Part shown: positions 1-64,000 of the stretch, piece after piece
Numbering within the stretch: position 1 is the stretch's first letter
Layout: the number at the start of each line of letters is the position of its first letter
Source of the DNA: Polyangiaceae bacterium
GTDB lineage: Bacteria; Myxococcota_A; Polyangia; Polyangiales; Polyangiaceae
Assembly: GCA_019637295.1 (NCBI GenBank)
Contig: JAHBVX010000002.1
Coordinates: 496,001-560,000 of the forward strand
Length of the DNA: 64,000 bases
Direction of reading: 5' to 3'
Notes under the pieces: generated by a model
Databases searched by the model: none
Told to the model about the DNA's origin: nothing
Seen by the model: the letters and a program-made list of their open reading frames with translations, nothing else
Program-made: the position numbers and the translations under genes

Positions 1-114
1 GCGGTGTCCGGACACGCGGGCGACGCCGGTCCGGAAATCTGCGCGAGCGACCCGAGCTGGCCGCGAATTCGTCGGATCCTCGGCTGCGGCACGCGCTGTG
101 CATCGAGACCAGCC

Positions 115-477
115 ATGGAACAGCGCAACAGTCCGCGAACCCGAACCAGCTTGCCCGTGACCGCGCGTCGGGGCGACGTCATCCTGCAGGCTCGCTGTGT
201 GGAGCTCTCTCAGACCGGCATGCTCCTGCGTGCGCCGCGCGCCCTGCACGCGCACGCCTGGCCTTACTTGTCAGCGAAGCTGCTCCTGCCCAGCGGACCG
301 GTTACCGTACTGTGTCGCCGCGTGGGGGTGCGGGCGGACAAGGTGGCGTACGCCTTTCAGGTCCTCGACGCCGTGAGTCAGCAGCGCCTCACCGACCACC
401 TGTTCGACTGCCTGCACGCCGAGGCCCAGAAGCGCGGCCGTCGGGCGCGCGGGCCCTCCCTGCGTCGCGCCTCTTGA
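115..477 (+). CDS. PilZ-domain protein
   Basis: Small (120 aa) PilZ protein, a family that binds cyclic di-GMP and changes the activity of a partner. The N-terminus carries an arginine-rich RNSPRTR stretch, and about 35 residues on there is CVELSQTGMLL, which fits the second PilZ motif (D/NxSxxG, with E for D/N). An in-frame upstream ATG at position 4 would add 37 residues of arginine- and cysteine-containing sequence with no family resemblance, so the ATG at 115, which begins directly before the RNSPRTR motif, is preferred. The tail is basic. It stands alone with 69 bp to the next gene. The family call is fairly sure; the target is unknown. Confidence 0.7.
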   Translation: MEQRNSPRTRTSLPVTARRGDVILQARCVELSQTGMLLRAPRALHAHAWPYLSAKLLLPSGPVTVLCRRVGVRADKVAYAFQVLDAVSQQRLTDHLFDCLHAEAQKRGRRARGPSLRRAS

Positions 478-546
478 GCCCGCGGCTCGCCCCCAGCTCA
501 CGGCTCTTGCGTCGGAGGTGGTCAACCGGATATCCCTCTCGCGTCC

Positions 547-1125
547 ATGCCTCTCGCCGAAGATGAACTGATCGACACCGTGCTCGGGCTCGATACGCTG
601 AGCGAGCTCCCCCGCACGGGTTGGCTGTTGCGCGGCATCCGGCCTTGCGAGAGCATCGCGGACCACACCTGCGGCGTCGCGCTCGTCGCGATGCTGCTGA
701 CGGACCGTGTCCGCGGGGCCGGCCACGCAGTGAACGGAGAGCGCGTACTGCGGCTCGCCCTCGTGCACGACGCGCCCGAGGCACGGCTCGGGGACGTGCC
801 CATGCCGGCCAAGACTGCCGAGGCCGCGCGGGCGTTCGATGCCCTCGAGGAGCGGCTCGCCAGCGAGCTCTTGCCCGAGCCCTACCTCGAGCTGTGGCGC
901 GAGGCGGAGCGAGGAGAAACCCTCGAAGCGCGCATCGTGCGCGCCTCTGACAAGCTGCAGATGATGCTCAAGGTGCTGGCCTACGAGCGCAGCGGTCGCG
1001 GCGAGCTCGGAGAATTCTGGGCCAATCCGAAGAACTTTCGCCACATGGAGCTGCCCGAGGCGCGCGCGGTGTTCGAGCGCATCTGCCAACGCGCGGGCCG
1101 CGAAATGCCGGTCGGGGCCGGCTAG
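547..1125 (+). CDS. HD-domain phosphohydrolase (YfbR/HDDC2-like)
   Basis: 192-aa HD-superfamily metal-dependent phosphohydrolase. The metal-binding pattern is visible: ADHTCGVALVA (His), then LALVHDAPEARLGD (the HD pair), then a later Asp in RASDKLQMMLK. This order matches the HD_3 group that includes YfbR 5'-nucleotidases and human HDDC2, which remove phosphate from (deoxy)nucleoside monophosphates. Length matches the group. Substrate is inferred from the family only. It runs in the same direction as the PilZ gene but shows no overlap with it. Confidence 0.7.
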   Translation: MPLAEDELIDTVLGLDTLSELPRTGWLLRGIRPCESIADHTCGVALVAMLLTDRVRGAGHAVNGERVLRLALVHDAPEARLGDVPMPAKTAEAARAFDALEERLASELLPEPYLELWREAERGETLEARIVRASDKLQMMLKVLAYERSGRGELGEFWANPKNFRHMELPEARAVFERICQRAGREMPVGAG

Positions 1126-1229
1126 CGTCGCCTGGAGCAGCTTGGGGCGCTCCGATCGCGATCAGCGAAGGAGGCCAGAACCCACGTTACGAACCGGCGG
1201 GGCCGGCGCCGCCCGGCGTCGCTCTGGGT

Positions 1230-2090
1230 TCATCGTTCCCGCTTGCCCACGACCAGCCGTGCTCGGAGGCCGAAATGATCCGAGGGCCACACCTCGCCGT
1301 CGGGCCCTTCCGCGCTCGTGCAGAAGGCCAGCTCGGTGTGTGTGGGCTCGCCACGGAAGTAGCGGTCGGGCCCGCGCACGAAGATGTAGTCGATCCGCCT
1401 CGGCGGCTCGTGGGCTAGGGCGGCATAGTGGTTTCTGCGATCGAAGGTGTAGCCCGGCGATCCGTCGGCGCCGTACACCCAGGCGTCCGCGAAATAGACG
1501 CTGCGTCCGTCCACCACGGCGAAGCCGCGCAGAAAGCGGATCTCGTCCGAGTCTGGCTCGGCGTTGAAGTCGCCCATCAACACCGGCGGCAGCGCCTGCT
1601 CGTCGAGCGGGCAGACCGAGAAGATGGTGTCCACGATGGCTCGGACCTGATCGAGCCGGACCGCGCCGTGGTGAAGCTTCCAGTTCAGATGCGTGACGAA
1701 CACGGGCAAGGCGCCGGCGGGCGTGTCGAGCCGCGTGTAGAGCAGGGAGCGGGTCTCGCCGCTGTCCTTGCCAGGTAGCTCGAAGACGCGCTCCTCGAGC
1801 AGCGGGTGCCGCGACAGCACGGCGTTGCCGAAGAACAGGCCGCCCCCGTAGTCCGCGGCGCGCCCGAACGCGACGTGATAGCCGAGGCCCTCGGCGATCT
1901 CCCAGGCCTGGCAGGTTGCCGCACCCGGCGGCGCGCCGCCGAAGCGCAGCACCTCTTGCAGCCCCAGCACGTCTACCGCGCGCTGGGCGAGCTCGCTACG
2001 CACCAGTGCCAGCCGCTCGGCCCACGGCCCGGCCTTGTTCCAGACGTTGAGGGTGGCGACGTCGAGGGTGTCGACCATGGCTCGACTCAC
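1230..2090 (-). CDS. endonuclease/exonuclease/phosphatase family protein
   Basis: 286-aa protein of the EEP superfamily (DNase I/sphingomyelinase/inositol phosphatase fold). Visible motifs in order: ATLNVWNKAG at the N-terminus, LGLQEV (metal-binding Glu), VTHLNWKLHH (catalytic His region), LMGDFNAEPDS (Asp/Asn), RIDYIFVRG and PSDHFGLRARL (terminal Asp-His pair). All catalytic positions appear present. There is no signal peptide, so it is probably cytoplasmic. It starts with GTG at 2090, overlapping the phosphofructokinase stop by 4 bp; an ATG four codons later is an alternative. The substrate (nucleic acid, phospholipid or phosphosugar) cannot be told from sequence. Confidence 0.75.
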   Translation of the reverse strand: MSRAMVDTLDVATLNVWNKAGPWAERLALVRSELAQRAVDVLGLQEVLRFGGAPPGAATCQAWEIAEGLGYHVAFGRAADYGGGLFFGNAVLSRHPLLEERVFELPGKDSGETRSLLYTRLDTPAGALPVFVTHLNWKLHHGAVRLDQVRAIVDTIFSVCPLDEQALPPVLMGDFNAEPDSDEIRFLRGFAVVDGRSVYFADAWVYGADGSPGYTFDRRNHYAALAHEPPRRIDYIFVRGPDRYFRGEPTHTELAFCTSAEGPDGEVWPSDHFGLRARLVVGKRER

Positions 2091-3199
2091 GCCTCGTCAC
2101 CGAAGACGACGCCCAGCGAGCGCGCTGTCATCACCAGCGAGTCATCGGGACGAACGCGCTTTGGCTCCCGGGTCGCCTCGGCGATGTCCACGGCCACCAC
2201 CTCCGAGCCTCGCAGCGCGACCATCTTGCCGAACTCGCCCCGCGCGACCAGTCTCACCGCCTGCTCGCCGAAGCGTGTGCCCAAGATCCGATCGAACGTC
2301 GTCGGACTGCCGCCGCGCTGCACGTGGCCGAGCACCGTGGCTCGTAGCTCGAGTTCGATCAGCGCGCCCAGGCCCTCCGCCACCCGGGCCGCGGCGCCGA
2401 ACAGGCGCCGCATGGCGCCTGCCTCGCGATCCCCGAGGGTGCTGACGTCGCCGCCCTTCGGCTTCGCCCCCTCGGCCACCACGATGATGGAGAACGGACG
2501 CCCGTTGGCCTTGCGTTCGGCGATCTTGGCAGCCACCGGCTCGAGGCGGTACGGGATCTCGGGCAGCAAGATGGCGTCGGCGCCGCCCGCGAGCCCCGCG
2601 TGCAACGCTATGAAGCCCGCGTCGCGGCCCATGACCTCCACCAGCATGACGCGGTCGTGGCTCTCCGCCGTGTCGCGCAGCCGGTCGATCGACTCCACGG
2701 CGACGTTGACCGCAGTGTCGAAGCCAAAGGTGACGTCGGTGGCTCCCAGGTCGTTGTCGATGGTCTTCGGGACGCCGACGATGTTGGTGAGCCCGCGGCC
2801 GATCGCCTGCTGGGCGATCGCCATCGAGCCGTCCCCTCCCACGCTGATCAACGCGTCGAGGCCAACCCGCTGCCAGTTCTCGAGTATCCGATCGAAGACA
2901 TCCGTCTCGACCTTCTTGCCCTCCACCGTCTTGACGTACTTGAAGGGATCCGATCGGTTGGAGGTGCCCAGGATCGTGCCCCCCCGCGACAGGATCCCCT
3001 CGACGTGCGCCTCCGTGAGCCACACGTTGCCGTGCGGGGAGCGGTACTCGAGGTCGAGCAGCCCGTTGAAAGCGTCCTCGATCCCGAGCACCTCCCAGCC
3101 AAACTCGCGGATCGCGGTGCGCGTGACGGCACGGATGACCGGGTTGAGCCCCGGGCAGTCCCCGCCGCCGGTCATGATCCCAATGCGCTTCTTTGCCAT
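2087..3199 (-). CDS. pfkA: 6-phosphofructokinase
   Basis: 370-aa phosphofructokinase, converting fructose 6-phosphate to the 1,6-bisphosphate in glycolysis. Seen: GIMTGGGDCPGLN at the N-terminus, GGDG at 121-124, PKTIDND at 144-150, MGRDAGFIA, and LGHVQRGGSPTTFDR near the C-terminus. The Gly at 124 is typical of ATP users (PPi enzymes have Asp here), while Lys145 in PKTIDND is the residue of PPi and actinobacterial-type enzymes; this mixed signature is known in group III PFKs. A GGAGGAGTC ribosome site precedes ATG 3199. The downstream endonuclease gene overlaps its stop codon, and the ion-channel gene lies 16 bp upstream, so the three may form an operon. Confidence 0.9.
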   Translation of the reverse strand: MAKKRIGIMTGGGDCPGLNPVIRAVTRTAIREFGWEVLGIEDAFNGLLDLEYRSPHGNVWLTEAHVEGILSRGGTILGTSNRSDPFKYVKTVEGKKVETDVFDRILENWQRVGLDALISVGGDGSMAIAQQAIGRGLTNIVGVPKTIDNDLGATDVTFGFDTAVNVAVESIDRLRDTAESHDRVMLVEVMGRDAGFIALHAGLAGGADAILLPEIPYRLEPVAAKIAERKANGRPFSIIVVAEGAKPKGGDVSTLGDREAGAMRRLFGAAARVAEGLGALIELELRATVLGHVQRGGSPTTFDRILGTRFGEQAVRLVARGEFGKMVALRGSEVVAVDIAEATREPKRVRPDDSLVMTARSLGVVFGDEA

Positions 3200-3215
3200 G
3201 ACTCCTCCAGGGTCT

Positions 3216-4166
3216 TCACTCCGCGGGTGCTGGCACCGGCCGACTGGAGCCGAGCGCCGCGTCCTGGCCTTCTTGCTCGAGGCGGGCCCGCCGCGCCAAG
3301 TTCGCCATCGTGCCCTGCAGCTCCGCTAGCTGCTTCTCCAGCTTGCCGAGCTCGTCGGACAGGGTCTCGGGTGCGGCGGCGAGCCCAGCGCGCACTCGGT
3401 CCGCCTCGTGCAGGTCGTCGGCCTCCTTCTGTGCCTCGGTCATGCCGTTCATGATCACGCCGATGAATAGGTTGAGCACGACCATGGTCCCCAGCAGCAC
3501 GAAGGAGACGAAGAAGAGGGCACCGAGGATCGGGTAAGCCTGGGGATCGGTGCAGGAAGGATCACCATCGTAGCCGTAGTTGTTGCAGCCGTACATCTGG
3601 ATGTACATCAGATCCGTCCAGTCCTCGAGCGTCACGGCGCGAAACAGCGAGACGAGCGCGATCTGGAGGTTGCGGAAGTGGATCGGGTCGTTCGCCCCGA
3701 ACAGGAACACTGCGGCCACCGCGTACACGTAAAAGAGCAAGAACAAGAGCAGCGAGACGTAGGCCATGCTCGGGATGCTCTTCAGCAGCGCCGAGACCAA
3801 CAGCTGCAGCTTCGGTAATGCGCGCACGAGACGGAGCACGCGCAGCAGGCGCGCCAAGCGGAGCACCGTCACGTACTGACTACTGATGGGCAAGAACGCC
3901 GCTGCGACGATGATGAAGTCGAACACGTTCCAGTTGTCGCTGAAGAAGCGCCACGGCTTGTTCCCTTCCGCGCCGACCTTCACCAGGATCTCCACGACGA
4001 AGATGCCGAGCACGATCTTGTCGAGCGTGTGGAGCGTGTCGCCGTACTGTGCGACGAGCCCGGGGTAAGTCTCGACCCCCACGAGCACACCCGCGAAGAT
4101 GATTACCCAGGTGACGAAGTTCTGAAACCGCTTCGATTCCGCGATGGTCCGCAAGTATTCCGCCAT
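3216..4166 (-). CDS. voltage-gated cation channel, NaChBac/Nav type
   Basis: 316-aa single-domain (one repeat, tetramer-forming) voltage-gated channel. Six membrane segments are visible: S1 about 16-36, S2 46-64, S3 77-93, S4 about 100-116 with Arg every third residue (103, 106, 109, 112, 115), S5 about 132-156 and S6 about 212-240. The selectivity filter reads TLEDWTD at 179-185, intermediate between sodium-type TLESW and calcium-type TLDDW. A long loop after the filter has two cysteines (194 and 205) that could form a disulfide. The C-terminus (about 265-297) is a predicted coiled coil, as in NaChBac-type channels. ATG 4166 has a good GGGAG site upstream. The transported ion is not certain. 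Confidence 0.88.
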   Translation of the reverse strand: MAEYLRTIAESKRFQNFVTWVIIFAGVLVGVETYPGLVAQYGDTLHTLDKIVLGIFVVEILVKVGAEGNKPWRFFSDNWNVFDFIIVAAAFLPISSQYVTVLRLARLLRVLRLVRALPKLQLLVSALLKSIPSMAYVSLLLFLLFYVYAVAAVFLFGANDPIHFRNLQIALVSLFRAVTLEDWTDLMYIQMYGCNNYGYDGDPSCTDPQAYPILGALFFVSFVLLGTMVVLNLFIGVIMNGMTEAQKEADDLHEADRVRAGLAAAPETLSDELGKLEKQLAELQGTMANLARRARLEQEGQDAALGSSRPVPAPAE

Positions 4167-4293
4167 GAGACTCCCTCGTGAGCAGGCAGGACTGGAGGCG
4201 CGCCCACGCTAGCGCGCCCCGGTGGGGTTCGGGGAGGGGGTATGCGGGGTCGAGCGACGGGTGGAGGCGCCTTGACTCGAGGCGTGGGCTGTT

Positions 4294-4312
4294 GTCAGGT
4301 CTCGGACCTGAC
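4294..4312. promoter_or_regulatory. perfect palindrome abutting a start codon
   Basis: GTCAGGTC-TCG-GACCTGAC: two perfect 8-bp arms with a 3-nt centre, ending on the base directly before ATG 4313 of the PHA-system gene. It occupies the place where a ribosome-binding site should be. It could be a repressor operator (dyad of protein-binding size) or an RNA hairpin that controls translation. No regulator gene for it is recognised in the window. Confidence 0.55.
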
Positions 4313-4624
4313 ATGAAGCACACGGTCACTCACGGGCTCGGCAAGGACAAGGCCAAAGAAGTCGCGCAGAAGGCGTTCGCCTCGTACCAAGAGCGGTACG
4401 AGAAGTACCATCCGAAGGCCAACTGGGTGCGTGACGACAAGGCGGAGATCTCGTTCTCGGTCAAGGGGATGAGCCTCAAAGGCAGCCTCGAGGTGGACGA
4501 ACGGGACATCGCGATGGAGCTGGACGTGCCGTTCGTGCTGCGGCCGTTCAAGGGCAAGGCCCTGGGCGTGATCGAAGAAGAGATCCAGAAGTGGATCGTC
4601 AAGGCGAAGAACGGCGAGCTGTGA
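4313..4624 (+). CDS. polyhydroxyalkanoic acid system family protein
   Basis: 103-aa protein resembling the PHA granule-associated family (PF09650): MKHTVTHGLGKDKAKEVAQK at the start, a middle FSVKGMSLKGSLEVDE, and DVPFVLRPFKGKALGVIEEE near the end. Members are small, charged, often encoded near polyester-storage genes, though no PHA synthase is in this window. The start is placed at 4313 because the family homology begins there; an open frame extends upstream to 4178 but crosses the palindrome and has no family resemblance. It converges with the amidase gene, only 14 bp apart, leaving little room for a terminator. Confidence 0.72.
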   Translation: MKHTVTHGLGKDKAKEVAQKAFASYQERYEKYHPKANWVRDDKAEISFSVKGMSLKGSLEVDERDIAMELDVPFVLRPFKGKALGVIEEEIQKWIVKAKNGEL

Positions 4625-4638
4625 ACGGACGCGTCCGC

Positions 4639-6306
4639 TCAGAACAGCTCCGCCGTCACGGGTGGGCGTTCGGAACGAGCGGCGCCGACTCGTTCTAGGT
4701 GAGCGAGCGCGGAGAGCACGCAGCCTTCGTCCCAGGCGTCGCCGAGCAGCTGCAGCCCCACGGGTAGGCCGTTTCGGTCTCGACCCACGGGGGCGGTGCC
4801 CGCTGGACACCCGGTCAGGTTGCCCAGGAACGCGAAGCGACAGGCAGCGTCGAGCGCGGGCGGGTCGACGAAGCCGCCGGTCGCTTCGGCGTCGGAGATG
4901 GGCGGCGCGCCGAGCGCGGTGGTCGGAAGCGCGATGAGATCGACGTTGGCGAGCACGGCCGCCACCTGGCCTCTGAGCGTTGCCCGCAAGCGCTGTGCGT
5001 CGAGATAGTCGTCTGCTCGGAACGTCTCGAGGTTGGCCAGGAGCATTTGTAGATCCAACCCCAGCTCATCCATCCGACTCACGCGCTCGTAGAGCATGCC
5101 GGCGAGGGTCTCGAGCCCGATGGTCAGATACCCGATGGCAGCAGCGTGAGCGGCGAGCGGCAGCTCTATGGGTACGAGCACCGCACCCTCTCGCTCCAGG
5201 GCCTCGAGGGCGCGCCGAGCCGGCGCGGCGACATCGTCGCTCGCCGCTGCCCACTCGGAGTCGGCGACTCCGATCCGTAGACCCGCCACTCCCGCGCCGA
5301 GCGCGCTCACCAGCTCGCCTGGCTCGAGCGCGGGCCCGGCGCTGGTCGCGTCGTCCGCGTCGAACCCGGCCGTCGCGTCGAGGAACAACGCGAGGTCCTC
5401 CACTGACGCGCCGATGGGCCCGAGGTGCACGACGCTGCTCCCCGAGTGGAGCCCGTGTCCGGACACGGGCACGCGGCCGAAGGTGGGCTTGAGCCCGAAC
5501 ACGCCGCAGTAGCAGGCGGGGATTCGGATCGAACCGCCCCCGTCCGCACCGAGCGCGACCGGGACCACGCCCGTGGCCACGGCCACGCCGCTGCCGCTCG
5601 AGCTGCCGCCCGGAAGGTGACCGGTGTGGTGGGGGTTGCGCGGCATCGTGCGATGCACATTGCCGCCCAAGGGGCTCATGCCGTACTCGGTCATCGCGGT
5701 GGTGCCGAGGATCACCGCGCCAGCCGCACGCAGGCGAGCCACCGCCACCGAGTCCCCGTCTGCGGGTGTCGACGGCATCCACCCACTGCCCACGCGACAG
5801 GGTAGACCACGGACCCTGACCTCCTCCTTGATCGCGACCACCACGCCGTCGAGCGGGCCGAGCGGCGCGCCGTGGGCGAGGCGCTTCGTGGCGTGCCGGG
5901 AGGCTTCGAGGGCGCCCTCGTCGTCGTAGTCCAAGAGCGGTCCCATGCTCGGTGAGCGAGACGCCAGGTGGCGAGCCGCGGCCAGCGCCCGCTCGGTCAA
6001 CTCCTCCGGAGTGAACACACGTGCCGCGTAGGCTCGAGCGAGGCTCCGGGCAGTGACCGCGCTGCCCTCCGGGTCCCATGGCGCGAGGTTGGCGCCCGGG
6101 CGTCGATGCTCGGCCCGCGCTCGGATCGGCGCGAAGCTACTGGGGAGCGCCGACCTCGAGTCGTGAGGCAGCTCGCGCAGGGCGTCGATTCCCAGCTGAT
6201 GACGGAGCAGTCGCGCCACCACGTGTCGGGTTGGGGTCTTGCGCACCGCGGTCACGAGCGCCTTGAGCAGCGGACCCGAGATGCGACCGGCAGGCAGATC
6301 GATCAT
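4639..6306 (-). CDS. amidase signature family hydrolase
   Basis: 555-aa amidase, hydrolysing an amide bond by a Ser-cisSer-Lys triad. The triad is visible: Lys160 in VVAIKEEV, the serine cluster GGSSSGSG at 233-240, and Ser259 in ADGGGSIRIPA. The family is normally 450-500 aa; the extra length is an N-terminal stretch of about 80 residues of unknown role. No signal peptide is evident, so it is probably cytoplasmic. The substrate cannot be inferred: GatA, 6-aminohexanoate and fatty-amide relatives share these motifs, but no GatB/GatC is nearby. Confidence 0.88.
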   Translation of the reverse strand: MIDLPAGRISGPLLKALVTAVRKTPTRHVVARLLRHQLGIDALRELPHDSRSALPSSFAPIRARAEHRRPGANLAPWDPEGSAVTARSLARAYAARVFTPEELTERALAAARHLASRSPSMGPLLDYDDEGALEASRHATKRLAHGAPLGPLDGVVVAIKEEVRVRGLPCRVGSGWMPSTPADGDSVAVARLRAAGAVILGTTAMTEYGMSPLGGNVHRTMPRNPHHTGHLPGGSSSGSGVAVATGVVPVALGADGGGSIRIPACYCGVFGLKPTFGRVPVSGHGLHSGSSVVHLGPIGASVEDLALFLDATAGFDADDATSAGPALEPGELVSALGAGVAGLRIGVADSEWAAASDDVAAPARRALEALEREGAVLVPIELPLAAHAAAIGYLTIGLETLAGMLYERVSRMDELGLDLQMLLANLETFRADDYLDAQRLRATLRGQVAAVLANVDLIALPTTALGAPPISDAEATGGFVDPPALDAACRFAFLGNLTGCPAGTAPVGRDRNGLPVGLQLLGDAWDEGCVLSALAHLERVGAARSERPPVTAELF

Positions 6307-6415
6307 GGCGTCCGAGCTTAGGGCCGGGCCGCGACTTTCGAAAGCGAATCCCGTGCAGCTCGCCGCTCGCGGGCAGGCTCCGCGGCGTGAACCGGGTCAA
6401 TTCTCCGACAGCTCT

Positions 6416-8509
6416 TCAGCGGTTACGCTCATCCAGTCGCCGCAGCCCCTCGAGCACCAACATGTCCGCGTTGAGCTGGATGGTCGACTCGGTCGGCTTG
6501 AAGCTAGGATCGAGCGAGAAGCTGCCCTCGATGAAGCCCAAAAGCTCGTAGAAGGCCTCTTCGCCGGACTTGTCCCCTTGGATGGCGTGGACGATGCGCC
6601 CGTCTTGAAAATGCACCTCGCCCTCGTGTCCTTGGGACTTGACCCGCAAGCGCCCGCTCTTGCGGCCGTGATGAAGGATCTGCGTCAAGTCGGGCAGGGC
6701 CATGTCGCTCAGAGAGCCCGCTACCCCCGCGCTCACCTCCGCGCGCGGAGCCGTCTGCCCCATGCGCCGGAGCTTGCCCGCGAGCACGTCACCGCTGGTG
6801 GGCTTGACCACGTAGTCCTGCGCGCCGAGGGCAAACCCGCGGTCGACGGCGGCTGCGTCGCTCTGGCGCGCGACGAACACGAACGGGAGCTCGCGAGTCA
6901 GCTCCTCGCGCTTGAGCTTGGCGAGCAGCTCGAAGCCATCGAAAGGTTCGAGCTCCACTTCCGACAACACGAAGCGGACGTTGCCCTGCTGCGCCACGCG
7001 CAGCGCCTGGTCCGCCGTGCGAGCCACCTTCACCTCGAAACCCTGCGCCACCAGCCGAAGCTCGAGGATGGTAGCTTCCTCGGCGTCTGGCTCCACGACC
7101 AGCACCAGCGGCTTGTCGTCGGTGAGCTTGCGTCGCAGATCTTCGCCCACCACGAGTTGAGTCAGGAGTTCGACCAGATCCGGATCGAAGATCTTGGCGG
7201 AGAACTGCGACAGCACCTCGTGGGCTTCGTCGTGCGAGAGCTCCTTGCGATAGGGATTGCGTGGGTTCAGCGTCAGATCCGAGTAGGTGTCACACAGCGC
7301 CAGGATGCGGCCGCCGAGCGGGATGCTCTTGCCCTGGATCCGCCCGGGAAACCCCTGTCCGTCGAAACGCTCGTACATCGCCGCGACCGCGCTGGTGGCC
7401 TCGATGGGCAAGTCGACGCCTTCCACCAGGCGCCCGGGCGTGTATACGAGCTTCTGCGCGGCGTTGCGGTGAGGCGCGTACTGCGCGACGTTGAGCGCCG
7501 TCAGGTGATAGGAGACGGGCTTGCCGAGGTCGTGCAGGTTGGCTGCCATCGCGGCGTAGGTCGCTTCGGTCTCCCCAAGCCCCATGCGCTGCACCATCAG
7601 GCTGCTGAGCCGGGCGACGGAGGAGGAGTGCCCGCGGAACTCATCGCGCGAGTTCTCGGACAGACTCACGAGCACGTTGAGCAACTCCGCGAGATCTCGC
7701 ACCCGGCGCTCGACGTTGATGCTGCGGGGTGGTTCCTCCACCGGAGCCGCCGGGGGCGGCTTGACCGGCGTGGCGGCGGCGCGAGCCTCGGGCCTCGGAG
7801 CCAGCAGTGGATCCGAGTCGAGCTCGCGCGGACCGGCGAAGCCCTCGCCTCGGCCCGGCACCGGAGCGGGCGGGGGCGGCGCCGCCGGCGGCGGCGGCGC
7901 GACCGGGATCGGCGTCAGGAAGTAGTCCTCCGCGGTCTTGCGCGTCCCCGGTTTGCGCGTCTGGAGGCCAGCCTCTCCGAGCACCTGCCGCTCATACAGC
8001 TCCTGAGTGCTCTGCAGTTGCGTGAAGGTGTCGGTAGCGATGGCGGCGAAGGCTTGGATCTCGCCTCGGTACCACTTCGCAACCGCTGCGTTCACGGCGG
8101 CCGGACGCGCCACGTAGGCCTTGAGGTTCTTTACGCCCGTCGCGATCTGCAGCTGCTTGACGTACTCGGGATCGCCCGCATCAGGGGAGACGACCGAGAG
8201 CGTGTCGGAGTCTCTCTCCCAGCGCACGGGGAAGACGAGCAGCTTCTCTGCGGTGCGCTCGGTTATCATCCGCAACGTGTCGCGGGGCACCTCCAGCCGT
8301 GACAACTTGGCCGTCGACACGAAGTGTGTCCGACAGCGCTCGGCCACGAAGCGCAGCAGCCGCGCCTCGTCGATGGCGCCGGTGCGGAGCAGAGCCTCCT
8401 CCATGCGCTCGTTGTAGAGCTGCATGGCTTGCTGCGCGGTTCGGAGCTGTTGTTCGGTGATGATGGACTCGGCGCACAGCCGCTCGCCAGTCCAGGTCGG
8501 AGACCACAT
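6416..8509 (-). CDS. MshEN / HD-GYP-like / receiver / DUF4388 regulator
   Basis: 697-aa cytoplasmic multidomain signalling protein. Order: N-terminal MshEN/GspE_N-like domain (about 5-130, GERLCAESIITEQQL); a Pro/Ala-rich linker (about 190-250); an HD-GYP-like domain (about 270-440, with ANLHDLGKPVSY and ERFDGQGFPG, Phe replacing Tyr of GYP); a receiver domain (about 470-590); and a C-terminal DUF4388/PATAN domain (GRKSGRLRVKS). MshEN domains can bind c-di-GMP and HD-GYP domains can degrade it, so a role in that network is inferred. The receiver appears to have Glu (in LSEVELEP) where the phosphoacceptor Asp belongs. The ATG at 8509 was chosen because the MshEN homology starts there; a GTG at 8569 would add 20 residues. 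Confidence 0.8.
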   Translation of the reverse strand: MWSPTWTGERLCAESIITEQQLRTAQQAMQLYNERMEEALLRTGAIDEARLLRFVAERCRTHFVSTAKLSRLEVPRDTLRMITERTAEKLLVFPVRWERDSDTLSVVSPDAGDPEYVKQLQIATGVKNLKAYVARPAAVNAAVAKWYRGEIQAFAAIATDTFTQLQSTQELYERQVLGEAGLQTRKPGTRKTAEDYFLTPIPVAPPPPAAPPPPAPVPGRGEGFAGPRELDSDPLLAPRPEARAAATPVKPPPAAPVEEPPRSINVERRVRDLAELLNVLVSLSENSRDEFRGHSSSVARLSSLMVQRMGLGETEATYAAMAANLHDLGKPVSYHLTALNVAQYAPHRNAAQKLVYTPGRLVEGVDLPIEATSAVAAMYERFDGQGFPGRIQGKSIPLGGRILALCDTYSDLTLNPRNPYRKELSHDEAHEVLSQFSAKIFDPDLVELLTQLVVGEDLRRKLTDDKPLVLVVEPDAEEATILELRLVAQGFEVKVARTADQALRVAQQGNVRFVLSEVELEPFDGFELLAKLKREELTRELPFVFVARQSDAAAVDRGFALGAQDYVVKPTSGDVLAGKLRRMGQTAPRAEVSAGVAGSLSDMALPDLTQILHHGRKSGRLRVKSQGHEGEVHFQDGRIVHAIQGDKSGEEAFYELLGFIEGSFSLDPSFKPTESTIQLNADMLVLEGLRRLDERNR

Positions 8510-8800
8510 CGAGATTCGAATTTTTTCAGGATGAGCGCAGATCGTCAATGGCGGCCGCGAGGAAGCCACCGGCTGAGGCCAACCCGCGACCCTGCGGTCA
8601 GGGCCCTGACGCGGCCATCCCCCCGCGGCGGGTCAGAAACTTGACTAGGTCCGCGCGACGCTGGCATAGCAAAAGGCGCGAAGAATGCGCCTGCGACCCG
8701 GCAACACGGCCGGACGGGCGGGACTTGTGGCGAGACCCGGCCGCGGTTGGCCCAACCGTTGCACCACTAGTCGTGTCGAAAGACGCGCCAGGAGACGACC

Positions 8801-9115
8801 ATGTTCAGTAACAGTGACGAGCTCGACCGCCCCACGGAGTGGCTGCGCCGCCTGTCCGAGGATCGGGCGCTCTATCGCCGGCTGCTCAGCGACTCGGGCA
8901 CGCTCTCACGGGCGGCCTATCGCTTGGCCCGCGCTCGCTGCCGTGTGCAGCCTTCTGGCGTCTCCATCCCTACCCGCGCCGAGCTGACCGTCGCGGTGCG
9001 GGAGATCGCCGCTGCGACCGGTACGCCCATTCCCGCGCTGCTGTCCGACCTGGTCGGGGAGTGTGAAGAGCACGGAATGGCCGTGATCCTGCCGTTGTCC
9101 GCGGACGCGGCCTGA
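8801..9115 (+). CDS. small hypothetical protein
   Basis: 104-aa soluble protein, not recognised. It is rich in Arg, Glu and Ala, probably helical in the first 60 residues (WLRRLSEDRALYRRLLSD), with a C-terminal ALLSDLVGECEEHGM segment. A strong ribosome site (AGGAG, 7 nt from the ATG) supports it as a real gene. It precedes glycogen phosphorylase by 64 bp on the same strand, so cotranscription is possible. The 291 bp upstream, to the start of the divergent regulator gene, contain no other gene that I can support. Confidence 0.55.
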   Translation: MFSNSDELDRPTEWLRRLSEDRALYRRLLSDSGTLSRAAYRLARARCRVQPSGVSIPTRAELTVAVREIAAATGTPIPALLSDLVGECEEHGMAVILPLSADAA

Positions 9116-9179
9116 CGGCTGCGCGCTGGACGACGTTCGGGGCTCGACAGGGCGACCCCGCGCTGGTGTGGTCTGGGCC

Positions 9180-11639
9180 ATGCAGTCCCACCCGGCTCCC
9201 GAGGGCGACCCCTTGCTTCCGCTCAGCGTGGACGCACTGGCCCAGAGTTTCATCTCCCACGTTCGCCATTCCCAGGGCAAGGATCCCCGCGTCGCCACGC
9301 AGCTGGATCACTTCGTCGCGGCCGTTCACACCGTCCGCGACCGACTGGCCGATCGCTGGACGCGAACCGTCGACCGCCTGGTTCGAGAGCAGCCCAAACG
9401 CGTCTACTACCTCTCGATGGAGTTTCTGCTCGGGCGGCTGCTCGAGGACGCCCTCGTCAACCTGGGGATTTGGGAGGAAGCACGACAAGCCTTCGCCAGG
9501 GCCGGCGTCGACTTGAATGACGTGCTCGAGCAGGAGCACGACGCGGGCCTCGGCAACGGCGGGTTGGGTCGGTTGGCCGCGTGCTTCCTCGACTCCATGG
9601 CCACTCTCGGCGTGGCCGGCATCGGCTACGGGATCCGCTACGAGTACGGCATCTTCCAGCAAGACATCGTGCGCGGTCAGCAGGTCGAGCGCCCCGACAA
9701 CTGGCTGCGCTATGGCAATCCGTGGGAGTTCGAGCGGCCCGAACGCCGCTATGCCGTGCACTTCGGAGGGCGCGTGATCCAGTACACCGCCCCGAACGGT
9801 CGGATCCTGCACGAGTGGGTCGACACCCATCAGGTGCTGGGCGTGGCCTACGACTCTCCCGTTCCCGGCTACCGCAACAACGTCGTCAACACCCTGCGCT
9901 TGTGGAGCGCCAAGGCGACGCAGGCCTTCGAACTCGAGTATTTCAACCGGGGTGACTACATCAAGGCGGTAGAGCAGAAGGTATCCACCGAGAGCCTATC
10001 ACGCGTGCTGTACCCGAACGATTCGCAGCTGGCGGGCAAGGAGCTGCGACTCAAGCAAGAGTACTTCTTGGTCAGTGCGACCCTGCAGGACGCGTTGGCC
10101 CGCCACATGGCGAGCCACCAGAGCCCACGGGACCTGCACCACTACGCGGTCTTCCAGCTGAACGACACTCATCCATCGCTGGCGGTCGCCGAGCTGATGC
10201 GTCTTCTCGTCGACCGCTATCACCTCGACTGGGAAGGTGCGTGGTCAATCACCACCCGGTGCATGGCGTACACCAACCACACCATCCTGCCCGAGGCCCT
10301 CGAGCGCTGGCCCGTCTGGATGTTCGAGCGCCTGTTGCCCCGTCACCTGCAGATCATCTACGAGATCAACGACCGCTTCCTGCGCGACGTGCGGCTGCGC
10401 TATCCGGGCGATGACGCCCGCGTAAGCCGAGTCAGCCTGATCGAGGAGGGCGCCGAGCGACAGGTCCGCATGGCGCACCTGGCCATCGTCGGCAGCAGTC
10501 ACGTCAACGGCGTCTCTGCGCTCCACTCGCGCCTGATTCGCGAGAACCTATTTCGTGATTTCCATGAGCTGATGCCGGGGAAGTTCACCAATCAGACAAA
10601 CGGCGTGACTCCGCGGCGGTGGCTGCTCAAATGCAACCCCGAGCTGGCGGAGCTGATTCGCTCTCGCATCGGCGACGGTTTCATGCGCGATCTGAGCGCC
10701 CTCGAAGCCCTCGAAGCCCACGTGGACGACCCCGAGTTTCACGCGGCGTGGAACGCGGTCAAGCGTCGCAACAAGGAGCGCCTGGGGCGATTCCTCCGTC
10801 GGCACCACGGCATCGACTTCGACCCGAGCCACATGCTCGACTCGCAGGTCAAGCGCATCCACGAGTACAAGCGTCAGCTCCTCAACCTGCTGCTCGTGGT
10901 CAAGAGCTACCTGGCGTTGCTCGAGGACCCGCGCCGGGATGTCGTGCGGCGAACGGTGCTCCTGGCCGGAAAGGCCGCGCCGGGTTACGCGAAAGCGAAG
11001 CAGATCGTTCATCTGACGAACCAGATCGCCGAGCGCCTCAACGGGGACGTGCGGACCCGGGACAAGCTGCAGCTCGTGTTCGTACCCAACTATGGCGTCA
11101 GCTCCGCGGAGGTCATAATCCCCGCCAGCGACGTCTCGCAACAGATCTCGACCGCGGGCATGGAGGCGTCCGGTACGGGGAACATGAAGTTCGCGCTGAA
11201 CGGTGCGCTCACGCTCGGGACGCTCGACGGTGCGAACATCGAGATCCGCGACGCCGTCGGGCAGGAGAACGTCTTCATCTTCGGCCTGACCGCCGACGAG
11301 GTGCAGGCGCAGGCGGCGAGCTACGATCCGCACCGCGTCTATCACTCGGATCCGGAGCTTCGCGAAGTGCTCGATGCCATTGGTTCGGGGCTGTTCAGCC
11401 CGGATGACCCGAATCGCTTCCGCTCGATCGCGGACGGCCTGTTGGGCGGCGGGGATCCCTACTTCGTCCTCGCCGACTTCCGCAGCTACGCGCGCACCGT
11501 CGACGCGCTCGAGGCCGTATACCGCAACGAGGCGGAGTGGACCCGGCGCTGCATCTTGAACGTCGCGCGGATGGGCTGGTTCTCCAGCGACCGGACGATC
11601 GACGGCTACGCTCGCGAGATCTGGGGGGTCAGGCAGTGA
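9180..11639 (+). CDS. glgP: glycogen/alpha-glucan phosphorylase
   Basis: 819-aa glycogen phosphorylase, releasing glucose 1-phosphate from alpha-1,4-glucan with pyridoxal phosphate. Motifs: EHDAGLGNGGLGRLAACFLDS near the N-terminus, FQLNDTHPSLAVAELMR, TNQTNGVTPRRWL, and the C-terminal block with VSSAEVIIPA, EASGTGNMKFALNGAL and GTLDGANIEI, which includes the PLP-binding lysine. Length is typical for bacterial enzymes. The ATG at 9180 is preferred over a GTG at 9168. Its stop overlaps the start of a PH-domain gene (GTGA), implying translational coupling. Confidence 0.95.
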   Translation: MQSHPAPEGDPLLPLSVDALAQSFISHVRHSQGKDPRVATQLDHFVAAVHTVRDRLADRWTRTVDRLVREQPKRVYYLSMEFLLGRLLEDALVNLGIWEEARQAFARAGVDLNDVLEQEHDAGLGNGGLGRLAACFLDSMATLGVAGIGYGIRYEYGIFQQDIVRGQQVERPDNWLRYGNPWEFERPERRYAVHFGGRVIQYTAPNGRILHEWVDTHQVLGVAYDSPVPGYRNNVVNTLRLWSAKATQAFELEYFNRGDYIKAVEQKVSTESLSRVLYPNDSQLAGKELRLKQEYFLVSATLQDALARHMASHQSPRDLHHYAVFQLNDTHPSLAVAELMRLLVDRYHLDWEGAWSITTRCMAYTNHTILPEALERWPVWMFERLLPRHLQIIYEINDRFLRDVRLRYPGDDARVSRVSLIEEGAERQVRMAHLAIVGSSHVNGVSALHSRLIRENLFRDFHELMPGKFTNQTNGVTPRRWLLKCNPELAELIRSRIGDGFMRDLSALEALEAHVDDPEFHAAWNAVKRRNKERLGRFLRRHHGIDFDPSHMLDSQVKRIHEYKRQLLNLLLVVKSYLALLEDPRRDVVRRTVLLAGKAAPGYAKAKQIVHLTNQIAERLNGDVRTRDKLQLVFVPNYGVSSAEVIIPASDVSQQISTAGMEASGTGNMKFALNGALTLGTLDGANIEIRDAVGQENVFIFGLTADEVQAQAASYDPHRVYHSDPELREVLDAIGSGLFSPDDPNRFRSIADGLLGGGDPYFVLADFRSYARTVDALEAVYRNEAEWTRRCILNVARMGWFSSDRTIDGYAREIWGVRQ

Positions 11640-12085
11640 CTCCGCAACCGGGCGCAGCGGCAGAAGCGGACCACGTCGCGGCCGAGGAGGTCCTGTTCGA
11701 GGGGCATCCGGCCGTGATCCCGGGTCTGGGCTCGCTGCTCGTCGTCGTCCTCAGCCTGGGGCTGGCGCTCATCTACTACTACTTGCGCTCGCGCTCCCGG
11801 CATCTGCGCATCACTACCGAGCGGATCGTCGTCGACCACGGCTTGTTCAGCAAGCGGATGGAGCAGATCGATCTCTACCGCATCACCGACTACGTGGTCG
11901 AGCGCCCCTTCAGCCAACGCCTCCTCGGTACAGGCAACATTCAGTTGCGTGCGATGGACTCGACCACTCCCAGTCTCGGACTGGACGCGCTTCCCACGGA
12001 TGTGAGGGCCTTGTACGAGCGCCTGCGTGCCGCGACCGAGATCGAGAAGCGGCGGCGGGGGGTGCGGGTCGTGGACTACGATTGA
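11636..12085 (+). CDS. membrane protein with bacterial PH (bPH2/DUF304) domain
   Basis: 149-aa protein. A hydrophobic segment (about 27-48, VIPGLGSLLVVVLSLGLALI) precedes a bPH2-type domain: RHLRITTERIVVDHGLFSKR, then IDLYRITDYVVERPFSQRLLGTGNIQL, the classic pattern of YdbS/DUF304 proteins. The cytoplasmic C-terminus is basic. It starts with GTG overlapping the glgP stop. PH-like domains of this class are found in small membrane proteins of mostly unknown role. The coupling to glycogen phosphorylase is unusual, and no functional link can be read from the sequence. Confidence 0.8.
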   Translation: MTPQPGAAAEADHVAAEEVLFEGHPAVIPGLGSLLVVVLSLGLALIYYYLRSRSRHLRITTERIVVDHGLFSKRMEQIDLYRITDYVVERPFSQRLLGTGNIQLRAMDSTTPSLGLDALPTDVRALYERLRAATEIEKRRRGVRVVDYD

Positions 12086-12115
12086 CTGGGGCGGCTCACT
12101 CACGAGCCTTCGCTC

Positions 12116-12153
12116 GGCCCGGGCGGCGGGTCGTCGAGACTTCGCCCCGGGCC
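12116..12153. terminator. hairpin in convergent gap (candidate terminator)
   Basis: GGCCCGGG-CG pairs with CG-CCCCGGGCC across a 17-nt loop, in the 68-bp gap between the PH-domain gene and the convergent ABC exporter gene. The stem is at least 8 bp and all G/C. No T-tract follows on either side, so it may act as a bidirectional structural block rather than a canonical intrinsic terminator. Confidence 0.4.
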
Positions 12154-13983
12154 TCAGCGATAGCCCTCCGCCTGCAGTGAGAACAGTCGCGCGTAGCGTC
12201 CACCCAGCGCGACGAGCTCGTCATGGCTGCCCAGCTCGCTGATCCGTCCCTCGTGCAGGACCGCGATGCGATCGGCCATGCGTACGGTCGAGAAGCGATG
12301 GGAGATGAGCACGGCGATCTTGTCGCTGCTCAGCTCGCGGAAGCGGGCGAAGATGGTCGCTTCCGCGGCGGCGTCCATGGCCGCCGTGGGCTCGTCGAGC
12401 ACCAAGATGTCGGCATCCGTGCGCATGAAGGCTCGCGCCAGCGCCACCTTCTGCCATTGCCCACCGGAGAGCTCTTGCCCGTCGCGAAACCAGCGCCCGA
12501 GTTGGGTGCGGTACCCGCCCGGCAGGCCGTCGGCCACGGAGTCGGCCATCCCCTTCTCGGCGGCGGCTCGCCAGCGGTCTTCGTCGTCGAAAGCGCGCAC
12601 GTCGCCCGCGCCGATGTTCTCGCCGAGCAACAGCTGGTAGCGCGCGAAGTCCTGGAAGATGACGCCGATGCGCCGCCGCAGGACCGATGGGTCGAAGCGA
12701 TGAAGCGGCAGGCCATCGAGCGTGATCTGGCCCGTGGTGGGCGGGTACAGGCCCGACAGTAGCTTGATGAGCGTGGTCTTGCCGGCGCCGTTCTCACCCA
12801 CGATCGCCAGCTTGTCGCCGGGGCCGAGGCGCAGCGTCACGCCGCCGAGCGCGGGACGCTCAGCGCCGGGGTAGACGAAGCTGACGTCCTCGAAGCGGAG
12901 GCCGTCCCCGGGGCTCGGGCCTTGGCGTTCGCTGCCGCTCTCGCCCTCGCTCTCGTGAGCGAGGAACTCGTACAGGTTCGAGAGGTAGAGGTTGTCCTCG
13001 TACATCCCGCCCACGGCGGCGAGCACGGCGCTCAGCGCGGACTGCCCCTGCTTGAACACCAGCAGGTACATCGTCATCCCCCCGAGCGTGATGTGGGCGA
13101 GCGCTGCCTGATGCACTATGACCCCATACGTCCCGTACAGCGCGACGCTGCCGAGCAGCCCGAGGCCGAACCCCCAAGCGCTGCGCCGCAACGTGAGGCG
13201 ACGGTCCTCGCCGAACACCTCGTGAAAGATGTCGCGGTAACGCTGGAGCAGGAGCGGCCCGAGCTCGAAGAGCTTGACCTCCTTGGCGTAGTCTTCGCGG
13301 GCGATCACCGTCTCGAGGTACGCGCTCTTGCGCGTCTCGGGCGCTCGCCAACGGAACAGGCGAAAGGCATCGGCGGAGAACCGGGTCTCGACGAAGAACG
13401 CGGGGATGGCCGCGATGATCAAGACCAGCACGGCCAGTGGCGAGAACGACCACAGGATCCCCGCGAAGGCGAGGATGGACAGCGCGTTCTGCAGCAGTCC
13501 GAAGGTGCGTCGGACCAACGAGAGCGGTCGGCTCGAGGCCTCGCGGCGCGCGCGGGTCATGCGGTCGTAGGTCTCCGAGTCCTCGAAGTCGCGCAGCGAG
13601 AGCGTGAGCGCTTTCTCCAAGATCATCTCGTTGACCCGTTGCCCGAGCAGCGCCCGTAGCAGCGAGTGGCCCAGCTCGGTCACTCGCTGCGCCGCGGCGA
13701 TGGCCAGGATCAGTCCGAGCTCGACCGCGACCCAGCCGAGCGCGCCGGCGGCCGAGCCCTCGCCCGACGCCGCCCGCAAGACCGCGTCGACGATCTCCTT
13801 GCCCACCCAAGCGACCGCCGCCGGCAGCAGTCCGCCGAACAGGGTGGACGCGAGCAGCAACGCCAAGAGGCCGCGACTGGTCTGCCACACCAGCTCGAAC
13901 GCGCGGCCGGTGTGGCGAAAGACCGCCAGCTGCCGCCGCAGGCCAGTCGGCGTGTCGTCGACGGAGATGGATGAGTCTGCCAA
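12154..13983 (-). CDS. ABC transporter, fused membrane and ATPase domains
   Basis: 609-aa half-transporter (exporter type; works as a dimer). The N-terminal ~330 residues hold about six membrane segments; the ATPase domain follows with Walker A GENGAGKTTL, Q-loop VIFQDFARY, signature LSGGQWQKVALARA, Walker B ILVLDEPTAAMDA and the H-loop in VLISHRFSTV. Substrate is unknown; family relatives include lipid, peptide and drug exporters. The start is a TTG at 13983: no ATG or GTG lies nearby and the upstream lipoprotein gene ends 9 bp away, so the two genes are likely cotranscribed. Confidence 0.9.
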   Translation of the reverse strand: MADSSISVDDTPTGLRRQLAVFRHTGRAFELVWQTSRGLLALLLASTLFGGLLPAAVAWVGKEIVDAVLRAASGEGSAAGALGWVAVELGLILAIAAAQRVTELGHSLLRALLGQRVNEMILEKALTLSLRDFEDSETYDRMTRARREASSRPLSLVRRTFGLLQNALSILAFAGILWSFSPLAVLVLIIAAIPAFFVETRFSADAFRLFRWRAPETRKSAYLETVIAREDYAKEVKLFELGPLLLQRYRDIFHEVFGEDRRLTLRRSAWGFGLGLLGSVALYGTYGVIVHQAALAHITLGGMTMYLLVFKQGQSALSAVLAAVGGMYEDNLYLSNLYEFLAHESEGESGSERQGPSPGDGLRFEDVSFVYPGAERPALGGVTLRLGPGDKLAIVGENGAGKTTLIKLLSGLYPPTTGQITLDGLPLHRFDPSVLRRRIGVIFQDFARYQLLLGENIGAGDVRAFDDEDRWRAAAEKGMADSVADGLPGGYRTQLGRWFRDGQELSGGQWQKVALARAFMRTDADILVLDEPTAAMDAAAEATIFARFRELSSDKIAVLISHRFSTVRMADRIAVLHEGRISELGSHDELVALGGRYARLFSLQAEGYR

Positions 13984-13992
13984 CCCAGCCGC

Positions 13993-15351
13993 TCAGTCGA
14001 TGCGCACGAGCGCGTAGCTGAGCGCGCGGGGGCGTCGGGGCGAAGGCGCGCGGGAGACACCCCAGGCCGCGAACCGGCCGGCGTCGCTGTCGAGCGCGGT
14101 CCAGCGGTCGGAGAGCGTCAGCTCCCGTGCCGCAAAGGTGAGCATCACAGAGTGCCCGCCACCGGACTCGGGCCCGAAGGCTCCGCCCTCGCGAACCGAG
14201 ATGCCGTGACCGGTGCCCGGCCCCGTGCCAATGGCGAGCAGCAGGCGGCCGTCCTCGGCGAAGCAGAAGACTCCAGCTCGCTCCTTCGCCGTGGCCTTGG
14301 CTCGTACGGACAACACCAAGCGCTGCCCGACCGCCAGCGGCAGGGGCAGCGTCGGCGGCAGGCTCAGCTCCAGCGTCAGGCTCTCGTCGCGCGGCGTCTC
14401 CACGGTGATCGTCAGCTCGGCTCCAGTGCGCTGAATGTTCCTGACCACGACCGGGGCGGAGCTCAGCTGGGGCTTGGGGCTCGCGCTGGCGCTACCGCTG
14501 ATCGCTCCGAGGTCGAGCGCCGAGGGTAGGGCGCTGCTCGCGCTGGTGGTGGTCAGGGGCGGCTGGGTCGTTGGCGCAGGTGGCGGCGGGTTGCCCAGGC
14601 GCGGCAAGAGCTGGTTGGCGCTGAGCTCCAGCACGCTGCGGTCCGCTCCATGCCGAACGACGAATAGCCAGCGCGACCCCGCGCGGACCGCGCCCTCGAC
14701 GTCTCCGACGAACGCGGAGAGCACCTTCGAACCTTCCAGGATGCGTGTTGCGGGGGGCTCGACCGCGGGCGCGAGCCAGCGCTGCTCGAAGCTCAGACCC
14801 AGACCCGGGAAACTACGGCGCCGGTGCATGGACTTCCCGGACAGGTTGCCCTCGAAGAACTCGCTCGTGGGCACGGCTTCCGAGTCTGCCTCGAGCAGCT
14901 CCTCCGGCGGCAGCCAGCGTGCGTCTGCGACTTCGCCCACGAGCGCCAGGCGCTGCTCCGTCGGGTCCGTGCGACACCCGTCGAGAGCGATGGCGTCCCT
15001 CCAGCCACTGTCGAACCCGACCTTGGCGCTGAGCGACGCGGTGGTCGTACACGAACCTCGCGGGCCGACCAACGTGAAGCTCAGGGGCGGTTCGATGACG
15101 TCACCCGTCACCACCTCGAGCGTCCGGCCCTGCGCGAGCACGCTCACCGCACCGCGGACCGTGGGCGGCTCCGCCGCTTGCCCTTGGATGACATACGTCC
15201 GGCCCGCGGCCTGCAAGACCTCGAACACCGCGTCGCTGGGCAGCGTCGGCGCGCTCGCGCTGCGTGCGGGGCCCGGGTGGGGGCTGCACCCCCAGAGCTG
15301 CGCGACGGACACGGAGACGGCGACGATCGAAGCGATGAAACCGGGCGACAT
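13993..15351 (-). CDS. hypothetical lipoprotein
   Basis: 452-aa lipoprotein of unknown function. The ATG at 15351 gives a signal peptide ending in the lipobox QLWGC (Cys about 20); an upstream start at 15444 would bury it, so 15351 is chosen. The mature protein has two beta-rich parts joined by a Ser/Pro/Thr/Ala linker (about residues 250-310). The first part contains CTTTASLSAKVGFDSGW and DGCRTDP, which could form a disulfide. It precedes the ABC exporter gene by 9 bp and diverges from the hydrolase gene across 145 bp that should hold both promoters. Confidence 0.6.
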   Translation of the reverse strand: MSPGFIASIVAVSVSVAQLWGCSPHPGPARSASAPTLPSDAVFEVLQAAGRTYVIQGQAAEPPTVRGAVSVLAQGRTLEVVTGDVIEPPLSFTLVGPRGSCTTTASLSAKVGFDSGWRDAIALDGCRTDPTEQRLALVGEVADARWLPPEELLEADSEAVPTSEFFEGNLSGKSMHRRRSFPGLGLSFEQRWLAPAVEPPATRILEGSKVLSAFVGDVEGAVRAGSRWLFVVRHGADRSVLELSANQLLPRLGNPPPPAPTTQPPLTTTSASSALPSALDLGAISGSASASPKPQLSSAPVVVRNIQRTGAELTITVETPRDESLTLELSLPPTLPLPLAVGQRLVLSVRAKATAKERAGVFCFAEDGRLLLAIGTGPGTGHGISVREGGAFGPESGGGHSVMLTFAARELTLSDRWTALDSDAGRFAAWGVSRAPSPRRPRALSYALVRID

Positions 15352-15496
15352 GTGCGCTGGGTCGCGGTAGCACGAGGACCGGACGCCTCGCAACGGTCGT
15401 CGCCTGGCTCGCATTCCACCATCCGGGGCCGGGGTGCTCGCCAACAGCGCCCGCAGCGCGTAGGCTTCGACCGCTTTGCGGGGAATCCGACGAGTG

Positions 15497-16300
15497 ATGA
15501 GCGTTCTCGGTGCGTTGCTCGGTGCCTACGCGGCATTCGCCGGTGTGATGTACCTCGGGCAGCGCCGACTGCTCTTCCCGGCCCCGACCCGCGGCGAAGA
15601 GCCGGTGATCGATGGCGCGACGGTCACGCAGATCAAGGGCAAGGACGGTCGTACGGTGTACGCGCTGTTCGTTCCTCCACCCAGCGGGGCGCCCACGGTC
15701 GCTCACTTCCACGGCAACGCCGAGGAGTTGGTCGACGTCGTGCCGCTGGCGTGGGCGATGCGTCGCGCCGGGCTCGGCTTCTTCGCCGTGGAGTATCCCG
15801 GGTACGGTCTGGCGCGCGACCACGCTCCGAGCGAAGATGCCCTGTACTCGGATGCCGAGACGGCGCTCTGGCACTTGCACAACGGCCACGGAGTTCCGAC
15901 CGAGCGCGTCGTGCTGCAGGGGCAGTCGCTGGGCACTGGAGTGGCCGTCGAGATGGCCAGGCGCGGGCACGGCGCACGTCTCGTCTTGATCTCCCCGTTC
16001 ACGTCCGTGCCGGACGTCGCCCAGGGGTTGGTGCCGGTACTGCCCGTGCGCTGGTTGGTGCGCGACGTGTTCGACACGGCTAGCAAGGCGCCCTCCATCG
16101 CGCTTCCGGTCTTGATCGTCCACGGCAGCCGGGATGAGGTCATCCCCTTGTCCATGGGCCGAGGGTTGGCCGATCTGTTTCCGTCGGCGACGCTCATGAT
16201 CGTGGACGGGGGTCATCACAACGACTTGTTCGTGCAGCGCGGGCGCCGCGTCGTCGAGCGGATTGCGGCCTTTGCGCTCGGGGAGTACGTAGCCGAGTGA
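15497..16300 (+). CDS. membrane-anchored alpha/beta hydrolase (ABHD13/17-like)
   Basis: 267-aa serine hydrolase. A single N-terminal hydrophobic segment (VLGALLGAYAAFAGVMYLGQ) is followed by LLFPAPTRGEEP and an alpha/beta-hydrolase core: HFHGNAEEL (oxyanion region), GQSLGTGVAVEMA (nucleophile Ser), HGSRDEVIPL (acid) and DGGHHNDLF (His). This arrangement matches the BEM46/ABHD13 group found in many bacteria, of unknown physiological substrate. The ATG at 15497 is preferred; a TTG at 15476 would add seven residues. The next gene starts 7 bp after its stop, suggesting cotranscription. Confidence 0.8.
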   Translation: MSVLGALLGAYAAFAGVMYLGQRRLLFPAPTRGEEPVIDGATVTQIKGKDGRTVYALFVPPPSGAPTVAHFHGNAEELVDVVPLAWAMRRAGLGFFAVEYPGYGLARDHAPSEDALYSDAETALWHLHNGHGVPTERVVLQGQSLGTGVAVEMARRGHGARLVLISPFTSVPDVAQGLVPVLPVRWLVRDVFDTASKAPSIALPVLIVHGSRDEVIPLSMGRGLADLFPSATLMIVDGGHHNDLFVQRGRRVVERIAAFALGEYVAE

Positions 16301-16307
16301 GAGCCGC

Positions 16308-17840
16308 ATGAGGTTCACGCTACCCCCGCCCTCGGCGTCCCTCACCGAGGCGCGCGACTCGTCGCATCCCCTCGCGGGCGGGGTGGCTAGCGCCATTCTC
16401 GACGCCATCGAGCAGTGCGACGACTCCGATCCCCTCGCCGGCGCGCACGAACGAATCCGCCAGGCGCTGGGCGGCGAGTCGCGAGGGGCGGAGCTGTTCA
16501 GCTACTGGGCGTCTCGGTCGCCCGGCAATCCTCGCGGGGAGATGCGGTATCGCTGGGAACTCTGCCACCGTCGCGGAGTGCGTCTGCCCGCGTTCGCGCA
16601 GGACGAGAGCACCTGGCGCGCGTGGAGGCAGGCCGAACAGACGCTGCTGGAGCGGGATCCCTTCGAGTTCGAGCTGAAGCTGATCACCCCGATCGTACTC
16701 ACCGAGAACATCGAGCTGCTGGCCGACGCGGCGGGGCGGGGCGACGACGTGGCCCGGGTTCTGCTGGACGAGGCGCTGTCGGTCGTGCGTCGTGATTTCG
16801 CGTTGCACGTGCAAGGACTGGAGCCGTGGCAAGACACGTTCGCGCTCTGGTGCTTGACCCGGAGGCTGCGCACCCTCGGCCTCCTGCACCCGCTCGCGGT
16901 GGCGATCGCGACGGGCTACGCCGCGTCGGTCACCGAGGAGGGGTGCCTGCCCGGGCTCCGGTTTCCGTTCCACAAGACCCCGCTGGTCTCCGCCAGCGCG
17001 CAGCTCGCGTCGGCTTTGGTGGCGCTGGGCTTGGAGCTTCCGCTGGTCGCACGCCTGGCCGAGTTCGTGGCGCGCGCACAGCTGCCGAGCGGCGGCTGGG
17101 GGGACGGTTCGTCGGAGGCTGACGTGCTGACGACCCTGGTCGCGTTCGACCTGCTGGCGCGCATCGATCCGAGTTTCGATACGGGTCGGCCCCAGCGCTA
17201 CCTGAAGTCCGTGCAGCAGCCGTCCGGGCTCTGGGGTGCGCTCGGTCCGGAGGCGCCGTGGCTGTCCTCCGAGCTCGTTGCGCTCTTCATCGCGGCCGAC
17301 CAACCCTTCGCTCATCGATTTCGATGGCCGTATCTCCCGCCCGCGAACCGGGACGCCAAGACGGGGCTGCCGTTCTTCGCCTACTTCTCGGCGCTGGCCG
17401 CGCTGTTCGCGGAGCTGCCCGGGCTGGCGCAGAGCAGCGTCGAGCTCGGCTTCGTGGACTTGATCGGGTTTCGAGCGTTCAACAATGCGTTTGGTCAAGA
17501 GCGTGGCGATCAGGTGCTCCGCGCTTTCGCGGAGGCGCTCTCGGAGATCGACGGCACCCGATCCATCCGGGACGGCGGCGACGAGTTCATCGTCATCGCT
17601 GCCCCGGGGCGCGGCTCCCTGGAGCAGGAGCTCGAGCTGTTCCGCCGCACCTGGCCACCTCGCTTTGCGCATCACTTTGGCGCCGAGGTGCCCCCGGTTG
17701 CCCCCCGCATCCTGACGGGCCGAGCCGCAGGCGCCCGCCTGGTTCGCGCCCGGGAGCACCTCGGCAAGGGCATTACCGAGCTGAAGCATCGCGAGTCCCG
17801 GGGGACTGGCTTGCTCGTGAGCGCCGGAGAGATCGGCTGA
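16308..17840 (+). CDS. terpene-cyclase-like alpha-toroid fused to GGDEF diguanylate cyclase
   Basis: 510-aa cytoplasmic protein with two parts. Residues about 160-335 are helical with two QW-like motifs, QLPSGGWGDG (258-267) and QQPSGLWG (303-310), as in terpenoid cyclase/prenyltransferase alpha-alpha barrels; no DxDD or DDTA cyclase motif is seen. Residues about 345-500 form a GGDEF domain: DAKTGLP (349-355), the metal/GTP site DLIGFRAFNN (384-393), GD at 400-401 and intact GGDEF at 423-427. The RxxD inhibitory site is absent. It is therefore probably an active diguanylate cyclase with an unusual sensory half. It follows the hydrolase gene by 7 bp. Domain order and catalytic residues are clear; the toroid assignment is inferred from motifs. 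Confidence 0.7.
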   Translation: MRFTLPPPSASLTEARDSSHPLAGGVASAILDAIEQCDDSDPLAGAHERIRQALGGESRGAELFSYWASRSPGNPRGEMRYRWELCHRRGVRLPAFAQDESTWRAWRQAEQTLLERDPFEFELKLITPIVLTENIELLADAAGRGDDVARVLLDEALSVVRRDFALHVQGLEPWQDTFALWCLTRRLRTLGLLHPLAVAIATGYAASVTEEGCLPGLRFPFHKTPLVSASAQLASALVALGLELPLVARLAEFVARAQLPSGGWGDGSSEADVLTTLVAFDLLARIDPSFDTGRPQRYLKSVQQPSGLWGALGPEAPWLSSELVALFIAADQPFAHRFRWPYLPPANRDAKTGLPFFAYFSALAALFAELPGLAQSSVELGFVDLIGFRAFNNAFGQERGDQVLRAFAEALSEIDGTRSIRDGGDEFIVIAAPGRGSLEQELELFRRTWPPRFAHHFGAEVPPVAPRILTGRAAGARLVRAREHLGKGITELKHRESRGTGLLVSAGEIG

Positions 17841-17914
17841 GGTCGCGCTCGTGTGGGGGTGGTGGATGAATCCACTTGCCCTGGCCGCGCCGCGAAAGTA
17901 CGGGGCCAGAGATC

Positions 17915-18667
17915 ATGAGCGGTCACTCGAAGTGGGCGACGATCAAGCGGAAGAAGGGGGCCCTCGACGCCAAGCGCGGCAAGGTCTTCACCAAGCTGAT
18001 CCGCGAGATCGTGACTGCCGCGCGCATGGGCGGTGGAGATCAAGACGGCAACCCGCGCCTGCGCAAGGCGATCGCCGACGCCAAGGCGCAGCAGATGCCC
18101 GCGGACACGATCAAACGCGCCACTCAGCGCGGCACCGGCGAGATCGAGGGTGCCAGTTATGACGAGGTCCTGTACGAAGGCACCGGACCCTCGGGCACTC
18201 TGTTCCTGGTCGAGGGGATGACGGACAACCGCAACCGCACGGTGGCGGAGCTTCGCAAGATCTTCGAGCGCCACAACGGCCTGCTCGGAAGCTCCGGCAC
18301 CGCAGGATGGGCCTTCGATCGCTTCGGCACGATCAGCTTGAACAAGGCGCAGGTGAGCGAGGAGCAACTGATGGAGGCCGCGGTAGAGGCGGGAGCCGAG
18401 GACTATCGCGACGAGGGCGAGGCGTGGGTGGTGTATACGCCTCCGGATCAGCTGTACGAAGTCAGCGCCGTGCTCGAGAAGGCGGGGCTAGCCGTGGAGC
18501 AGGCCGCGCTCGCGCACGTCCCCAAGAACAAGAAGACGGTGACGGGTCACGACGCCGAGGTTTGCTTGAACCTGGTAGACGCGCTCGACGAGCACGATGA
18601 CGTCCAGAACGTCTACGCCGACTTCGACGTCCCGGACGCGGAGCTCGAGCGCTTGGCGGAGGGCTGA
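17915..18667 (+). CDS. YebC/PmpR family protein (TACO1-like)
   Basis: 250-aa YebC-family protein. The start MSGHSKWATIKRKKGALD is diagnostic, as are KLIREIVTAARMGGGD, YEGTGPSGTLFLVEGMTDNRNRT and EAGAEDYRDEGE. Family members have been described as transcriptional regulators and, more recently, as factors that relieve ribosome stalling (the mitochondrial homologue TACO1 acts in translation). The ATG at 17915 is fixed by the conserved N-terminus. It converges with the CPBP protease gene with a 2-bp gap. Confidence 0.95.
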   Translation: MSGHSKWATIKRKKGALDAKRGKVFTKLIREIVTAARMGGGDQDGNPRLRKAIADAKAQQMPADTIKRATQRGTGEIEGASYDEVLYEGTGPSGTLFLVEGMTDNRNRTVAELRKIFERHNGLLGSSGTAGWAFDRFGTISLNKAQVSEEQLMEAAVEAGAEDYRDEGEAWVVYTPPDQLYEVSAVLEKAGLAVEQAALAHVPKNKKTVTGHDAEVCLNLVDALDEHDDVQNVYADFDVPDAELERLAEG

Positions 18668-18669
18668 GC

Positions 18670-19338
18670 TCAGCCGCCGGGGAATCGGAACTGCACTGCC
18701 GAGAAGTAGGTGAACGCCATGTGCGAAATGATCACCGGCGGCAGGCGTCCGAGCACGGAGGTCATGAACCCCCAGAACAGTCCCGTGCCGAGCGCGGCCA
18801 GCACCAACAGTGGATTGGCCCCCGCGACCGGGTCGGCCAGCAGGAAGGCCGTGGGCAGCACCGCCACCGCGTACAGCCCCGCACCGATCGGCCAGCCGCG
18901 CCGGGTACCGAAGGCCTCCGTCACGTCGCGCTGAACCCAACCCCGCCACACCAGCTCCTCGCACACCGGGATGAAGAGCAGCGCGGTGGTCAGCGGGATG
19001 GAGCGCTGCAGCACCTCGGAGTCGCCGACCTGGAGATAGAGCCGAAACAGCCAAGCGCCGCGCTCGGTGCTGGGCGGCGTGATGACGCTGCGCAGGAGCC
19101 AAGAGCCGACCAAGAGCACCGCCGCAGTCAGGGCGCCGATGGACAGGTCGCCCCACTTGGGCTTGAGCACGTCGAGCAACGTACCGTCGTCCCACAGGCG
19201 CCACACCGCGAAGCCGGCGAGGAGTGCGTACGGTACGGCGAGCCACAACCAGAACTCCGTGCTGCCCGCGAGCGCCGGGCGAAAGGCCATGCCGTGTGCC
19301 ACTGCGACCAGCGCGGTGACGAGCAGGGCGCGCTTCAC
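18670..19338 (-). CDS. CPBP-family intramembrane glutamic endopeptidase
   Basis: 222-aa membrane protein with about seven to eight hydrophobic segments. The CPBP (Rce1-like/Abi) motifs are visible: CEELVWRGWVQRDV (EExxxR), FWGFMTSVLGR, and IISHMAFTYFSA (second-site His). Such proteases cleave within the membrane; in bacteria they act in bacteriocin immunity, prenyl-protein processing or unknown pathways. The GTG start at 19338 overlaps the CoaBC stop (GTGA), so translation is probably coupled. A longer frame from 19395 is possible but unneeded. Confidence 0.82.
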   Translation of the reverse strand: MKRALLVTALVAVAHGMAFRPALAGSTEFWLWLAVPYALLAGFAVWRLWDDGTLLDVLKPKWGDLSIGALTAAVLLVGSWLLRSVITPPSTERGAWLFRLYLQVGDSEVLQRSIPLTTALLFIPVCEELVWRGWVQRDVTEAFGTRRGWPIGAGLYAVAVLPTAFLLADPVAGANPLLVLAALGTGLFWGFMTSVLGRLPPVIISHMAFTYFSAVQFRFPGG

Positions 19339-20633
19339 TTGCCCTTGTCTCCGAGCCGCGCGGCGACGAAGCTCAAGATGCGATCCGCCACCCAACCCTT
19401 GTCCGCACGCGGGAGCGGTTCCGTCGTCTCGTTGGTTATCACCGTGACGCGATTGTCATCCTGGCCGAGCGAGTCTCGCGCGTGGTTTGCCACGATCGCG
19501 TCACAGCGCTTGGCCACCAGCTTGGCGCGCGCGAGCTCGATCACTCGCGCGTCGCTGTCCGTCTCGACGGCGAAGCCGATTAGCAGGGGGCGGCGACCCG
19601 TACGCGCGCGGCCGATGTCTGCCAAGATGTCCGGGTTCTTGTGCAGCGCGAGCTTCAGGACTGGGGCGTGGCTCTTCAGCTTCGTCGGGTGTTCGGCGTC
19701 GGCGCGATAGTCGCCGACCGCGGCGGCCATGATCAGTACGTCAGCGGACCTGAGCTCCGGGCCGAGCGCCTCGTGGAGCGCGGACTGCATCGACAGGGCG
19801 CTGCGGACGTCTACCCGCAGGACGGACGGGGGAGTCGGCAGGTCGACCGGGCCGGCGATCAGGGTGACCCTGGCCCCGCGTCGGGCGGCGCGCTCCGCGA
19901 GCGCGAAGCCCATCTTACCGCTCGAGCGATTGCTCACGAAGCGCACCGGGTCGAGGTCCTCCACCGTGGGTCCGGCGCTGACGACGACGTGCAGCCCCGC
20001 GAGATCTTGCGGGGTGACCAGCGGTAGCAACTCGGCCAGGATCTGCTCCGGTTCGGCCATGCGCCCGACCCCGGAGTCGCCCGAAGCCACCTCACCATCG
20101 ACGGGTCCGACGAAGCGGCAGCGCCCATCGGACTGGAGCGTCGCGACGCTGCGCTGCGTGGCGGGATGAGACCACATCGTCGGGTGCATCGCGGGAGCGA
20201 CCAGCACCGGACAGGTCGCGCACAGTAGGGTGGCGGCGGCGAGATCGTCGGCGCGCCCAGTGGCCAGGCGCGCCAGAAAGTCGGCCGTTGCCGGTGCCAC
20301 CAGGATGGCGTCTGCCCACGCGGCCAGAGCCACGTGCAGCTCGCCGCCGGCGTGCGACCCGAACATGTCGCTCTCCACGGGTCGCCCGGACAGCCCCGAG
20401 AAGGTCGCCGGTCCCACGAACTCTACCGCCGAGCGGGTGAGCACCACGCGGACTTCGGCACCGGCTTTGGCCAGAGCGCGCGCCAGCGGGGCGGCCTTGT
20501 ACGCGGCGACGCTTCCGGTGACCACCAGCAGCACGTGCTGGGGGGCTCGCTGATCCTCGCGCCCGGACGCGGGCCGGACCAGGCGCAGGGGCGGCTGGCT
20601 CGGAGCGCGGGGACCAGGGGGAGTGGAAGTCAT
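19335..20633 (-). CDS. coaBC: bifunctional phosphopantothenoylcysteine decarboxylase/phosphopantothenate-cysteine ligase
   Basis: 432-aa CoaBC, catalysing two coenzyme A steps: ligation of cysteine to 4'-phosphopantothenate and FMN-dependent decarboxylation. CoaC half: VLLVVTGSVAAYKAA, the catalytic His in GGELHVALAAWAD, and LVAPAMHPTMW. CoaB half: VVSAGPTVEDLDPVRFVSNRSSGKMG, a clear ligase signature. An N-terminal extension of about 30 residues precedes the flavoprotein core. Its start overlaps the stop of the 3-methyladenine glycosylase gene, and its stop overlaps the CPBP start, so three unrelated functions share one tight operon. Confidence 0.95.
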   Translation of the reverse strand: MTSTPPGPRAPSQPPLRLVRPASGREDQRAPQHVLLVVTGSVAAYKAAPLARALAKAGAEVRVVLTRSAVEFVGPATFSGLSGRPVESDMFGSHAGGELHVALAAWADAILVAPATADFLARLATGRADDLAAATLLCATCPVLVAPAMHPTMWSHPATQRSVATLQSDGRCRFVGPVDGEVASGDSGVGRMAEPEQILAELLPLVTPQDLAGLHVVVSAGPTVEDLDPVRFVSNRSSGKMGFALAERAARRGARVTLIAGPVDLPTPPSVLRVDVRSALSMQSALHEALGPELRSADVLIMAAAVGDYRADAEHPTKLKSHAPVLKLALHKNPDILADIGRARTGRRPLLIGFAVETDSDARVIELARAKLVAKRCDAIVANHARDSLGQDDNRVTVITNETTEPLPRADKGWVADRILSFVAARLGDKGK

Positions 20634-21307
20634 CGCGCCGGCAGCCTACCCCGAGCCCGAGGTCCTCGGGAAACCCACGGGCTGTCCGCCGCGAAGAATC
20701 GCCAGGGTCGCTCGGCCCACTCCCGGGCGTACGGAACGCCCACCCGAGCCGAGCGCCGCACGGCGAGCGGCTCCCCTGCGGCGAAGTACACCGGGCCGGC
20801 GCACAGATCGAGACCGTAGTGGCTGCGGTCGAAGCCGAAGGCTTGGCTCAGCTTGCCGGGACCGTTGGTCAGGCAGGGCGAGTCGACGGGGAGCCCGCGC
20901 CGCGCGGCCATCTGCCTCTGGCCCGCCAGGGGCTCCACGGCGCGGATCAGCACGGCGTGCGGCTGACCGACGCCGCCAGTCACCACGTTGAAGTTCCAGT
21001 GCATGCCGTAGACGAAGAAGACGTAGGCGTGCCCGGCGGCGCCGTACATCACCTCGGTGCGTGAGGTGCGGCGCCCCCCGAAGCTGTGCGCTGCTCGGTC
21101 TTCGGGGCCCCGGTACGCTTCGGTCTCGACGATCCGACCCACCAGTCGTCCGCGCGGCTGTTCGTGCACGAGCAGCGCGCCAATCAGGCCCCGAGCCACG
21201 GACAGCACTGGACGCTCGAAGAACGAGCGCGGAAGAGCTTGATAACGCAGTGCATCATCGCGCTCTTCGGGCGCTTTCCGGCGTTCGTTACCGTGCGCTC
21301 GGCCCAT
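20630..21307 (-). CDS. DNA-3-methyladenine glycosylase (AAG/Mpg family)
   Basis: 225-aa base-excision repair enzyme removing alkylated purines. Family motifs are present: GRIVETEAYRGPEDRAAHS with the catalytic Glu, VMYGAAGHAYVFFVYGMHWNFNVV, AVLIRAVEP, and NGPGKLSQAFG. Length is normal for the human-AAG-like family. ATG 21307 has a GGGAG site 8 nt upstream. The divergent kinase gene starts only 19 bp away, so each gene's promoter must lie partly inside the other. Confidence 0.93.
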   Translation of the reverse strand: MGRAHGNERRKAPEERDDALRYQALPRSFFERPVLSVARGLIGALLVHEQPRGRLVGRIVETEAYRGPEDRAAHSFGGRRTSRTEVMYGAAGHAYVFFVYGMHWNFNVVTGGVGQPHAVLIRAVEPLAGQRQMAARRGLPVDSPCLTNGPGKLSQAFGFDRSHYGLDLCAGPVYFAAGEPLAVRRSARVGVPYAREWAERPWRFFAADSPWVSRGPRARGRLPAR

Positions 21308-21326
21308 CTGGTAGGCTCCCAGCTGG

Positions 21327-22907
21327 ATGCACGCCGTTCAGGCCACACAGCCGCAGGCCCGGATCGTGGGTCGCTACGCGATCTACGGTGAAATCGCCTC
21401 CGGGGGCATGGCGACGGTGCACTTCGGGCGCTTGGTAGGACAGGTCGGCTTCTCCCGCACGGTGGCCATCAAGAGGCTGCACCCGCAGTTTGCCAAGGAT
21501 CCGGACTTCGTGTCGATGTTCGTCGACGAGGCCAGGCTCGCCGCGCGCATTCAGCACCCGAACGTGGTGCCGACGGTCGACATCGTCTGTATCGACGACG
21601 AGCTGTTCTTGGTCATGGAGTACGTCCAGGGTGAGGCACTCTCGAAGCTCATCCGGGCCGCGCGTCGAGCGGAGCAGATGGTGCCCCCGAGGATCGCGAC
21701 CAGCATCGTCGCCGGCGCGCTGCACGGCCTACACGCCGCACACGAGGCGAAGAGCGAGCGCGGCGAGCCGCTGAACATCGTCCACCGCGACGTGTCGCCC
21801 CAGAATATCCTGGTGGGCAGCGACGGCGTGTCCCGCGTGCTCGACTTTGGCGTGGCCAAAGCAGCGATGCGCGTCACCTCGACGCGCGACGGGCAGATGA
21901 AGGGCAAGATCGCCTACATGGCCCCGGAGCAGATGCGGGGTCGCGGGGTGGACCGGCGTACGGATCTGTTCGCCGCAGGAGTCGTACTCTGGGAAGCGCT
22001 CACCGGGCGCCGCCTGTTCGACGGCAACGATCCGGGTGAAATCCTGACCAAGCTGCTCGAGGAGCCCATCGCGCTCCCGTCCAGCGTCGAGCCCAGCGTG
22101 CCCCCGGTCCTCGATGAGCTAGTGATGCGCTCGCTCGAGCGGGACATCACCAGGCGCTACGCGACCGCCCGTGAGTTTGCCATTGCGCTCGAACACTCGG
22201 GCTACGTGGCGCTGCCGCGGGAGGTGGGCGAGTGGGTGGCCGCCATCGGCGGCGACTCGCTGGCCCGACGGGCCGAGCAGGTCGCCGAGATCGAGAGCAT
22301 CTCCTCGCACGTCAATCTGGTTGGGCTTCCCGGGGGCTCGGGCCCACCGTCGCTGCCCGCTGGCGAGGTACCCTCGCAGGTGACGAACGCCTCGCAGGTT
22401 CGTCACTCCCAGGTCAGCCATCCCTCCGCCGCGTCCCAGGGCTATGGGCCGCCGTCTCAGGTCAGCCTACCGGCCGGGATGGACGCGGGGGCAAAGCGCC
22501 GCAGCCTGACGGCAGCCCTGGTGGGCGTCGTCGCCGCGTTGACCATTGCGCTCTGCGTGCTCGTCATCGTCTGGATCCGGCGCCCCGCCGAGCCCGACCT
22601 GCTCCTGCCCCCCACCGAGCCGGTGCAGACGGCGGCGTCCCCCTCGGAGCCGGTGCCTGCGCGAGCCCCCAGCCCACCCCCAGACCCCACCCCGGAGGTG
22701 CCCACCGTCGTGCTCGCGCCCGAGCCTCCGGCGCCAGTCGCGACGGTGAAGTCCGTGCGCGCGCCGAGGGGCGCGTCGAAGCCCACGAGCGCCACGGCCG
22801 TCGCGCCTCCGACCCAGGCTCCGCCGCCCAAGCCCGCCGCCAACTGTGCGGACCCCACGTTCGTGGACAAGGATGGGGTCAAGCGCATCAAGCCGGAGTG
22901 CCGCTGA
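21327..22907 (+). CDS. Ser/Thr protein kinase, membrane-anchored
   Basis: 526-aa eukaryotic-type kinase. Kinase domain about 15-290: glycine loop GEIASGGMATVHFG, VAIKRLHP (ATP-binding Lys), IVHRDVSPQNIL (catalytic loop), VLDFGVAKA (DFG) and MAPEQM (APE-like). A Ser/Pro/Gln linker leads to one membrane segment at about 392-413 (GVVAALTIALCVLVIVWIR). Outside lies a Pro/Ala/Val-rich region and a short Cys-bearing end (NCADPTFVDKDGVKRIKPEC) seen in many myxobacterial kinases. All catalytic residues are present. A secreted/membrane protein gene follows 77 bp downstream, a possible partner. Confidence 0.92.
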   Translation: MHAVQATQPQARIVGRYAIYGEIASGGMATVHFGRLVGQVGFSRTVAIKRLHPQFAKDPDFVSMFVDEARLAARIQHPNVVPTVDIVCIDDELFLVMEYVQGEALSKLIRAARRAEQMVPPRIATSIVAGALHGLHAAHEAKSERGEPLNIVHRDVSPQNILVGSDGVSRVLDFGVAKAAMRVTSTRDGQMKGKIAYMAPEQMRGRGVDRRTDLFAAGVVLWEALTGRRLFDGNDPGEILTKLLEEPIALPSSVEPSVPPVLDELVMRSLERDITRRYATAREFAIALEHSGYVALPREVGEWVAAIGGDSLARRAEQVAEIESISSHVNLVGLPGGSGPPSLPAGEVPSQVTNASQVRHSQVSHPSAASQGYGPPSQVSLPAGMDAGAKRRSLTAALVGVVAALTIALCVLVIVWIRRPAEPDLLLPPTEPVQTAASPSEPVPARAPSPPPDPTPEVPTVVLAPEPPAPVATVKSVRAPRGASKPTSATAVAPPTQAPPPKPAANCADPTFVDKDGVKRIKPECR

Positions 22908-22984
22908 CGCGGGCAGCAGCAGCGGGGTCGCACGATTTTGCCGGGCTTGGGTCCGCCGAGCCCGGCGCGTAGTATAGGAGTGTG

Positions 22985-23833
22985 ATGAGCGTGTCGTATT
23001 CTCGGGCTTTGATCCTCGCGACGGTCTCTGCAGGGCTCTGGTCGCCAACTGCCGCGGCGCAGAGCCAGGGCGAGTGCGCGAGTTCCTACGAGAAGAGCCA
23101 AGAGCTGCGCAACCAAGGCCAGCTCCGGGGTGCTCGCAAGCAGTTGCTCACCTGTGCGCAGGCGTCGTGCGCGGACTTCATCAAGCGAGACTGTGCAAAG
23201 TGGCTTGGCGAGGTCGACGCGCAGCTGCCGACGGTCGTGTTCAGCGCGCGCGCCAGAGGCCAGGACGTCACCGACGTCGAGGTCACCATCGGCGACGAAG
23301 TGCTCGCCGAGACCCTCGACGGTCGCGCCATCCCCATGGACCCGGGCTCGATGGTCTTCGTGTTCGAGAGCTCCGAGTTCGGTCGCAAGGAGAAGAAGTT
23401 CGTTGTCAAAGAGGGGCAGAAATCCCAGGCCGTGAGCGTCGACTTCGGGGGAGACGACGGCAGCGGAGGTGGGGTGGGCGGGTCGACGGATGACATCGAT
23501 CGCGGCGCGCTGCCTTGGATCTTCACCGGCGTGGGGGTGATTGGGCTCGGCGCGTTCGGCTTCTTTGCGCTGTCCGGCAAGAGCGACGAGGACGGCCTGG
23601 CCTGCGCGAAGACCAAGACCTGCTCGGACGACGAGATCGATCCCATCAAACAGAAGTACCTCATCGCCGACATCTCGCTGGGCGTGGGGCTCGTCAGCCT
23701 CGGCGTGGCCACCTACCTGTTTCTGGCGCCCGGCGGCAAGCGCACGCCTCCGGCTGCGGACAGCGCTCGCTTTCGTTTCGACGTCGCTCCCACTCGCGGC
23801 GGCGGGTTCGCCACGGTCGGCGGGCTGTTCTGA
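22985..23833 (+). CDS. exported hypothetical protein (kinase neighbour)
   Basis: 282-aa exported protein. A signal peptide (ending near AAAQS) is followed by a cysteine-containing helical part (ASSYEKSQELRNQGQLRGAR, CAQASCADFIKRDC) resembling a TPR-like unit, then a beta-rich PEGA-like part and two hydrophobic segments near the C-terminus (WIFTGVGVIGLGAFGFFAL and LGVGLVSLGVATYLFLAP). Proteins of this build often follow Ser/Thr kinases in myxobacteria; the function is not established. GGAG lies 5 nt before ATG 22985. A GTG three bases earlier is an alternative. It converges with feoB with 2 bp between stops. Confidence 0.6.
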   Translation: MSVSYSRALILATVSAGLWSPTAAAQSQGECASSYEKSQELRNQGQLRGARKQLLTCAQASCADFIKRDCAKWLGEVDAQLPTVVFSARARGQDVTDVEVTIGDEVLAETLDGRAIPMDPGSMVFVFESSEFGRKEKKFVVKEGQKSQAVSVDFGGDDGSGGGVGGSTDDIDRGALPWIFTGVGVIGLGAFGFFALSGKSDEDGLACAKTKTCSDDEIDPIKQKYLIADISLGVGLVSLGVATYLFLAPGGKRTPPAADSARFRFDVAPTRGGGFATVGGLF

Positions 23834-23835
23834 GG

Positions 23836-26031
23836 TCAGAAGCCCATCGCGCGGCCGAGCTGAAACACCAACAGGCTGGCTAGGTAGGCGATGCCTGTCA
23901 TGTAGGCGAACAGGAACGCGGGCCAGCGGTAGCCGCGGGTCTCGCGTTTGACGACCGCCAGCGTGCTCATGCACTGACACGCCAGGGCGAAGAAGATCAT
24001 GAGACTCAACCCCGCGAGCGGAGTGTACGCCGGGGTGCCGTCGTCGCGCTTCTCCGAGCGGATCTTGTCGCGTAGCGACTGTGGATCGTCGTCGTCGACC
24101 TCGCCGATGCCGTAGACCAAACCCATGGTCGAGATGAAGACCTCGCGTGCGGCGAAGGCGCCGATGATACCCACGCCAATCTTCCAGTCGAAGCCGAGGG
24201 GCTCGAGCGCGGGCTCGATGGCGTGACCCACGCGGCCCGCGTAGGAGTGTTCGAGTTGCCTGGCGCGCCGCGCAGCGCCGTCCTCTTCGGCGTGCTCCGC
24301 CGTCGCCGTCGGTGCGCTTGCCGGTCCGCTCTCGGGCAGCTTGGGAAAGGAGAGCAGCACCCAGAGCACTACGGTGGCTGCCAAGATCACCGTGCCCGCC
24401 TCGCGCAGGAACAACCAAGAGCGCTCCCACATCATGCGCAGGACCGCGAGCGGGTTCGGCAGTCGATAGGGGGGCAGCTCCAGGATCAGGGGCACCTGTC
24501 GGCCCTTGACCACGGTTCGACCGATCACGGCGGCCGACACGAGCGCGACGAGCACGGAGAACAGGTACATGGCCACCATGAGCAGCCCTTGCACGGGCAG
24601 CACGCCGAGCACCGTCGCCGGTGGAAAGAGCGCGGCGATGATCAGGGTGTAGACCGGCAGCCGCGCCGAGCAGGTCATCAGCGGGATGACCAGCATCGTG
24701 AGGAGCCGGTCACGCCAGCGCTCCATGGTTCGCGTGGCAAGGATGGCGGGCACCGCGCAGGCGAAACCCGACAACATGGGCACGAACGCGCGACCGTGTA
24801 GCCCGAGGGAACGCATGATGCGGTCCATCAGATACGCCACCCGCGCCATGTAGCCCGTGTCCTCCAGCAACCCGATGAACAGGAACAGGAGCAAGATCTG
24901 CGGCAAGAAGACGACGACGTTGCCGACGCCGCCGATGAGACCCTCCACCAGAAAGTCCCGCAGCAGCCCGTCGGGTAGCGCGCCCTCGACCATCCGGCTC
25001 AGCCCGCCGAAGGTCGCCTCCACCAGGCTGATCAAGGGATCGGCCCAGCTGAACAACGTCTGGAAGAGCACCAGCATCACGGCCAAGAAGATCACGAACC
25101 CGAACACGGGGTGCAGCAGCACCCGGTCCACGCGCTCGGACGACGCCCGCTTCTCGCCAGCGGGCTGAGCGCCCTCGTACAGCTCGGCGGCGTGCGCATC
25201 GAGGAAGGCGTATCGGGTGGCGATGATCTCGCGGTCCAGATCCCGGTCGCCCGCCTGCTCGTGGGCGCGCAAGCAACGATCTCGCAGGCCCTGGGGAATG
25301 TGCTCGAGCTCGTCGTCGGGCTCCAGGCTACCGAGCGCCCAGAGCCCGAGGGCGCGGTCGCGCTCGACGTTTCGCCGCCAGGAGTCGGGCAAGCCCTCGG
25401 CGACCCGATCGGCGTCCTCGATCAGCGCCTTGGGGTAGCGGAGCGCGAGGGCTCCGCTCGGGGTGACGCCCAGGGCGGACGCCATGGCCTCTCGCAGCGG
25501 CACGAGTCCCTCGCGCTTCCTCGCGTTGGTCGACACGCAGGGCACGCCGAGCAGCTGGCTGATGGCGGAGGGGCTCGGGGGTGCGTCCGTGACCTCGTCG
25601 ATCATGTTCAGCGCGATCACGAGCGGCACGCGGAGCTCCACCAGCTGCAGCGCCAGGTACAAGTTGCGGATGAGCTGACCCGCGTCCACGACCAGCACCA
25701 CGAGCTCGGGCGCTGGCTGTGAGGCGAGGCCGAGCACGCAGTCGAGCGCGATCTGCTCTTCTGCCGAGCGGGCCGACAAGGAGTAGCTCCCAGGCACGTC
25801 GACGACCTCGACCTCGAGCTCCGGACCCAGCCGCGCCTGACCCTCCCGCAGCTCGACCGTCACCCCGGGGTAGTTGCCGACACGCGCGCGCTGGCCGGTC
25901 AGCGCATTGAAGAGCGTGCTCTTGCCGACGTTCGGGTTGCCGACCAGCACGACTCGCTGGCGAGCGGCCAGCTTCGGGGGGGTAGCCGCGGCCGGCCGCG
26001 CCCCGGCGTGCTCGCCGGCGGACTCGGTCAC
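23836..26031 (-). CDS. feoB: ferrous iron transporter FeoB
   Basis: 731-aa inner-membrane Fe2+ transporter. N-terminal G domain: [10 protein letters not shown] (G1), YPGVTVE (G2), DVPGSYSLS (G3), ALNMIDE (G4). A helical spacer follows, then about 8-10 membrane segments with two Gate domains; [16 protein letters not shown] keeps the conserved Cys. Start: GTG at 26031 overlaps the feoA stop (GTGA). A longer open frame to 26688 is only readthrough of other sequence. Together with feoA it imports ferrous iron, controlled by the Fur-type site upstream of feoA. Confidence 0.96.
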
Positions 26032-26306
26032 GAGGCCCTCGCTGGACTCGCGGCGGGTGAGCTGTCGGGCATCGTCCCCTGCGCCACCTGCACGATCCGG
26101 ATCGACTCCGCTTCGGCGCGACGGATCGACAGGCTCGCGCCGCGGACCAACAGCTCGAGTGGATCCCCGAGCGGCGCGACGCCGACCAGGCGCACGCGGG
26201 TGCCCGGGAGCAGCCCGAGCTCCATCAACCGCCGGCGGAAGGCCCGCGGCCCGCCGACGTGCTCGACGGTCACGGTGTCGCCGACGGCGATGTCCGCGAG
26301 CATCAT
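26028..26306 (-). CDS. feoA: FeoA family protein
   Basis: 92-aa cytoplasmic SH3-like partner of Feo[52 protein letters not shown], then [13 protein letters not shown]. The C-terminus after residue 77 is Ala/Ser/Pro-rich and overlaps the feoB start. ATG at 26306 or 26303. The gene lies 57 bp downstream of a near-perfect Fur-type palindrome. Confidence 0.93.
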
Positions 26307-26363
26307 GGCGTGGTCCTGGGGTGGGAGTGGTCGTGCATCGAGGAGATCCTGCGCATGCCCTAG

Positions 26364-26390
26364 CGCAATTGAAAACGATTTTCAATTGCG
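26364..26390. promoter_or_regulatory. Fur-type operator upstream of feoAB
   Basis: A 27-bp perfect dyad: CGCAATTGAAAA, centre CGA, TTTTCAATTGCG. Its core, TGAAAACGATTTTCA, fits the TGA-N9-TCA (7-1-7) Fur consensus and is AT-rich in a very GC-rich region. It lies 57 bp upstream of feoA. It also covers the last codons and TGA stop (26382-26384) of the upstream kinase gene. Repression of feoAB by iron-loaded Fur is inferred from established knowledge of Feo systems. Confidence 0.85.
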
Positions 26391-27347
26391 GGCGATGCCC
26401 GCGCGGAGCCGCTGCCGCGCGACCTCCACGGCCTGACCGAGGGGGTTGCCCCAGGTCGAGGCGGGGTGGGCTCGGAGCACCTGGCGCAGGGCCTCGAGCA
26501 TTTCCGCGGCGGACGGGAACCGCCGCTCCCGCTCGCGCTCCAGGGCGCGCTGTATGGTCATGGACAGCCCCAGGGGCAGGTGGGGAGCCCGGCTCGCCAG
26601 CAGCGGCACGCGTGGATCCTGCACCCGTCGGATGACCTCGACGTCCGACGCGCCGTCGAACAGCCGCGTGCCCGTGTACGCCTCCCACAGCACGATGCCG
26701 AGGCTGTAGAGGTCACTCTCGGGCGTCGGGTCCTCGCCCCGGGCCATCTCGGGGGCGAGGTAGCTCAGCTTGCCTTTGACCATGTCGGGTTGGGTGATTC
26801 GCCCACGGTCCATCGCCCGCGCCATCCCAAAGTCCGCGAGCTTGGTCACGCCGATCACGTCGAGCAGGATGTTGGGAGGTGACACGTCGCGATGGAGCAC
26901 CGGCGAGATGTCGCCGCGCTCGTCGCGCGAGGTGTGAGCAGCGTCGAGCGCCCGCAAGACCTCGATGCCGACGGCCGTGATGATGGGCCAGGGAGCGGGC
27001 TGGTCACCGGTGCTGCTCAAGTACTGCCCGAGGTGGATGCCCTCGACCCACTCGGTCACCAGGTAGTGTCGGCCGCTCTCGTCCACGCCAAAGTCGTGGA
27101 TCTGCACGACGTTCGGGTGTCTGAGCCGCGCGCCCACGCGCGCCTCTTCGATGAACATCGCCACGACCTCGGGATAGGCCGCGACGTGCTCGTGCAGGCG
27201 CTTCAGCGCGACGGTGCGTCGGATGCCGTGCGCGCCATAGGTGAGCGCGCGCCACACCTGCGCCATACCCCCTTCGCCCACCAAGGCGACGAGGGCGTAC
27301 TTACCGTCGACGATGGCGCCCGGCTGGTCTCCCGGGTTCGAGTCCAT
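26382..27347 (-). CDS. Ser/Thr protein kinase, soluble
   Basis: 321-aa kinase made almost only of the catalytic domain. Visible: [13 protein letters not shown] (glycine loop), [10 protein letters not shown] (Lys), [13 protein letters not shown] (catalytic loop), [11 protein letters not shown] (DFG), [11 protein letters not shown] (APE). The family residue after HRDVSP is normally Gln; here it is Pro. No membrane segment or sensor domain is present, so it is probably cytoplasmic and depends on a partner for input. Its stop codon sits inside the feo Fur-type operator. It is 20 bp downstream of the deacetylase gene on the same strand. Confidence 0.9.
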
Positions 27348-27367
27348 GAGTCAGGCCCCTTCGAGCG

Positions 27368-28561
27368 TCAATTGGGCACGCAAGCGATCGCGGTGGTGGC
27401 CGCCGCCCCGCTGCTGCCAACGAAGCGCTCGACGGACGTCGCGCTGGTTCCAGGAATGCTGGCGCACTGGCCGTTCAGCGACGCCGACTTCGACACGCAG
27501 CTCCCGGTCTGCCCGCCATCGAGGCTGGTGCAGAAGGTGGGCGCCTTGCCGGGCTGGTCCGGACAGAAGCCCTCGCAGGGCAGCGTGCAGAACCCGCCGC
27601 CGCCGTGGGTGTGGCAGGAGGCGGCGGTCGCGCCATCACTGAAGGTGCAGTTCGCGTGATCTGCGCAGCTGTCCCCCACGAACTTGCTCGGCGCCACCGC
27701 CGCTCCGTTGAGCTTGGGGAACGTGGCCGCGTCGTTCACGTTCACGAACGTGAACCCCTCGCTCACGAGCGTGCTCACGATGGCATCGAGGTTGGACGCC
27801 GTGTTCTGGTGGATGTCGTGAAACAGCACGATGCCGCCGTTCTTGCTGCGGATCTGCGACAGCGTGTAGCCGACCATGTCCGCGCGGAACGAGTCGGGCA
27901 CGTAGCGGAACGTGCTCGGGTGGCAGTAGCCCACGCCGCCCGTGGCCGCCGCGTAGCACCAGTCCCCCGAGTCCACGTGCCAGCCGGTGACCACGTAGCC
28001 GTAACTCTTGCTGATGTTCATCGCCGAGCAGGACGCGGAGCCGAACGGAAAGCGGAAGAAGAAACGGCTCTCGCCAGCCGCGACCAGCACCTCGTGGGTG
28101 AGCCGCACCTGCGAGTCAACCTGCGCGGACGATAGGTTCTTGAGGTTCAAATGCTGCTGGGAGTGATTGGCCAGGATGTGTCCCTCGGCCAGGATGCGTG
28201 CCAGCACCGATTTCGCTGCGTCCGAACCCGCGCGGTTGCCGTTGATGAAGAAGGTCGCCGACACGCCGTACTGCTTCAGGGTGTCGAGCACCTGCGGCGT
28301 GGTCTCGGGGTTCGGTCCGTCGTCGAAGGTGAGGGCGACCCGCCGCTGGAAGCCTGCCGAATCTGGCACTACCACGCCCGAGCAGCCTGACGAGTCCACC
28401 TTGCCCAGCTCCACCTGTTCGTAGGCGTCTTCCCACGCTGCGATCTGGTCGCTGGACGGACCCGAGGCGTGGTCATGGTCGTCGTCGGCGCTGCAGGCTG
28501 CGAGGGGCGCGAGCCCGACGCAGCTCAGCAGGGTGACGAGGAAGCGTTGCTGAGCGGTCAT
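27368..28561 (-). CDS. polysaccharide deacetylase lipoprotein (NodB fold)
   Basis: 397-aa lipoprotein with lipobox LAPLAAC. The NodB-type deacetylase domain (about 65-290) shows VALTFDDGPNPE (metal/catalytic Asp pair), ILANHSQQHLNL (HxxxH), RFFFRFPFGSASC, and GIVLFHDIHQN (catalytic His). It should remove acetyl groups from chitin-like glycans or peptidoglycan outside the cell. A C-terminal Cys-rich region of about 100 residues (CADHANC, CHTHGGGGFC, CEGFC) probably forms disulfides and may bind the cell surface. ATG 28561 chosen because an earlier start at 28612 would precede the signal peptide. Confidence 0.85.
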   Translation of the reverse strand: MTAQQRFLVTLLSCVGLAPLAACSADDDHDHASGPSSDQIAAWEDAYEQVELGKVDSSGCSGVVVPDSAGFQRRVALTFDDGPNPETTPQVLDTLKQYGVSATFFINGNRAGSDAAKSVLARILAEGHILANHSQQHLNLKNLSSAQVDSQVRLTHEVLVAAGESRFFFRFPFGSASCSAMNISKSYGYVVTGWHVDSGDWCYAAATGGVGYCHPSTFRYVPDSFRADMVGYTLSQIRSKNGGIVLFHDIHQNTASNLDAIVSTLVSEGFTFVNVNDAATFPKLNGAAVAPSKFVGDSCADHANCTFSDGATAASCHTHGGGGFCTLPCEGFCPDQPGKAPTFCTSLDGGQTGSCVSKSASLNGQCASIPGTSATSVERFVGSSGAAATTAIACVPN

Positions 28562-28621
28562 TGAGCTGACTCCAGAGTGAGGCGTGTCGGAGTCTCCGAC
28601 GCGCTGAGGCACCCGTCAACC

Positions 28622-29575
28622 TCAGCCGGCCTCCTTGCAGCAGCGCACGCCGGTCTGTGGGCCGAAATAGTACTCGTCGTGTCCCGTGGTCGCCGCTCGG
28701 CAGTTGTTGCGCCCCGCGAGCCACCACCCGCCGCGAAGCGCAGCACGCCAAGGACGGTGATGACCCTCGCGCATGGCCCACTCGTCGACGTTGCCGACCA
28801 GGTTGCGCACGCCGAAGGGGCTCACGCACTCGGGTCGGCTCGCCGGGGCCACGCGCAGATCCCGGAGCTTGCCGCGTAGGGTCAGGTCCGGCTGATCGTG
28901 GTTGCACAGCGCTGCGCGACGCTCGAACCCGTATGGGTACGGACGCAGCTCCTCGCCTTCGCAGGCGAACTCCCACTCCGACTCCAGGCACAGGCGCTTG
29001 CCGAAGCTCGCGCACAGGTCGACCGCCATCGTCCAAGACTGCTCGACCAGCGGCAGCTCGGCGCCCTCGGGCACGTACTCGTCGCGATCGATGCAGAAGC
29101 GGCGAGCCTGCCGCGCACCGGCGCAGGTCGGTTTGCGGTCGAACTCCGCGCAGCGGTGGCGACTGAGGAATCCTCCCGGGCCCTGATCGTCCAAGTAGCG
29201 CAGGCAGCGATGGCGCACGCTGGGGCAGTAGTCGCCTTCGACGAGCACCATCTCGGGTGGACAGGGAGGGTGTTGGTCCGGCGCGGAACCGGCCGCCTCC
29301 GTCGCGGCCTCGCCGCCAGCGTCGCTCGCACCCGCCGCGGCGTCGAAGGTCAGCCACCAGGGCACCGCCTCGCTCGAGGTGAAGCACAGCTCGCTACCAT
29401 GGCGGCTCGGATCCGAGGAGAAGCTGCGGGGCTCGAAGCGGCACTCCATCACGGGCGGCGTCGGCGCGATGACGTCCAGCGCGGGCCCGCGGACAGGGCT
29501 CACCGGCGTGGGGCGGGGTTCCTCGCAGCCGAGCACCGCCAGCCCGAAGAGCGCGAGGGCTCGCCTCAGCGACAC
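28622..29575 (-). CDS. SUMF1/FGE-like domain lipoprotein
   Basis: 317-aa lipoprotein (lipobox LAVLGC) with a formylglycine-generating-enzyme (SUMF1) fold: MVLVEGDYCP at the start, RFCIDRDEYV, CASFGKRLCLESEWEFACEGEE, NLVGNVDEW, RGGWWLAGRNNC and TGVRCC. In true FGE two cysteines near the C-terminal GGS motif are catalytic; here the first position appears to be Ala and only the second Cys remains, so formylglycine synthesis is doubtful. Such divergent, surface-exposed SUMF1 lipoproteins are common in myxobacteria. Its start overlaps the end of the upstream lipoprotein gene by 10 bp. Confidence 0.78.
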   Translation of the reverse strand: MSLRRALALFGLAVLGCEEPRPTPVSPVRGPALDVIAPTPPVMECRFEPRSFSSDPSRHGSELCFTSSEAVPWWLTFDAAAGASDAGGEAATEAAGSAPDQHPPCPPEMVLVEGDYCPSVRHRCLRYLDDQGPGGFLSRHRCAEFDRKPTCAGARQARRFCIDRDEYVPEGAELPLVEQSWTMAVDLCASFGKRLCLESEWEFACEGEELRPYPYGFERRAALCNHDQPDLTLRGKLRDLRVAPASRPECVSPFGVRNLVGNVDEWAMREGHHRPWRAALRGGWWLAGRNNCRAATTGHDEYYFGPQTGVRCCKEAG

Positions 29576-29982
29576 GCCGCGTCCGCTTCAGTGAAGCGCT
29601 TGTTCGCCGTCGCGAGCGCTCCATCGAAGCTGGCGTACCGAGTCTTCTCGACCCGGTCGAACGCGGCGTTCACTCGAGTGCGCCCGTTGTTGGCGGCGTT
29701 CCAGGTGATCTGCTCGAAGGCGAAAGACTCCCAGACCAGGTGCGCCCCACCCTCGATGTCGGCCCAGTCGTCGAAGTGCTTCTTCTTCTGGGACTCGCTC
29801 ATCTCGTCGTAGCCGGGGCCGCCGCCGAGCTTGTGCTTGCCCGCCTGAGCCTTGATGCCCTCCCAGGAGCTCACCGCGGAAAGCCGTGCTTTGCGACACT
29901 CCGCGGCGCTCTTGCAGCCGGTGATCTGAGCCAGCAGCGCCCCGAGCGCGACCGCGGCGAATAGCACGGCTAGACGACGCAT
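29566..29982 (-). CDS. small lipoprotein
   Basis: 138-aa lipoprotein: a signal peptide ending in lipobox ITGC (Cys 23), then a mostly helical, charged domain with SWEGIKAQAG, SQKKKHFDDWADIEGG and ALATANKRFTEADAACR. Not a recognised family. It overlaps the next gene (SUMF1-like lipoprotein) by 10 bp, so the two are probably cotranscribed and may act together at the outer membrane. Confidence 0.65.
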   Translation of the reverse strand: MRRLAVLFAAVALGALLAQITGCKSAAECRKARLSAVSSWEGIKAQAGKHKLGGGPGYDEMSESQKKKHFDDWADIEGGAHLVWESFAFEQITWNAANNGRTRVNAAFDRVEKTRYASFDGALATANKRFTEADAACR

Positions 29983-30038
29983 TGGGTCAGAGTAGCCGAT
30001 GCCGGCGGAGGGGACAAAGTTGTGGCAGGGCAGGGGGC

Positions 30039-30701
30039 TCAGGACCGGGGCTTGCGCTGGCGGACCAGCCCGGCGCCGACGGCGGCTGCGAAGCCGACCG
30101 CCACCAGCGTGGCGATGCGCTGAATCGCCGCGGTGGACACTTCGAGGCCCGCTCCGCCGTACTGGGTGCTCACGTACAGCGCGAGATCGCCGACGGCGAG
30201 TCCAACCGCGAGCCAGCCAAGGGCGGCGAGGCGGCGATCGCTCGGCTGCGCGCCGAGCACGAGCAAGAGCGCGAGAGTGGCGCCCGTTCCCCCCAGCGTC
30301 GCGCCGATCACCGCCACGGCGTGCGCGGCGGGATGTCGATCCGACGGCAGCAGGATCAGGGCGATGGTCGCGACCAGGGCAACGCCGCCGAGCGCGCGGC
30401 AGAAGAGCGCCGCGTGTCCGCGCCGGGGACTGAGCGTCGGCCCGACCAGCCAGATGGCGCCCAGGGCGAACGCCATCGCGAGCATCGCGGCGCGCGAGAG
30501 CCGTGAGGCGACGCGGTTGTCTGCGCCGTTGAGGCTCTGTGCGTGCAAGAGGTCACACAAGAAGTTCTCCCAGAACGAGTGCCCAGCGCGTCCGCGGTCG
30601 AGCCACGTGCCTCCTGGATAGTGGGCCGCGGCCAGCGTCACGAGCACGAGGAAGGTGGCGCACGCGAGCAGGACGGCGACCCCGACCCAGCGTGTGCTCA
30701 T
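30039..30701 (-). CDS. polytopic membrane protein, unknown
   Basis: 220-aa protein with about six hydrophobic segments. Residues 35-60 contain HYPGGTWLDRGRAGHSFWENFLCDLLHA, a loop between the first two segments recalling DUF998-like proteins; this resemblance is weak. The C-terminus is basic. The ATG at 30701 overlaps the stop of the upstream 104-aa gene (ATGA), making it the last gene of a three-gene overlapping set with the NPCBM lipoprotein. Confidence 0.6.
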   Translation of the reverse strand: MSTRWVGVAVLLACATFLVLVTLAAAHYPGGTWLDRGRAGHSFWENFLCDLLHAQSLNGADNRVASRLSRAAMLAMAFALGAIWLVGPTLSPRRGHAALFCRALGGVALVATIALILLPSDRHPAAHAVAVIGATLGGTGATLALLLVLGAQPSDRRLAALGWLAVGLAVGDLALYVSTQYGGAGLEVSTAAIQRIATLVAVGFAAAVGAGLVRQRKPRS

Positions 30702-31012
30702 GGCAGGGACTCCGCAGCGCGCCTGCGCCGAGGCGCGAGCACGGCCACCCCCGGGAGGCTCGTCAAGAGTTGCACCAGACCGAGGGCCAGGGCGAAGCTG
30801 ACGGCGCGCAGCGCCGTGACCGGCCACTGAGCGCCAATGGCGAGGGCGGCCAAGAGCAGTGGCAGAGGCGCCGGCGAACGAAGGCGAGCGAGTGCGTCAG
30901 GCACATCGACGCGCCAGGCGAGGATGGTCAGAATCGAGACGGTCACTAGCGCCTCGAGCAGTGGGCGCCGCGCGCGTCCTCCGCGCGGCGCGCGTGGGGG
31001 CGGGGTGGTCAC
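30698..31012 (-). CDS. short membrane protein
   Basis: 104 aa with two to three hydrophobic stretches (ALVTVSILTILAW, LPLLLAALAIGAQW, ALALGLVQLLTSLPG). The pattern recalls the first part of lysylphosphatidylglycerol-synthase/flippase-like membrane domains, but it is far too short to be one, so it may be a truncated relative or an unrelated small protein. It overlaps both neighbours by 4 bp (GTG start in the NPCBM stop, stop in the next ATG), which supports translation. Confidence 0.5.
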   Translation of the reverse strand: MTTPPPRAPRGGRARRPLLEALVTVSILTILAWRVDVPDALARLRSPAPLPLLLAALAIGAQWPVTALRAVSFALALGLVQLLTSLPGVAVLAPRRRRAAESLP

Positions 31013-32061
31013 GGATCGCAGTCGAGCTGAGCGTCTGCCCAGTTCGTCCAGTCGTTCTCAGCGCCGTCGTCGGTGGTGTCGACGTCGAGAAACATCACGT
31101 TCTTGCCGAACAAGGGCACGTCCACGCGGGCGGGCTCGCCTCCCCCGCGCAGCACCTCGCTCTGGAAGGCAACCTCGCCATCGATGGTGACCATGAACAC
31201 CGCTGACCCCCGCTCGCCCACCGCGTCGTCAATGCCCACGCTGGCGGCGAACTTGCGACAGCGACCGAGCAAATCCACTACGACGCGACCGGGGGCGTGC
31301 ATGCCGATGCCCTTGGCGTAGACCCGGCCCTTCAGCGACAGGGGCGAGCCGTCGAAGGCCGCCTCGGAGCCGTTGGCTCGATCGATCTCGATGGGTCCCC
31401 AGCTCGTCGAGCTCGCGCTCCAGCCCCAGTCCGCGAGCCAGAACGTGCCCAGGGCGTTGCGCAACAACGGCTCCGCGCGGGCGCGCCGGCCCGGTCGCGT
31501 GAGGTGCGGGGGCACGAGCGCACCGTCGTCGCGCAGGCCCGCCCGGCCGGGCTCGGGCGGTGTCCCCCCGGACTGAGGAAAGCGCCGGGAGCCGAGGCCG
31601 AGGTCGAGCCAGGCTGCCGGCACGTCGGGCTGGTCACCGGACGTCCTGAGCAGCAGCGAGCTCTCGGCTTCCACCCAAAACGTGACGAGGAAGGGGTAGG
31701 CGTCCCGCGGTGGCAGGCCGACCGTGGCGGCGCGCTGCACGAGCAAGACCTGGGAGGGCGTGCTGAGCTCCACCCGGAACTCGACCGGTGCGGCGCCCAC
31801 CGGATCACAGATCGCCATCGTGCCCGACAGGGTGTGAAAGCCGCGGCTGACGGGCAACTCGACCACGCCGTTCGGCGGCACCACCAGCGCCGGCTCGCCA
31901 AGACAAGACTCGAAGCGTGGCCGTGCGCCCAACGTGCTCACTCGCTCGATGTGGAGGCCGAACGAACGGCTCGCCCGCTCCGACACGGAGCCACTCCCCG
32001 AGCCTCCCTGTGTGCACGCCGCCGCTAGCGGTAGGATCACCAAGAGCTTGCCGACGCGCAC
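31009..32061 (-). CDS. NPCBM-domain lipoprotein
   Basis: 350-aa lipoprotein. The GTG at 32061 gives the signal MRVGKLLVILPLAAAC, with an AAGGTCAG ribosome site before it; an ATG at 32106 would add 15 residues and overlap the divergent gene's ATG, so it is less likely. The last ~150 residues form an NPCBM (novel putative carbohydrate-binding module) domain: STSWGPIEIDRANG, GRVYAKGIGMHAPG, FAASVGIDDAVG, GSAVFMVTIDG, FLDVDTTDDGAENDWTNWADA. A carbohydrate-binding surface role is inferred. It heads a three-gene overlapping set. Confidence 0.8.
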   Translation of the reverse strand: MRVGKLLVILPLAAACTQGGSGSGSVSERASRSFGLHIERVSTLGARPRFESCLGEPALVVPPNGVVELPVSRGFHTLSGTMAICDPVGAAPVEFRVELSTPSQVLLVQRAATVGLPPRDAYPFLVTFWVEAESSLLLRTSGDQPDVPAAWLDLGLGSRRFPQSGGTPPEPGRAGLRDDGALVPPHLTRPGRRARAEPLLRNALGTFWLADWGWSASSTSWGPIEIDRANGSEAAFDGSPLSLKGRVYAKGIGMHAPGRVVVDLLGRCRKFAASVGIDDAVGERGSAVFMVTIDGEVAFQSEVLRGGGEPARVDVPLFGKNVMFLDVDTTDDGAENDWTNWADAQLDCDP

Positions 32062-32104
32062 GGCGCTGACCTTACCACGGACCAGCCGCTGCAAGGTTCT
32101 GCGC

Positions 32105-32593
32105 ATGATACGCTCCGACGCCGTGGCCGGTCGCTCCTTCGTTCAGCGCGCGAGAAGCTCCTTGCGCCTGCTCGCGCTCGTCGCGCTCGTCGCCGTTGCC
32201 GTGCAGACCTCGCGCCAAACGCTCCGGGCCTTCAGCGTGCTCGAGCCTCACGAGCGCTGCGCCGAGCGCATCGCTGCGCGCTACGAGCCACTGCGGGACT
32301 ACCTGCCCCGGCACGGCATCGTGGGCTACATTGGGCCTGAGCTCACCGAGGACGTCTGCAACGCGAAGTTCGTGCTGCAGTACACGCTGGCGCCGCTGCT
32401 GGTCAGCCACGTCTGGGAGCGACCCCATCGGCTCGCTGCCCGACGCACCGACTTCGTGGTGCCGGATGAGCTGCCGGTGGTGATCGTGGATACCCAGGAT
32501 CCCGAGGCCGTCAAATGGCTCGAGCACAACCCCCAGTACGCGGTGCTCGTGCGCGTAGCGCCGGAGCTCTTCATCGTGGGCCGGACGCGATGA
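32105..32593 (+). CDS. membrane-anchored hypothetical protein
   Basis: 162 aa. One N-terminal hydrophobic segment (LRLLALVALVAVAVQ, about 18-32) anchors a small domain outside the membrane containing YLPRHGIVGYIGPELTEDVC, DFVVPDELPVVIVDTQD and YAVLVRVAPELFIVGR. Not a recognised family; its shape resembles small partner proteins encoded before polytopic glycosyltransferases. The stop overlaps the start of the next gene (ATGA), so it likely works with it. AAGG lies about 10 nt before ATG 32105. Confidence 0.6.
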   Translation: MIRSDAVAGRSFVQRARSSLRLLALVALVAVAVQTSRQTLRAFSVLEPHERCAERIAARYEPLRDYLPRHGIVGYIGPELTEDVCNAKFVLQYTLAPLLVSHVWERPHRLAARRTDFVVPDELPVVIVDTQDPEAVKWLEHNPQYAVLVRVAPELFIVGRTR

Positions 32594-34011
32594 ACGTCGC
32601 GCTCTCGTTCCTGCTGCCCCTGGTGATTGGCTACGTGCTGGTCCATCATGCGCTCGGTCGCAGCGGAGGTTGGCACTCCTCGTTGGGAAAGCTGCCGCTC
32701 GCCTTGGGGCTGGGCCTGGGGCTGACCGGAGCCTGTGCCTTCATCTCCCTGGCGTTGGTGGATCACATCAGCGTCGGCTTCGAGTGCGCGCTGCTCATCG
32801 GGGTCTTGTGGTGCTTCGGGCGCCGGCCTCCGCCCCCGGTTCTCAGCGCCGATTCGGAGCGCTGGACGCCGGCGTCCCGCGTGCTCGTGGTGCCGCTCGG
32901 GCTGCTGCTGGTCGCGTCCGGTATCGCGTTCTTCATTCAGTCGGGGCAGCTGAATCACGGCGGCTGGGACGCGTGGGACTTTTGGAACATGCGCGCGCGC
33001 TTCTTCGCGCGCGGGGGGGAACACTGGAACAACACGTTCTCGCAGATCCCCTGGTGGACACACCCGGAGTATCCGGTGCTTCTGCCGGCGATGGTCGCTC
33101 GCGGCTTCGTGTGGGTCGGACGAGAGCTCGTCGGAGTGCCGCGCGCCCTGGCTTGGGTGTACACCGTCGGCTCGGTGGCCTTGCTCTACTTCGGGGTCAG
33201 CCTGACTCGCGGACGAACGCAGGGCTTGCTCGCCGCCACGGTGCTCGCAGTCACGCCCTACTTCTTGCACCACGGTGCGGAGCAATACGCAGACAACCCG
33301 CTGGGCTTCTACTTCCTCGCGACCCTGGTGTGCCTCGGCCTCTACGACCGTGACGGGCGCCGCTCGCTCCTCGTGCTCGCCGGAGCGTTCGCGGGCTTGG
33401 CCGCGTTCACCAAGCACGAGGGCCTCATGTTCGTCACCTGCCTGGCGCTCGCGCGCAGTGTGGTGGTCTTGCGCGCGCAGGGGCGCTCCGAGTGGCGAAG
33501 GCAGGCGTCCGCTTTCTTGCTCGGGGCGTCGCCGCTGTTGGCGCTGCTCACGCTCTTCAAGCTGCGCTACGCGGTCATGCCGGACAACGCCGAGTTCTAC
33601 GCTGCCCGCTGGCAGCACTGGGATCACAGCTTCACCGACCACGTGCTGATGAACCTGCGGAGCGGCGAACGCTACGTTGGTTTCTTCGAGTCGTGGTGGC
33701 ACAACCTCACGCACTTCGACGAGTGGCTCTTGCCGCTGGTCTTCGTACTCTCGGTCTACGCCATCGTCCAAGGCGTCTCGGCTCTGCGACCTCGCACCAC
33801 GTTGCGAACGCTGGCCGTGACGCTTGCGCTGCACTTCCTCGGAGCTTCGGCCGTTTTCCTGCTCTGGTCGACCTACGACATCCGCGAGCACATGGACGCG
33901 ACGGGGCGCTTGCTGGCGCAGGTGCTGCCGGTCAGCCTGTACGGCGTGTTTCTGACCGTGAACACGCCCTTCACCGTCGCCTCGCAGGGCGAGCCGGAGG
34001 CGGCTCGTTGA
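32590..34011 (+). CDS. polytopic membrane glycosyltransferase (GT39/ArnT-like)
   Basis: 473-aa protein with about 10-11 membrane segments. The first large loop holds GGWDAWDFWNMRARFFARGG and PEYPVLLPAMVARGF, the acidic-residue pattern of GT-C enzymes that take a sugar from a lipid-phosphate donor and add it outside the membrane. Acceptor and donor are unknown. It overlaps the genes on both sides and is the second gene of the surface-sugar operon that continues, beyond the inserted DNA, at 45302. Confidence 0.7.
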   Translation: MNVALSFLLPLVIGYVLVHHALGRSGGWHSSLGKLPLALGLGLGLTGACAFISLALVDHISVGFECALLIGVLWCFGRRPPPPVLSADSERWTPASRVLVVPLGLLLVASGIAFFIQSGQLNHGGWDAWDFWNMRARFFARGGEHWNNTFSQIPWWTHPEYPVLLPAMVARGFVWVGRELVGVPRALAWVYTVGSVALLYFGVSLTRGRTQGLLAATVLAVTPYFLHHGAEQYADNPLGFYFLATLVCLGLYDRDGRRSLLVLAGAFAGLAAFTKHEGLMFVTCLALARSVVVLRAQGRSEWRRQASAFLLGASPLLALLTLFKLRYAVMPDNAEFYAARWQHWDHSFTDHVLMNLRSGERYVGFFESWWHNLTHFDEWLLPLVFVLSVYAIVQGVSALRPRTTLRTLAVTLALHFLGASAVFLLWSTYDIREHMDATGRLLAQVLPVSLYGVFLTVNTPFTVASQGEPEAAR

Positions 34012-35171
34012 GTGCCGACATCGAGATCGACTACGAGGCAGCGCTCCGCGAGCACACGTCGCGCTTGGGCACGGAGCTGCGAGGGCTCTGCGGGATCTCG
34101 GGTCTGCACACGTGGGTGCCGGCGGAGGACGTGGTGCGAGGCCTGCACGAGTTGCTCGAAGCCGCGACGCTCGAGGGCGCGCGCAGCGTGGCCGTGCGCT
34201 TGCCGGCGGCTCGCGCGGCGAAGTTGTCAGACGCCCAGTGGTGCGCGCTCGGTGCCGAGTTCGGAGCCGCTACCTTCACCCGGGGCGCCAAGTCCTCGCT
34301 GCTCCGGGTCGAACTCGAGAGCCAGCGAGGGGCGTGCGTCAGTACGCTCGCCGACCCTCCGCGCGAGCGGGCGCGGCGCGCGTTCTTCGCACCGCGCCGC
34401 CTGCGCGCCCCGCTGCGCTTGCCGCTGTGCTTCGCGACGCGGGTACGGCAAGCGGCAGGTCGACCAAGGCGTCACGCCCTGGAGCTGCCCTGCGGCGCCG
34501 GTGCCATCGTTCGGAGTGAGGTGGCCGGCTGGGTGCTGGTCGGGCGCGTGGTCGACGGGATCGCCGTCCTGCTGACGCACTCGGGCGCCGCCGACGAGGT
34601 CGAGCTCGGGGTGCTGGAGCTCGCGTGCGGCGTCGGGGAGGGACGGCCGGTCTCGGATCTCGCTGACCACGGCGCCATCGCCACTCTGGACGCAGCACGC
34701 GAGCCGCTGGCCGCCCGCCCGGAGTTCGGCGTCCCCCAGCCGAGCAACGAAGGCGAGCTGTTCGCCCGACTCGAGCGGCTGTTTCGGGCCTTCGACGCTG
34801 CGTGTCAGGAGACCGTCGACCCGGCGGCACACGACCGCTGGGAGCCCAGCCCGAGGCCCGAGTGGCTCGCCCTCCCGCCTGACGCGCGCTTGGCGCGGCT
34901 GCGCGCGGCGCTGCAGGTGGCGTGCCGGCGCGTTGGGCTCGACGAACACGCGGCTACGGTCGTGGAGCTGCGCGGCCCGTCACGGCTGCTCGTGGACGTC
35001 GATCCCCGGCTGCCTGCCACGAGGCGACGCGAAGCGCTGCTGGCCCTCGAGTACGAGCTCGCGGACGAAGTCGAGCCGACACTGTCGCTCGAGCGGCGGG
35101 CGCGCACGGACAAGAGCTCGATCCGGCGCTTGACGCTGTCATCCGCGGACGACGACGCCGAATCGGAGTAG
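34008..35171 (+). CDS. hypothetical protein of surface-sugar operon
   Basis: 387-aa soluble protein, not recognised. It opens with a TTG whose bases overlap the previous stop (TTGA); no ATG lies in frame nearby. Visible: an acidic N-terminus (SADIEIDYEAALREH), an Arg-rich middle (PRERARRAFFAPRRLRAPLR), and an acidic Ser/Asp/Glu end (SSADDDAESE). It is followed by the radical SAM reading frame 16 bp later. The last 53 codons are repeated almost identically at 45125-45285. Its conservation in a tight operon suggests a role with the radical SAM protein or glycosyltransferases. Confidence 0.6.
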   Translation: MSADIEIDYEAALREHTSRLGTELRGLCGISGLHTWVPAEDVVRGLHELLEAATLEGARSVAVRLPAARAAKLSDAQWCALGAEFGAATFTRGAKSSLLRVELESQRGACVSTLADPPRERARRAFFAPRRLRAPLRLPLCFATRVRQAAGRPRRHALELPCGAGAIVRSEVAGWVLVGRVVDGIAVLLTHSGAADEVELGVLELACGVGEGRPVSDLADHGAIATLDAAREPLAARPEFGVPQPSNEGELFARLERLFRAFDAACQETVDPAAHDRWEPSPRPEWLALPPDARLARLRAALQVACRRVGLDEHAATVVELRGPSRLLVDVDPRLPATRRREALLALEYELADEVEPTLSLERRARTDKSSIRRLTLSSADDDAESE

Positions 35172-35540
35172 CATTCAGGGATCGTCCATGAGCGCCATGC
35201 AGCCACACGCGGAGCTCATCTTGGACGGCACCAAGCTCGGCTGGCACCTGGAGCGGGTACGAGCTTGGGAGCGAGGCGAGCGGGTCGCACCCATCACCGT
35301 CGACATGGCGCTCACCCGAGCGTGCAACTACGCGTGCCACTTCTGCTACGCGATGCTGCAGGAGAACGAGCGCCATCCGATGACCGGACCGGTCGTCGAA
35401 GCCTTCCTCACCGACGCCGCGGCCATCGGGGTGCGCGGAGTCAGCCTCGTGTCCGACGGCGAGAGCACCCTCTCGCCCGTGTTCGTCGACGCGGTCGTGC
35501 GTGGTTCCGAGCTGGGTCTGAGCATGGCGTGCGGCACCAA
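35011..35540 (+). repeat. 530-bp direct repeat, left copy
   Basis: Matches 45125-45654 without indels; I count 11 mismatches (about 98% identity). It covers the last 53 codons of the 387-aa gene, the 16-bp gap and the first 117 codons of the radical SAM gene. The match breaks off abruptly at 35540, inside a codon. Recombination between the copies would remove 10,114 bp and rejoin the operon. Confidence 0.95.
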
Positions 35541-35613
35541 GGTCCAGGAGTTCGAGGAGTTCTTGCGCTGCGGGCGGCCCGAGCACGGCTGTCTTCACCT
35601 GGTGTGCCGTGAC

Positions 35614-35654
35614 CCCCAGCACCACCACATCCGTGAGGTCGTATCCGGTTCTCG
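35614..35654 (+). repeat. 41-bp direct repeat, left copy
   Basis: Matches 44804-44844 at 39 of 41 positions, in the same orientation. It lies 73 bp inside the left 530-bp repeat; its partner lies 280 bp before the right one. It probably marks the ends of the inserted DNA or of an IS-derived segment within it. Confidence 0.75.
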
Positions 35655-35781
35655 CAGCGCGGCCACGATCGTAGAGTTCCTCCCGGGTCCAGCCCCGGTC
35701 CCCGGTCGAGCCGGCGACAGGCGCGCGACGCTCGTCGTGGCCGGCATCCGACCGGCGCCGTGCGTCGACGAGAGCGGGCGC

Positions 35782-36003
35782 GACTACAGCCCCAGGGTGG
35801 GCTTGCGACACGCGCGCGAGGTCGAGCTCGCGCTTCGCGCGCCAGCAGAGAGAGCGGTCCACCTCTCCCATGAACGCGCTCACCACCTCGGCGCAGAGCT
35901 TCCGGTCGTAGCCCAGGAGCGCGCGAAGGCCCCAGGGCAGAGAGCAGATCCAGTGCCGGATGGGCACGCGCGGCGTTCGCGTCGAACGCGCTCGCCGCAC
36001 TCG
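35782..36003 (-). mobile_element. IS91-type transposase remnant
   Basis: The minus-strand translation contains RVPIRHWICSLPWGLRALLGY, DRKLCAEVVSAFM and VSQAHPGAVV in one frame, the hallmark order of the IS91/ISCR rolling-circle transposase (RQWVLSFPWxLR..., then HPGAV). Neither the zinc-binding start nor the Tyr-containing catalytic part is intact; about 75 codons remain. The rest of 35541-36038 holds no supportable gene. Confidence 0.65.
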
Positions 36004-36047
36004 AATGGTCTGAGGGGCGTGGCCCAGGAAGGAGGGGGATGATGAAA

Positions 36048-36067
36048 CGGACGCACGGACGCACGGA
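36048..36067 (+). repeat. 8-bp tandem repeat in signal-peptide region
   Basis: CGGACGCA occurs twice in tandem (36048-36055, 36056-36063), then CGGA. With both units, the ATG at 36039/36042 (strong AAGGAGGGGG site) reads to a stop at 36114-36116. Deleting one 8-bp unit puts that ATG in frame with the protease and yields a good lipoprotein signal peptide ending STSVAC. Confidence 0.85.
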
Positions 36068-36112
36068 TTCTGGAGCCGCTCTGCGGCCCTTTGGTTCGCG
36101 GCGCTCGGAGCG

Positions 36113-39100
36113 GTGAGTACGTCGGTTGCTTGTGACAGCGACGACGGCTCGGGTGAGGTCGTCGCACAATCCGCCGAAGAAGTGGGCGGCGGTCTCTTGG
36201 ACACTTCCGACCTCTTCCCGGCGGTGGTCGCGATTGCTCCGGCGGGCGGCGGCATCGAGTCGCGGTTCTGCAGCGGCACGTTGGTGACCCCGAACCGAGT
36301 CGTATCAGCAGCCCATTGCTTTACGCCGAACAGCGTGCTCGGGGCGCTAGACGTCTTGGTAGTGACCCACCCTGGCGGCGTAAAGACGGCCACTCGCTAT
36401 ACGCATCGACCCTCGTTCGCCGGAGGCGTTCAGACAAACGCGATCCGAACATTTGCGACCCCGGGACCCACGGGCGGGGATTCCAACGGTGATATTGCAG
36501 TCATCACGCTCGACAGTCCGGTGCCAGATGTCACGCCGATGGTGGTTGCGACCCCGGATGACCCGTGTCCGCGCACCACGGAGTTCATCGGTAACCTCGT
36601 CGGGTTCGGGCTCACTGGAGCGGCGCCCCCTTCCTGCGGCCTGGTGAACGCTGACGACCGAAGCTGGGCGACCAGCACAGAGTGGGAGTACGACGACCCT
36701 GGGGTGTACTCGAACAACTGGACCTTCACGTCCTACCAGGGCGGCCTTGTGGGTGATTCGGGTGGTGCGCTGCTGCATGGGTCGCGGCTGTGCGGGGTGC
36801 ACTCTCGGCACTCGGGTGTGACCTGCGCCGGACCGCTAGGCGCGATCGACGCGAACTCGTACGCCGCCGCCATAGACGACTGGGACTTGACCGCGACGAC
36901 GAATGTCCCGCTCACGGAGCTAGAGTCCGTCGTCTCCTATGTCGATCCGCGAACGGGCGAGGCTGCATCCGTGGGCAAGTGTCCCCCGAGCTACCTCGCG
37001 CTTCCTGGCGCGAACGCGGCGCTTGGCGTCACCGACTCGGACAGCGACGGCATCCCCGATCTGTGCGACAGCTGTCCGTACAAGCCGAACTTCGGCCAGA
37101 TCCACGCGGTCGAACCGGATCTGGACGGCGATGGCATCCCCGACAAGTGCGACAACTGCCGTCGCGTGGCCAATCGTGCTCCGGCTGGAGTAGCCCAGGA
37201 GTTCGCGCGCCTGTTCCCGGAGCCCGACAGCGACGGCGACGGCATCGGGGACATGTGCGACTGGTGCACGAGCCCCGATCCGCGCGACCACGTGTTCGAG
37301 CAGGAACTCGCGAACTGCAACATCGAGTCGGAGCTCGCATTCCACTACCCGGGGCTGGCCGCGCCCCCAATAGTGACGCTCGGCCCCAACTACAGCGCGG
37401 ACCTGGCCAAGTACCGAGCTGCGTTCAAGCTCGGAACGTGCGATCTGGCGCCCTGCCCTACCATGACGCTGGGCTTCGATGCACCCTTCCCACCCGGAAT
37501 GGAACCGCAAGCCCCGTGCCAACTGCAGGTCCCGCTGCCCCGCACTTGTGGGTGGGCCCTGCGCAACAGCCTGGTTCACCGCCCCAAACCTTCGCCCGAG
37601 ACGGTGGGCGAGGTCGGACGCGTGCACGCGAAGTGGTGTGAGTGCCCGTTCGATGTCTCGACGGTCAACGGAAGGGTCATGTGCCAGGCGGACCCGTACT
37701 TCTGCCGGGGCGTGCAAACTCAGTTCGAATTCGAACAGTGGCGGGAGCTCGAGACGGCTCGCGTCTCCGGGCCGCTGGTGGACTGGAGCCAGGCCGGACC
37801 CGAAACCTACAGCTACCCGATGGTCGACGCGGTCCAGGTGCACAGCGCCTGGAACTTCTTCGCGCTCGGCACGCCGTACTTGAAGCACAAACCGACCGGA
37901 GGCCCGTTCCTCCCCGGGGTTCACAACCCCGAGGACGCTTCGGTCCACGGCATGCTGTGGAACGCCGTGCGCGAGATGGAGAAGTTCGCGCCGGGCAGTC
38001 CCCAGCACGCGGAGATCCAGGAGCGCGGTAACCACTACGAGCGTGGCGACGCGTCGTACGAGATCCACGCCAAGGTGTTCATTACCGCGCCCGTGAACAC
38101 CTCGCTCGACCTGCACTACCCCTGCAAAGACTGCCCGTTCCTGTCGCTCACCAATTTGATGATCGATCCGACGCTGGTCAGTCCGACCCTCGACGTGCTG
38201 CCGGTGTTGGTGAGTCCAACACGCACGCTCGTCAGTCCGGAGCTGCTCACGACCGCGGCGCGCGAGGACCTCTTGGCATCGCAGCGCGGCGAGCTGCGCA
38301 TCGTGACCAGCGTGGAGAGCCCCGGGCTGCTGGCGGAGCTCACCGGCGCTGGCGCGCTGCTTCGCGGTATCGTGCTCAGGCCGACCAACGGCGCGCCGGT
38401 CCGTGTCCTTGCGCAGACGTCGCTCAACGGCCTGCTCGGATCGGTGCCGCTGGTCCGGGACGACCGGATCGATCTGGCGCAGTCGGCGGACCCCACGGAG
38501 GTGGGTCTGGCCAGTCTGACGCTGGCCGAGCCCGAGAGCGATCAGGAGGCACCCGGCGCTTTCGCGGAGGGTGAGGCGTTGGTGTTCAGCGCCGAGCATG
38601 GCCTCTTGTATCGCTTTGGTGGCAAGCACCCGAGCGTCGCCGCGACCGCATGGATCTACGAGGTCGCGAACGGTCGCTGGACGTCCGTAGGCCTCGACGG
38701 CCAGCATCGCCCGGGCAGCGTGAGAGCCGGGACGTTCCAGCGCGCGGATGGCTACGTGTATGCGCTCGACGCACCCCCGACGGGCCCGGGTGGCCCGGTG
38801 CAGCTTCGCCGTTGGCGGCCCGGCACGCGACAGTTCGAGTCAGTGGTGCGTTGGACTGGCGCGATGAAGAACTTCAATCGCTACTGGGTCGTGCCCTCCG
38901 ATGGCGGGGACGTATACGTGGTCGCGTCCAAGCCCGGCTCGTCGGCCATCCAGCGCTTCGAGCGCTTGCCGAGCGGAGCGCTGAACTTCGTGGGTGTCCA
39001 CTTGCTGGCGGCCGAGATCCTCGAACGACCGTTCACCACCAACGGGACGATCGGCTTCGTGGTTCACGCTCCGGTGAGCGGCGCAATCGAGCCGTTCTCG

Positions 39101-39172
39101 GGCGTGCGGCTGGACCACGTCGCCGTCAGCGGCATCCGCGCCAAACCCAAGGGCTTCGTGCCCTCGAAGTGA
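36113..39172 (+). CDS. secreted trypsin-like protease with TSP3 repeats (signal out of frame)
   Basis: The open frame starts at GTG 36113 (1019 aa), but the signal peptide is encoded just before it with no start codon in frame; see the 8-bp repeat. Trypsin-like domain about 15-260: SAAHC (His), NGDIAVITL (Asp), GDSGGALL (Ser), all intact. Next come calcium-binding thrombospondin type-3 repeats (about 300-390: DSDSDGIPDLCDSC, DLDGDGIPDKCDNC, DSDGDGIGDMCDWC), a Cys-bearing middle region, and a kelch-like C-terminal half (LYRFGGKHP). It lies within the inserted DNA and its stop overlaps the next lipoprotein gene. It could be silenced by the frameshift as sequenced. Confidence 0.8.
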   Translation: MSTSVACDSDDGSGEVVAQSAEEVGGGLLDTSDLFPAVVAIAPAGGGIESRFCSGTLVTPNRVVSAAHCFTPNSVLGALDVLVVTHPGGVKTATRYTHRPSFAGGVQTNAIRTFATPGPTGGDSNGDIAVITLDSPVPDVTPMVVATPDDPCPRTTEFIGNLVGFGLTGAAPPSCGLVNADDRSWATSTEWEYDDPGVYSNNWTFTSYQGGLVGDSGGALLHGSRLCGVHSRHSGVTCAGPLGAIDANSYAAAIDDWDLTATTNVPLTELESVVSYVDPRTGEAASVGKCPPSYLALPGANAALGVTDSDSDGIPDLCDSCPYKPNFGQIHAVEPDLDGDGIPDKCDNCRRVANRAPAGVAQEFARLFPEPDSDGDGIGDMCDWCTSPDPRDHVFEQELANCNIESELAFHYPGLAAPPIVTLGPNYSADLAKYRAAFKLGTCDLAPCPTMTLGFDAPFPPGMEPQAPCQLQVPLPRTCGWALRNSLVHRPKPSPETVGEVGRVHAKWCECPFDVSTVNGRVMCQADPYFCRGVQTQFEFEQWRELETARVSGPLVDWSQAGPETYSYPMVDAVQVHSAWNFFALGTPYLKHKPTGGPFLPGVHNPEDASVHGMLWNAVREMEKFAPGSPQHAEIQERGNHYERGDASYEIHAKVFITAPVNTSLDLHYPCKDCPFLSLTNLMIDPTLVSPTLDVLPVLVSPTRTLVSPELLTTAAREDLLASQRGELRIVTSVESPGLLAELTGAGALLRGIVLRPTNGAPVRVLAQTSLNGLLGSVPLVRDDRIDLAQSADPTEVGLASLTLAEPESDQEAPGAFAEGEALVFSAEHGLLYRFGGKHPSVAATAWIYEVANGRWTSVGLDGQHRPGSVRAGTFQRADGYVYALDAPPTGPGGPVQLRRWRPGTRQFESVVRWTGAMKNFNRYWVVPSDGGDVYVVASKPGSSAIQRFERLPSGALNFVGVHLLAAEILERPFTTNGTIGFVVHAPVSGAIEPFSGVRLDHVAVSGIRAKPKGFVPSK

Positions 39173-40572
39173 GAAGGCTCGTGCTGGTTCGACGTTCGCT
39201 CCTCGCAGTCTTCGCCTCCGGGTGGTGTGCGTCGCTCCTGCCTGTCGGCTGCGACAAGTCCAGCGAGCCCTCGGCGAGCGCGGACGCGGGGGGCGATGCG
39301 GCGGGTGCGGGCTCGGGGGCGACAGGCGGTTGGGGTGCTGCCCCGAGCGGGGGCGCGCCGCCCACCGGCGGCATCGGCGGTTCAGGCGGCGCGACGCCGG
39401 ACGCGGGCATGTGGCAGCCCGCGGGAGATCCGGGCTGGCATACCCCCGCGTGGGCCTGCGGAGGCATCTCCGTCGCGACGAACCCGGTCCACGGGGCGCC
39501 GCCTCTCGAGTGGGAGCCCTGCGGTTCGGGGCTGCCAGGCTGCCTGCGGCTGCTCGTCCCGTGGCAAGCGAGCATTCAGCGCATTCAGCAGGCTCGGGTG
39601 GGGCGCACGTCGCCCACCACCATCGTGACCTTGTCGTTCTCGCGCGACACGGAGCACTTCGACACGGAGCACTTCAAGGCCGTCTACGAGGATGGCGCAC
39701 CGAAGGTCGTGTGGCGCTACCAGCCGGGACTCGCGCCCGAGGGGTGCTCGATGACGACCCCCGAATGGACGCCCAACCACTTGTGCGTTTCCACGACCGA
39801 GGTCTTCGATGGCGCCGTCACAGTGGGCCGACAGTTTCTGCTGCCCCCCACATCGAGCGGTCCGCCCCTGGCGAGTTGGACCTCCACCGCGACGTTCCCG
39901 AGCGGCTGCAGCACCGAGCTTCTGGGCGCCGATGACTCCGCAGGTTCAGGGTGGGTCCGCGATCTGGTCTCGGGCAACGAGTACCCACTCGAAGCTTCGC
40001 CCGGCATCGCGTGGCCTCCCGTCATCCACGAGGACATCGCGCTCTTCCGACGCTGGTGGGGCGACGGCACGTACATTCGCCTGGACGCGTGGCTCTGGAA
40101 GCGGCCCAACGCGACGGCGCCGCTGGTCGAGGCGCCCGACGGCGAGATGGTCTACGACGTGCAGACCGACGGCGCCACGCTGGTGTGGGTTCAGACCAAG
40201 TCCGAGTCGGTGCTGGATCGAGCCCCCGGCGAGCTGTGGACCAGCCCGTTCAGCAAGACCTCCAGCGCACTTCAGCCCTCCAAGCGTCGGACGACCCCCG
40301 CCATCTCCGTAGCCCTGTCGATGAAGCGCGTGGGCAGCGGCTACTACGCGCTGATCGAGCAACCTCTGCCGGCGGGCAACGAGAACTGGAAGCTGCACGT
40401 GTACCGGCTGTCGGACGCGCGCCACTGGCAGGTGGCATTGCCCGGCGCGCTCCGCCCCGTCGAGGTCGTCCACGTCGACGCGGAGGAGGTCTGGGTGCGG
40501 GCGCACACGATGAAGGTCGCCGACATGACGCTCATTCGCCGGCGCATCGACCAGCTCGGGCCGGGGGATTGA
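39169..40572 (+). CDS. hypothetical lipoprotein
   Basis: 467-aa lipoprotein with GTG start overlapping the protease stop (GTGA). Signal peptide RRSLLAVFASGWCASLLPVGC with lipobox LPVGC, then a low-complexity Ala/Gly/Ser linker (ASADAGGDAAGAGSG, GGIGGSGGATPDAG) typical of myxobacterial lipoproteins. The mature domain is beta-rich, possibly a propeller (GEMVYDVQTDGATLVWVQTK), unrecognised. Coupling suggests it acts together with the protease. A longer open frame from 38650 is readthrough of the protease gene. Confidence 0.65.
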   Translation: MRRLVLVRRSLLAVFASGWCASLLPVGCDKSSEPSASADAGGDAAGAGSGATGGWGAAPSGGAPPTGGIGGSGGATPDAGMWQPAGDPGWHTPAWACGGISVATNPVHGAPPLEWEPCGSGLPGCLRLLVPWQASIQRIQQARVGRTSPTTIVTLSFSRDTEHFDTEHFKAVYEDGAPKVVWRYQPGLAPEGCSMTTPEWTPNHLCVSTTEVFDGAVTVGRQFLLPPTSSGPPLASWTSTATFPSGCSTELLGADDSAGSGWVRDLVSGNEYPLEASPGIAWPPVIHEDIALFRRWWGDGTYIRLDAWLWKRPNATAPLVEAPDGEMVYDVQTDGATLVWVQTKSESVLDRAPGELWTSPFSKTSSALQPSKRRTTPAISVALSMKRVGSGYYALIEQPLPAGNENWKLHVYRLSDARHWQVALPGALRPVEVVHVDAEEVWVRAHTMKVADMTLIRRRIDQLGPGD

Positions 40573-40575
40573 GCC

Positions 40576-41301
40576 GTGAGCCGCGCGCGTCTCGATTCGC
40601 GCCTTCCCGCCGCGCTCATCTTGCTCGGCGTGCTCGCTACACCACGCGCTGCGAGCGCTCAGGCCTGTGATGGCGCCGACCCTGCGTGCCGGTCCTTCCC
40701 GGCGCCCACGGCTCCAAGCGGTCCACCGGCGGCGCCGACGCCCCCCGCCGCGGAGCCCACCGGGCCGCTGCCGCAGCCACACTCCGCTCCGCCGTACCCC
40801 GCGTACGCACCGCAGCCCCTGGGCACAGCGCTAGCGCCAATGCCAACGCCCGGCTGCCCGGCGGACGAAGCGCCGTCGGCGTGGAGCATCACCGGTCTGG
40901 CGATGGGCTGGGGCGGCCTACCCTACGTCGGCGTCTCTGGGGAGTTGGGTTTCTCGCACTACGCCGGAGCGTCCCTCGTGCTGGGCACTTGGTACACGAC
41001 GGTGTCGTACGACAGCCTCCCGCCCATCATCGAGTCGGGGTACACACATCTCTTGGGCGCCAACGCGGCGGCGTATCCCTATGGCGGCCTCGAGGGGCTA
41101 CGCCTCGGATTCGAGGCGGCCTACGCGGTGACCACGAACGACCACCTGCATGGGCCTCGAGCTGAAGAGGACTCGCTTGGCGCAGGCTTCGTGATATTCA
41201 TTGGCCACAAGGTGATCCGCAAGAGTGGATTTACGTTCGTGACGGACCTGGGCATGGGGTCGCGGCTTCTACTTCGGCTCGGGATCGGGTGGTCGGGTTG
41301 A
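40576..41301 (+). CDS. exported beta-barrel-like protein
   Basis: 241 aa. A signal peptide ends near ASAQA, then a Pro/Ala-rich stretch (about 35-90), then beta-rich sequence with alternating residues and Gly/aromatic turns (GLPYVGVSGELGFSHYAGASLVLGTW...) ending LLLRLGIGWSG, which suggests a small outer-membrane barrel. No family recognised. GTG-adjacent start, ATG not available: the frame opens at GTG 40576, 4 bp after the lipoprotein stop, so the three cargo genes probably form an operon. Confidence 0.55.
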   Translation: MSRARLDSRLPAALILLGVLATPRAASAQACDGADPACRSFPAPTAPSGPPAAPTPPAAEPTGPLPQPHSAPPYPAYAPQPLGTALAPMPTPGCPADEAPSAWSITGLAMGWGGLPYVGVSGELGFSHYAGASLVLGTWYTTVSYDSLPPIIESGYTHLLGANAAAYPYGGLEGLRLGFEAAYAVTTNDHLHGPRAEEDSLGAGFVIFIGHKVIRKSGFTFVTDLGMGSRLLLRLGIGWSG

Positions 41302-41936
41302 GCGGGTCCCGCCGTGCCCGCGCCGGGAGGACACGAGGCTCACCCCGAGGTGCCAATTTGCAGACTCATGCAGCCACCTAACCGGTGATTCACCGTCGGA
41401 GGCAGGCTCAGCACTAGCGCACCGCCTCGAGCACTCGACGCAACGTCACCACCGAGACGTCGTCGCCGAACTCCACGCGGGCCTCGGCGACCTCGAGCAC
41501 GTATCGACCGCCGCCTGCCACATTGAGGGCACGCGGAGCGGGAACGTGCGCGCGAGCGCGGCCGCGGCAGGCGTGACGCGCCGCGGCGATCGCCGATCGC
41601 GGCGCTCCCCATCACGACTGCGTGCGTCCCCGCAGTCACCTGCCACACGAGAACGCGACCGATGTCCGCCGAGGCCCTCGTGCTAGGGGCCGTCCGCGTA
41701 GACGGAGTCGCGAAGTGCCTCGGCCAACGGGAGGAGCTCACCGAGCGTGCTCCTCCACTCCTCGAGCCCGATGATGATGTCGACCAGCTGGTTGAAGAGG
41801 GCGTCGTGCGTCTATGGGGGCGCCATGCGACCGCCTATCGATCTGCCGTTCAGCGGTGTGGTTTCGAGCGTAGGCGAGGACCACGGCCGCCTGCAACGGC
41901 GGGCTGACCGCGCCACCCTCTCGGTACGCCGGAGAC
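41302..41936. other. 635-bp decayed stretch without intact gene
   Basis: No complete gene is supported. On the minus strand at 41414-41530 one frame reads LNVAGGGRYVLEVAEARVEF and then VVTLRRVLEAVR before a stop, which resembles the end of an IS66 accessory (TnpA-like) protein; this is a weak guess. Open frames elsewhere have no recognisable content, and several short frames break within 100 bp. Confidence 0.4.
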
Positions 41937-42362
41937 ATGGTGGTCAGAAGTGCGTCGGGGCTGCGTGGACCGTGCCACCCAGATCTGACTCCGCCGGTGA
42001 TCGATACGGTCACCGCCACTCCTGCTTGCTTGTGGCCGCCGAACAACAAACTCGTGGCGCTCGGGCTTGGCAGTGGGCTGGTGGTCGAGTCCCATGACGC
42101 CTGTGACCCGGCGCCAACGGCTCGCATCATCGGGGTGAGCAGCAACCAAGCGCTCGGATCTGGCGACGCGACGTTCACCGATGACAGGGTGTGCCTGCGC
42201 GCGAGCCAGCTTGGTGCGCCTTCGGGGCGAACCTACACGGTCACCGTGGAAGTCCGGGACGCGGCGGGCAACGTCGCCCAGAAGACCGTGGACTTTCGCG
42301 TTCCTCGCAGCAAGGACCCTTCGTGCCCGACACTGCCGATCACCGCGTTCGGGTGTCCCTGA
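41937..42362 (+). pseudogene. fragment of a secreted HYR/Ig-like repeat protein
   Basis: 141-aa frame whose body contains the motif ACLWPPNNKLVAL, then ARIIGVSSNQ, and YTVTVEVRDAAGNVAQKTVDF, the signature of C-terminal HYR/Ig-like repeats in secreted bacterial proteins. There is no signal peptide and the first 20 residues look random, so it is probably the 3' remnant of a longer gene. It ends with a Cys-bearing tail (ITAFGCP). Confidence 0.55.
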
Positions 42363-42435
42363 GGATAAACTGGCCCAGTTGGATGCGAACGGCTCTGGCA
42401 ACCCGACGGTGCACTCTCGGTTGGCAACTACCGAG

Positions 42436-42666
42436 ATGTTCTCAAAACGGCAGCCTTGCCTGCACGGCGATGTCCCTGACGTGTATCGCTACGACGAAGT
42501 GCCCGACCAGCTCCGCGCGCACATCGTGCATATCCTCGGCGACATGCTGCACGGCGGGAGCTGCGCGACAATCGCGCATCGGAACGCTCGAGCAGATCGA
42601 ACGCCAATCGGGAGTCAGGCTGACCTGAATAGACAGGCAAAGCGGCGCCCCCAAGACCGCTTCTAA
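42436..42666 (+). pseudogene. AbiJ-like N-terminal fragment
   Basis: From ATG 42436: MFSKRQPCLHGDVPDVYRYD and LRAHIVHILGDMLHG resemble the start of AbiJ N-terminal-domain proteins (abortive-infection family: FSKRxG...P...YDExPxxLR.QI.HI...). After about 40 residues the resemblance stops and the frame ends at 42666, so the rest of the gene is lost. The assignment rests on the motif only. Confidence 0.4.
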
Positions 42667-42685
42667 GCCACGCAGTACATCGCAC

Positions 42686-42850
42686 ATGTCTCTCGTGAAG
42701 GCAGGTAGGTTCTTGGCAGAGTTTCCGGACTGCCCGAGATATCAGATGTTCGCAGAAGTTGGCGACGCGCTCATAGCTGCTGCACCGAAGCGCTCGAAGG
42801 GTGGCTCGAGGCGCACCTCGTCGATGGACAGATCCCGCCAATGTCCCGTC
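42686..42850 (+). pseudogene. HicB-type antitoxin remnant, frameshifted
   Basis: One frame gives RFLAEFPDCPRYQMFAEVGD followed by ALIAA; then, after a shift, the next frame gives TEALEGWLEAHLVDGQIPP. Joined, they match the HicB pattern (xFPDxPGCxTxGxxxEEA...ALEGWLEAxxxxGxxIPxP). The Cys-Pro-Gly turn has become CPRY, and no HicA toxin is seen on either side. A broken toxin-antitoxin locus is the best reading. The following ~110 bp (42870-42985) are GC-rich trinucleotide low-complexity DNA. Confidence 0.5.
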
Positions 42851-42979
42851 GATCACAAGCGTTGGCTCGCGGCCCGCGTTGTCGGCTGCGGCGGCGGCAA
42901 CGGCGGCGGCAGCGGAGAGCTGCAGCGGCTGCGGAGAGCGGCAGCGGCTGCGGCATCGGGGACGGCTGCGGCCCGCCGC

Positions 42980-43717
42980 TCAAAATGCCTTCGGCAGAAA
43001 GCCCGGTGAGTTCAGGACGTCCATCAGCTCGTCGCCGATGGCGAGGACGAGCAGGCCGCAGCGCTCCGCGAACGTGACTACGTCCGGCTCGACCGCGAGC
43101 GACGCCAGGCACCCGAACAACCGCCGGTCGGCGTACTCCGGAAAGAACTCGCGCAGCTCTGCCAAACCCTCCGCGAACGCGCTGACGTGGCGCGCGGTCA
43201 GCCGGCTGCGGGCTTCGCACGCGATCCAAGTCGACGGCGATGAGCAGAGCGCGTCGACCTCGCGCGTGCGACTGGGATCCGCCGGGTGGCGGCGCTTGAC
43301 GCGCAGGGCCGTCTCGATCGGGTAACCCTGGGGGAGTTGGAGATACGGCTCGGCGATGCGCGGCAGACTCGGGGCGACCAAGTCCTCCACCATGGTGCCG
43401 AGACGATTGGAGAGCTCGCCCCAACGCTTGTTCCAGTTGTGGCGGTCCTCGGCGGAGCGCTGTTCCCAGTCGCGGCGGTCGTCCAAGCGGGCGCGCTCGT
43501 TCCGCTCCCAAGACGCGGCCATCTCGTCCTTGAACAGGGCCATCTCGTCCTTGAACAGGGCCATCTCGTCCTTGAAGTCCGTCATCTCGCGCTTGAAGTC
43601 CGTCATCTCGCGGCTGAGGCGATCGAGGCTACGCGCGGCCGCGGCTTGTGCTACCGCTAGCTCCGCCATGGCGGCTTCGAGGGCGGTGGTTCGAGATTCG
43701 AGAACGGGGGTGGTCAT
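42980..43717 (-). CDS. coiled-coil / PD-(D/E)XK nuclease-like protein
   Basis: 245-aa protein. The N-terminal ~95 residues are a coiled coil with a repeated 7-residue unit (FKREMTD, FKDEMAL, FKDEMAL). The C-terminal half contains GYPIETALRVKRRHP, a REVDALC segment, then ACEARSRLTARHVSAFAEGLAEL and GCLASLAVEPDVVTFAERCGLLVLA, the layout of DUF3782/PD-(D/E)XK-like proteins (Asp in REVDAL, Glu in ACEARS, though the usual Lys is Arg). Nuclease activity is uncertain. ATG 43717 is chosen over TTG 43732. The family is common in bacteria with many multiplied copies. Confidence 0.6.
   Translation of the reverse strand: MTTPVLESRTTALEAAMAELAVAQAAAARSLDRLSREMTDFKREMTDFKDEMALFKDEMALFKDEMAASWERNERARLDDRRDWEQRSAEDRHNWNKRWGELSNRLGTMVEDLVAPSLPRIAEPYLQLPQGYPIETALRVKRRHPADPSRTREVDALCSSPSTWIACEARSRLTARHVSAFAEGLAELREFFPEYADRRLFGCLASLAVEPDVVTFAERCGLLVLAIGDELMDVLNSPGFLPKAF
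43521..43625 (-). repeat. 21-bp tandem repeat in coiled-coil coding region
   Basis: Five units of 21 bp start at 43521, 43542, 43563, 43584 and 43605. The first three are nearly identical (core CATCTCGTCCTTGAACAGGG); the last two differ more. Each unit encodes one heptad, so copy-number change would lengthen or shorten the coiled coil in steps of seven residues without shifting the frame. Confidence 0.9.
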
Positions 43718-44244
43718 GACGACACCGAACAACGCAAGAGTAGCACGCGGACTGGAACTGCACGGCGCGTGCCGCGACCTGGGGTCGACTCAGATGCGAT
43801 GAATCGCGAGAGAAATAGCCGTCCGCGCTGGTGGCGGACGCTGGCGGCTGGCGGCGGGCCGCCAGGTTGCCGTGCGGTGTGAGGCGCCAACGTTGCTGAG
43901 TTGCGGCGCATCGGGGCGCATCCGTGCCTACGTGGGGCTCGTGGGCTTCTGCCGGACGATGCAACTTCTGGCGGAGCGGCCGTGGCTTCGATCTCCCGGG
44001 GTGTCAGAAGGGCAGGCCGCGCGTGTGGGGGGAAGGATAGGGCGAGGCTTTGGGTCTGCGGGAGACAAAGCGTCGCTCGGATTCATGGTGCATGGGCATT
44101 CCGACGTCGACGTCGCAGGCGGTGCACTGCCGCGGGAACATCCCGAGTTGATGGGGGACCCACGACTGTACGTCGGGGCCGTCGACGATCGGCGACGACA
44201 TGCCGCCCGAGCTCGTCTTCGACGAGCCCGGCCTGGCCGCCTGT
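43718..44244. other. 527-bp stretch, no intact gene
   Basis: No supportable gene. The + strand carries an open frame from 43872 with ordinary shadow-like composition and no motif. It joins directly onto the IS91 remnant that follows, so it may include decayed 5' transposase sequence, but I see no zinc-binding motif. Confidence 0.4.
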
Positions 44245-44274
44245 TACGACCCTTGGAAGTCCCCGACGGGGGAC
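44245..44274 (+). repeat. 30-bp repeat with internal hairpin, copy 1
   Basis: Identical to 44475-44504. Begins TACGACCCTTGGAAG and ends in GTCCCC-GACG-GGGGAC, a 6-bp stem with a 4-nt loop. The two copies are 230 bp apart inside the IS91 remnant; the second sits exactly where about 100 codons of transposase are missing. Confidence 0.85.
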
Positions 44275-44289
44275 GCCGCTGCCGCGCAG

Positions 44290-44698
44290 GGCGTCGCGGT
44301 GAGTGGTGACCGGGCCGGCAGGCCGCCGCTCCGCCTCGTAGCGTCACTGGACCCACCCGCCCGCGCGCGCGCCGCCGACGCGACCGACGAGCCCATTGCC
44401 GAGGTGCGCGGCATCAACCTCCACGCCGCCCAGGTCGTGGACGGCCGGGACCACCGAAGAGTGGAGCGTCTCTGTACGACCCTTGGAAGTCCCCGACGGG
44501 GGACATCACGCGACCACCGAGAGCTGTCCCCGCTGCTCAGGGCCCATGCGCTGGGCGGAGGTCGCGACGAGCCGCGGCGCCATCACGCGCGTGCTCTCGG
44601 AGCACGGGCTCGGCCCCCGCGCGCCACCCGTCCCGCGCACGGCCGCTGCAGTGCCGCCCGAACAGCTGCAGTTGCCGTTCGGTGTGGTGAGCAGGTGA
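44290..44698 (+). mobile_element. IS91-type transposase C-terminal remnant
   Basis: Plus-strand pieces of an IS91-family transposase: PLRLVASLDPP, then EVRGINLHAAQVVDGRDHRR and VERLC at 44389-44475, then after a gap CPRCSGPMRWAEVATSRGAI (zinc-like CxxC), TRVLSEHGLG and the terminal LQLPF ending at 44698. The pieces lie in different frames and about 100 codons between them are lost. It points outward, toward the right 530-bp repeat, as the left remnant points toward the left repeat. Confidence 0.7.
44475..44504 (+). repeat. 30-bp repeat with internal hairpin, copy 2
   Basis: Second copy of the 44245-44274 sequence; the flanking bases differ except for one or two positions. It interrupts the transposase remnant between the VERLC and CPRC blocks. 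Confidence 0.85.
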
Positions 44699-45124
44699 GG
44701 TCAGCGCCCGAGCGACCTCGCCAAAGGCGAAGGTGCGCCTACCGAAGGTGCGCCTACCCACTCCCATTCGACCTCGTCTCCGCACCGGCCCGCGCGAACA
44801 CCACCCCAGCACCACCCCATCCGTGAGGTCGTGTCCGGTTCTCGACCCCAGCCCACTCCCGCCCCACGGTCCCGTACCCGAGAACTGGACAGGTTTTGGC
44901 AGTTCGATTTTCCTACGCGCCGCCGCCGCCGCCGCAGTCCGCGACGCCCGCATCGTCGAGAGCACACCACCCCGCCGTGTGGTACCCACAGACGCCCTCC
45001 GGGTGGTCCGGGGAGCGGCCCGTACAGGGGGTTGGCACGTCGCTGACGCAGGGATTGCACGGACCGCCACAGAGCGACGGAGGCGGTTGCGCGACGGGAC
45101 ACGACGCGAGGGTGGGCAGCGGCC
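44699..45124. other. 426-bp border region, no intact gene
   Basis: Contains the right copy of the 41-bp repeat (44804-44844) and otherwise no gene. A short tandem duplication, CGAAGGTGCGCCTACC, occurs twice at about 44728-44760. A CGCCGCCGC low-complexity run lies near 44919-44935. Confidence 0.55.
44804..44844 (+). repeat. 41-bp direct repeat, right copy
   Basis: Partner of 35614-35654 with two mismatches. It lies between the IS91 remnant and the right 530-bp repeat. Confidence 0.75.
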
Positions 45125-45654
45125 TGCCTGCCACGCGGCGACGCGAAGCGCTGCTGGCCCTCGAGTACGAGCTCGCGCACGAAGTCGAGCCGACACTGTC
45201 GCTCGAGCGGCGCGCGCGCACGGACAAGAGCTCGATCCGGCGCCTGGCGCTGTCATCCGCGGACGACGACGCCGAATCGGAGTAGCATTCAGGGATCGTC
45301 CATGAGCGCCATGCAGCCACACGCGGAGCTCATCTTGGACGGCACCAAGCTCGGCTGGCACCTGGAGCGGGTGCGAGCTTGGGAGCGAGGCGAGCGGGTG
45401 GCACCCATCACCGTCGACATGGCGCTCACCCGAGCGTGCAATTACGCGTGCCACTTCTGCTACGCGATGCTGCAGGAGAACGAGCGCCATCAGATGACCG
45501 GACCGGTCGTTGAAGCCTTCCTCACCGACGCCGCGGCCATCGGGGTGCGCGGAGTCAGCCTCGTGTCCGACGGCGAGAGCACCCTCTCGCCCGTTTTCGT
45601 CGACGCGGTCGTGCGTGGTTCCGAGCTGGGTCTGAGCATGGCGTGCGGCACCAA
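45125..45654 (+). repeat. 530-bp direct repeat, right copy
   Basis: Right partner of 35011-35540. It carries only the last 53 codons of the 387-aa gene, with no start of its own, then the complete beginning of the radical SAM gene, whose remaining sequence continues intact to 46423. Confidence 0.95.
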
Positions 45655-46423
45655 CGGTCTCGTGCTCACGCCGAGCAAGCTCGAGCGCGTGCTGCCACAC
45701 CTCACGTACCTGCGGGTCAACATCTCGGCCGGGGAGCCCGAGCGCTACGCCCAGATTATGGGCGTGAAAGCGGAGTGGTTCGAGCGCGTGTGCGACAACA
45801 TCCGGCACATGGTCCGCATCAAGCAGGAGCGGGGCCTCGGCGTCACCATCGGGCTGCAGATGGTGCTCATGCCGGACTACGCGGACCAAGTGCTGCCCCT
45901 CGCGCGGCTCGGCCAGCAGCTCAGGCCGGACTACTTGGTGATCAAGCACTGTAGCGACGACGAGGACGGGCGTCTGGGCGTGGACTATGGCGCCTACGAG
46001 AAGCTGAGTGGCTTGCTACGTCAGGCCGAGTCCTTGTCGGACGGCGAGTATCGAGTGATCGTGAAGTGGTCGAAGATCGAGGCGGGCACGCGGCGCAGCT
46101 ACCAGCGCTGTTATGGGCCGCCCTTCTTGCTACAGATCTCCGGTTCGGGGCTGGTCGCACCCTGCGGCATGTTGTTCAACGAGCGCTACGAGAAGCTCCA
46201 CATCGGCAACATCTGCGAGCAGCGCTTCGCGGAGATCTTCGCCAGCGAGCGCTACTGGCAGGTGATGCGCCACCTGGCGTCGTCTCGCTTCAACGCGCAG
46301 AAGATGTGCGGGAGCTTGTGCTTGCAGCACAAGGTGAACGAGGCGCTCGACGCACATCGCAAGGGGCGCCTGCCTCTGGCCGAGCCGGTGGGCCCCGCGC
46401 CGGCGCACCTGGACTTCGTATGA
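45302..46423 (+). CDS. radical SAM protein with SPASM-like C-terminus
   Basis: 373-aa radical SAM enzyme, splitting S-adenosylmethionine with a 4Fe-4S cluster to start radical chemistry. CxxxCxxC is CNYACHFC (46, 50, 53), followed by GVRGVSLVSDGESTL (SAM-binding GGE-like region, here SDGE). A C-terminal cysteine set (RCYGPPFLLQISGSGLVAPCGMLF, and CGSLCLQH) suggests an auxiliary SPASM-type cluster. Substrate unknown; the operon suggests a sugar or lipid-linked sugar. ATG 45302 has an AGGG site; ATG 45311 is possible. It was formerly, by inference, the neighbour of the 387-aa gene. Confidence 0.88.
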   Translation: MSAMQPHAELILDGTKLGWHLERVRAWERGERVAPITVDMALTRACNYACHFCYAMLQENERHQMTGPVVEAFLTDAAAIGVRGVSLVSDGESTLSPVFVDAVVRGSELGLSMACGTNGLVLTPSKLERVLPHLTYLRVNISAGEPERYAQIMGVKAEWFERVCDNIRHMVRIKQERGLGVTIGLQMVLMPDYADQVLPLARLGQQLRPDYLVIKHCSDDEDGRLGVDYGAYEKLSGLLRQAESLSDGEYRVIVKWSKIEAGTRRSYQRCYGPPFLLQISGSGLVAPCGMLFNERYEKLHIGNICEQRFAEIFASERYWQVMRHLASSRFNAQKMCGSLCLQHKVNEALDAHRKGRLPLAEPVGPAPAHLDFV

Positions 46424-46439
46424 GGAGCCGTGCCGACAC

Positions 46440-47162
46440 GTGACTCGAGGACTTTCGGTCATCATCCCCGCGCTGGACGAAGAGGCCCATGTGGCTGCGG
46501 CCGTGCGCGAGGTGCTGGCTGCCGCCGAGGGGCGGTTCGGTCGTCTGGACCTCTTGTTGTTCGATGACGGCAGTCGAGATCGGACCGGAGACATCATGGA
46601 CCGCCTGGCCGCGCTGGATCCGCGGCTGCGGGTCGTACACAACCCATCGCCGCGGAACCTGGGAGGCGTTTACAAGCAAGGCATCGCGATGGCACGCTGC
46701 GAGTTCGTGGTGATGGTGCCCGGCGACAACGAGAACCCCGCGAGCGCCCTGGAGGGTCCGTTCGATGCGGTTGGTCTTGCGGACATCGTGTTGCCCTATC
46801 CAGAGGCTGACGCGGCCCGCTCGCTCGGTCGCAGCGCCCTGTCGCGCGGCTACACGGCCCTGGTCAACGCGCTGTTCTCGCTCGATGCGCCGTACTTCAA
46901 CGGCACGGTGGTGCACCGAACCGAGCTCGTTCGTTCCGTACCCATTCGCACGGATAGCTTCGCCTATCAGGCCGAAGCGCTGGTGCGGCTGCTCGAGCGC
47001 GGTCACTCCTTCGTCCCCGTACCCATCCGGGTCGTCCCTCGGGAGGGACGACGCTCCAAGGCGTTGCGCCCGCGCAACGTGGCGGGCGTGCTCACCACGA
47101 TTGCACGCTTGTTCTGGGAGCTGCGCATCGGTCGCGTCGCCGAGTCGCCGAGGGGGCAGTGA
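46440..47162 (+). CDS. family 2 glycosyltransferase
   Basis: 240-aa GT-A fold enzyme of the dolichol-phosphate-mannose-synthase-like GT2 group: LSVIIPALDEEAHV, LLLFDDGSRDRTGDIMD, NLGGVYKQGIAMA and VMVPGDNENP (metal-binding region). It has no C-terminal membrane segment, so it is probably a soluble or peripheral enzyme making a lipid-linked sugar, which would suit the GT39-like enzyme of the same operon. It starts with GTG, 16 bp after the radical SAM stop, and overlaps the next gene. Confidence 0.88.
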   Translation: MTRGLSVIIPALDEEAHVAAAVREVLAAAEGRFGRLDLLLFDDGSRDRTGDIMDRLAALDPRLRVVHNPSPRNLGGVYKQGIAMARCEFVVMVPGDNENPASALEGPFDAVGLADIVLPYPEADAARSLGRSALSRGYTALVNALFSLDAPYFNGTVVHRTELVRSVPIRTDSFAYQAEALVRLLERGHSFVPVPIRVVPREGRRSKALRPRNVAGVLTTIARLFWELRIGRVAESPRGQ

Positions 47163-48733
47163 GCTACCTCGACAAGATCCGCGACCGGGCCCAGCTCGCA
47201 AGCGTGGTTGCGAGTGCGCGTGCCACGGGCAAGGTGGTCGTCCAGTGTCACGGCTGCTTCGACATCCTCCACCCGGGCCACCTGCGGCACCTCACCTGGG
47301 CCAGGCAGAGCGGGGACCTCCTAGTGGTGACGGTCAGCGCGGACCGCGTCGTGATGAAGGGTAGGTCGCGCCCCTTCGTGCCGGAGCGCTTGCGGGCGGA
47401 GGGGTTGGCGGCGCTCGAGGTGGTCGACTACGTCGCCATCGACGACGAAGAGTGGGCCGGGCCGGCGCTTGAGCTCTTGCGCCCGGACGTCTACGTCAAA
47501 GGCAAGGAATTCGAAGATGTCTTCGACGGACGGTTCGGACGCGAACGTCGCGTCGTCGAGAGCTACGGCGGCCGCGTTCTCTTCAGCTCGGGTGACGTGG
47601 TGTACTCCTCCACGCGCATCATCGAGGGCCACAGGGACAGCCTAGAGCCCACTGGGGAGCAGGTCATCTCGTACTGTAGGCGTCATGGCATCGACCGGTC
47701 CCGCCTCGCGGACACGCTTCGACGCATGGCTGGCAAGCGGGTAGTGGTCGTGGGTGAGACCGTCGTGGACCGCTACGTGCACACGGATCCCCTCGGAATG
47801 AGCGCCGAAGCCCCCGTGCTCGTGGTGCGCCCGCGAGAGACCGAGACGTTCATCGGTGGAGCAGCCATCGTCGCGCAGCACGTGCACGGGCTGGGTGCGA
47901 CGAGTCGTTTGCTCTCGTTCGTGGGGCGCGATGCTGCAGGTGACGGCGTGCGGCGCGCGCTCGAGGCGCGCGGGCTAGAGACAGTGCTGCTGGACGACCC
48001 CTCGCGGCCGACGATCGAGAAGACGCGTTACGTGTCCGACGGCAAGAAGCTGCTCAACGTCAACGTGTTCCACGATCACGATCTCGACACGGCCACGGAA
48101 CGAGCGCTGCTCGAGCGCCTCGAGCAGGCCGCGGATTGGGCGGAGGCGGTCGTGATGATGGATTTCGGGTATGGCGTGCTGACCGACGCGGTGGTCGAGT
48201 GGGGGCGTCGTGTCCGCCGGGAGCGCGGGATCCCCGTCTTGGGTGACGTCCAGTGCAGCACCCAGCTCGGGAACGTCCGTCGCATGAAGGGCGTGACTCT
48301 GATCGCCCCGTCGGAGCGTGAAGCGCGGCTGAGCCTGTGCGACCGCAAGAGCGGGATAGCCGACTTGGGGGCGCGCCTGCTCTTGGACACCTTGGTCGAC
48401 GCGGTAGTGATCACCCTCGGCGCGCGCGGCATGATGCTGATCGCGCCCACGGACGAGCCCGTGTCGGGGCTCGCCGGCATGCACCCGGTGGCAGTGAAGC
48501 AGCGGCTGCTCATCGAGTACTTGCCGACCCTGGTGGGCCATCCGGTCGATCCGGTCGGCGCCGGGGACGCCATGCTCGCGACCCTCGCGGCTGCGCTCGC
48601 CGCTGACGCCAGCGTGCCCTTGGCCGCCCTCGCGGCGATGGGCGCGGCCGCGGTAGAGGTGAGTCTCCCGGGCAACGTCCCCGTCCAACGCGAGCAGGTG
48701 TCGAGCGCGCTCGCGGCCTACGTTCCGGATTGA
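47159..48733 (+). CDS. HldE-like sugar nucleotidyltransferase-kinase fusion
   Basis: 524-aa fusion. N-terminal (1-165) cytidylyltransferase-like domain: CHGCFDILHPGHLRHL (HxGH at 38-41), YVKGKEF, VYSSTRII. C-terminal (about 180-520) PfkB kinase: VVVGETVVDRYV, FIGGAAIVAQHV, and DPVGAGDAML (catalytic Asp). In E. coli HldE the kinase comes first; here the order is reversed. HldE phosphorylates D-glycero-D-manno-heptose 7-phosphate and adenylylates the 1-phosphate; the same job is inferred here, supported by a GmhA-like gene 967 bp downstream. GTG start overlaps the GT2 stop. Confidence 0.82.
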   Translation: MSYLDKIRDRAQLASVVASARATGKVVVQCHGCFDILHPGHLRHLTWARQSGDLLVVTVSADRVVMKGRSRPFVPERLRAEGLAALEVVDYVAIDDEEWAGPALELLRPDVYVKGKEFEDVFDGRFGRERRVVESYGGRVLFSSGDVVYSSTRIIEGHRDSLEPTGEQVISYCRRHGIDRSRLADTLRRMAGKRVVVVGETVVDRYVHTDPLGMSAEAPVLVVRPRETETFIGGAAIVAQHVHGLGATSRLLSFVGRDAAGDGVRRALEARGLETVLLDDPSRPTIEKTRYVSDGKKLLNVNVFHDHDLDTATERALLERLEQAADWAEAVVMMDFGYGVLTDAVVEWGRRVRRERGIPVLGDVQCSTQLGNVRRMKGVTLIAPSEREARLSLCDRKSGIADLGARLLLDTLVDAVVITLGARGMMLIAPTDEPVSGLAGMHPVAVKQRLLIEYLPTLVGHPVDPVGAGDAMLATLAAALAADASVPLAALAAMGAAAVEVSLPGNVPVQREQVSSALAAYVPD

Positions 48734-48734
48734 C

Positions 48735-49703
48735 ATGCCGCACCCCCGCTTCGATCGCTCCCGACTATCGCTCCGACCGCTCGCCGAGCGACGGCACGAC
48801 CTGTCCATCGAAGCGTTGTTGACGCTCGACCACCCGGCCCAGCCCGACGCTGCCTCCGCCACCCTGGCCGAGCGGATAGTGACGGCGCGCGAGCAGGGCG
48901 CCGCCGTCGTGTTGCTGATTGGCGCCCACGTCTTGCGCTCGGGCCTACAACGGTTCTTGATTGAGTGGCTGCGCCGCGGCTGGGTGACCCACCTCGGGAT
49001 GAACGGCGGTGCCGCCATCCACGATTTCGAGCTCGCCCTCGCGGGCGGCACGACCGAGAGCGTGCCCCGCTATCTCAGCGCGGGACAGTTTGGACTGTGG
49101 CACGAGACGGGCCGGCTCAACGACGTGGCGCGGGACGCAGCTCGGCTCGACCTGGGCTTTGGCGAGGCCATTGGTCGAGAGCTGTTGCGGGGGTCCTATC
49201 CGCACGTCGAGCTCAGCGTCTTGGCGCAGGCGTGTCGGCTGGGCGTACCCGCCACCGTGCACGTGGGGATCGGCTACGACATCGTGCACCAGCACCCGAG
49301 CTGCGATGGCGCCGCCACCGGCCAGGCGAGCTACACCGACTTCCTCGTGCTCGCTCACGCGTTCGAGCGTCTCCAGGGTGGTGTGCTGCTCAACGCCGGC
49401 AGCGCGGTGATGGGTCCGGAGGTCGCCCTGAAGGCGCTGGCCATGGTCAGAAACGTGGCGCGTGAGCAGGGGCAGCGGATCGACCGCTTCACGACCGCGG
49501 TCTTCGACCTGCAGGAGCTGCCCAGGGACGTGGCCGTGGAGCCCAGTCGCGACGATCCGCGTTACTACTTCCGCCCGTACAAGACCCTGCTCAGTCGCGT
49601 GGTCGCCGACGGGGGAGAGAGCCATTACGTGAGGGGCCTGCACCGTGAGACGCTCCCGCGGCTGCATCGAGCGCTGAGCGAGCGCGGACGGGCGAGGGGA
49701 TGA
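48735..49703 (+). CDS. deoxyhypusine-synthase-like protein
   Basis: 322-aa protein of the deoxyhypusine synthase superfamily: VTHLGMNGGAAIHDFELALA (NGxxxHDxE), GQFGLWHETGRLND, VPATVHVGIGYDIVHQHP, GGVLLNAGSAVMGPEVALKAL. The NAD-binding shape is kept, but the C-terminal lysine block of true deoxyhypusine synthase (KIR...HADA) is not recognisable, and eIF5A is absent from bacteria, so it must do something else, perhaps a dehydrogenation or transfer on a sugar. It follows the HldE-like gene by 1 bp and overlaps the next. Confidence 0.72.
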   Translation: MPHPRFDRSRLSLRPLAERRHDLSIEALLTLDHPAQPDAASATLAERIVTAREQGAAVVLLIGAHVLRSGLQRFLIEWLRRGWVTHLGMNGGAAIHDFELALAGGTTESVPRYLSAGQFGLWHETGRLNDVARDAARLDLGFGEAIGRELLRGSYPHVELSVLAQACRLGVPATVHVGIGYDIVHQHPSCDGAATGQASYTDFLVLAHAFERLQGGVLLNAGSAVMGPEVALKALAMVRNVAREQGQRIDRFTTAVFDLQELPRDVAVEPSRDDPRYYFRPYKTLLSRVVADGGESHYVRGLHRETLPRLHRALSERGRARG

Positions 49704-50287
49704 CCCCAGGCAGCTTGTCCGAGTACCTTGGCGAGCTCGGGGCGCTGCTACGGGCCGTGCGCGTCACCGACGCGCACGGCGAGCCGCTGTCGCTCGATCA
49801 CGGGGCCGACCTCGCCGCGCGCCGTCTGGTCGCAGTGGCAGATGCGCGCAGGTCGGTGTTTCTGGTGGGTAATGGGGGCAGCGCGGCCATCGCGGCGCAC
49901 ATGCACAGCGATCTGGTCAAGTCCGTGCGGCTGCGTGCGCAGGTGTTCCACGACGTGCCGCTGCTCACCGCCATCACGAACGACGACGGCTACGAGCGCG
50001 TCTTCGCGGACCCAGTCGGCTGGTTCGCGGAACCCGGAGACCTGCTCATTGCCATCAGCTCGTCGGGTCGCAGCCCGAACATCCTCGCGGCTGCCCGTCG
50101 CGCGCTAGAGTTGGCCGCGGATTGCCTCACCTTCACGGGTTTCGATGCGGACAACGCGCTCTCGACGCTGGGTAGCCTGAACTTCCACGTGGCCGCGCGG
50201 GACTACGGCTTGGTCGAGGCGGCGCACACGGTGCTGACCCACTGCCTCACGGACCTCGCGCGAGGCCTGCAGGAGAGCGGCGCGTGA
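49700..50287 (+). CDS. SIS-domain phosphoheptose isomerase (GmhA-like)
   Basis: 195-aa SIS protein: VFLVGNGGSAAIAAHMHSDLVKS, then LLTAITNDDGYERVF and DLLIAISSSGRSPNILAAA, the fingerprint of GmhA/DiaA sedoheptulose-7-phosphate isomerase. It would make the heptose phosphate used by the HldE-like protein. No GmhB phosphatase is visible in the window. ATG start overlaps the previous stop; its own stop overlaps the GTG of the epimerase gene. Confidence 0.8.
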   Translation: MTPGSLSEYLGELGALLRAVRVTDAHGEPLSLDHGADLAARRLVAVADARRSVFLVGNGGSAAIAAHMHSDLVKSVRLRAQVFHDVPLLTAITNDDGYERVFADPVGWFAEPGDLLIAISSSGRSPNILAAARRALELAADCLTFTGFDADNALSTLGSLNFHVAARDYGLVEAAHTVLTHCLTDLARGLQESGA

Positions 50288-51303
50288 CCCGACGTGTGCT
50301 GGTCACGGGCGGGGCTGGCTACGTCGGAAGTCTGCTGGTTCCGCGCCTCCTGGCCCGGGGTCACGCCGTGACGGTGCTGGATCGACTCTGGTACGGCGCC
50401 GGCGCCCTCGACCCGGTCCGCGCTGAGCCTGGGCTGCGCCTGCTCGCGGCGGACATCCGCGACAGAGACGCGGTGCGCGCGGCTCTGTCGGGTGCAGACG
50501 CGGTGGTGCACCTGGCCTGCATCAGCAATGATCCCAGCTTCGAGCTCGACCCCAGCCTGGGTCGGGCGATCAATCTCGATGCCTTCCAGCCGCTGGTGGA
50601 AGAGAGCCTGCGTGCGGGGGTCAGCCGCTTCATCTACGCGTCCTCGTCCAGTGTGTACGGCGTCAGCGATCGAGCCCAGGTCGATGAGGACCACCCGCTC
50701 TGCCCGCTGACGGACTACAGTCGCTTCAAGGCCGAGTGCGAGTCCATCTTGCTCCAGGAGCGTCGCGGCGGATTCTGTCCCATCGTGGTGCGTCCGGCGA
50801 CCCTGTGCGGGGTAGCGCCGCGTCAGCGCTTGGATCTCACGGTCAACATCCTGACGCACCACGCCTTCGAGAGGGGACGTATCACCGTGTTCGGTGGCTC
50901 GCAGAAGCGTCCAAACCTGCACATCGAGGACATGGTAGAGGTGTACGAGCGCCTGCTCGCCGAGCCCAGCGAGCGCGTGCGCGGCAGGGTGTACAACGTC
51001 GGCTACGAGAATCACTCGGTGGCCGAGTTGGCCCAGATCGTGCGCGAGGTCGTCACCGCCCAGCGGCCCGAGCCCGCCGTGGACGTTGAGACCACGGACA
51101 GCGCCGACTTGCGCTCGTATCACATCTCGTCTCGCCGCATTCGGGCGGAGCTGGGCTTTCTGCCGCGCCGCACCATCGCGGACGCCGTCCGTGATCTGTA
51201 CGCTGCCTTCGCCGAGGGCCGGCTGCGGGGTGCTGCGGAGGACGCTCGCTACTTCAACGTGCGCCGGATGCAGGAGCTGATCCGAGCAGGGGAGGCGGCG
51301 TGA
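50284..51303 (+). CDS. NAD-dependent epimerase/dehydratase (extended SDR)
   Basis: 339-aa extended short-chain dehydrogenase: VLVTGGAGYVGSLLV (NAD-binding GxxGxxG), VVHLACISNDPS, YASSSSVYG, YSRFKAECE (YxxxK catalytic pair), RPATLCG. Acts on a nucleotide sugar, likely the ADP- or other-activated heptose or hexose of this operon; the exact reaction (epimerisation, dehydration) is not readable. Both ends overlap neighbours by 4 bp. Confidence 0.88.
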   Translation: MTRRVLVTGGAGYVGSLLVPRLLARGHAVTVLDRLWYGAGALDPVRAEPGLRLLAADIRDRDAVRAALSGADAVVHLACISNDPSFELDPSLGRAINLDAFQPLVEESLRAGVSRFIYASSSSVYGVSDRAQVDEDHPLCPLTDYSRFKAECESILLQERRGGFCPIVVRPATLCGVAPRQRLDLTVNILTHHAFERGRITVFGGSQKRPNLHIEDMVEVYERLLAEPSERVRGRVYNVGYENHSVAELAQIVREVVTAQRPEPAVDVETTDSADLRSYHISSRRIRAELGFLPRRTIADAVRDLYAAFAEGRLRGAAEDARYFNVRRMQELIRAGEAA

Positions 51304-52289
51304 AGCGAGATCGTGAGCTGCTCTACGACTTGTTGGTCGTTCGCAGCGTGGAGCAGGAGATCGCGCGCCGGTACTCTGAGCAGCAGATGCGTTGTCCGAC
51401 GCACTTGTGCATCGGCCAAGAGGCCACGGCGGTCGGCGTGTGTGCGGCGCTCCGGCCCGAAGACGTGGTCTTCTCGGGGCATCGCTCCCACGGGCACTAC
51501 CTGGCCAAGGGTGGCGATCTCACCGCCATGCTGGCCGAGCTCTACGGCCGCGGCAGCGGGTGTTCGGCGGGCAAGGGCGGGTCGATGCATCTGGTGGACC
51601 TGAGCGTTGGCTTCCTGGGGGCGGTGCCGATCGTGGGCAGCACGATCCCGATGGCGGTGGGCGCGGCGCTGGGGTTCTTGTTGCAGAAGCTGCCGCGCGT
51701 CAGCGTCGTATTCTTCGGGGACGCGGCCGTCGAAGAGGGGGTGACCTGGGAGTCCATCGATTTCGCGCTGCTCGAGCGGTTGCCGGTGGTGTTCGTGTGC
51801 GAGAACAATCTCTACTCCGTGCAGACACCCCTGTCGGCTCGGCAGCCCGCGGGACGCACCATCGCGCAGGTGGCCGCCGGTCACGGGGTCGAGACCGAGA
51901 GCGTGGACGGCAACGACGTTTTTGCCGTTCAGCGTGCGGCGCGAGCGGCGGTGGACCGCGCGCGCGCAGGTGGCGGACCTACCTTCTTGGAGCTCGCGAC
52001 CTATCGTCACCTCGAGCACGTCGGTCCGAACGAGGACGTCTCGCTCGGCTACCGCAGCGCAGAGGAGGTCGAGGCTTGGCGAGCGCGATGCCCGGTCGAG
52101 CACGCCACGCGGGTACTGCTCGAGCGGGGGGAGCTCGACGCGTCCGAGCTCGACGAGCTACGCCGCCGCATCCTGCGCGACGTGCGCCACGCGCTCGAGC
52201 TGGCGCGGGACGCCCCCGAGGCTCAGGGTTCGCTGCTCAGCGACGTGTTCGCGTCGACCGTGAGCCCGATCGACGGAGATCAGCGGTGA
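51300..52289 (+). CDS. thiamine-diphosphate-dependent E1 component, alpha subunit
   Basis: 329-aa alpha subunit of a 2-oxo acid dehydrogenase-type enzyme: HLCIGQEATAVGV, GHRSHGHYLAKGGD, GSGCSAGKGGSMHL, and the ThDP motif GDAAVEEGVTWESI ending in CENN. Usually pairs with a beta subunit (next gene, overlapping GTG) and E2/E3 partners, none of which is in the window. In this sugar operon it may supply an oxidative decarboxylation or carboligation step; this is inference. GTG start overlaps the epimerase stop. Confidence 0.85.
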   Translation: MKRDRELLYDLLVVRSVEQEIARRYSEQQMRCPTHLCIGQEATAVGVCAALRPEDVVFSGHRSHGHYLAKGGDLTAMLAELYGRGSGCSAGKGGSMHLVDLSVGFLGAVPIVGSTIPMAVGAALGFLLQKLPRVSVVFFGDAAVEEGVTWESIDFALLERLPVVFVCENNLYSVQTPLSARQPAGRTIAQVAAGHGVETESVDGNDVFAVQRAARAAVDRARAGGGPTFLELATYRHLEHVGPNEDVSLGYRSAEEVEAWRARCPVEHATRVLLERGELDASELDELRRRILRDVRHALELARDAPEAQGSLLSDVFASTVSPIDGDQR

Positions 52290-53338
52290 CACGCCAGCTC
52301 ACCTACGCCGCAGCGCTGCGCGAGGGACTCGACTTGTGCTTGCAGCACGACAGTCGGGTCTACGTGATGGGACTCGGCGTGCCCGACGCCAAGGGACTGT
52401 TCGGCAGCACCCTCGACTTGGCTCGCGTCCATGGCAGCACGCGGGTTCGCGACATGCCGACCGCCGAGAACGCGATGACCGGCGTCGCGCTTGGCTCGGC
52501 GCTGGTTGGCATGCGTCCGGTGCTCACGCACCAGCGAGTGGACTTCGCACTCCTCGCCGTCGAGCAGATGGTCAACCAGGTCGCGAAGTGGCACTACATG
52601 TTCGGTGGCCAGCAGCCGGTGCCGCTCGTGATCCGCATGGTGATCGGTCGCGGCTGGGGGCAGGGGCCTCAGCACGCCCAGAGCCTGCAGGCTTGGTTTG
52701 CCCACGTTCCCGGGTTGAAGGTCGTGATGCCCGCGACCCCCTACGACGCCAAAGGCCTGCTCATCGCTAGCGTGGAAGACGACAATCCGGTCATCTCGCT
52801 CGAGCATCGGTGGCTCTATGGAGTGAGCGGTCCGGTCCCGGAGGGCGTGTACCGGACCCCCATCCAGCAGGCGCGCATCGCCCGCAGCGGCAACGACGTG
52901 ACCGTGGTCGCCACGAGCTACATGGTGCTCGAAGCGTTGCGCGCAGCGGACGAGCTGGCGCTGCGGGGAGTCAGCTGCGAGGTGATCGACCTTCGCACCG
53001 TCGCGCCCTTGGACGAGGCCACCCTGCTCGAATCGTGTCGCAAGACGGGCCGGCTCGTGGTCGCGGACACCGGCGCCACCAGCTTCGGCGTCGGCGCGGA
53101 GATCGTCGCGCGGTCGACGGAACGCTGCTTCTCCGACCTCCGGGCAGCGCCCGCGCGAGTCGGGCTGCCCGACTGTCCCGCGCCCAGCGCGCCGAGTCTG
53201 GCCGCCGAGTACTATCCTCGCTCCCACGCCATCGTGCAGGCGTGCCACCGCGTGCTCGGTTTGCCAGCCCCCGCGCCGGAGGCCGCGTCCAGCCACCCGC
53301 TCGACGTCCCGGATCCGGACTTCACCGGGCCGTTCTGA
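52286..53338 (+). CDS. thiamine-diphosphate-dependent E1 component, beta subunit
   Basis: 350-aa transketolase-like pyrimidine-binding subunit: MPTAENAMTGVALGSALVGM with the ThDP-activating Glu, QMVNQVAKWHYMFGGQ, VVMPATPYDAKGL, LEHRWLYG, and a transketolase C-terminal part (VTVVATSYMVLEAL, VIDLRTVAPLDEATL). Starts at GTG overlapping the alpha subunit stop, and ends the operon before a hairpin. A longer open frame from 51392 is a shadow. Confidence 0.87.
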   Translation: MTRQLTYAAALREGLDLCLQHDSRVYVMGLGVPDAKGLFGSTLDLARVHGSTRVRDMPTAENAMTGVALGSALVGMRPVLTHQRVDFALLAVEQMVNQVAKWHYMFGGQQPVPLVIRMVIGRGWGQGPQHAQSLQAWFAHVPGLKVVMPATPYDAKGLLIASVEDDNPVISLEHRWLYGVSGPVPEGVYRTPIQQARIARSGNDVTVVATSYMVLEALRAADELALRGVSCEVIDLRTVAPLDEATLLESCRKTGRLVVADTGATSFGVGAEIVARSTERCFSDLRAAPARVGLPDCPAPSAPSLAAEYYPRSHAIVQACHRVLGLPAPAPEAASSHPLDVPDPDFTGPF

Positions 53339-53343
53339 GACGT

Positions 53344-53378
53344 CCGGTCGAGACCAGTGCGTCGCGAGCCTCGACCGG
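53344..53378. terminator. hairpin at operon end (bidirectional)
   Basis: CCGGTCGAG pairs perfectly with CTCGACCGG (9 bp) across a 17-nt loop, 5 bp after the E1 beta stop and 9 bp before the CBS stop on the opposite strand. No T-tract is present. It is placed as a terminator of both converging genes would be. Confidence 0.5.
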
Positions 53379-53387
53379 GCGCCGGGC

Positions 53388-54176
53388 TCACGCCCCCGAG
53401 CCCGCGACGCGGGCGAAGTCCAGGCCCGAGAGCACGCCCCGCAGCTGGCGGTTGTCCACCGCGAGCACGCGACGCGCGCTCATCGCTGCTGCCTGTTCGG
53501 CGGCCCGCGACAGCGGCGTGCCGACGTTCAGGCACAGCATGGCGGGATCGAGCACGTCCTCGACCGGCGTCTCTCGCGGCAGGTCGCGACTCGCCAGCGC
53601 CTCGACCTGCGAGAAGATCCCGATCGGCCAGTCGTTCTCGACCACGACCAGGCCGGTGATGCGCGCCTTGGAGAGTCGCTCGGTGGCGAGCGAAATGGGG
53701 TCGTCGTACTCCACGCTGAACACCGCGCGGGAGCTGTGCTCCAGGATGGGATCCTTGATGCGTGCGTCGGCGATCGCCACGAGCACGTCCTGCGTGCTGA
53801 ACACGCCCACGGGTTCGTTCTCCTCCACCAGGAACACACGATGAATGCGATCGTCGGTGAGCCGTCGGGCGGCATCCGCGACCGGGTCGTCGGCGCTCAC
53901 GGTGCAGGGCACGTCGGTCATGACCTCACCCACGCTCTTGGCGGGCAGCGTGATGAGCACGGCGCCGCGCCGCGCGCCGGCCTGGGCGCGACCGACCCGG
54001 AGCAGGTCGGTCCGGCTGATGACGCCGACCAACCGCGCCCGCTCGTCCGTCACGGCCAGAGCCGAGATGGAGTGGGCGGTCATGAGGGTGTGAGCGCTCT
54101 CGAGAGAGTCTTCGGCGGACACCGAGACCACCGGGCGGCTTGCGTAGTGACGAACCGGCATGGACAGTCGAGCCAT
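53388..54176 (-). CDS. protein with four CBS motifs
   Basis: 262-aa protein made of two CBS pairs: about 5-60 (VVSVSAEDSLESAHTLM...LVGVISRTDLLRV), 75-130 (TVSADDPVADAARRL...VGVFSTQDVL), 140-195 (FSVEYDDPISLATERL...PIGIFSQVEALA) and 200-258 (CLNVGTPLSRAAEQAA...GVLSGLDFARV). CBS pairs bind adenosine nucleotides or similar ligands and regulate partner proteins; the partner is unknown. ATG at 54176 or 54161. Upstream, 54177-54401 forms the divergent promoter region shared with the PEBP gene. Confidence 0.8.
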   Translation of the reverse strand: MARLSMPVRHYASRPVVSVSAEDSLESAHTLMTAHSISALAVTDERARLVGVISRTDLLRVGRAQAGARRGAVLITLPAKSVGEVMTDVPCTVSADDPVADAARRLTDDRIHRVFLVEENEPVGVFSTQDVLVAIADARIKDPILEHSSRAVFSVEYDDPISLATERLSKARITGLVVVENDWPIGIFSQVEALASRDLPRETPVEDVLDPAMLCLNVGTPLSRAAEQAAAMSARRVLAVDNRQLRGVLSGLDFARVAGSGA

Positions 54177-54401
54177 GGGCCGCGCACGTTGCGAGCATCG
54201 TGCCACGCGCGTGAGAGCCACGGATCCCGCGCGAGGGGCTCCCGGAAGCGGCGCCCGCAGCCGGCGAGCGGCGCAGCCCGAGCGCTCCGGCCCCGAACCG
54301 ACGCAAGCGTTGCGTCCCGAGCCAACCGGCGCGGGCCGGTTTGGGTTGCGACCGGGCATCCGGCGCGCGAGTGTTTCCGGAACCGCAAGAGGAGGTCAGC
54401 G

Positions 54402-55022
54402 ATGAAGCTCAGCAGTCAGTCGATCGAGAACGGCCAGCGCATCCCGGAGAAGTTTGCCGCCGGCGTCCCCGGTGACGGAGGCCCCAAGCCCGGACCCAAT
54501 CACAGTCCCGAGCTCACCTGGACCGACGCGCCCGCCGGGACGCGATCCTTCGCCGTCATCTGCCACGACCCCGACGTCCCTTCCAGGCCGGACGACGTCA
54601 ACCAGGTGGGGCGGGTCGTGCCCTACGATCTGCCGCGGATCGTGTTCTACCACTGGGTGCTGGTGGACATTCCCGCTGTGCGGACCGAGCTGGCTGCGGG
54701 CATCGACTCGGACGCGTTCGTGCCTCGCGGCAAGAGCCTCGGCCAGACGCCTCACGGCGTGCGCGGCATCAACAGCTACGCGGACTGGTTCGCATCAGAT
54801 CCGAACATGACGGGGGACTGGGGTGGCTACGACGGTCCATGGCCGCCGTTCAACGACGAACGCCTCCATCACTACACCTTCACCGTGTACGCGCTCGACG
54901 TGCCGAGCCTCGACCTGCCCGAACGCTTCACCGGACCTGACGCGCTTTCTCGCATGGAAGGCCACGTCCTCGCGCAGGCGAGCATCACCGGGACCTACTC
55001 CCTCTACCCCAACCCACGCTGA
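54402..55022 (+). CDS. YbhB/YbcL family (PEBP) protein
   Basis: 206-aa phosphatidylethanolamine-binding-protein fold: SQSIENGQRIPEKFA, SPELTWTDAPAGTRSFAVICHDPDVP, FYHWVLVDIP, GYDGPWPPFNDERLHHYTFTVYALD and a C-terminal VLAQASITGTY. Small-ligand binding and serine protease inhibition are described for the family; role unclear. GAGGAGGTC gives an excellent ribosome site before ATG 54402. Confidence 0.92.
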   Translation: MKLSSQSIENGQRIPEKFAAGVPGDGGPKPGPNHSPELTWTDAPAGTRSFAVICHDPDVPSRPDDVNQVGRVVPYDLPRIVFYHWVLVDIPAVRTELAAGIDSDAFVPRGKSLGQTPHGVRGINSYADWFASDPNMTGDWGGYDGPWPPFNDERLHHYTFTVYALDVPSLDLPERFTGPDALSRMEGHVLAQASITGTYSLYPNPR

Positions 55023-55086
55023 TGGGCTCGCGACGCGCGCCGGCGAGCTTGTCAGCGTGGCTCTGGGGTCGCTATACGTCACTGCC

Positions 55087-55899
55087 ATGCACGGACGAGT
55101 GCTAATCGTTGCGGGATCGGACAGCGGCGGCGGCGCCGGGATCCAGGCGGATCTCAAGACCGTGACCATGCTGGGCGGCTACGCCGCGACCGCCATCACC
55201 GCGCTCACAGCGCAGAACACCCTCGGCGTGCGCGGCGTGGTGGCGGTCGAGCCCCGCTTCGTGGCGGAGCAGATGGAAGCGGTGCTCGTCGACATCGGCG
55301 CGGACTGCGTCAAGACGGGGATGCTCCACTCTGCGGACATCATCGAAGCCGTCGTGCGCACGCTGGAGAGCCGCGCCCGCGGCGTGCCGGTGGTGGTCGA
55401 TCCGGTGATGGTCGCCAAGGGCGGTGCGCCGCTCTTGCGGGACGACGCGCAGAGCGCGCTCCGTCTGCGGCTTCTGCCGCTCGCCTCCGTCGTGACGCCG
55501 AACATCCCCGAAGCCGAAGCGCTCACCGGGGTACGCGTGATGGATGTGGAGAGCATGGGCCTGGCCGCGGACGTCCTGCTGGCCCAGGGAGCGTCCGCGG
55601 TGCTCCTCAAGGGCGGTCACCTGCCCTCCGACACCATCGTCGATCTCTTGCGGACGGCGGATGGAGAGCAGTTCGTGTTCGAGGGTCAGCGCATCGACAC
55701 TCGGCACACGCACGGCACGGGCTGCACGTTGGCCTCTGCCATCGCCCAGGGCATCGCCGAGGGGCTGCGCTTGTCAGACGCCGTCGCGCGCGCGCGGGAC
55801 TACGTGGAGCGCGCCATCGCCGCGGCCCCCGAGCTCGGTCAGGGTCACGGACCCCTCAACCACGCACATCCGCTCGAGTCGCCGCGGAGGGAAGCGTGA
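55087..55899 (+). CDS. thiD: hydroxymethylpyrimidine/phosphomethylpyrimidine kinase
   Basis: 270-aa ThiD, phosphorylating the pyrimidine precursor of thiamine: VLIVAGSDSGGGAGIQADLK at the start, TALTAQNTLGVRGV, VDPVMVAKGGAPLL, NIPEAEALTG and DTRHTHGTGCTLASAIAQG (catalytic GTGC). Length is normal. No other thiamine gene is nearby, but thiamine diphosphate is needed by the E1 enzyme encoded about 1.7 kb upstream. The next gene overlaps its stop (GTGA). Confidence 0.94.
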   Translation: MHGRVLIVAGSDSGGGAGIQADLKTVTMLGGYAATAITALTAQNTLGVRGVVAVEPRFVAEQMEAVLVDIGADCVKTGMLHSADIIEAVVRTLESRARGVPVVVDPVMVAKGGAPLLRDDAQSALRLRLLPLASVVTPNIPEAEALTGVRVMDVESMGLAADVLLAQGASAVLLKGGHLPSDTIVDLLRTADGEQFVFEGQRIDTRHTHGTGCTLASAIAQGIAEGLRLSDAVARARDYVERAIAAAPELGQGHGPLNHAHPLESPRREA

Positions 55900-56810
55900 C
55901 GATCGCCATCACGCTGCCCGAGGTGCCCGAGAAGCAACGCGGGATCGGCAGCACGCCGTTGCGCTACGAGGACATTGCGCAAGATGGACGGCTGCGACTC
56001 GAGGGCGTGTGGCCGCCGATCGGCCCGATCTTGTGGGGCAAGCTCGACTTTGCTCGTGTCCTCGCCCGGCTCGGCGAGCAGGGCGTGCGCGCCGTCCTCA
56101 CGCACGTCACTCTCGAGGGCTCCGACGAGCCCGTGAGCGTGCGGCGTCGCGTGGAGACGGAGGTCAGGTTTCGGCTCGCGCACACGGTGGACGACTCGGG
56201 CGCGGTCAATCGCGTCATCTTCGACACCTGGCTCGAGCTGCGTGCGCTGCGGGCTGTGCCCGGGCGTCCCCACCAGGAGCCCGACGGACCGCTCGTCGTG
56301 GCGGCGCGCGGCTACGGCCAGCACGTCTTCACGCGTCCGGCCGCCGCGCGCGGGCAGCACCGCGTGACGAACCTGACGGATCCCGAACTCGAACCCATAC
56401 TCGCGCGCACGGACCTGATCGAGATGCGTTCCGTCCTCCGCCTGCCGGACGGTGCCGAGCCGCTCGACCCCGCGCCCCGGTTCGAGCCTCAGCCCGTCGT
56501 GTTTGGTCTGTGTCACACGGATGGTAACCAGCACGTCAACTTCCTGACCTATCCGCGCATGGCCGAAGAGGCGGCGCTCCGCCGCTTCTCGGAGACCTCT
56601 GGGAACACGCGACTCTTGGCTCGCCGCGCGCAAGTCTCGTATCGCAAGCCGTGCTTCGCCGGGGAGCGCATGTTCCTGTTGCTCCAGTCCTACTTGGTCG
56701 ACGACGAACCTGGCGCCGTGGTCGCCTTCTACGCCGAGCCCAGGGACGCTCCCGCGAGTCTCACCGACGCCCAGCTGCCCCACGCCGTCGTGAGATTGGG
56801 GTTTCGATGA
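55896..56810 (+). CDS. predicted double-hotdog protein (thioesterase-like)
   Basis: 304 aa, soluble. The second half contains GLCHTDGNQHVNFLTYPRMA, RRAQVSYRKPCFAGERM and FYAEPRDAP, resembling the active-site loop and beta-sheet of acyl-CoA/acyl-ACP hotdog thioesterases, with HTDGNQHVN as the putative active loop. The first half (GVRAVLTHVTLEGSDEPVSV) appears to be a second hotdog lacking that loop. Assignment is inferred from pattern. It overlaps both thiD and the lipoprotein gene by 4 bp. Confidence 0.55.
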   Translation: MTIAITLPEVPEKQRGIGSTPLRYEDIAQDGRLRLEGVWPPIGPILWGKLDFARVLARLGEQGVRAVLTHVTLEGSDEPVSVRRRVETEVRFRLAHTVDDSGAVNRVIFDTWLELRALRAVPGRPHQEPDGPLVVAARGYGQHVFTRPAAARGQHRVTNLTDPELEPILARTDLIEMRSVLRLPDGAEPLDPAPRFEPQPVVFGLCHTDGNQHVNFLTYPRMAEEAALRRFSETSGNTRLLARRAQVSYRKPCFAGERMFLLLQSYLVDDEPGAVVAFYAEPRDAPASLTDAQLPHAVVRLGFR

Positions 56811-57238
56811 CTTCGGCCCAAGGGTCGCCCCGGCTGCCACGTCCAACCCTCGTGAGCTTCGGTTGTCGCGCTCTGGCGCTGGTGACGGTGCTGGGCACCT
56901 GGCTGGCTTTGGCAGCGGGCTGTGCCACCCACGATTTGCCCATGGGCACAGCGAGCAGCTCCGGCCGAGCGCCCCCGCCCAAGCCCGGCAGCAGCATCAC
57001 GCACACCCAGCTTTGTCGCTGCGTGGCCTGCGAGGACCCCGCGTGCTGCACGCGGGAGGCCGAAGGTGAACGTGAGACCGAGCAATGCCGTGCCAACGAA
57101 GAAGGCCAGATCGAGTGTGGGCTGGCCATGAAGAGCTGCGGGCGCTGTCAGGAGTTGGCCTTTCGGGTCTCCCTGAGCACCACCTGCGAGGCCAAGCGGC
57201 CCGCGGACTGCTGCCGCGAGGTAGCCGTTCGTCGTTGA
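56807..57238 (+). CDS. Cys-rich lipoprotein
   Basis: 143-aa lipoprotein; lipobox LALAAGC. The mature part has about 12 cysteines in short spacings (CRCVACEDPACC, CGLAMKSCGRCQ, ADCC), suggesting a disulfide-knotted or metal-binding domain. Not recognised. ATG overlaps the previous stop (ATGA). A longer frame from 56651 is readthrough. Confidence 0.55.
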   Translation: MTSAQGSPRLPRPTLVSFGCRALALVTVLGTWLALAAGCATHDLPMGTASSSGRAPPPKPGSSITHTQLCRCVACEDPACCTREAEGERETEQCRANEEGQIECGLAMKSCGRCQELAFRVSLSTTCEAKRPADCCREVAVRR

Positions 57239-57268
57239 TGGGCAGCGGACAGCTACCATCGACCGCGC

Positions 57269-58231
57269 ATGTCAGCTCTGACCCTACGCCAGCGTTGGCA
57301 GTACTCGCTCAAGCTGGCGAGTTGGCCGAAGCTCTTCGTCCCCATGCTGCTGGGGGGCGCCCTCGGCGTGCACGCCGAGGCGAGGCATGGCACGCTCGAG
57401 CCGGCTCGTGCGACGGTCATAGCGCTGGCGCTCGCGCTCTTGGCGCTGTGCAACGTGGCGACCATCGTGTGGCTGAACGACTACGCTGACCAACGTGTCG
57501 ACGCGCTCAAGCGCACACTGCTGCCCCAGGCGGGCTCGCCCAAGACCATCTTCGATGGTCTGCTGTCGGCGCGCGCATTGCTGATCGCAGGTGTGGCGGC
57601 GGCGTCGCTCACGGTGGCGCTCGCGGCTTGGCTCACCTGGTGGACCTCGCGGACGCTGCCCCTTGCGGGCGCCACCCTCGGGTTGGCGGTCTTCGCTGCC
57701 TATTCCTTGCCGCCTCTGAGGTTGAACTACCGCGGCGGCGGCGAGTTGCTCGAGGGATTCGGCGTCGGAGTGCTGTATCCGCTGATCGGCTATTGGGCGC
57801 ATGCGGGGCGGAGCTGGGATCCAGAGCTGTGGCTGGTCCTCGCCCTCGCTCCTCTCGCGCTCGCCAGCGCGGTCGCCAGCGGGCTGAGCGATGAAGAGAG
57901 CGATCGAGCCGGCGGCAAACGGACCGTCGTGACCTGGCTGGGCAACTCTCGCGCCCGACTCATCGTTGGGTGGATGATGCTCGCGTCGGTGCTCTCGCTG
58001 CCGTGCGCCGCGCTACTGCTGCGTGGCGTCCCCGTCTGGGTAGCGTTGGCACCCGTAGTCGTGCTGGTGCTGATGGGGAGCCGTGTGCGTCGTCTCAGCC
58101 CTCTCGCCACGACCGGCGCGTTCGCCGAGCAAGCGAGGTACAAGCAGGCTCTCCATCACGCCATCTGGCTCGCGTCACTGACGCTGAGCTTGGGCCTCGT
58201 CAGCCGGGTAGTCAGCATCGTGAGGGCGTGA
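57269..58231 (+). CDS. UbiA-family prenyltransferase (MenA-like)
   Basis: 320-aa membrane protein with about eight to nine helices. First Asp-rich motif WLNDYADQRVDALKR and second GLSDEESDRAGGKRT are both visible, as needed for prenyl diphosphate and Mg binding. The overall form fits 1,4-dihydroxy-2-naphthoate octaprenyltransferase (menaquinone) or related UbiA enzymes; the aromatic acceptor cannot be told from sequence. Confidence 0.83.
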   Translation: MSALTLRQRWQYSLKLASWPKLFVPMLLGGALGVHAEARHGTLEPARATVIALALALLALCNVATIVWLNDYADQRVDALKRTLLPQAGSPKTIFDGLLSARALLIAGVAAASLTVALAAWLTWWTSRTLPLAGATLGLAVFAAYSLPPLRLNYRGGGELLEGFGVGVLYPLIGYWAHAGRSWDPELWLVLALAPLALASAVASGLSDEESDRAGGKRTVVTWLGNSRARLIVGWMMLASVLSLPCAALLLRGVPVWVALAPVVVLVLMGSRVRRLSPLATTGAFAEQARYKQALHHAIWLASLTLSLGLVSRVVSIVRA

Positions 58232-58269
58232 TAGCTCCGGACCGTGGTTGGTCCGCGGAGTAACGTCAC

Positions 58270-58980
58270 GTGACGGCACCTGACTCGAGCTCGCTCGCCA
58301 AGCTGCGCTTGGTGGACGCCGTGATCGACGCCCGTGCTCCCGAGCGGCTCTCCGCCGATCCGTCGCGGTTGCGCGCCGCCAGTCTGTGCGACGTCTTCGA
58401 GGAGGCGTGCCGCCGCTGGTCGCCCGCGGATCCAGCGGGCCTGTCGCTGGCGCTCGCGGCCGTGGCAGAGGCCACGCTGACCCACTTCCCCGGCAACCTA
58501 TTGTGGGACTTCGAGTTCATCGCGGGGCGCCTGGCATCGGCCGAGCCCGCCCTCCGCGCCGAGGTCGTGGCGAGCATGGAGCTCCTACATCACCGCTTTG
58601 GCTCACGGCCCATCGCGTTTCGCTACGTTCACGACTTCAGCTACGGCTTCGACTGGGCGCGCTGGGTGGAGCGGGACCCGGGCGCCGCCGGAGACTCGGG
58701 GCCGTTCGATCTCCCGTTCTTGCGCTACCTCGAGCAGCGGGGGGCCGAGCTGGTCGAGCTCATCGCGGCGGACGACGCCAAATACCCGACCTTGGCGCCA
58801 GGCCAGACTCGCAATCCCTTTGGCTTCTCCCGGGAGCCAGCTGACGAAGTTCGACTCTTTCGCGCCCTTGCGGCGCGCGGATGGCTGCCCGTCGAGGCGT
58901 TTCGTTTCGACGCCACGCCGGACTGGCGCGCCGGACACGCGAAGCTGCGGCGGCGCTTGGCCCAAGAGCTGGGGCTGTGA
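58270..58980 (+). CDS. hypothetical protein
   Basis: 236 aa, soluble, not recognised. Contains FEEACRRWSPADPAG, HFPGNLLWDFEFIAG, RYVHDFSYGFDWARWVERDP and LPFLRYLEQRGAELVELIAADD. GTG start with GGAG about 9 nt upstream. It lies 38 bp after UbiA on the same strand. Its aromatic-rich central stretch (FDWARWVERDP) suggests a folded domain, but I cannot name it. Confidence 0.5.
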   Translation: MTAPDSSSLAKLRLVDAVIDARAPERLSADPSRLRAASLCDVFEEACRRWSPADPAGLSLALAAVAEATLTHFPGNLLWDFEFIAGRLASAEPALRAEVVASMELLHHRFGSRPIAFRYVHDFSYGFDWARWVERDPGAAGDSGPFDLPFLRYLEQRGAELVELIAADDAKYPTLAPGQTRNPFGFSREPADEVRLFRALAARGWLPVEAFRFDATPDWRAGHAKLRRRLAQELGL

Positions 58981-59028
58981 CCTCGGTAGGTTTGCAGCCC
59001 GTGTCGAACGTGAAACACTTGCTCGGCG

Positions 59029-60429
59029 ATGCGCCACCGAACCCACCTGATGCTCGCTGCGTTCGCGCTCGGGTCCACGTTGCTGCCCACGGCGTGCGGT
59101 TCGTCGGAGGCGCCGGCGGCGCCCGCTCGCTTCGTGCCCAGCGTCGTCCCGCGAGCGCCGACGGACGCCACGGCGCGTGGTCTGCTCGACCGGCGTGGTC
59201 TGATCCACGCTCACAGCGTGTACTCTCACGACGCCTGCGACGACGTACCCCGCGACCCGCAGACGGACGACATCGATCTCGACTGCCTGGACGACTTCCG
59301 TCGCGGCTTGTGCCAGACCGGTCAAGACTACGTGATGCTGACGGATCACAACGAGTCGTTCGCGCGCTCGGAGTACCCGGACGTGCTGCTGTTCGACGCC
59401 AGCCGCGGCGATCAGCTGATTGAACGCGCCGGAGCGCCGGTGGCCAACTGGCTCGCGTGCCCGGACGCGCCGCCGGTGCTGGTGCTCGCGGGCACGGAGA
59501 CCAAGACCATGCCCGTCGGCCTGGAGCGGCACGTCGCGCCGACCCCCTCCGAGCGCTCGGCCGTGTACGGCTCGCTCGAGCCCGCGGAGCTGGCGAAGTT
59601 GCACGCCGCGGGCGCGGTGGTGCTGCTGCAGCACACCGAGGACTGGTCCGTGGACCAGCTCTTGGACCTGCCCATCGACGGCTTCGAGATGTACAACCTA
59701 CACGCCAACACCATCAGCGGTCTGGCCGGAGCCCTGTCGTTGATCGGCAAGATCACGCAGCCCGAGCTGCTGCCGTTCTCGGACCTCGTACTGCTGCCGA
59801 TCGTCAATGAGGATGCACGCTACCTCGAGCGTTGGGGCACGGTGCTGGCTCGCGGCGCCAAGCGCGTGACCACGATGGGTACGGACTGCCACCGCAACAC
59901 CTTTCCCGCGGAGCTGCCGGACGGCGAGCGGATCGACAGCTATCGGCGCATGATGATCTGGTTCTCCAACCATCTGCTGGTCACACCGGACTCGCAGGGC
60001 GGGTTCGACGACCGGGCGCTCAAGGATGCGTTGAGGGCAGGTCGCCTCTACGGTTCCTTCGACGTGCTGGGGTACCCTCAGGGCTTCGACTTTCACGCGC
60101 GGACCGCGGGTGGCACCCACGAGATGGGTGCGGAGCTCGTGCTCGCGGATGCGCCAGAGCTCGTCGTGACCGCGGCGACCATCGCAGGCCTCACGTCCGC
60201 TGACCGGCAGCCTGACCGTACGACGCGGCTCTTGCGTGCCCGGGAGGGGGGCTGGGACGTCGTGGCCGAGGCCGCGCTCGACCTGACCTTCCCCGTCACT
60301 GAGCCCGGAGCCTACCGGGTCGAGCTGCGCATGCGGCCTCGCCACCTCGCGCGATGGTTGTCCAGCTTCTCGGAGCTGTCCGAGGGCGACTTCGTCTGGA
60401 TCTACAGCAACGCCATATACGTCCGCTGA
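59029..60429 (+). CDS. PHP-domain-like phosphoesterase lipoprotein
   Basis: 466-aa lipoprotein with lipobox LLPTAC. A PHP (polymerase and histidinol phosphatase) fold is supported by the metal-ligand series IHAHSVYSHDAC, VMLTDHNESF, LAGTETKT, LLQHTEDW and MGTDCHRNTF, in correct order. PHP proteins hydrolyse phosphoesters with two or three metal ions; a secreted, lipid-anchored version is less common. The C-terminal quarter is beta-rich (VTAATIAGL...YRVELRMRPR). It ends just before a hairpin. Confidence 0.75.
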   Translation: MRHRTHLMLAAFALGSTLLPTACGSSEAPAAPARFVPSVVPRAPTDATARGLLDRRGLIHAHSVYSHDACDDVPRDPQTDDIDLDCLDDFRRGLCQTGQDYVMLTDHNESFARSEYPDVLLFDASRGDQLIERAGAPVANWLACPDAPPVLVLAGTETKTMPVGLERHVAPTPSERSAVYGSLEPAELAKLHAAGAVVLLQHTEDWSVDQLLDLPIDGFEMYNLHANTISGLAGALSLIGKITQPELLPFSDLVLLPIVNEDARYLERWGTVLARGAKRVTTMGTDCHRNTFPAELPDGERIDSYRRMMIWFSNHLLVTPDSQGGFDDRALKDALRAGRLYGSFDVLGYPQGFDFHARTAGGTHEMGAELVLADAPELVVTAATIAGLTSADRQPDRTTRLLRAREGGWDVVAEAALDLTFPVTEPGAYRVELRMRPRHLARWLSSFSELSEGDFVWIYSNAIYVR

Positions 60430-60443
60430 CGGGTCCGTCGGCT

Positions 60444-60460
60444 CTGCCGGGGACCGGCAG
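60444..60460 (+). terminator. hairpin after PHP lipoprotein gene
   Basis: CTGCCGG-GGA-CCGGCAG, a perfect 7-bp stem with a 3-nt loop, starting 15 bp past the stop. No T-run follows, so it may be a weak terminator or a structural element. Confidence 0.4.
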
Positions 60461-60542
60461 TCCGCGGGGCCAGCGTCACCGCGCCGCCGGAGGCCAGCAC
60501 GTCAGGCTTCAGCCGGGGACGCCTTTCGCGTATTGAGGAGAC

Positions 60543-62087
<1,545 letters not shown>

Positions 62088-62092
62088 GCGGC

Positions 62093-62896
62093 TCAGCCGT
62101 CGTTCAGGAAGAACTGGGTCAGGGCGCGTGCAGTCTCCTCCGGTCGTTCGGTTGGAAAGTCGTGGCCGGCTCCGGGCAAGATGGCGAGCGTGGCGCCGGG
62201 GATGCGGCGGACCAAGTCCCGCGAGCACTCTGCGGGGATGAGCCGGTCGGCGTCTCCCGTGATGGCCAGGGTGCGGCAGCGGAGTGACGCTAGCCCGTCG
62301 GTCGCGTCGTGCCGGGCGGCCGCGAGCAGCTGGCCGATGACCCCGCGCCGACGCAGGGGCTCGCGGCGCACCAGCTGTTGCCAGTGCTGGACGACCTCCG
62401 GGTGCTCGTCGAGGTACTGCGGTGACAGGATCAGGGGCGCGGTCCGCGCGATCGCTTCCTCGGGCGGCAAGCGCAGTGCACCCACCAGCGTGGCGAGTGC
62501 GCCGAGGCCCACCCGCGGTGCGCGATGGCCAGCGCGCGTGCAACCCAGCGCCAGCGCACGGACTCGCGCGGGGTGCCGGAGCGCGAGCTGTTGCGCGATC
62601 ATGCCGCCCAACGAGACGCCGAACACGAAGGCGCTGCCGACGCCGGTCGCGTCGAGCACTGCGCGCGCGTCCTCGGCCATGGACGACGTACTGTAGGGCG
62701 GCAGCGGTACGCTGCTCCTGCCCACCCCGCGGTTGTCGAACACGAGCACCCGGAAGTCCTGCGCCAGCAGGTCCGGCAGACTGCCCCAGTGACGAGCCGT
62801 GCGCGACAGTCCGCGCACCATCAGGAGCGGCGGTGCGCCGCGCTCGCCGAGCTCATCGTAGTAGAGTCGAGTGCGTCCACGCGATGCGTAGGCCAT
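62093..62896 (-). CDS. alpha/beta hydrolase
   Basis: 267-aa hydrolase of the 3-oxoadipate-enol-lactonase/haloperoxidase-like class: LMVRGLSRTARHW (oxyanion region), FDNRGVGRSS, VFGVSLGGMIAQQLALRHP (nucleophile Ser), GDADRLIP (acid) and PGAGHDFPTERP (His). All triad residues are present. The substrate is unknown. It follows the diiron gene by 12 bp on the same strand, so the pair is probably an operon. Confidence 0.9.
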   Translation of the reverse strand: MAYASRGRTRLYYDELGERGAPPLLMVRGLSRTARHWGSLPDLLAQDFRVLVFDNRGVGRSSVPLPPYSTSSMAEDARAVLDATGVGSAFVFGVSLGGMIAQQLALRHPARVRALALGCTRAGHRAPRVGLGALATLVGALRLPPEEAIARTAPLILSPQYLDEHPEVVQHWQQLVRREPLRRRGVIGQLLAAARHDATDGLASLRCRTLAITGDADRLIPAECSRDLVRRIPGATLAILPGAGHDFPTERPEETARALTQFFLNDG

Positions 62897-62908
62897 GTCG
62901 AGTCGAGC

Positions 62909-63874
62909 TCAGGCCAGCGCGCGATCCAACCGCCCCAGCGTCCGGGTCACGCCGCGATGCATGCGCTGGTGCCACGGCTTGGCGGCGCCGAGCCCGCCGG
63001 GCGGGTGGATGAAGTCGAGCACCTGGGGGCCGATGCCTCGGCGCGGGTTCATGACGGCGCGCAGCACGCCGTCGCCGTGCTGGGCGATCATCTGACCGAT
63101 CACGTCGTCTTGCATGCGAGTCACTCGGTCGGCCATTAGTCGTTGCTCCAAGCCCAACGCCTCGAAGTCCTCGCGGAACGTGAAGCCGCTGGCCATCAAG
63201 AGCAGGATGCACTCCGCGTGGAAGCGGGCGGTGCTTCGCGCCTCGGACCTGGACATTCGAGCGATCAACTTGGGCAGATACAGCACCCCGAGGCCGACGT
63301 GACGTGACTCGTCTCGCTCGAAGTAGGGCATGAGACCGCTCAGCACGGGGCAGACGCCGCGCTCGCCCAGGCCGCGGAAGATGACCACGGCGTTCGTCTC
63401 GAAGAGCAGCTGCATGCCGACCAGACGCGTGGCCAGCGTCGGGGCCGCGACGACCTTGCGCAGCAGGCGCTGGGGAAAGCCGCCGATCTTCTGGCTGGGG
63501 CCGAGGGCGCGGACGTACTCGCGCAGCACCGTGAAGTGCCGGGCCTCGTCGAAGACCTGCGCCGTGGCGGCCATCTTGGCGTCCACCTCAGGGATCTCGA
63601 GCGCCAGGTCGGCCGAGATGTTCCACGCGGCGAGCTCTCCCCAGAGCAGGACGCTGAGCACCCGCGACAACGGCGCGCGCAACTTGGGCTCCACGCAGCT
63701 GCCAGGCGGGCCGTGCGCGGCGACGAGCTCCGCGTACACAGCGCGACCATCCCAGGCGTGTTCCCGGGTCAGATCATAGAGCCGCTCGAGCCGCTTCGTC
63801 TTGCGGGTGGCATCGTCGATGGTGAGCTCCTCCAGCAGCTCGTACGGGGGGAAGTTCCGGGTCGATGGGCTCAT
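62909..63874 (-). CDS. ferritin-like diiron protein
   Basis: 321-aa protein with a four-helix ferritin-like core. Ligand motifs: WGELAAWN, FDEARHFTVLREYV (ExxH), LLFETNAVV, and RDESRHVGLGVLYL (ExxH), as in diiron oxygenases or R2-like oxidases. The reaction is unknown; the neighbours suggest catabolism or lipid modification. ATG 63874 has a strong GGAGG site; an open frame to 63943 is not needed. Confidence 0.78.
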   Translation of the reverse strand: MSPSTRNFPPYELLEELTIDDATRKTKRLERLYDLTREHAWDGRAVYAELVAAHGPPGSCVEPKLRAPLSRVLSVLLWGELAAWNISADLALEIPEVDAKMAATAQVFDEARHFTVLREYVRALGPSQKIGGFPQRLLRKVVAAPTLATRLVGMQLLFETNAVVIFRGLGERGVCPVLSGLMPYFERDESRHVGLGVLYLPKLIARMSRSEARSTARFHAECILLLMASGFTFREDFEALGLEQRLMADRVTRMQDDVIGQMIAQHGDGVLRAVMNPRRGIGPQVLDFIHPPGGLGAAKPWHQRMHRGVTRTLGRLDRALA

Positions 63875-63894
63875 GAATCCTCCAGTCAAACAGT

Positions 63895-64000
63895 TCAATG
63901 CCGCGGCTCGGGCGGCGCGTCGCCCCGAGGGTAGATGCCGCACACTTCCAGAAGCGCTGCTTCCCGCGCGATGGCGTGGACGTCGATGGGCCGCCCTTCT
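63895..64000 (-). CDS. 3' end of a gene running off the window
   Basis: The last 34 codons of a gene on the minus strand, ending REAALLEVCGIYPRGD then six more residues and TGA at 63895-63897. Composition is convincingly coding and it lies 20 bp upstream of the diiron gene, but too little is visible to assign a family. Confidence 0.45.
   Translation of the reverse strand, partial: EGRPIDVHAIAREAALLEVCGIYPRGDAPPEPRH

Follow-up and report, generated by a model that had tools for sequence, protein, structure and literature searches.

How did a set of genes spanning almost 10 kb come to lie inside a conserved surface-sugar operon, bracketed by two copies of the operon's own sequence? The locus belongs to an uncultured myxobacterial lineage and is found in a stretch of 64,000 nucleotides that was analyzed as a whole (the window, to which plain coordinates refer).

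A Direct Repeat of Host Sequence Brackets the Insert

The first-pass annotation had described gapless direct repeats of 530 bp with about 11 mismatches, and pairwise comparison reproduced them exactly: Positions 35011-35540 and 45125-45654 (both on the forward strand) form a gapless 530-bp alignment with 11 mismatches, at a repeat-to-repeat spacing of 10,114 bp, again as first given. Its account of the gene content also held. The left copy comprises the tail of a 387-aa gene, itself complete (34008..35171, forward strand, TTG start at 34008), a 16-bp spacer, and codons 1 to 117-118 of a radical SAM gene, which then continues into transposase debris that happens to be in frame; this fusion forms a 284-aa open reading frame at 35188-36042. 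The right copy holds the last 52 codons of the 387-aa gene, after which the full radical SAM/SPASM gene follows (45302..46423, forward strand; 373 aa; Pfam PF04055 and PF13186).

Both edges of the repeat are sharp, with identity directly beyond either of them at chance level. When gaps are allowed, the alignment extends by no more than 4 bp past either repeat end, in each case behind a 1-nt indel and thus with an offset of 1 nt: by CGGC on the left (joint at 45124/45125) and by GGTC on the right (joint at 35540/35541). In DNA of 69% GC, such 4-bp microhomologies are not significant. A search of the whole assembly (7.65 Mb in 25 contigs, 98.5% complete) recovered these two copies and no third. 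Self-comparison of the 1.11-Mb contig, for direct repeats of 150 bp or more lying within 60 kb of each other, yielded five direct alignments in all, two of which are parts of a single IS91-like pair, and among the direct pairs in this contig the 530-bp pair is the only one that duplicates identified host genes.

These figures bear on the possibility that sequences of two strains or loci were fused in this contig within the common 530-bp stretch. The assembly is in 25 contigs, and 2% divergence would be typical of a strain mixture. Against this, the copies differ by substitutions that are mostly synonymous, with no indels, the insert lies within a 1.11-Mb contig that has few comparable pairs, and each junction of repeat and insert must still exist on some molecule, so that we consider an assembly fault or strain mixture unlikely.

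The Interrupted Junction Is Continuous in Relatives

An uninterrupted operon in relatives had been proposed as support for an insertion, and the comparison came out in that sense. The source organism groups with Myxococcota, and G001 (CALMUT010000068), the sole same-genus genome among the relatives compared, has identical genes in identical order without a break: an NPCBM gene, a 219-aa gene, a mannosyltransferase-like 498-aa gene, the 387-aa gene, the radical SAM gene, a glycosyltransferase, an HldE-like gene, and further genes. Among 80 loci taken from named genomes of many phyla, at least 27 (a tally that includes G001) have a 387-aa homologue whose end lies no more than 200 bp before the radical SAM gene, and none carries the cargo in the stretch compared. 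Host genes on both flanks of the insert are complete relative to G001, and none is missing. Because the uninterrupted pair is present in at least 27 of the 80 loci, G001 among them, the continuous junction is old and the insert derived; sequence comparison thus supports the view that the segment 35541-45124 (9,584 bp) was placed into a once-continuous conserved sugar operon.

The two genes that are parted here constitute an uncharacterized conserved pair, found at those 27 or more loci in several phyla. The 387-aa protein has no match in Pfam or NCBIfam; its gene immediately precedes the radical SAM gene, a conserved position, and its homologues adjoin radical SAM genes across many phyla. The radical SAM gene, with orthologues in many phyla (54-78%), is the first gene of the downstream heptose-type operon, which the insert now severs from its upstream genes. 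A promoter scan saw no sigma-70-like promoter directly before this downstream operon, a weak negative in this bacterial group, and an Rfam scan returned nothing. In separating so widely conserved a pair, the insert provides a natural test of whether the two genes need to be cotranscribed.

Genes Carried by the Insert

Three intact genes share the strand of the operon: a secreted trypsin-like protease of 1019 aa with thrombospondin type 3 repeats (36113..39172, forward strand; Pfam PF00089, 8e-12, and PF02412, 3.5e-11), a putative lipoprotein of 463 aa that is a conserved neighbor of the protease (39181..40572, forward strand), and a putative envelope protein of 241 aa, an intact open reading frame without a family match (40576..41301, forward strand). 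The protease and lipoprotein genes form a genuine cassette: They stand side by side in four relatives, and a fifth has a weak partial match. Its distribution is patchy: Within the family, the protease is found in 7 of 108 genomes at E ≤ 1e-20, the source genome included, the closest other relative has 39% identity, and the same-genus G001 lacks the protease–lipoprotein pair.

The remainder of the insert includes gene debris. A 141-aa remnant (41937..42362, forward strand; weak Pfam Big_13 and Big_3_3) is like the C-terminus of an FG-GAP/Ig-like surface protein and, by eye, resembles the end of a surface-protein open reading frame at locus L077 of the relative G014. A coiled-coil protein of 250 aa is encoded on the opposite strand (42980..43732, reverse); its gene has internal 21-bp repeats in frame and an 87% paralogue elsewhere on the same contig, and further copies at 72-73% stand in a row at C2:169-172 kb. 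At the right end lies a fragment of a gene apparently for a secreted protein (44937..45124, reverse strand; a 71-aa open frame with a weak 38% relative in G014), truncated at one edge by the end of an insertion sequence and at the other by the repeat.

Searches of the rest of the genome, of relatives, and of plasmids did not recover the full insert. A plasmid origin was dismissed, as a search with the insert DNA found no similar plasmid. Neither does the segment qualify as a site-specific island or prophage: Searches against Pfam, NCBIfam, and PHROGs found no integrase, phage, or conjugation gene among its intact open reading frames, and the window contains no tRNA. The insert is not a recognizable mobile element, and it is not a new kind of element.

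IS91/ISCR-like Remnants Lie Close to Both Ends

Near the left end, codons about 51-74 of an IS91/ISCR-like transposase (35542..35613, forward strand) are followed by 41 nt from the 3' noncoding region of the element (35614..35654, forward strand; second copy at 44804-44844) and by codons about 91-191 of this transposase in inverted orientation (35737..36039, reverse strand). Near the right end, a longer remnant (44188..44936, forward strand) holds transposase codons about 249-362 and 457-513 and then the conserved 3' end TTTTGGCAGTTC...CCTACG. Relatives with long open frames occur in G014, where they encode a protein of 515-560 aa with Zn_Tnp_IS91 and Y2_Tnp domains; the nearest NCBI model is ISCR clade Ia, at a score far under its cut-off. 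Only fragments of a Y2 transposase are present in the window and the genome, with 21 genome-wide matches of which the longest covers residues 166-515.

Such remnants near both insert ends would fit a rolling-circle transposition of ISCR type that collected the cargo together with part of the operon, the resulting circle then integrating by homology. The position of the element does not agree with this. Its 3' end, the point from which such transfer starts, is at about 44936, 188 bp inside the insert boundary at 45124, with a fragment of a foreign gene behind it; the remnant near the left end has been scrambled and inverted, and the genome has no full-length transposase. Since this unrelated 188-bp fragment separates the 3' end from the repeat, the outer ends of the insert are random relative to the element. 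Insertion driven by ISCR was rejected, the element being broken and its end misplaced, and we hold the fuller version with a homologous last step to be very unlikely. With the 3' end lying inside the right end of the insert, the remnants are probably old debris that was carried along and did not drive integration.

Several further observations concern the same family. The right transposase remnant contains two copies of a 30-nt unit, TACGACCCTTGGAAGTCCCCGACGGGGGAC (44245-44274 and 44475-44504); at L077 of G014, the corresponding positions of a long open transposase frame carry this unit in frame (YDPWKSPTGD), and another G014 copy (L078) is without it. Among 39 genomes, the unit is confined to the source genome and G014. 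It was discarded as a candidate short mobile unit, the motif being restricted to IS91-like copies of these two genomes and one further place. Two IS91-like copies in direct orientation, 96-98% alike, enclose a further insert of roughly 10 kb on the same contig (G000:C12:198476-210041), and their spacing of 10.5 kb is near that of the 530-bp pair. A 200-bp direct repeat of 100% identity, its copies 2.4 kb apart (G000:C12:193392-193591 and 195836-196035), lies near the IS91-like cluster.

The Repeat Copies May Have Diverged before They Were Joined

Eight of the 11 differences between the repeats are synonymous and three nonsynonymous. Random mutation in these codons would be expected to give a synonymous share of about 26-30%, and the probability of at least eight in 11 is 0.001-0.004; the likelihood ratio, about 4-13, favors divergence with both copies functional over decay of one copy after duplication. 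The mismatches are evenly distributed along the 530 bp (KS p 0.56), and for this reason no crossover point is visible and a local crossover or conversion track among them was discounted. For two of the three amino-acid differences, the change may lie on the side of the truncated copy, a pattern that would also fit decay after duplication, although the sites are very few: P64 in the left, truncated radical SAM copy, against Q in the same-genus relative, and H353 in the right, truncated 387-aa copy, against the acidic residue E in that relative. Divergence of the copies before they were joined is moderately favored by the sequence pattern. The first-pass annotation had taken the 2% divergence to indicate either DNA from a relative or an event that was not very recent; a donor about 2% apart gains moderate support from the 8:3 pattern, and the residue changes in the truncated copies tell against it.

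An alternative on which these counts bear is break repair in place, with the insert captured at a staggered double-strand break or through a template switch during replication. If the switch re-entered the operon 530 bp upstream of its exit, these 530 bp would be copied twice and the 2% would arise later. Such repair could proceed without a donor that already held an operon fragment; the genome encodes Ku, both joints show 4-bp microhomologies with 1-nt indels, and some of the amino-acid changes appear to be located in the truncated copies. The synonymous excess, however, moderately disfavors it, two 530-bp copies separated by 10 kb would probably recombine or become homogenized within the time that 2% divergence takes, and a source copy of the insert was not found in the genome. 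We rate break repair as rather unlikely.

A Single Crossover as the Probable Origin of the Locus

Given that direct repeats of host sequence flank a unique insert with no host loss, we favor, with modest confidence, the entry of a circularized fragment of foreign or strain-variable DNA, likely from a strain diverged by about 2%, through one crossover in the 530-bp homology. The incoming molecule would have been a fragment of a related strain that held the insert beside a piece of the operon; its broken ends would have been joined into a circle, leaving 4-bp microhomologies at the joint, and the circle would then have integrated by one crossover within the shared 530 bp. This would leave the host genes intact on the outer flanks and the 530 bp duplicated at the insert ends. 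Support comes from the occurrence of the repeat in two copies only and from the ancestral junction; in addition, the nearest relative lacks the insert, which is present once in this genome and has its ends in unrelated gene fragments. The genome encodes both Ku and ComEC, which would make end joining and DNA uptake possible. Integration of this kind needs a hypothetical donor with an operon fragment between unrelated sequences.

The first-pass annotation had offered two readings, entry by a single crossover of DNA that already contained this junction and a tandem duplication with later cargo. Of the two, the crossover stands as the best fit, in agreement with the empty junctions in relatives, and the tandem duplication was set aside, as the assembly contains no second copy of the insert and no larger duplicated segment.

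The same recombination could in principle delete the insert again and restore the operon. That the repeats act as a switch, by which some cells lose the protease cassette and rejoin the surface-sugar operon with both types kept in the population, seems to us scarcely credible. The locus is a derived insertion with a textbook single-crossover footprint, a case of ordinary genome evolution. Its value is as a clear natural example, in an uncultured myxobacterial lineage, of a few hundred shared bases admitting a 10-kb gene set into an operon with no loss of host genes.

Comparison with Known Systems

The remnants resemble IS91/ISCR elements in matching intact relatives with a Y2 transposase and zinc-binding domains and in sharing the conserved 3' end, whereas here only scrambled pieces are present: There is no complete Y2 transposase, and the insert ends do not coincide with the element's ends, its 3' end included. 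The integrase, phage, or conjugation genes of an integrative element or prophage are likewise lacking among the intact open reading frames of the insert. With homology-facilitated illegitimate recombination, the locus has in common a one-sided homology and illegitimate joints with microhomology of a few base pairs; the usual product of that process loses host DNA, whereas here host DNA was duplicated and none was lost, the flanking genes being complete relative to G001. The closest likeness is to Campbell-type, or insertion-duplication, integration, in which the shared homology reappears as a direct repeat on either side of the insert. Host repeats are found at both ends of the insert, and relatives carry a single uninterrupted copy; what sets this locus apart is that the event is natural, with a putative donor, that the copies differ by 2%, and that the cargo includes gene debris. 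In Escherichia coli, linear DNA that circularizes after some loss of end sequence and integrates by a single crossover produces duplications of 109-950 bp (PMC3240628), a range within which the 530 bp of the present repeat falls.

Follow-up and report, generated by a model that had tools for sequence, protein, structure and literature searches.

A candidate start-codon repeat switch before a trypsin-like protease gene of a Polyangiaceae bacterium

A repeat tract between a start codon and a protease frame

The window, that is the whole stretch of 64,000 nucleotides analysed here, belongs to a member of the Polyangiaceae, a family that forms part of the Myxococcota, and lies on contig C12 of an assembly of 7.65 Mb in 25 contigs (genome G000). 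It harbours a gene of 1019 codons whose product, according to Pfam, contains a Trypsin domain (PF00089, E 8e-12, residues 35–251) together with thrombospondin type 3 repeats (TSP_3, PF02412). The motifs AAHC, GDIAV and GDSGG are recognizable by eye in the translation and provide the His, Asp and Ser residues of an S1 trypsin-like protease. The features of the locus are as follows.

35900–35974, minus strand: 75 bases of IS91-type debris matching contig C15 of G000 at 96% identity; an upstream neighbour that lies outside the switch (sequence match)
36029–36038, plus strand: purine run AAGGAGGGGG, a strong ribosome-binding-like site (sequence)
36039–36116, plus strand: ATG 36039/36042 and a frame of 25 codons ending in TGA (36114–36116), the OFF product (translation)
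36047–36067, plus strand: repeat tract of 2.6 perfect octamers ACGGACGC, alternatively 5.25 degenerate tetramers ACG[G/C] (TRF, exact-run scan, degenerate-tetramer scan)
36068–36133, plus strand: hydrophobic signal peptide and lipobox SVAC (Cys codon 36131–36133), encoded in register with the protease but out of register with the ATG (frame reading)
36113–39172, plus strand: protease open reading frame from its first in-frame GTG, with the Trypsin PF00089 domain and TSP_3 PF02412 repeats (ORF list, Pfam)

Translation from the ATG yields MMKRTHGRTDSGAALRPFGSRRSER and then meets a stop. The protease reading frame spans 36014–39172, behind a stop just upstream of 36014, and offers GTG 36113 as its first ATG, GTG or TTG. 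The tract, 21 bases long (ACGGACGCACGGACGCACGGA), begins three to four codons past the ATG and is perfect (TRF: period 8, 2.6 copies, 100%). Downstream of it the protease frame reads GFWSRSAALWFAALGAVSTSVAC, a signal peptide with a lipobox as judged by eye. Given the hydrophobic segment, the lipobox SVAC and the trypsin domain, the product is predicted to be exported or surface-exposed. A preliminary description of this DNA had reported a ribosome site leading to ATG 36039/36042 and a stop after 25 codons, a protease frame devoid of an ordinary start before GTG 36113, and an 8-bp tandem repeat behind the start: the sequence, the ORF list, the translation and TRF bear out all three.

The tract displays several attributes of a phase-variable locus: it is perfect, its unit is not a multiple of three and it sits at the 5' end of a coding frame. 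Reading of the frames indicates that a change in unit number would shift the protease into or out of the register of the start. As the phase repeats every three units, the ON state corresponds to 1, 4, 7... octamer units and the present number of two-plus to OFF. The earlier assignment of one unit to ON and two to OFF thus holds, but the accompanying idea that three more units would give another frame does not, since the phase recurs every three. It had also been remarked that two units are few, and rightly so: 2.6 octamers (or 5.25 degenerate tetramers) compare with a minimum of three units from which octanucleotides were counted in a survey of Haemophilus influenzae (PMC2651432), a minimum that is a survey threshold and not a definition. 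Of 200 simulations under an order-3 Markov model of the window, 1 contained a period-8 run of the observed length, 7 a comparable run of some period of 4–11 other than a multiple of three, and none (ACG[C/G])5.

The DNA upstream of the protease (35188–36042) contains a truncated radical SAM open reading frame (PF04055, weak match) followed by the debris matching contig C15. The open reading frame of C15 at the matching site shows similarity to the zinc-binding domain of IS91 transposases, and on this likeness the debris is seemingly an old insertion just upstream of the protease.

Start tracts in the same genome and in homologous proteases

A location-blind scan was performed on 1.66 Mb of the 7.65-Mb genome, window included, for exact tracts with runs of at least 12 and any period of 4–14 except multiples of three. 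A tract was classed as a start tract if an ATG lay within 30 bases upstream and was followed by an open frame of at least 60 codons with a hydrophobic stretch. The scan returned 24 tracts, and nine of them pass this rule; at random places the figure is 1947 of 20000. Inspection by eye upholds five of the nine as start tracts: the window tract, L031 (6 × ATCACGC), L043 (7.25 × ACGC), L092 (a compound ACTCACGC/ACTC tract) and L374 (4 × GCAG). The other four do not, and the rule therefore yields false positives; it also misses true tracts that lack a ribosome-site match or begin with GTG (L031 and L043 in a dinucleotide scan, L309 in the ACGC test described below). With dinucleotides included, and only then, a further locus passes: L098, a CT tract located inside a signal peptide and in the ON state. 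Pattern and homology searches added five more start tracts in this genome (L138, L337, L338, L339 and L340). Eleven start tracts before exported proteins, the window tract and ten others, are thus present in G000: L098, L138 and L339 are ON and eight are OFF. Three of the targets carry a Trypsin domain by Pfam (the window protease, L337 and L374).

Only two stretches of the 1.66 Mb, the window tract and L043, show the degenerate pattern (ACG[C/G])n with four or more units, in both cases just past the ATG of an exported protein. The window octamer is therefore readable as a degenerate form of the ACGC tetramer used by other switches of this genome. Among the eleven tracts of G000 with fewer than three copies, the window tract alone convinces, and low copy number by itself goes with no clear enrichment at starts.

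Homologues of the protease are widespread: 42 of 59 genomes, its own included, match the protein, the others not closely, and the search of these genomes disclosed no close orthologue. A search of genome contigs likewise gave no relative close enough for tract lengths to be set side by side. In an exact-repeat scan of 19 homologue loci (L007–L025), tracts were detected in four, three of which are start tracts that separate the ATG of a trypsin-like protein, which they follow directly, from its signal peptide: 5.5 copies of the octamer CACCGCAG at L008 (G017), 15.1 copies of the heptamer GAACGGC at L009 (G033) and 7.3 copies of the heptamer GCACGCA at L010 (G014). All three are OFF: a stop is met in the ATG frame and the protease frame is in a different register. 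These three homologues belong to other Polyangiaceae genomes.

Distribution and copy-number differences across the family

The heptamer ACGCAGC in at least four copies was sought in 108 family genomes and is present in five (G000, G014, G067, G068 and G033). Among the matches listed, 17 of 17 distinct tracts follow an ATG and precede the hydrophobic stretch of an exported protein, and G067 has more. Outside the family the proportion passing the rule is 7 of 76, again among the matches listed. The latter figure stems from a named-genome set of at least 80 loci with 81 tracts, 77 of them outside four Polyangiaceae records and eight of these passing; removal of L179, whose DNA is apparently that of L279 in G068, a genome of the family, reduces 8 of 77 to 7 of 76. 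Random places pass in 266 of 3000 instances in family loci and 283 of 2370 in outside loci. Fisher's test on 17/17 versus 7/76 gives 2e-13 among the matches listed, a value that serves only as a guide because tracts within one genome are not independent events. The tetramer ACGC in at least six copies was found in 8 of the 108 genomes, and 12 of 16 distinct tracts pass the start-tract rule (L307, L309, L314 and L354 fail it). Among the targets, Pfam matches are most often to Trypsin (the window protease, L337, L374, L341, L342, L351, L289 and L010).

A separate exported-protein family of about 1000 residues is represented at L344, L345 and L346 (G068) and at L353 (G014), with 6.75–11.25 ACGC copies behind the start, all in the OFF state; the L346 protein has no Pfam match.

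The distribution is patchy. The sole genome of the same genus as G000, G001, exhibits neither the ACGCAGC nor the ACGC tract pattern. The 400 kb scanned of another relative, G020, contain no convincing start tract, which indicates that not all of the family shares the feature. Sampling of 372 kb from G033 likewise gave none, though two homology-found loci of that genome bear long tracts. Homologues of the L031 and L043 proteins were also searched for tracts, and none was seen in those of L031 (L157–L159).

Differences in copy number between paralogues are clean in two pairs. L350 and L355, both in G014, have tracts of 48 and 55 bases, exactly one 7-base unit apart and with the phase changed; their proteins share 89 of 93 residues, and 268 of the 283 bases downstream agree. 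L345 and L346 in G068 are three 4-base units apart with the phase unchanged, and 366 of 400 downstream bases are identical. Most other pairs differ by non-whole units, so that changes in the flanks are mixed in. Two G000 loci occupy opposite states: L126 (the same locus as L043) has 7.25 units and is OFF, L138 has 11.75 units and is ON, and the proteins are 76% identical.

If ON is defined as an in-frame ATG within 30 bases, 8 of 37 start tracts are ON and 29 are OFF. One third ON would be expected for freely drifting tract length, and the observed share is close to this (two-sided p 0.16). The list of 37 mixes location-blind and homology-found loci, and L132 and L150, which are one place, were counted once.

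Interpretation of the window locus

The tract sequence and the frames around it, the recurrence of the same arrangement at many loci and the copy-number differences between paralogues are direct observations. The reading that they favour with reasonable probability is that the window locus is a translational ON/OFF simple-sequence-repeat switch, currently OFF, belonging to a set of start-codon repeats akin to opa and pilC of Neisseria. Ribosomes would start at ATG 36039/36042 and then enter the tract, whose units of 8 (or degenerate 4) bases could be added or removed by slipped-strand mispairing. As the unit is not a multiple of three, each one gained or lost changes the frame that enters the signal peptide. 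In the present, putatively OFF state translation would end after 25 codons; a tract of 1, 4, 7... octamer units would allow synthesis of the trypsin-like protease with its lipoprotein signal peptide. The locus would then be a short-tract member of a switch set placed before secreted proteases and other exported proteins in G000 and other Polyangiaceae.

Slipped-strand phase variation had been put forward in the preliminary description. For the gene class the proposal is strongly supported, on account of the same gene type (trypsin-like, TSP3) and position, the longer tracts, the paralogue differences and the mixture of ON and OFF states; to the window locus it extends only by inference, as do slippage as the cause, reversibility and a useful rate of switching at this tract. 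With only 2.6 units, switching here may be slow or rare, or the gene may simply be frameshifted; within the set, the tract may have shrunk or may have grown only recently. It also seems somewhat probable that several environmental Polyangiaceae genera possess a large set of start-repeat switches, the window gene included, by which secreted proteases and other exported proteins are turned ON and OFF at random in single cells.

The main rival is an ordinary frameshift, in which a chance duplication of 8 bases broke the start of a single-copy lipoprotein gene and left a fresh pseudogene; its likeness to the longer start tracts would be a coincidence, or would reflect ACGC-rich leaders that are prone to slippage. 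We regard this as unlikely, albeit a serious contender. A single 8-base duplication would look identical to a tract of only 2.6 units, the IS91-type debris disturbs the upstream DNA, and low-copy tracts show the lack of clear enrichment noted above. Nor is the regained signal peptide extra evidence for a switch, as removing any duplication restores the older frame. Against the frameshift, the gene is otherwise intact, with 1019 codons and its trypsin motifs; the (ACGC)-like tract type is found elsewhere in the 1.66 Mb only at another start switch; and homologues have the long form of the tract at the same place. The ATG frame would be irrelevant if the protein were made regardless of the tract, with translation beginning at GTG 36113 or at some non-standard codon of the protease frame. 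GTG 36113 is indeed the first usable start of the 1019-codon frame, but initiation there would forfeit the hydrophobic segment of the lipoprotein signal peptide, the strong ribosome site precedes the ATG and not the GTG, and relatives keep the order of ATG, tract and signal peptide: this explanation is improbable. Least probable of all is an assembly or consensus error that misstates the unit number, since 21 bases are far below any read length, tracts of 42–83 bases were assembled in the same genome, and an error would hardly recreate an arrangement present at many loci. No sign of a programmed ribosomal frameshift was noted.

The switch envisaged here is of a known kind. The opa genes of Neisseria carry CTCTT repeats where the leader peptide is encoded, and the frame sets them ON or OFF (PMC3960869). 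The likeness consists in a unit that is not a multiple of three in the signal-peptide region of an outer-surface protein, with the frame determining the state (PMC3960869); the Polyangiaceae loci differ in their units of 4, 7 or 8 GC-rich bases, in the shortness of the window tract, in targets that are unrelated secreted proteases and lipoproteins of environmental Myxococcota, and in being known from sequence alone. The neisserial pilC1 and pilC2 genes, as described in PMC13190605, also undergo frameshift switching within the signal-peptide-coding region, mediated there by a poly-G homopolymer and here by oligomer units. In H. influenzae the chief mediators are tetranucleotides, with heptanucleotide tracts varying as well; both types lie near or in genes, several loci per genome, and their length sets frame or expression (PMC2651432), as proposed here. 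In that host-adapted pathogen the units are AT-rich, whereas in the large environmental genome considered here they are rich in GC and mostly precede genes for secreted enzymes. According to PMC4692102, which also cites an N-terminal enrichment of repeats across prokaryotes, many bacteria have an excess of heptameric repeats, a class that has received little study. The heptamers of Xanthomonas and Nostoc treated there are over-represented between genes (PMC4692102), whereas those of Polyangiaceae lie past the ATG of exported-protein genes.

In the open-licence literature searched, no paper was found that describes phase variation by repeats in Polyangiaceae. An earlier paper reportedly deals with phase variation in Myxococcus xanthus. 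Pathogens adapted to a host supply the best-known cases of phase variation by repeats, and there the explanation is immune escape. In environmental myxobacteria with large genomes the same arrangement precedes secreted proteases, and an immune system is not available as the explanation. Of most interest is the occurrence of such a set of putative switches in a family of environmental predators. If they function, random single-cell switching would decide on the output of secreted enzymes, a kind of shared goods, only a fraction of the cells would at any one moment contribute to the common digestive arsenal, and division of labour, bet-hedging and avoidance of phages or predators would become testable with ordinary reads. 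For automatic annotation there is a warning, as such genes appear broken or bereft of a signal peptide though they may merely be OFF in the sequenced clone.

Other tract types and other lineages furnish three further observations. At L131 (positions 800–900, G017:C281), a homologue of the L043 protein, a run of ten G lies just past the lipobox region and the remaining gene is in another frame, a possible homopolymer switch. At L135 (positions 428–465, G057, a member of another family), eleven G stand between TTGACA and TTAATAT upstream of a metallopeptidase-lipoprotein homologue and possibly constitute a length-dependent promoter switch. In a Planctomycetota metagenome-assembled genome, L219 (positions 3260–3314) contains 7.9 copies of the ACGCAGC heptamer right after the ATG of an 843-residue exported protein, in the OFF state, and the start-tract arrangement may thus exist outside Myxococcota too.
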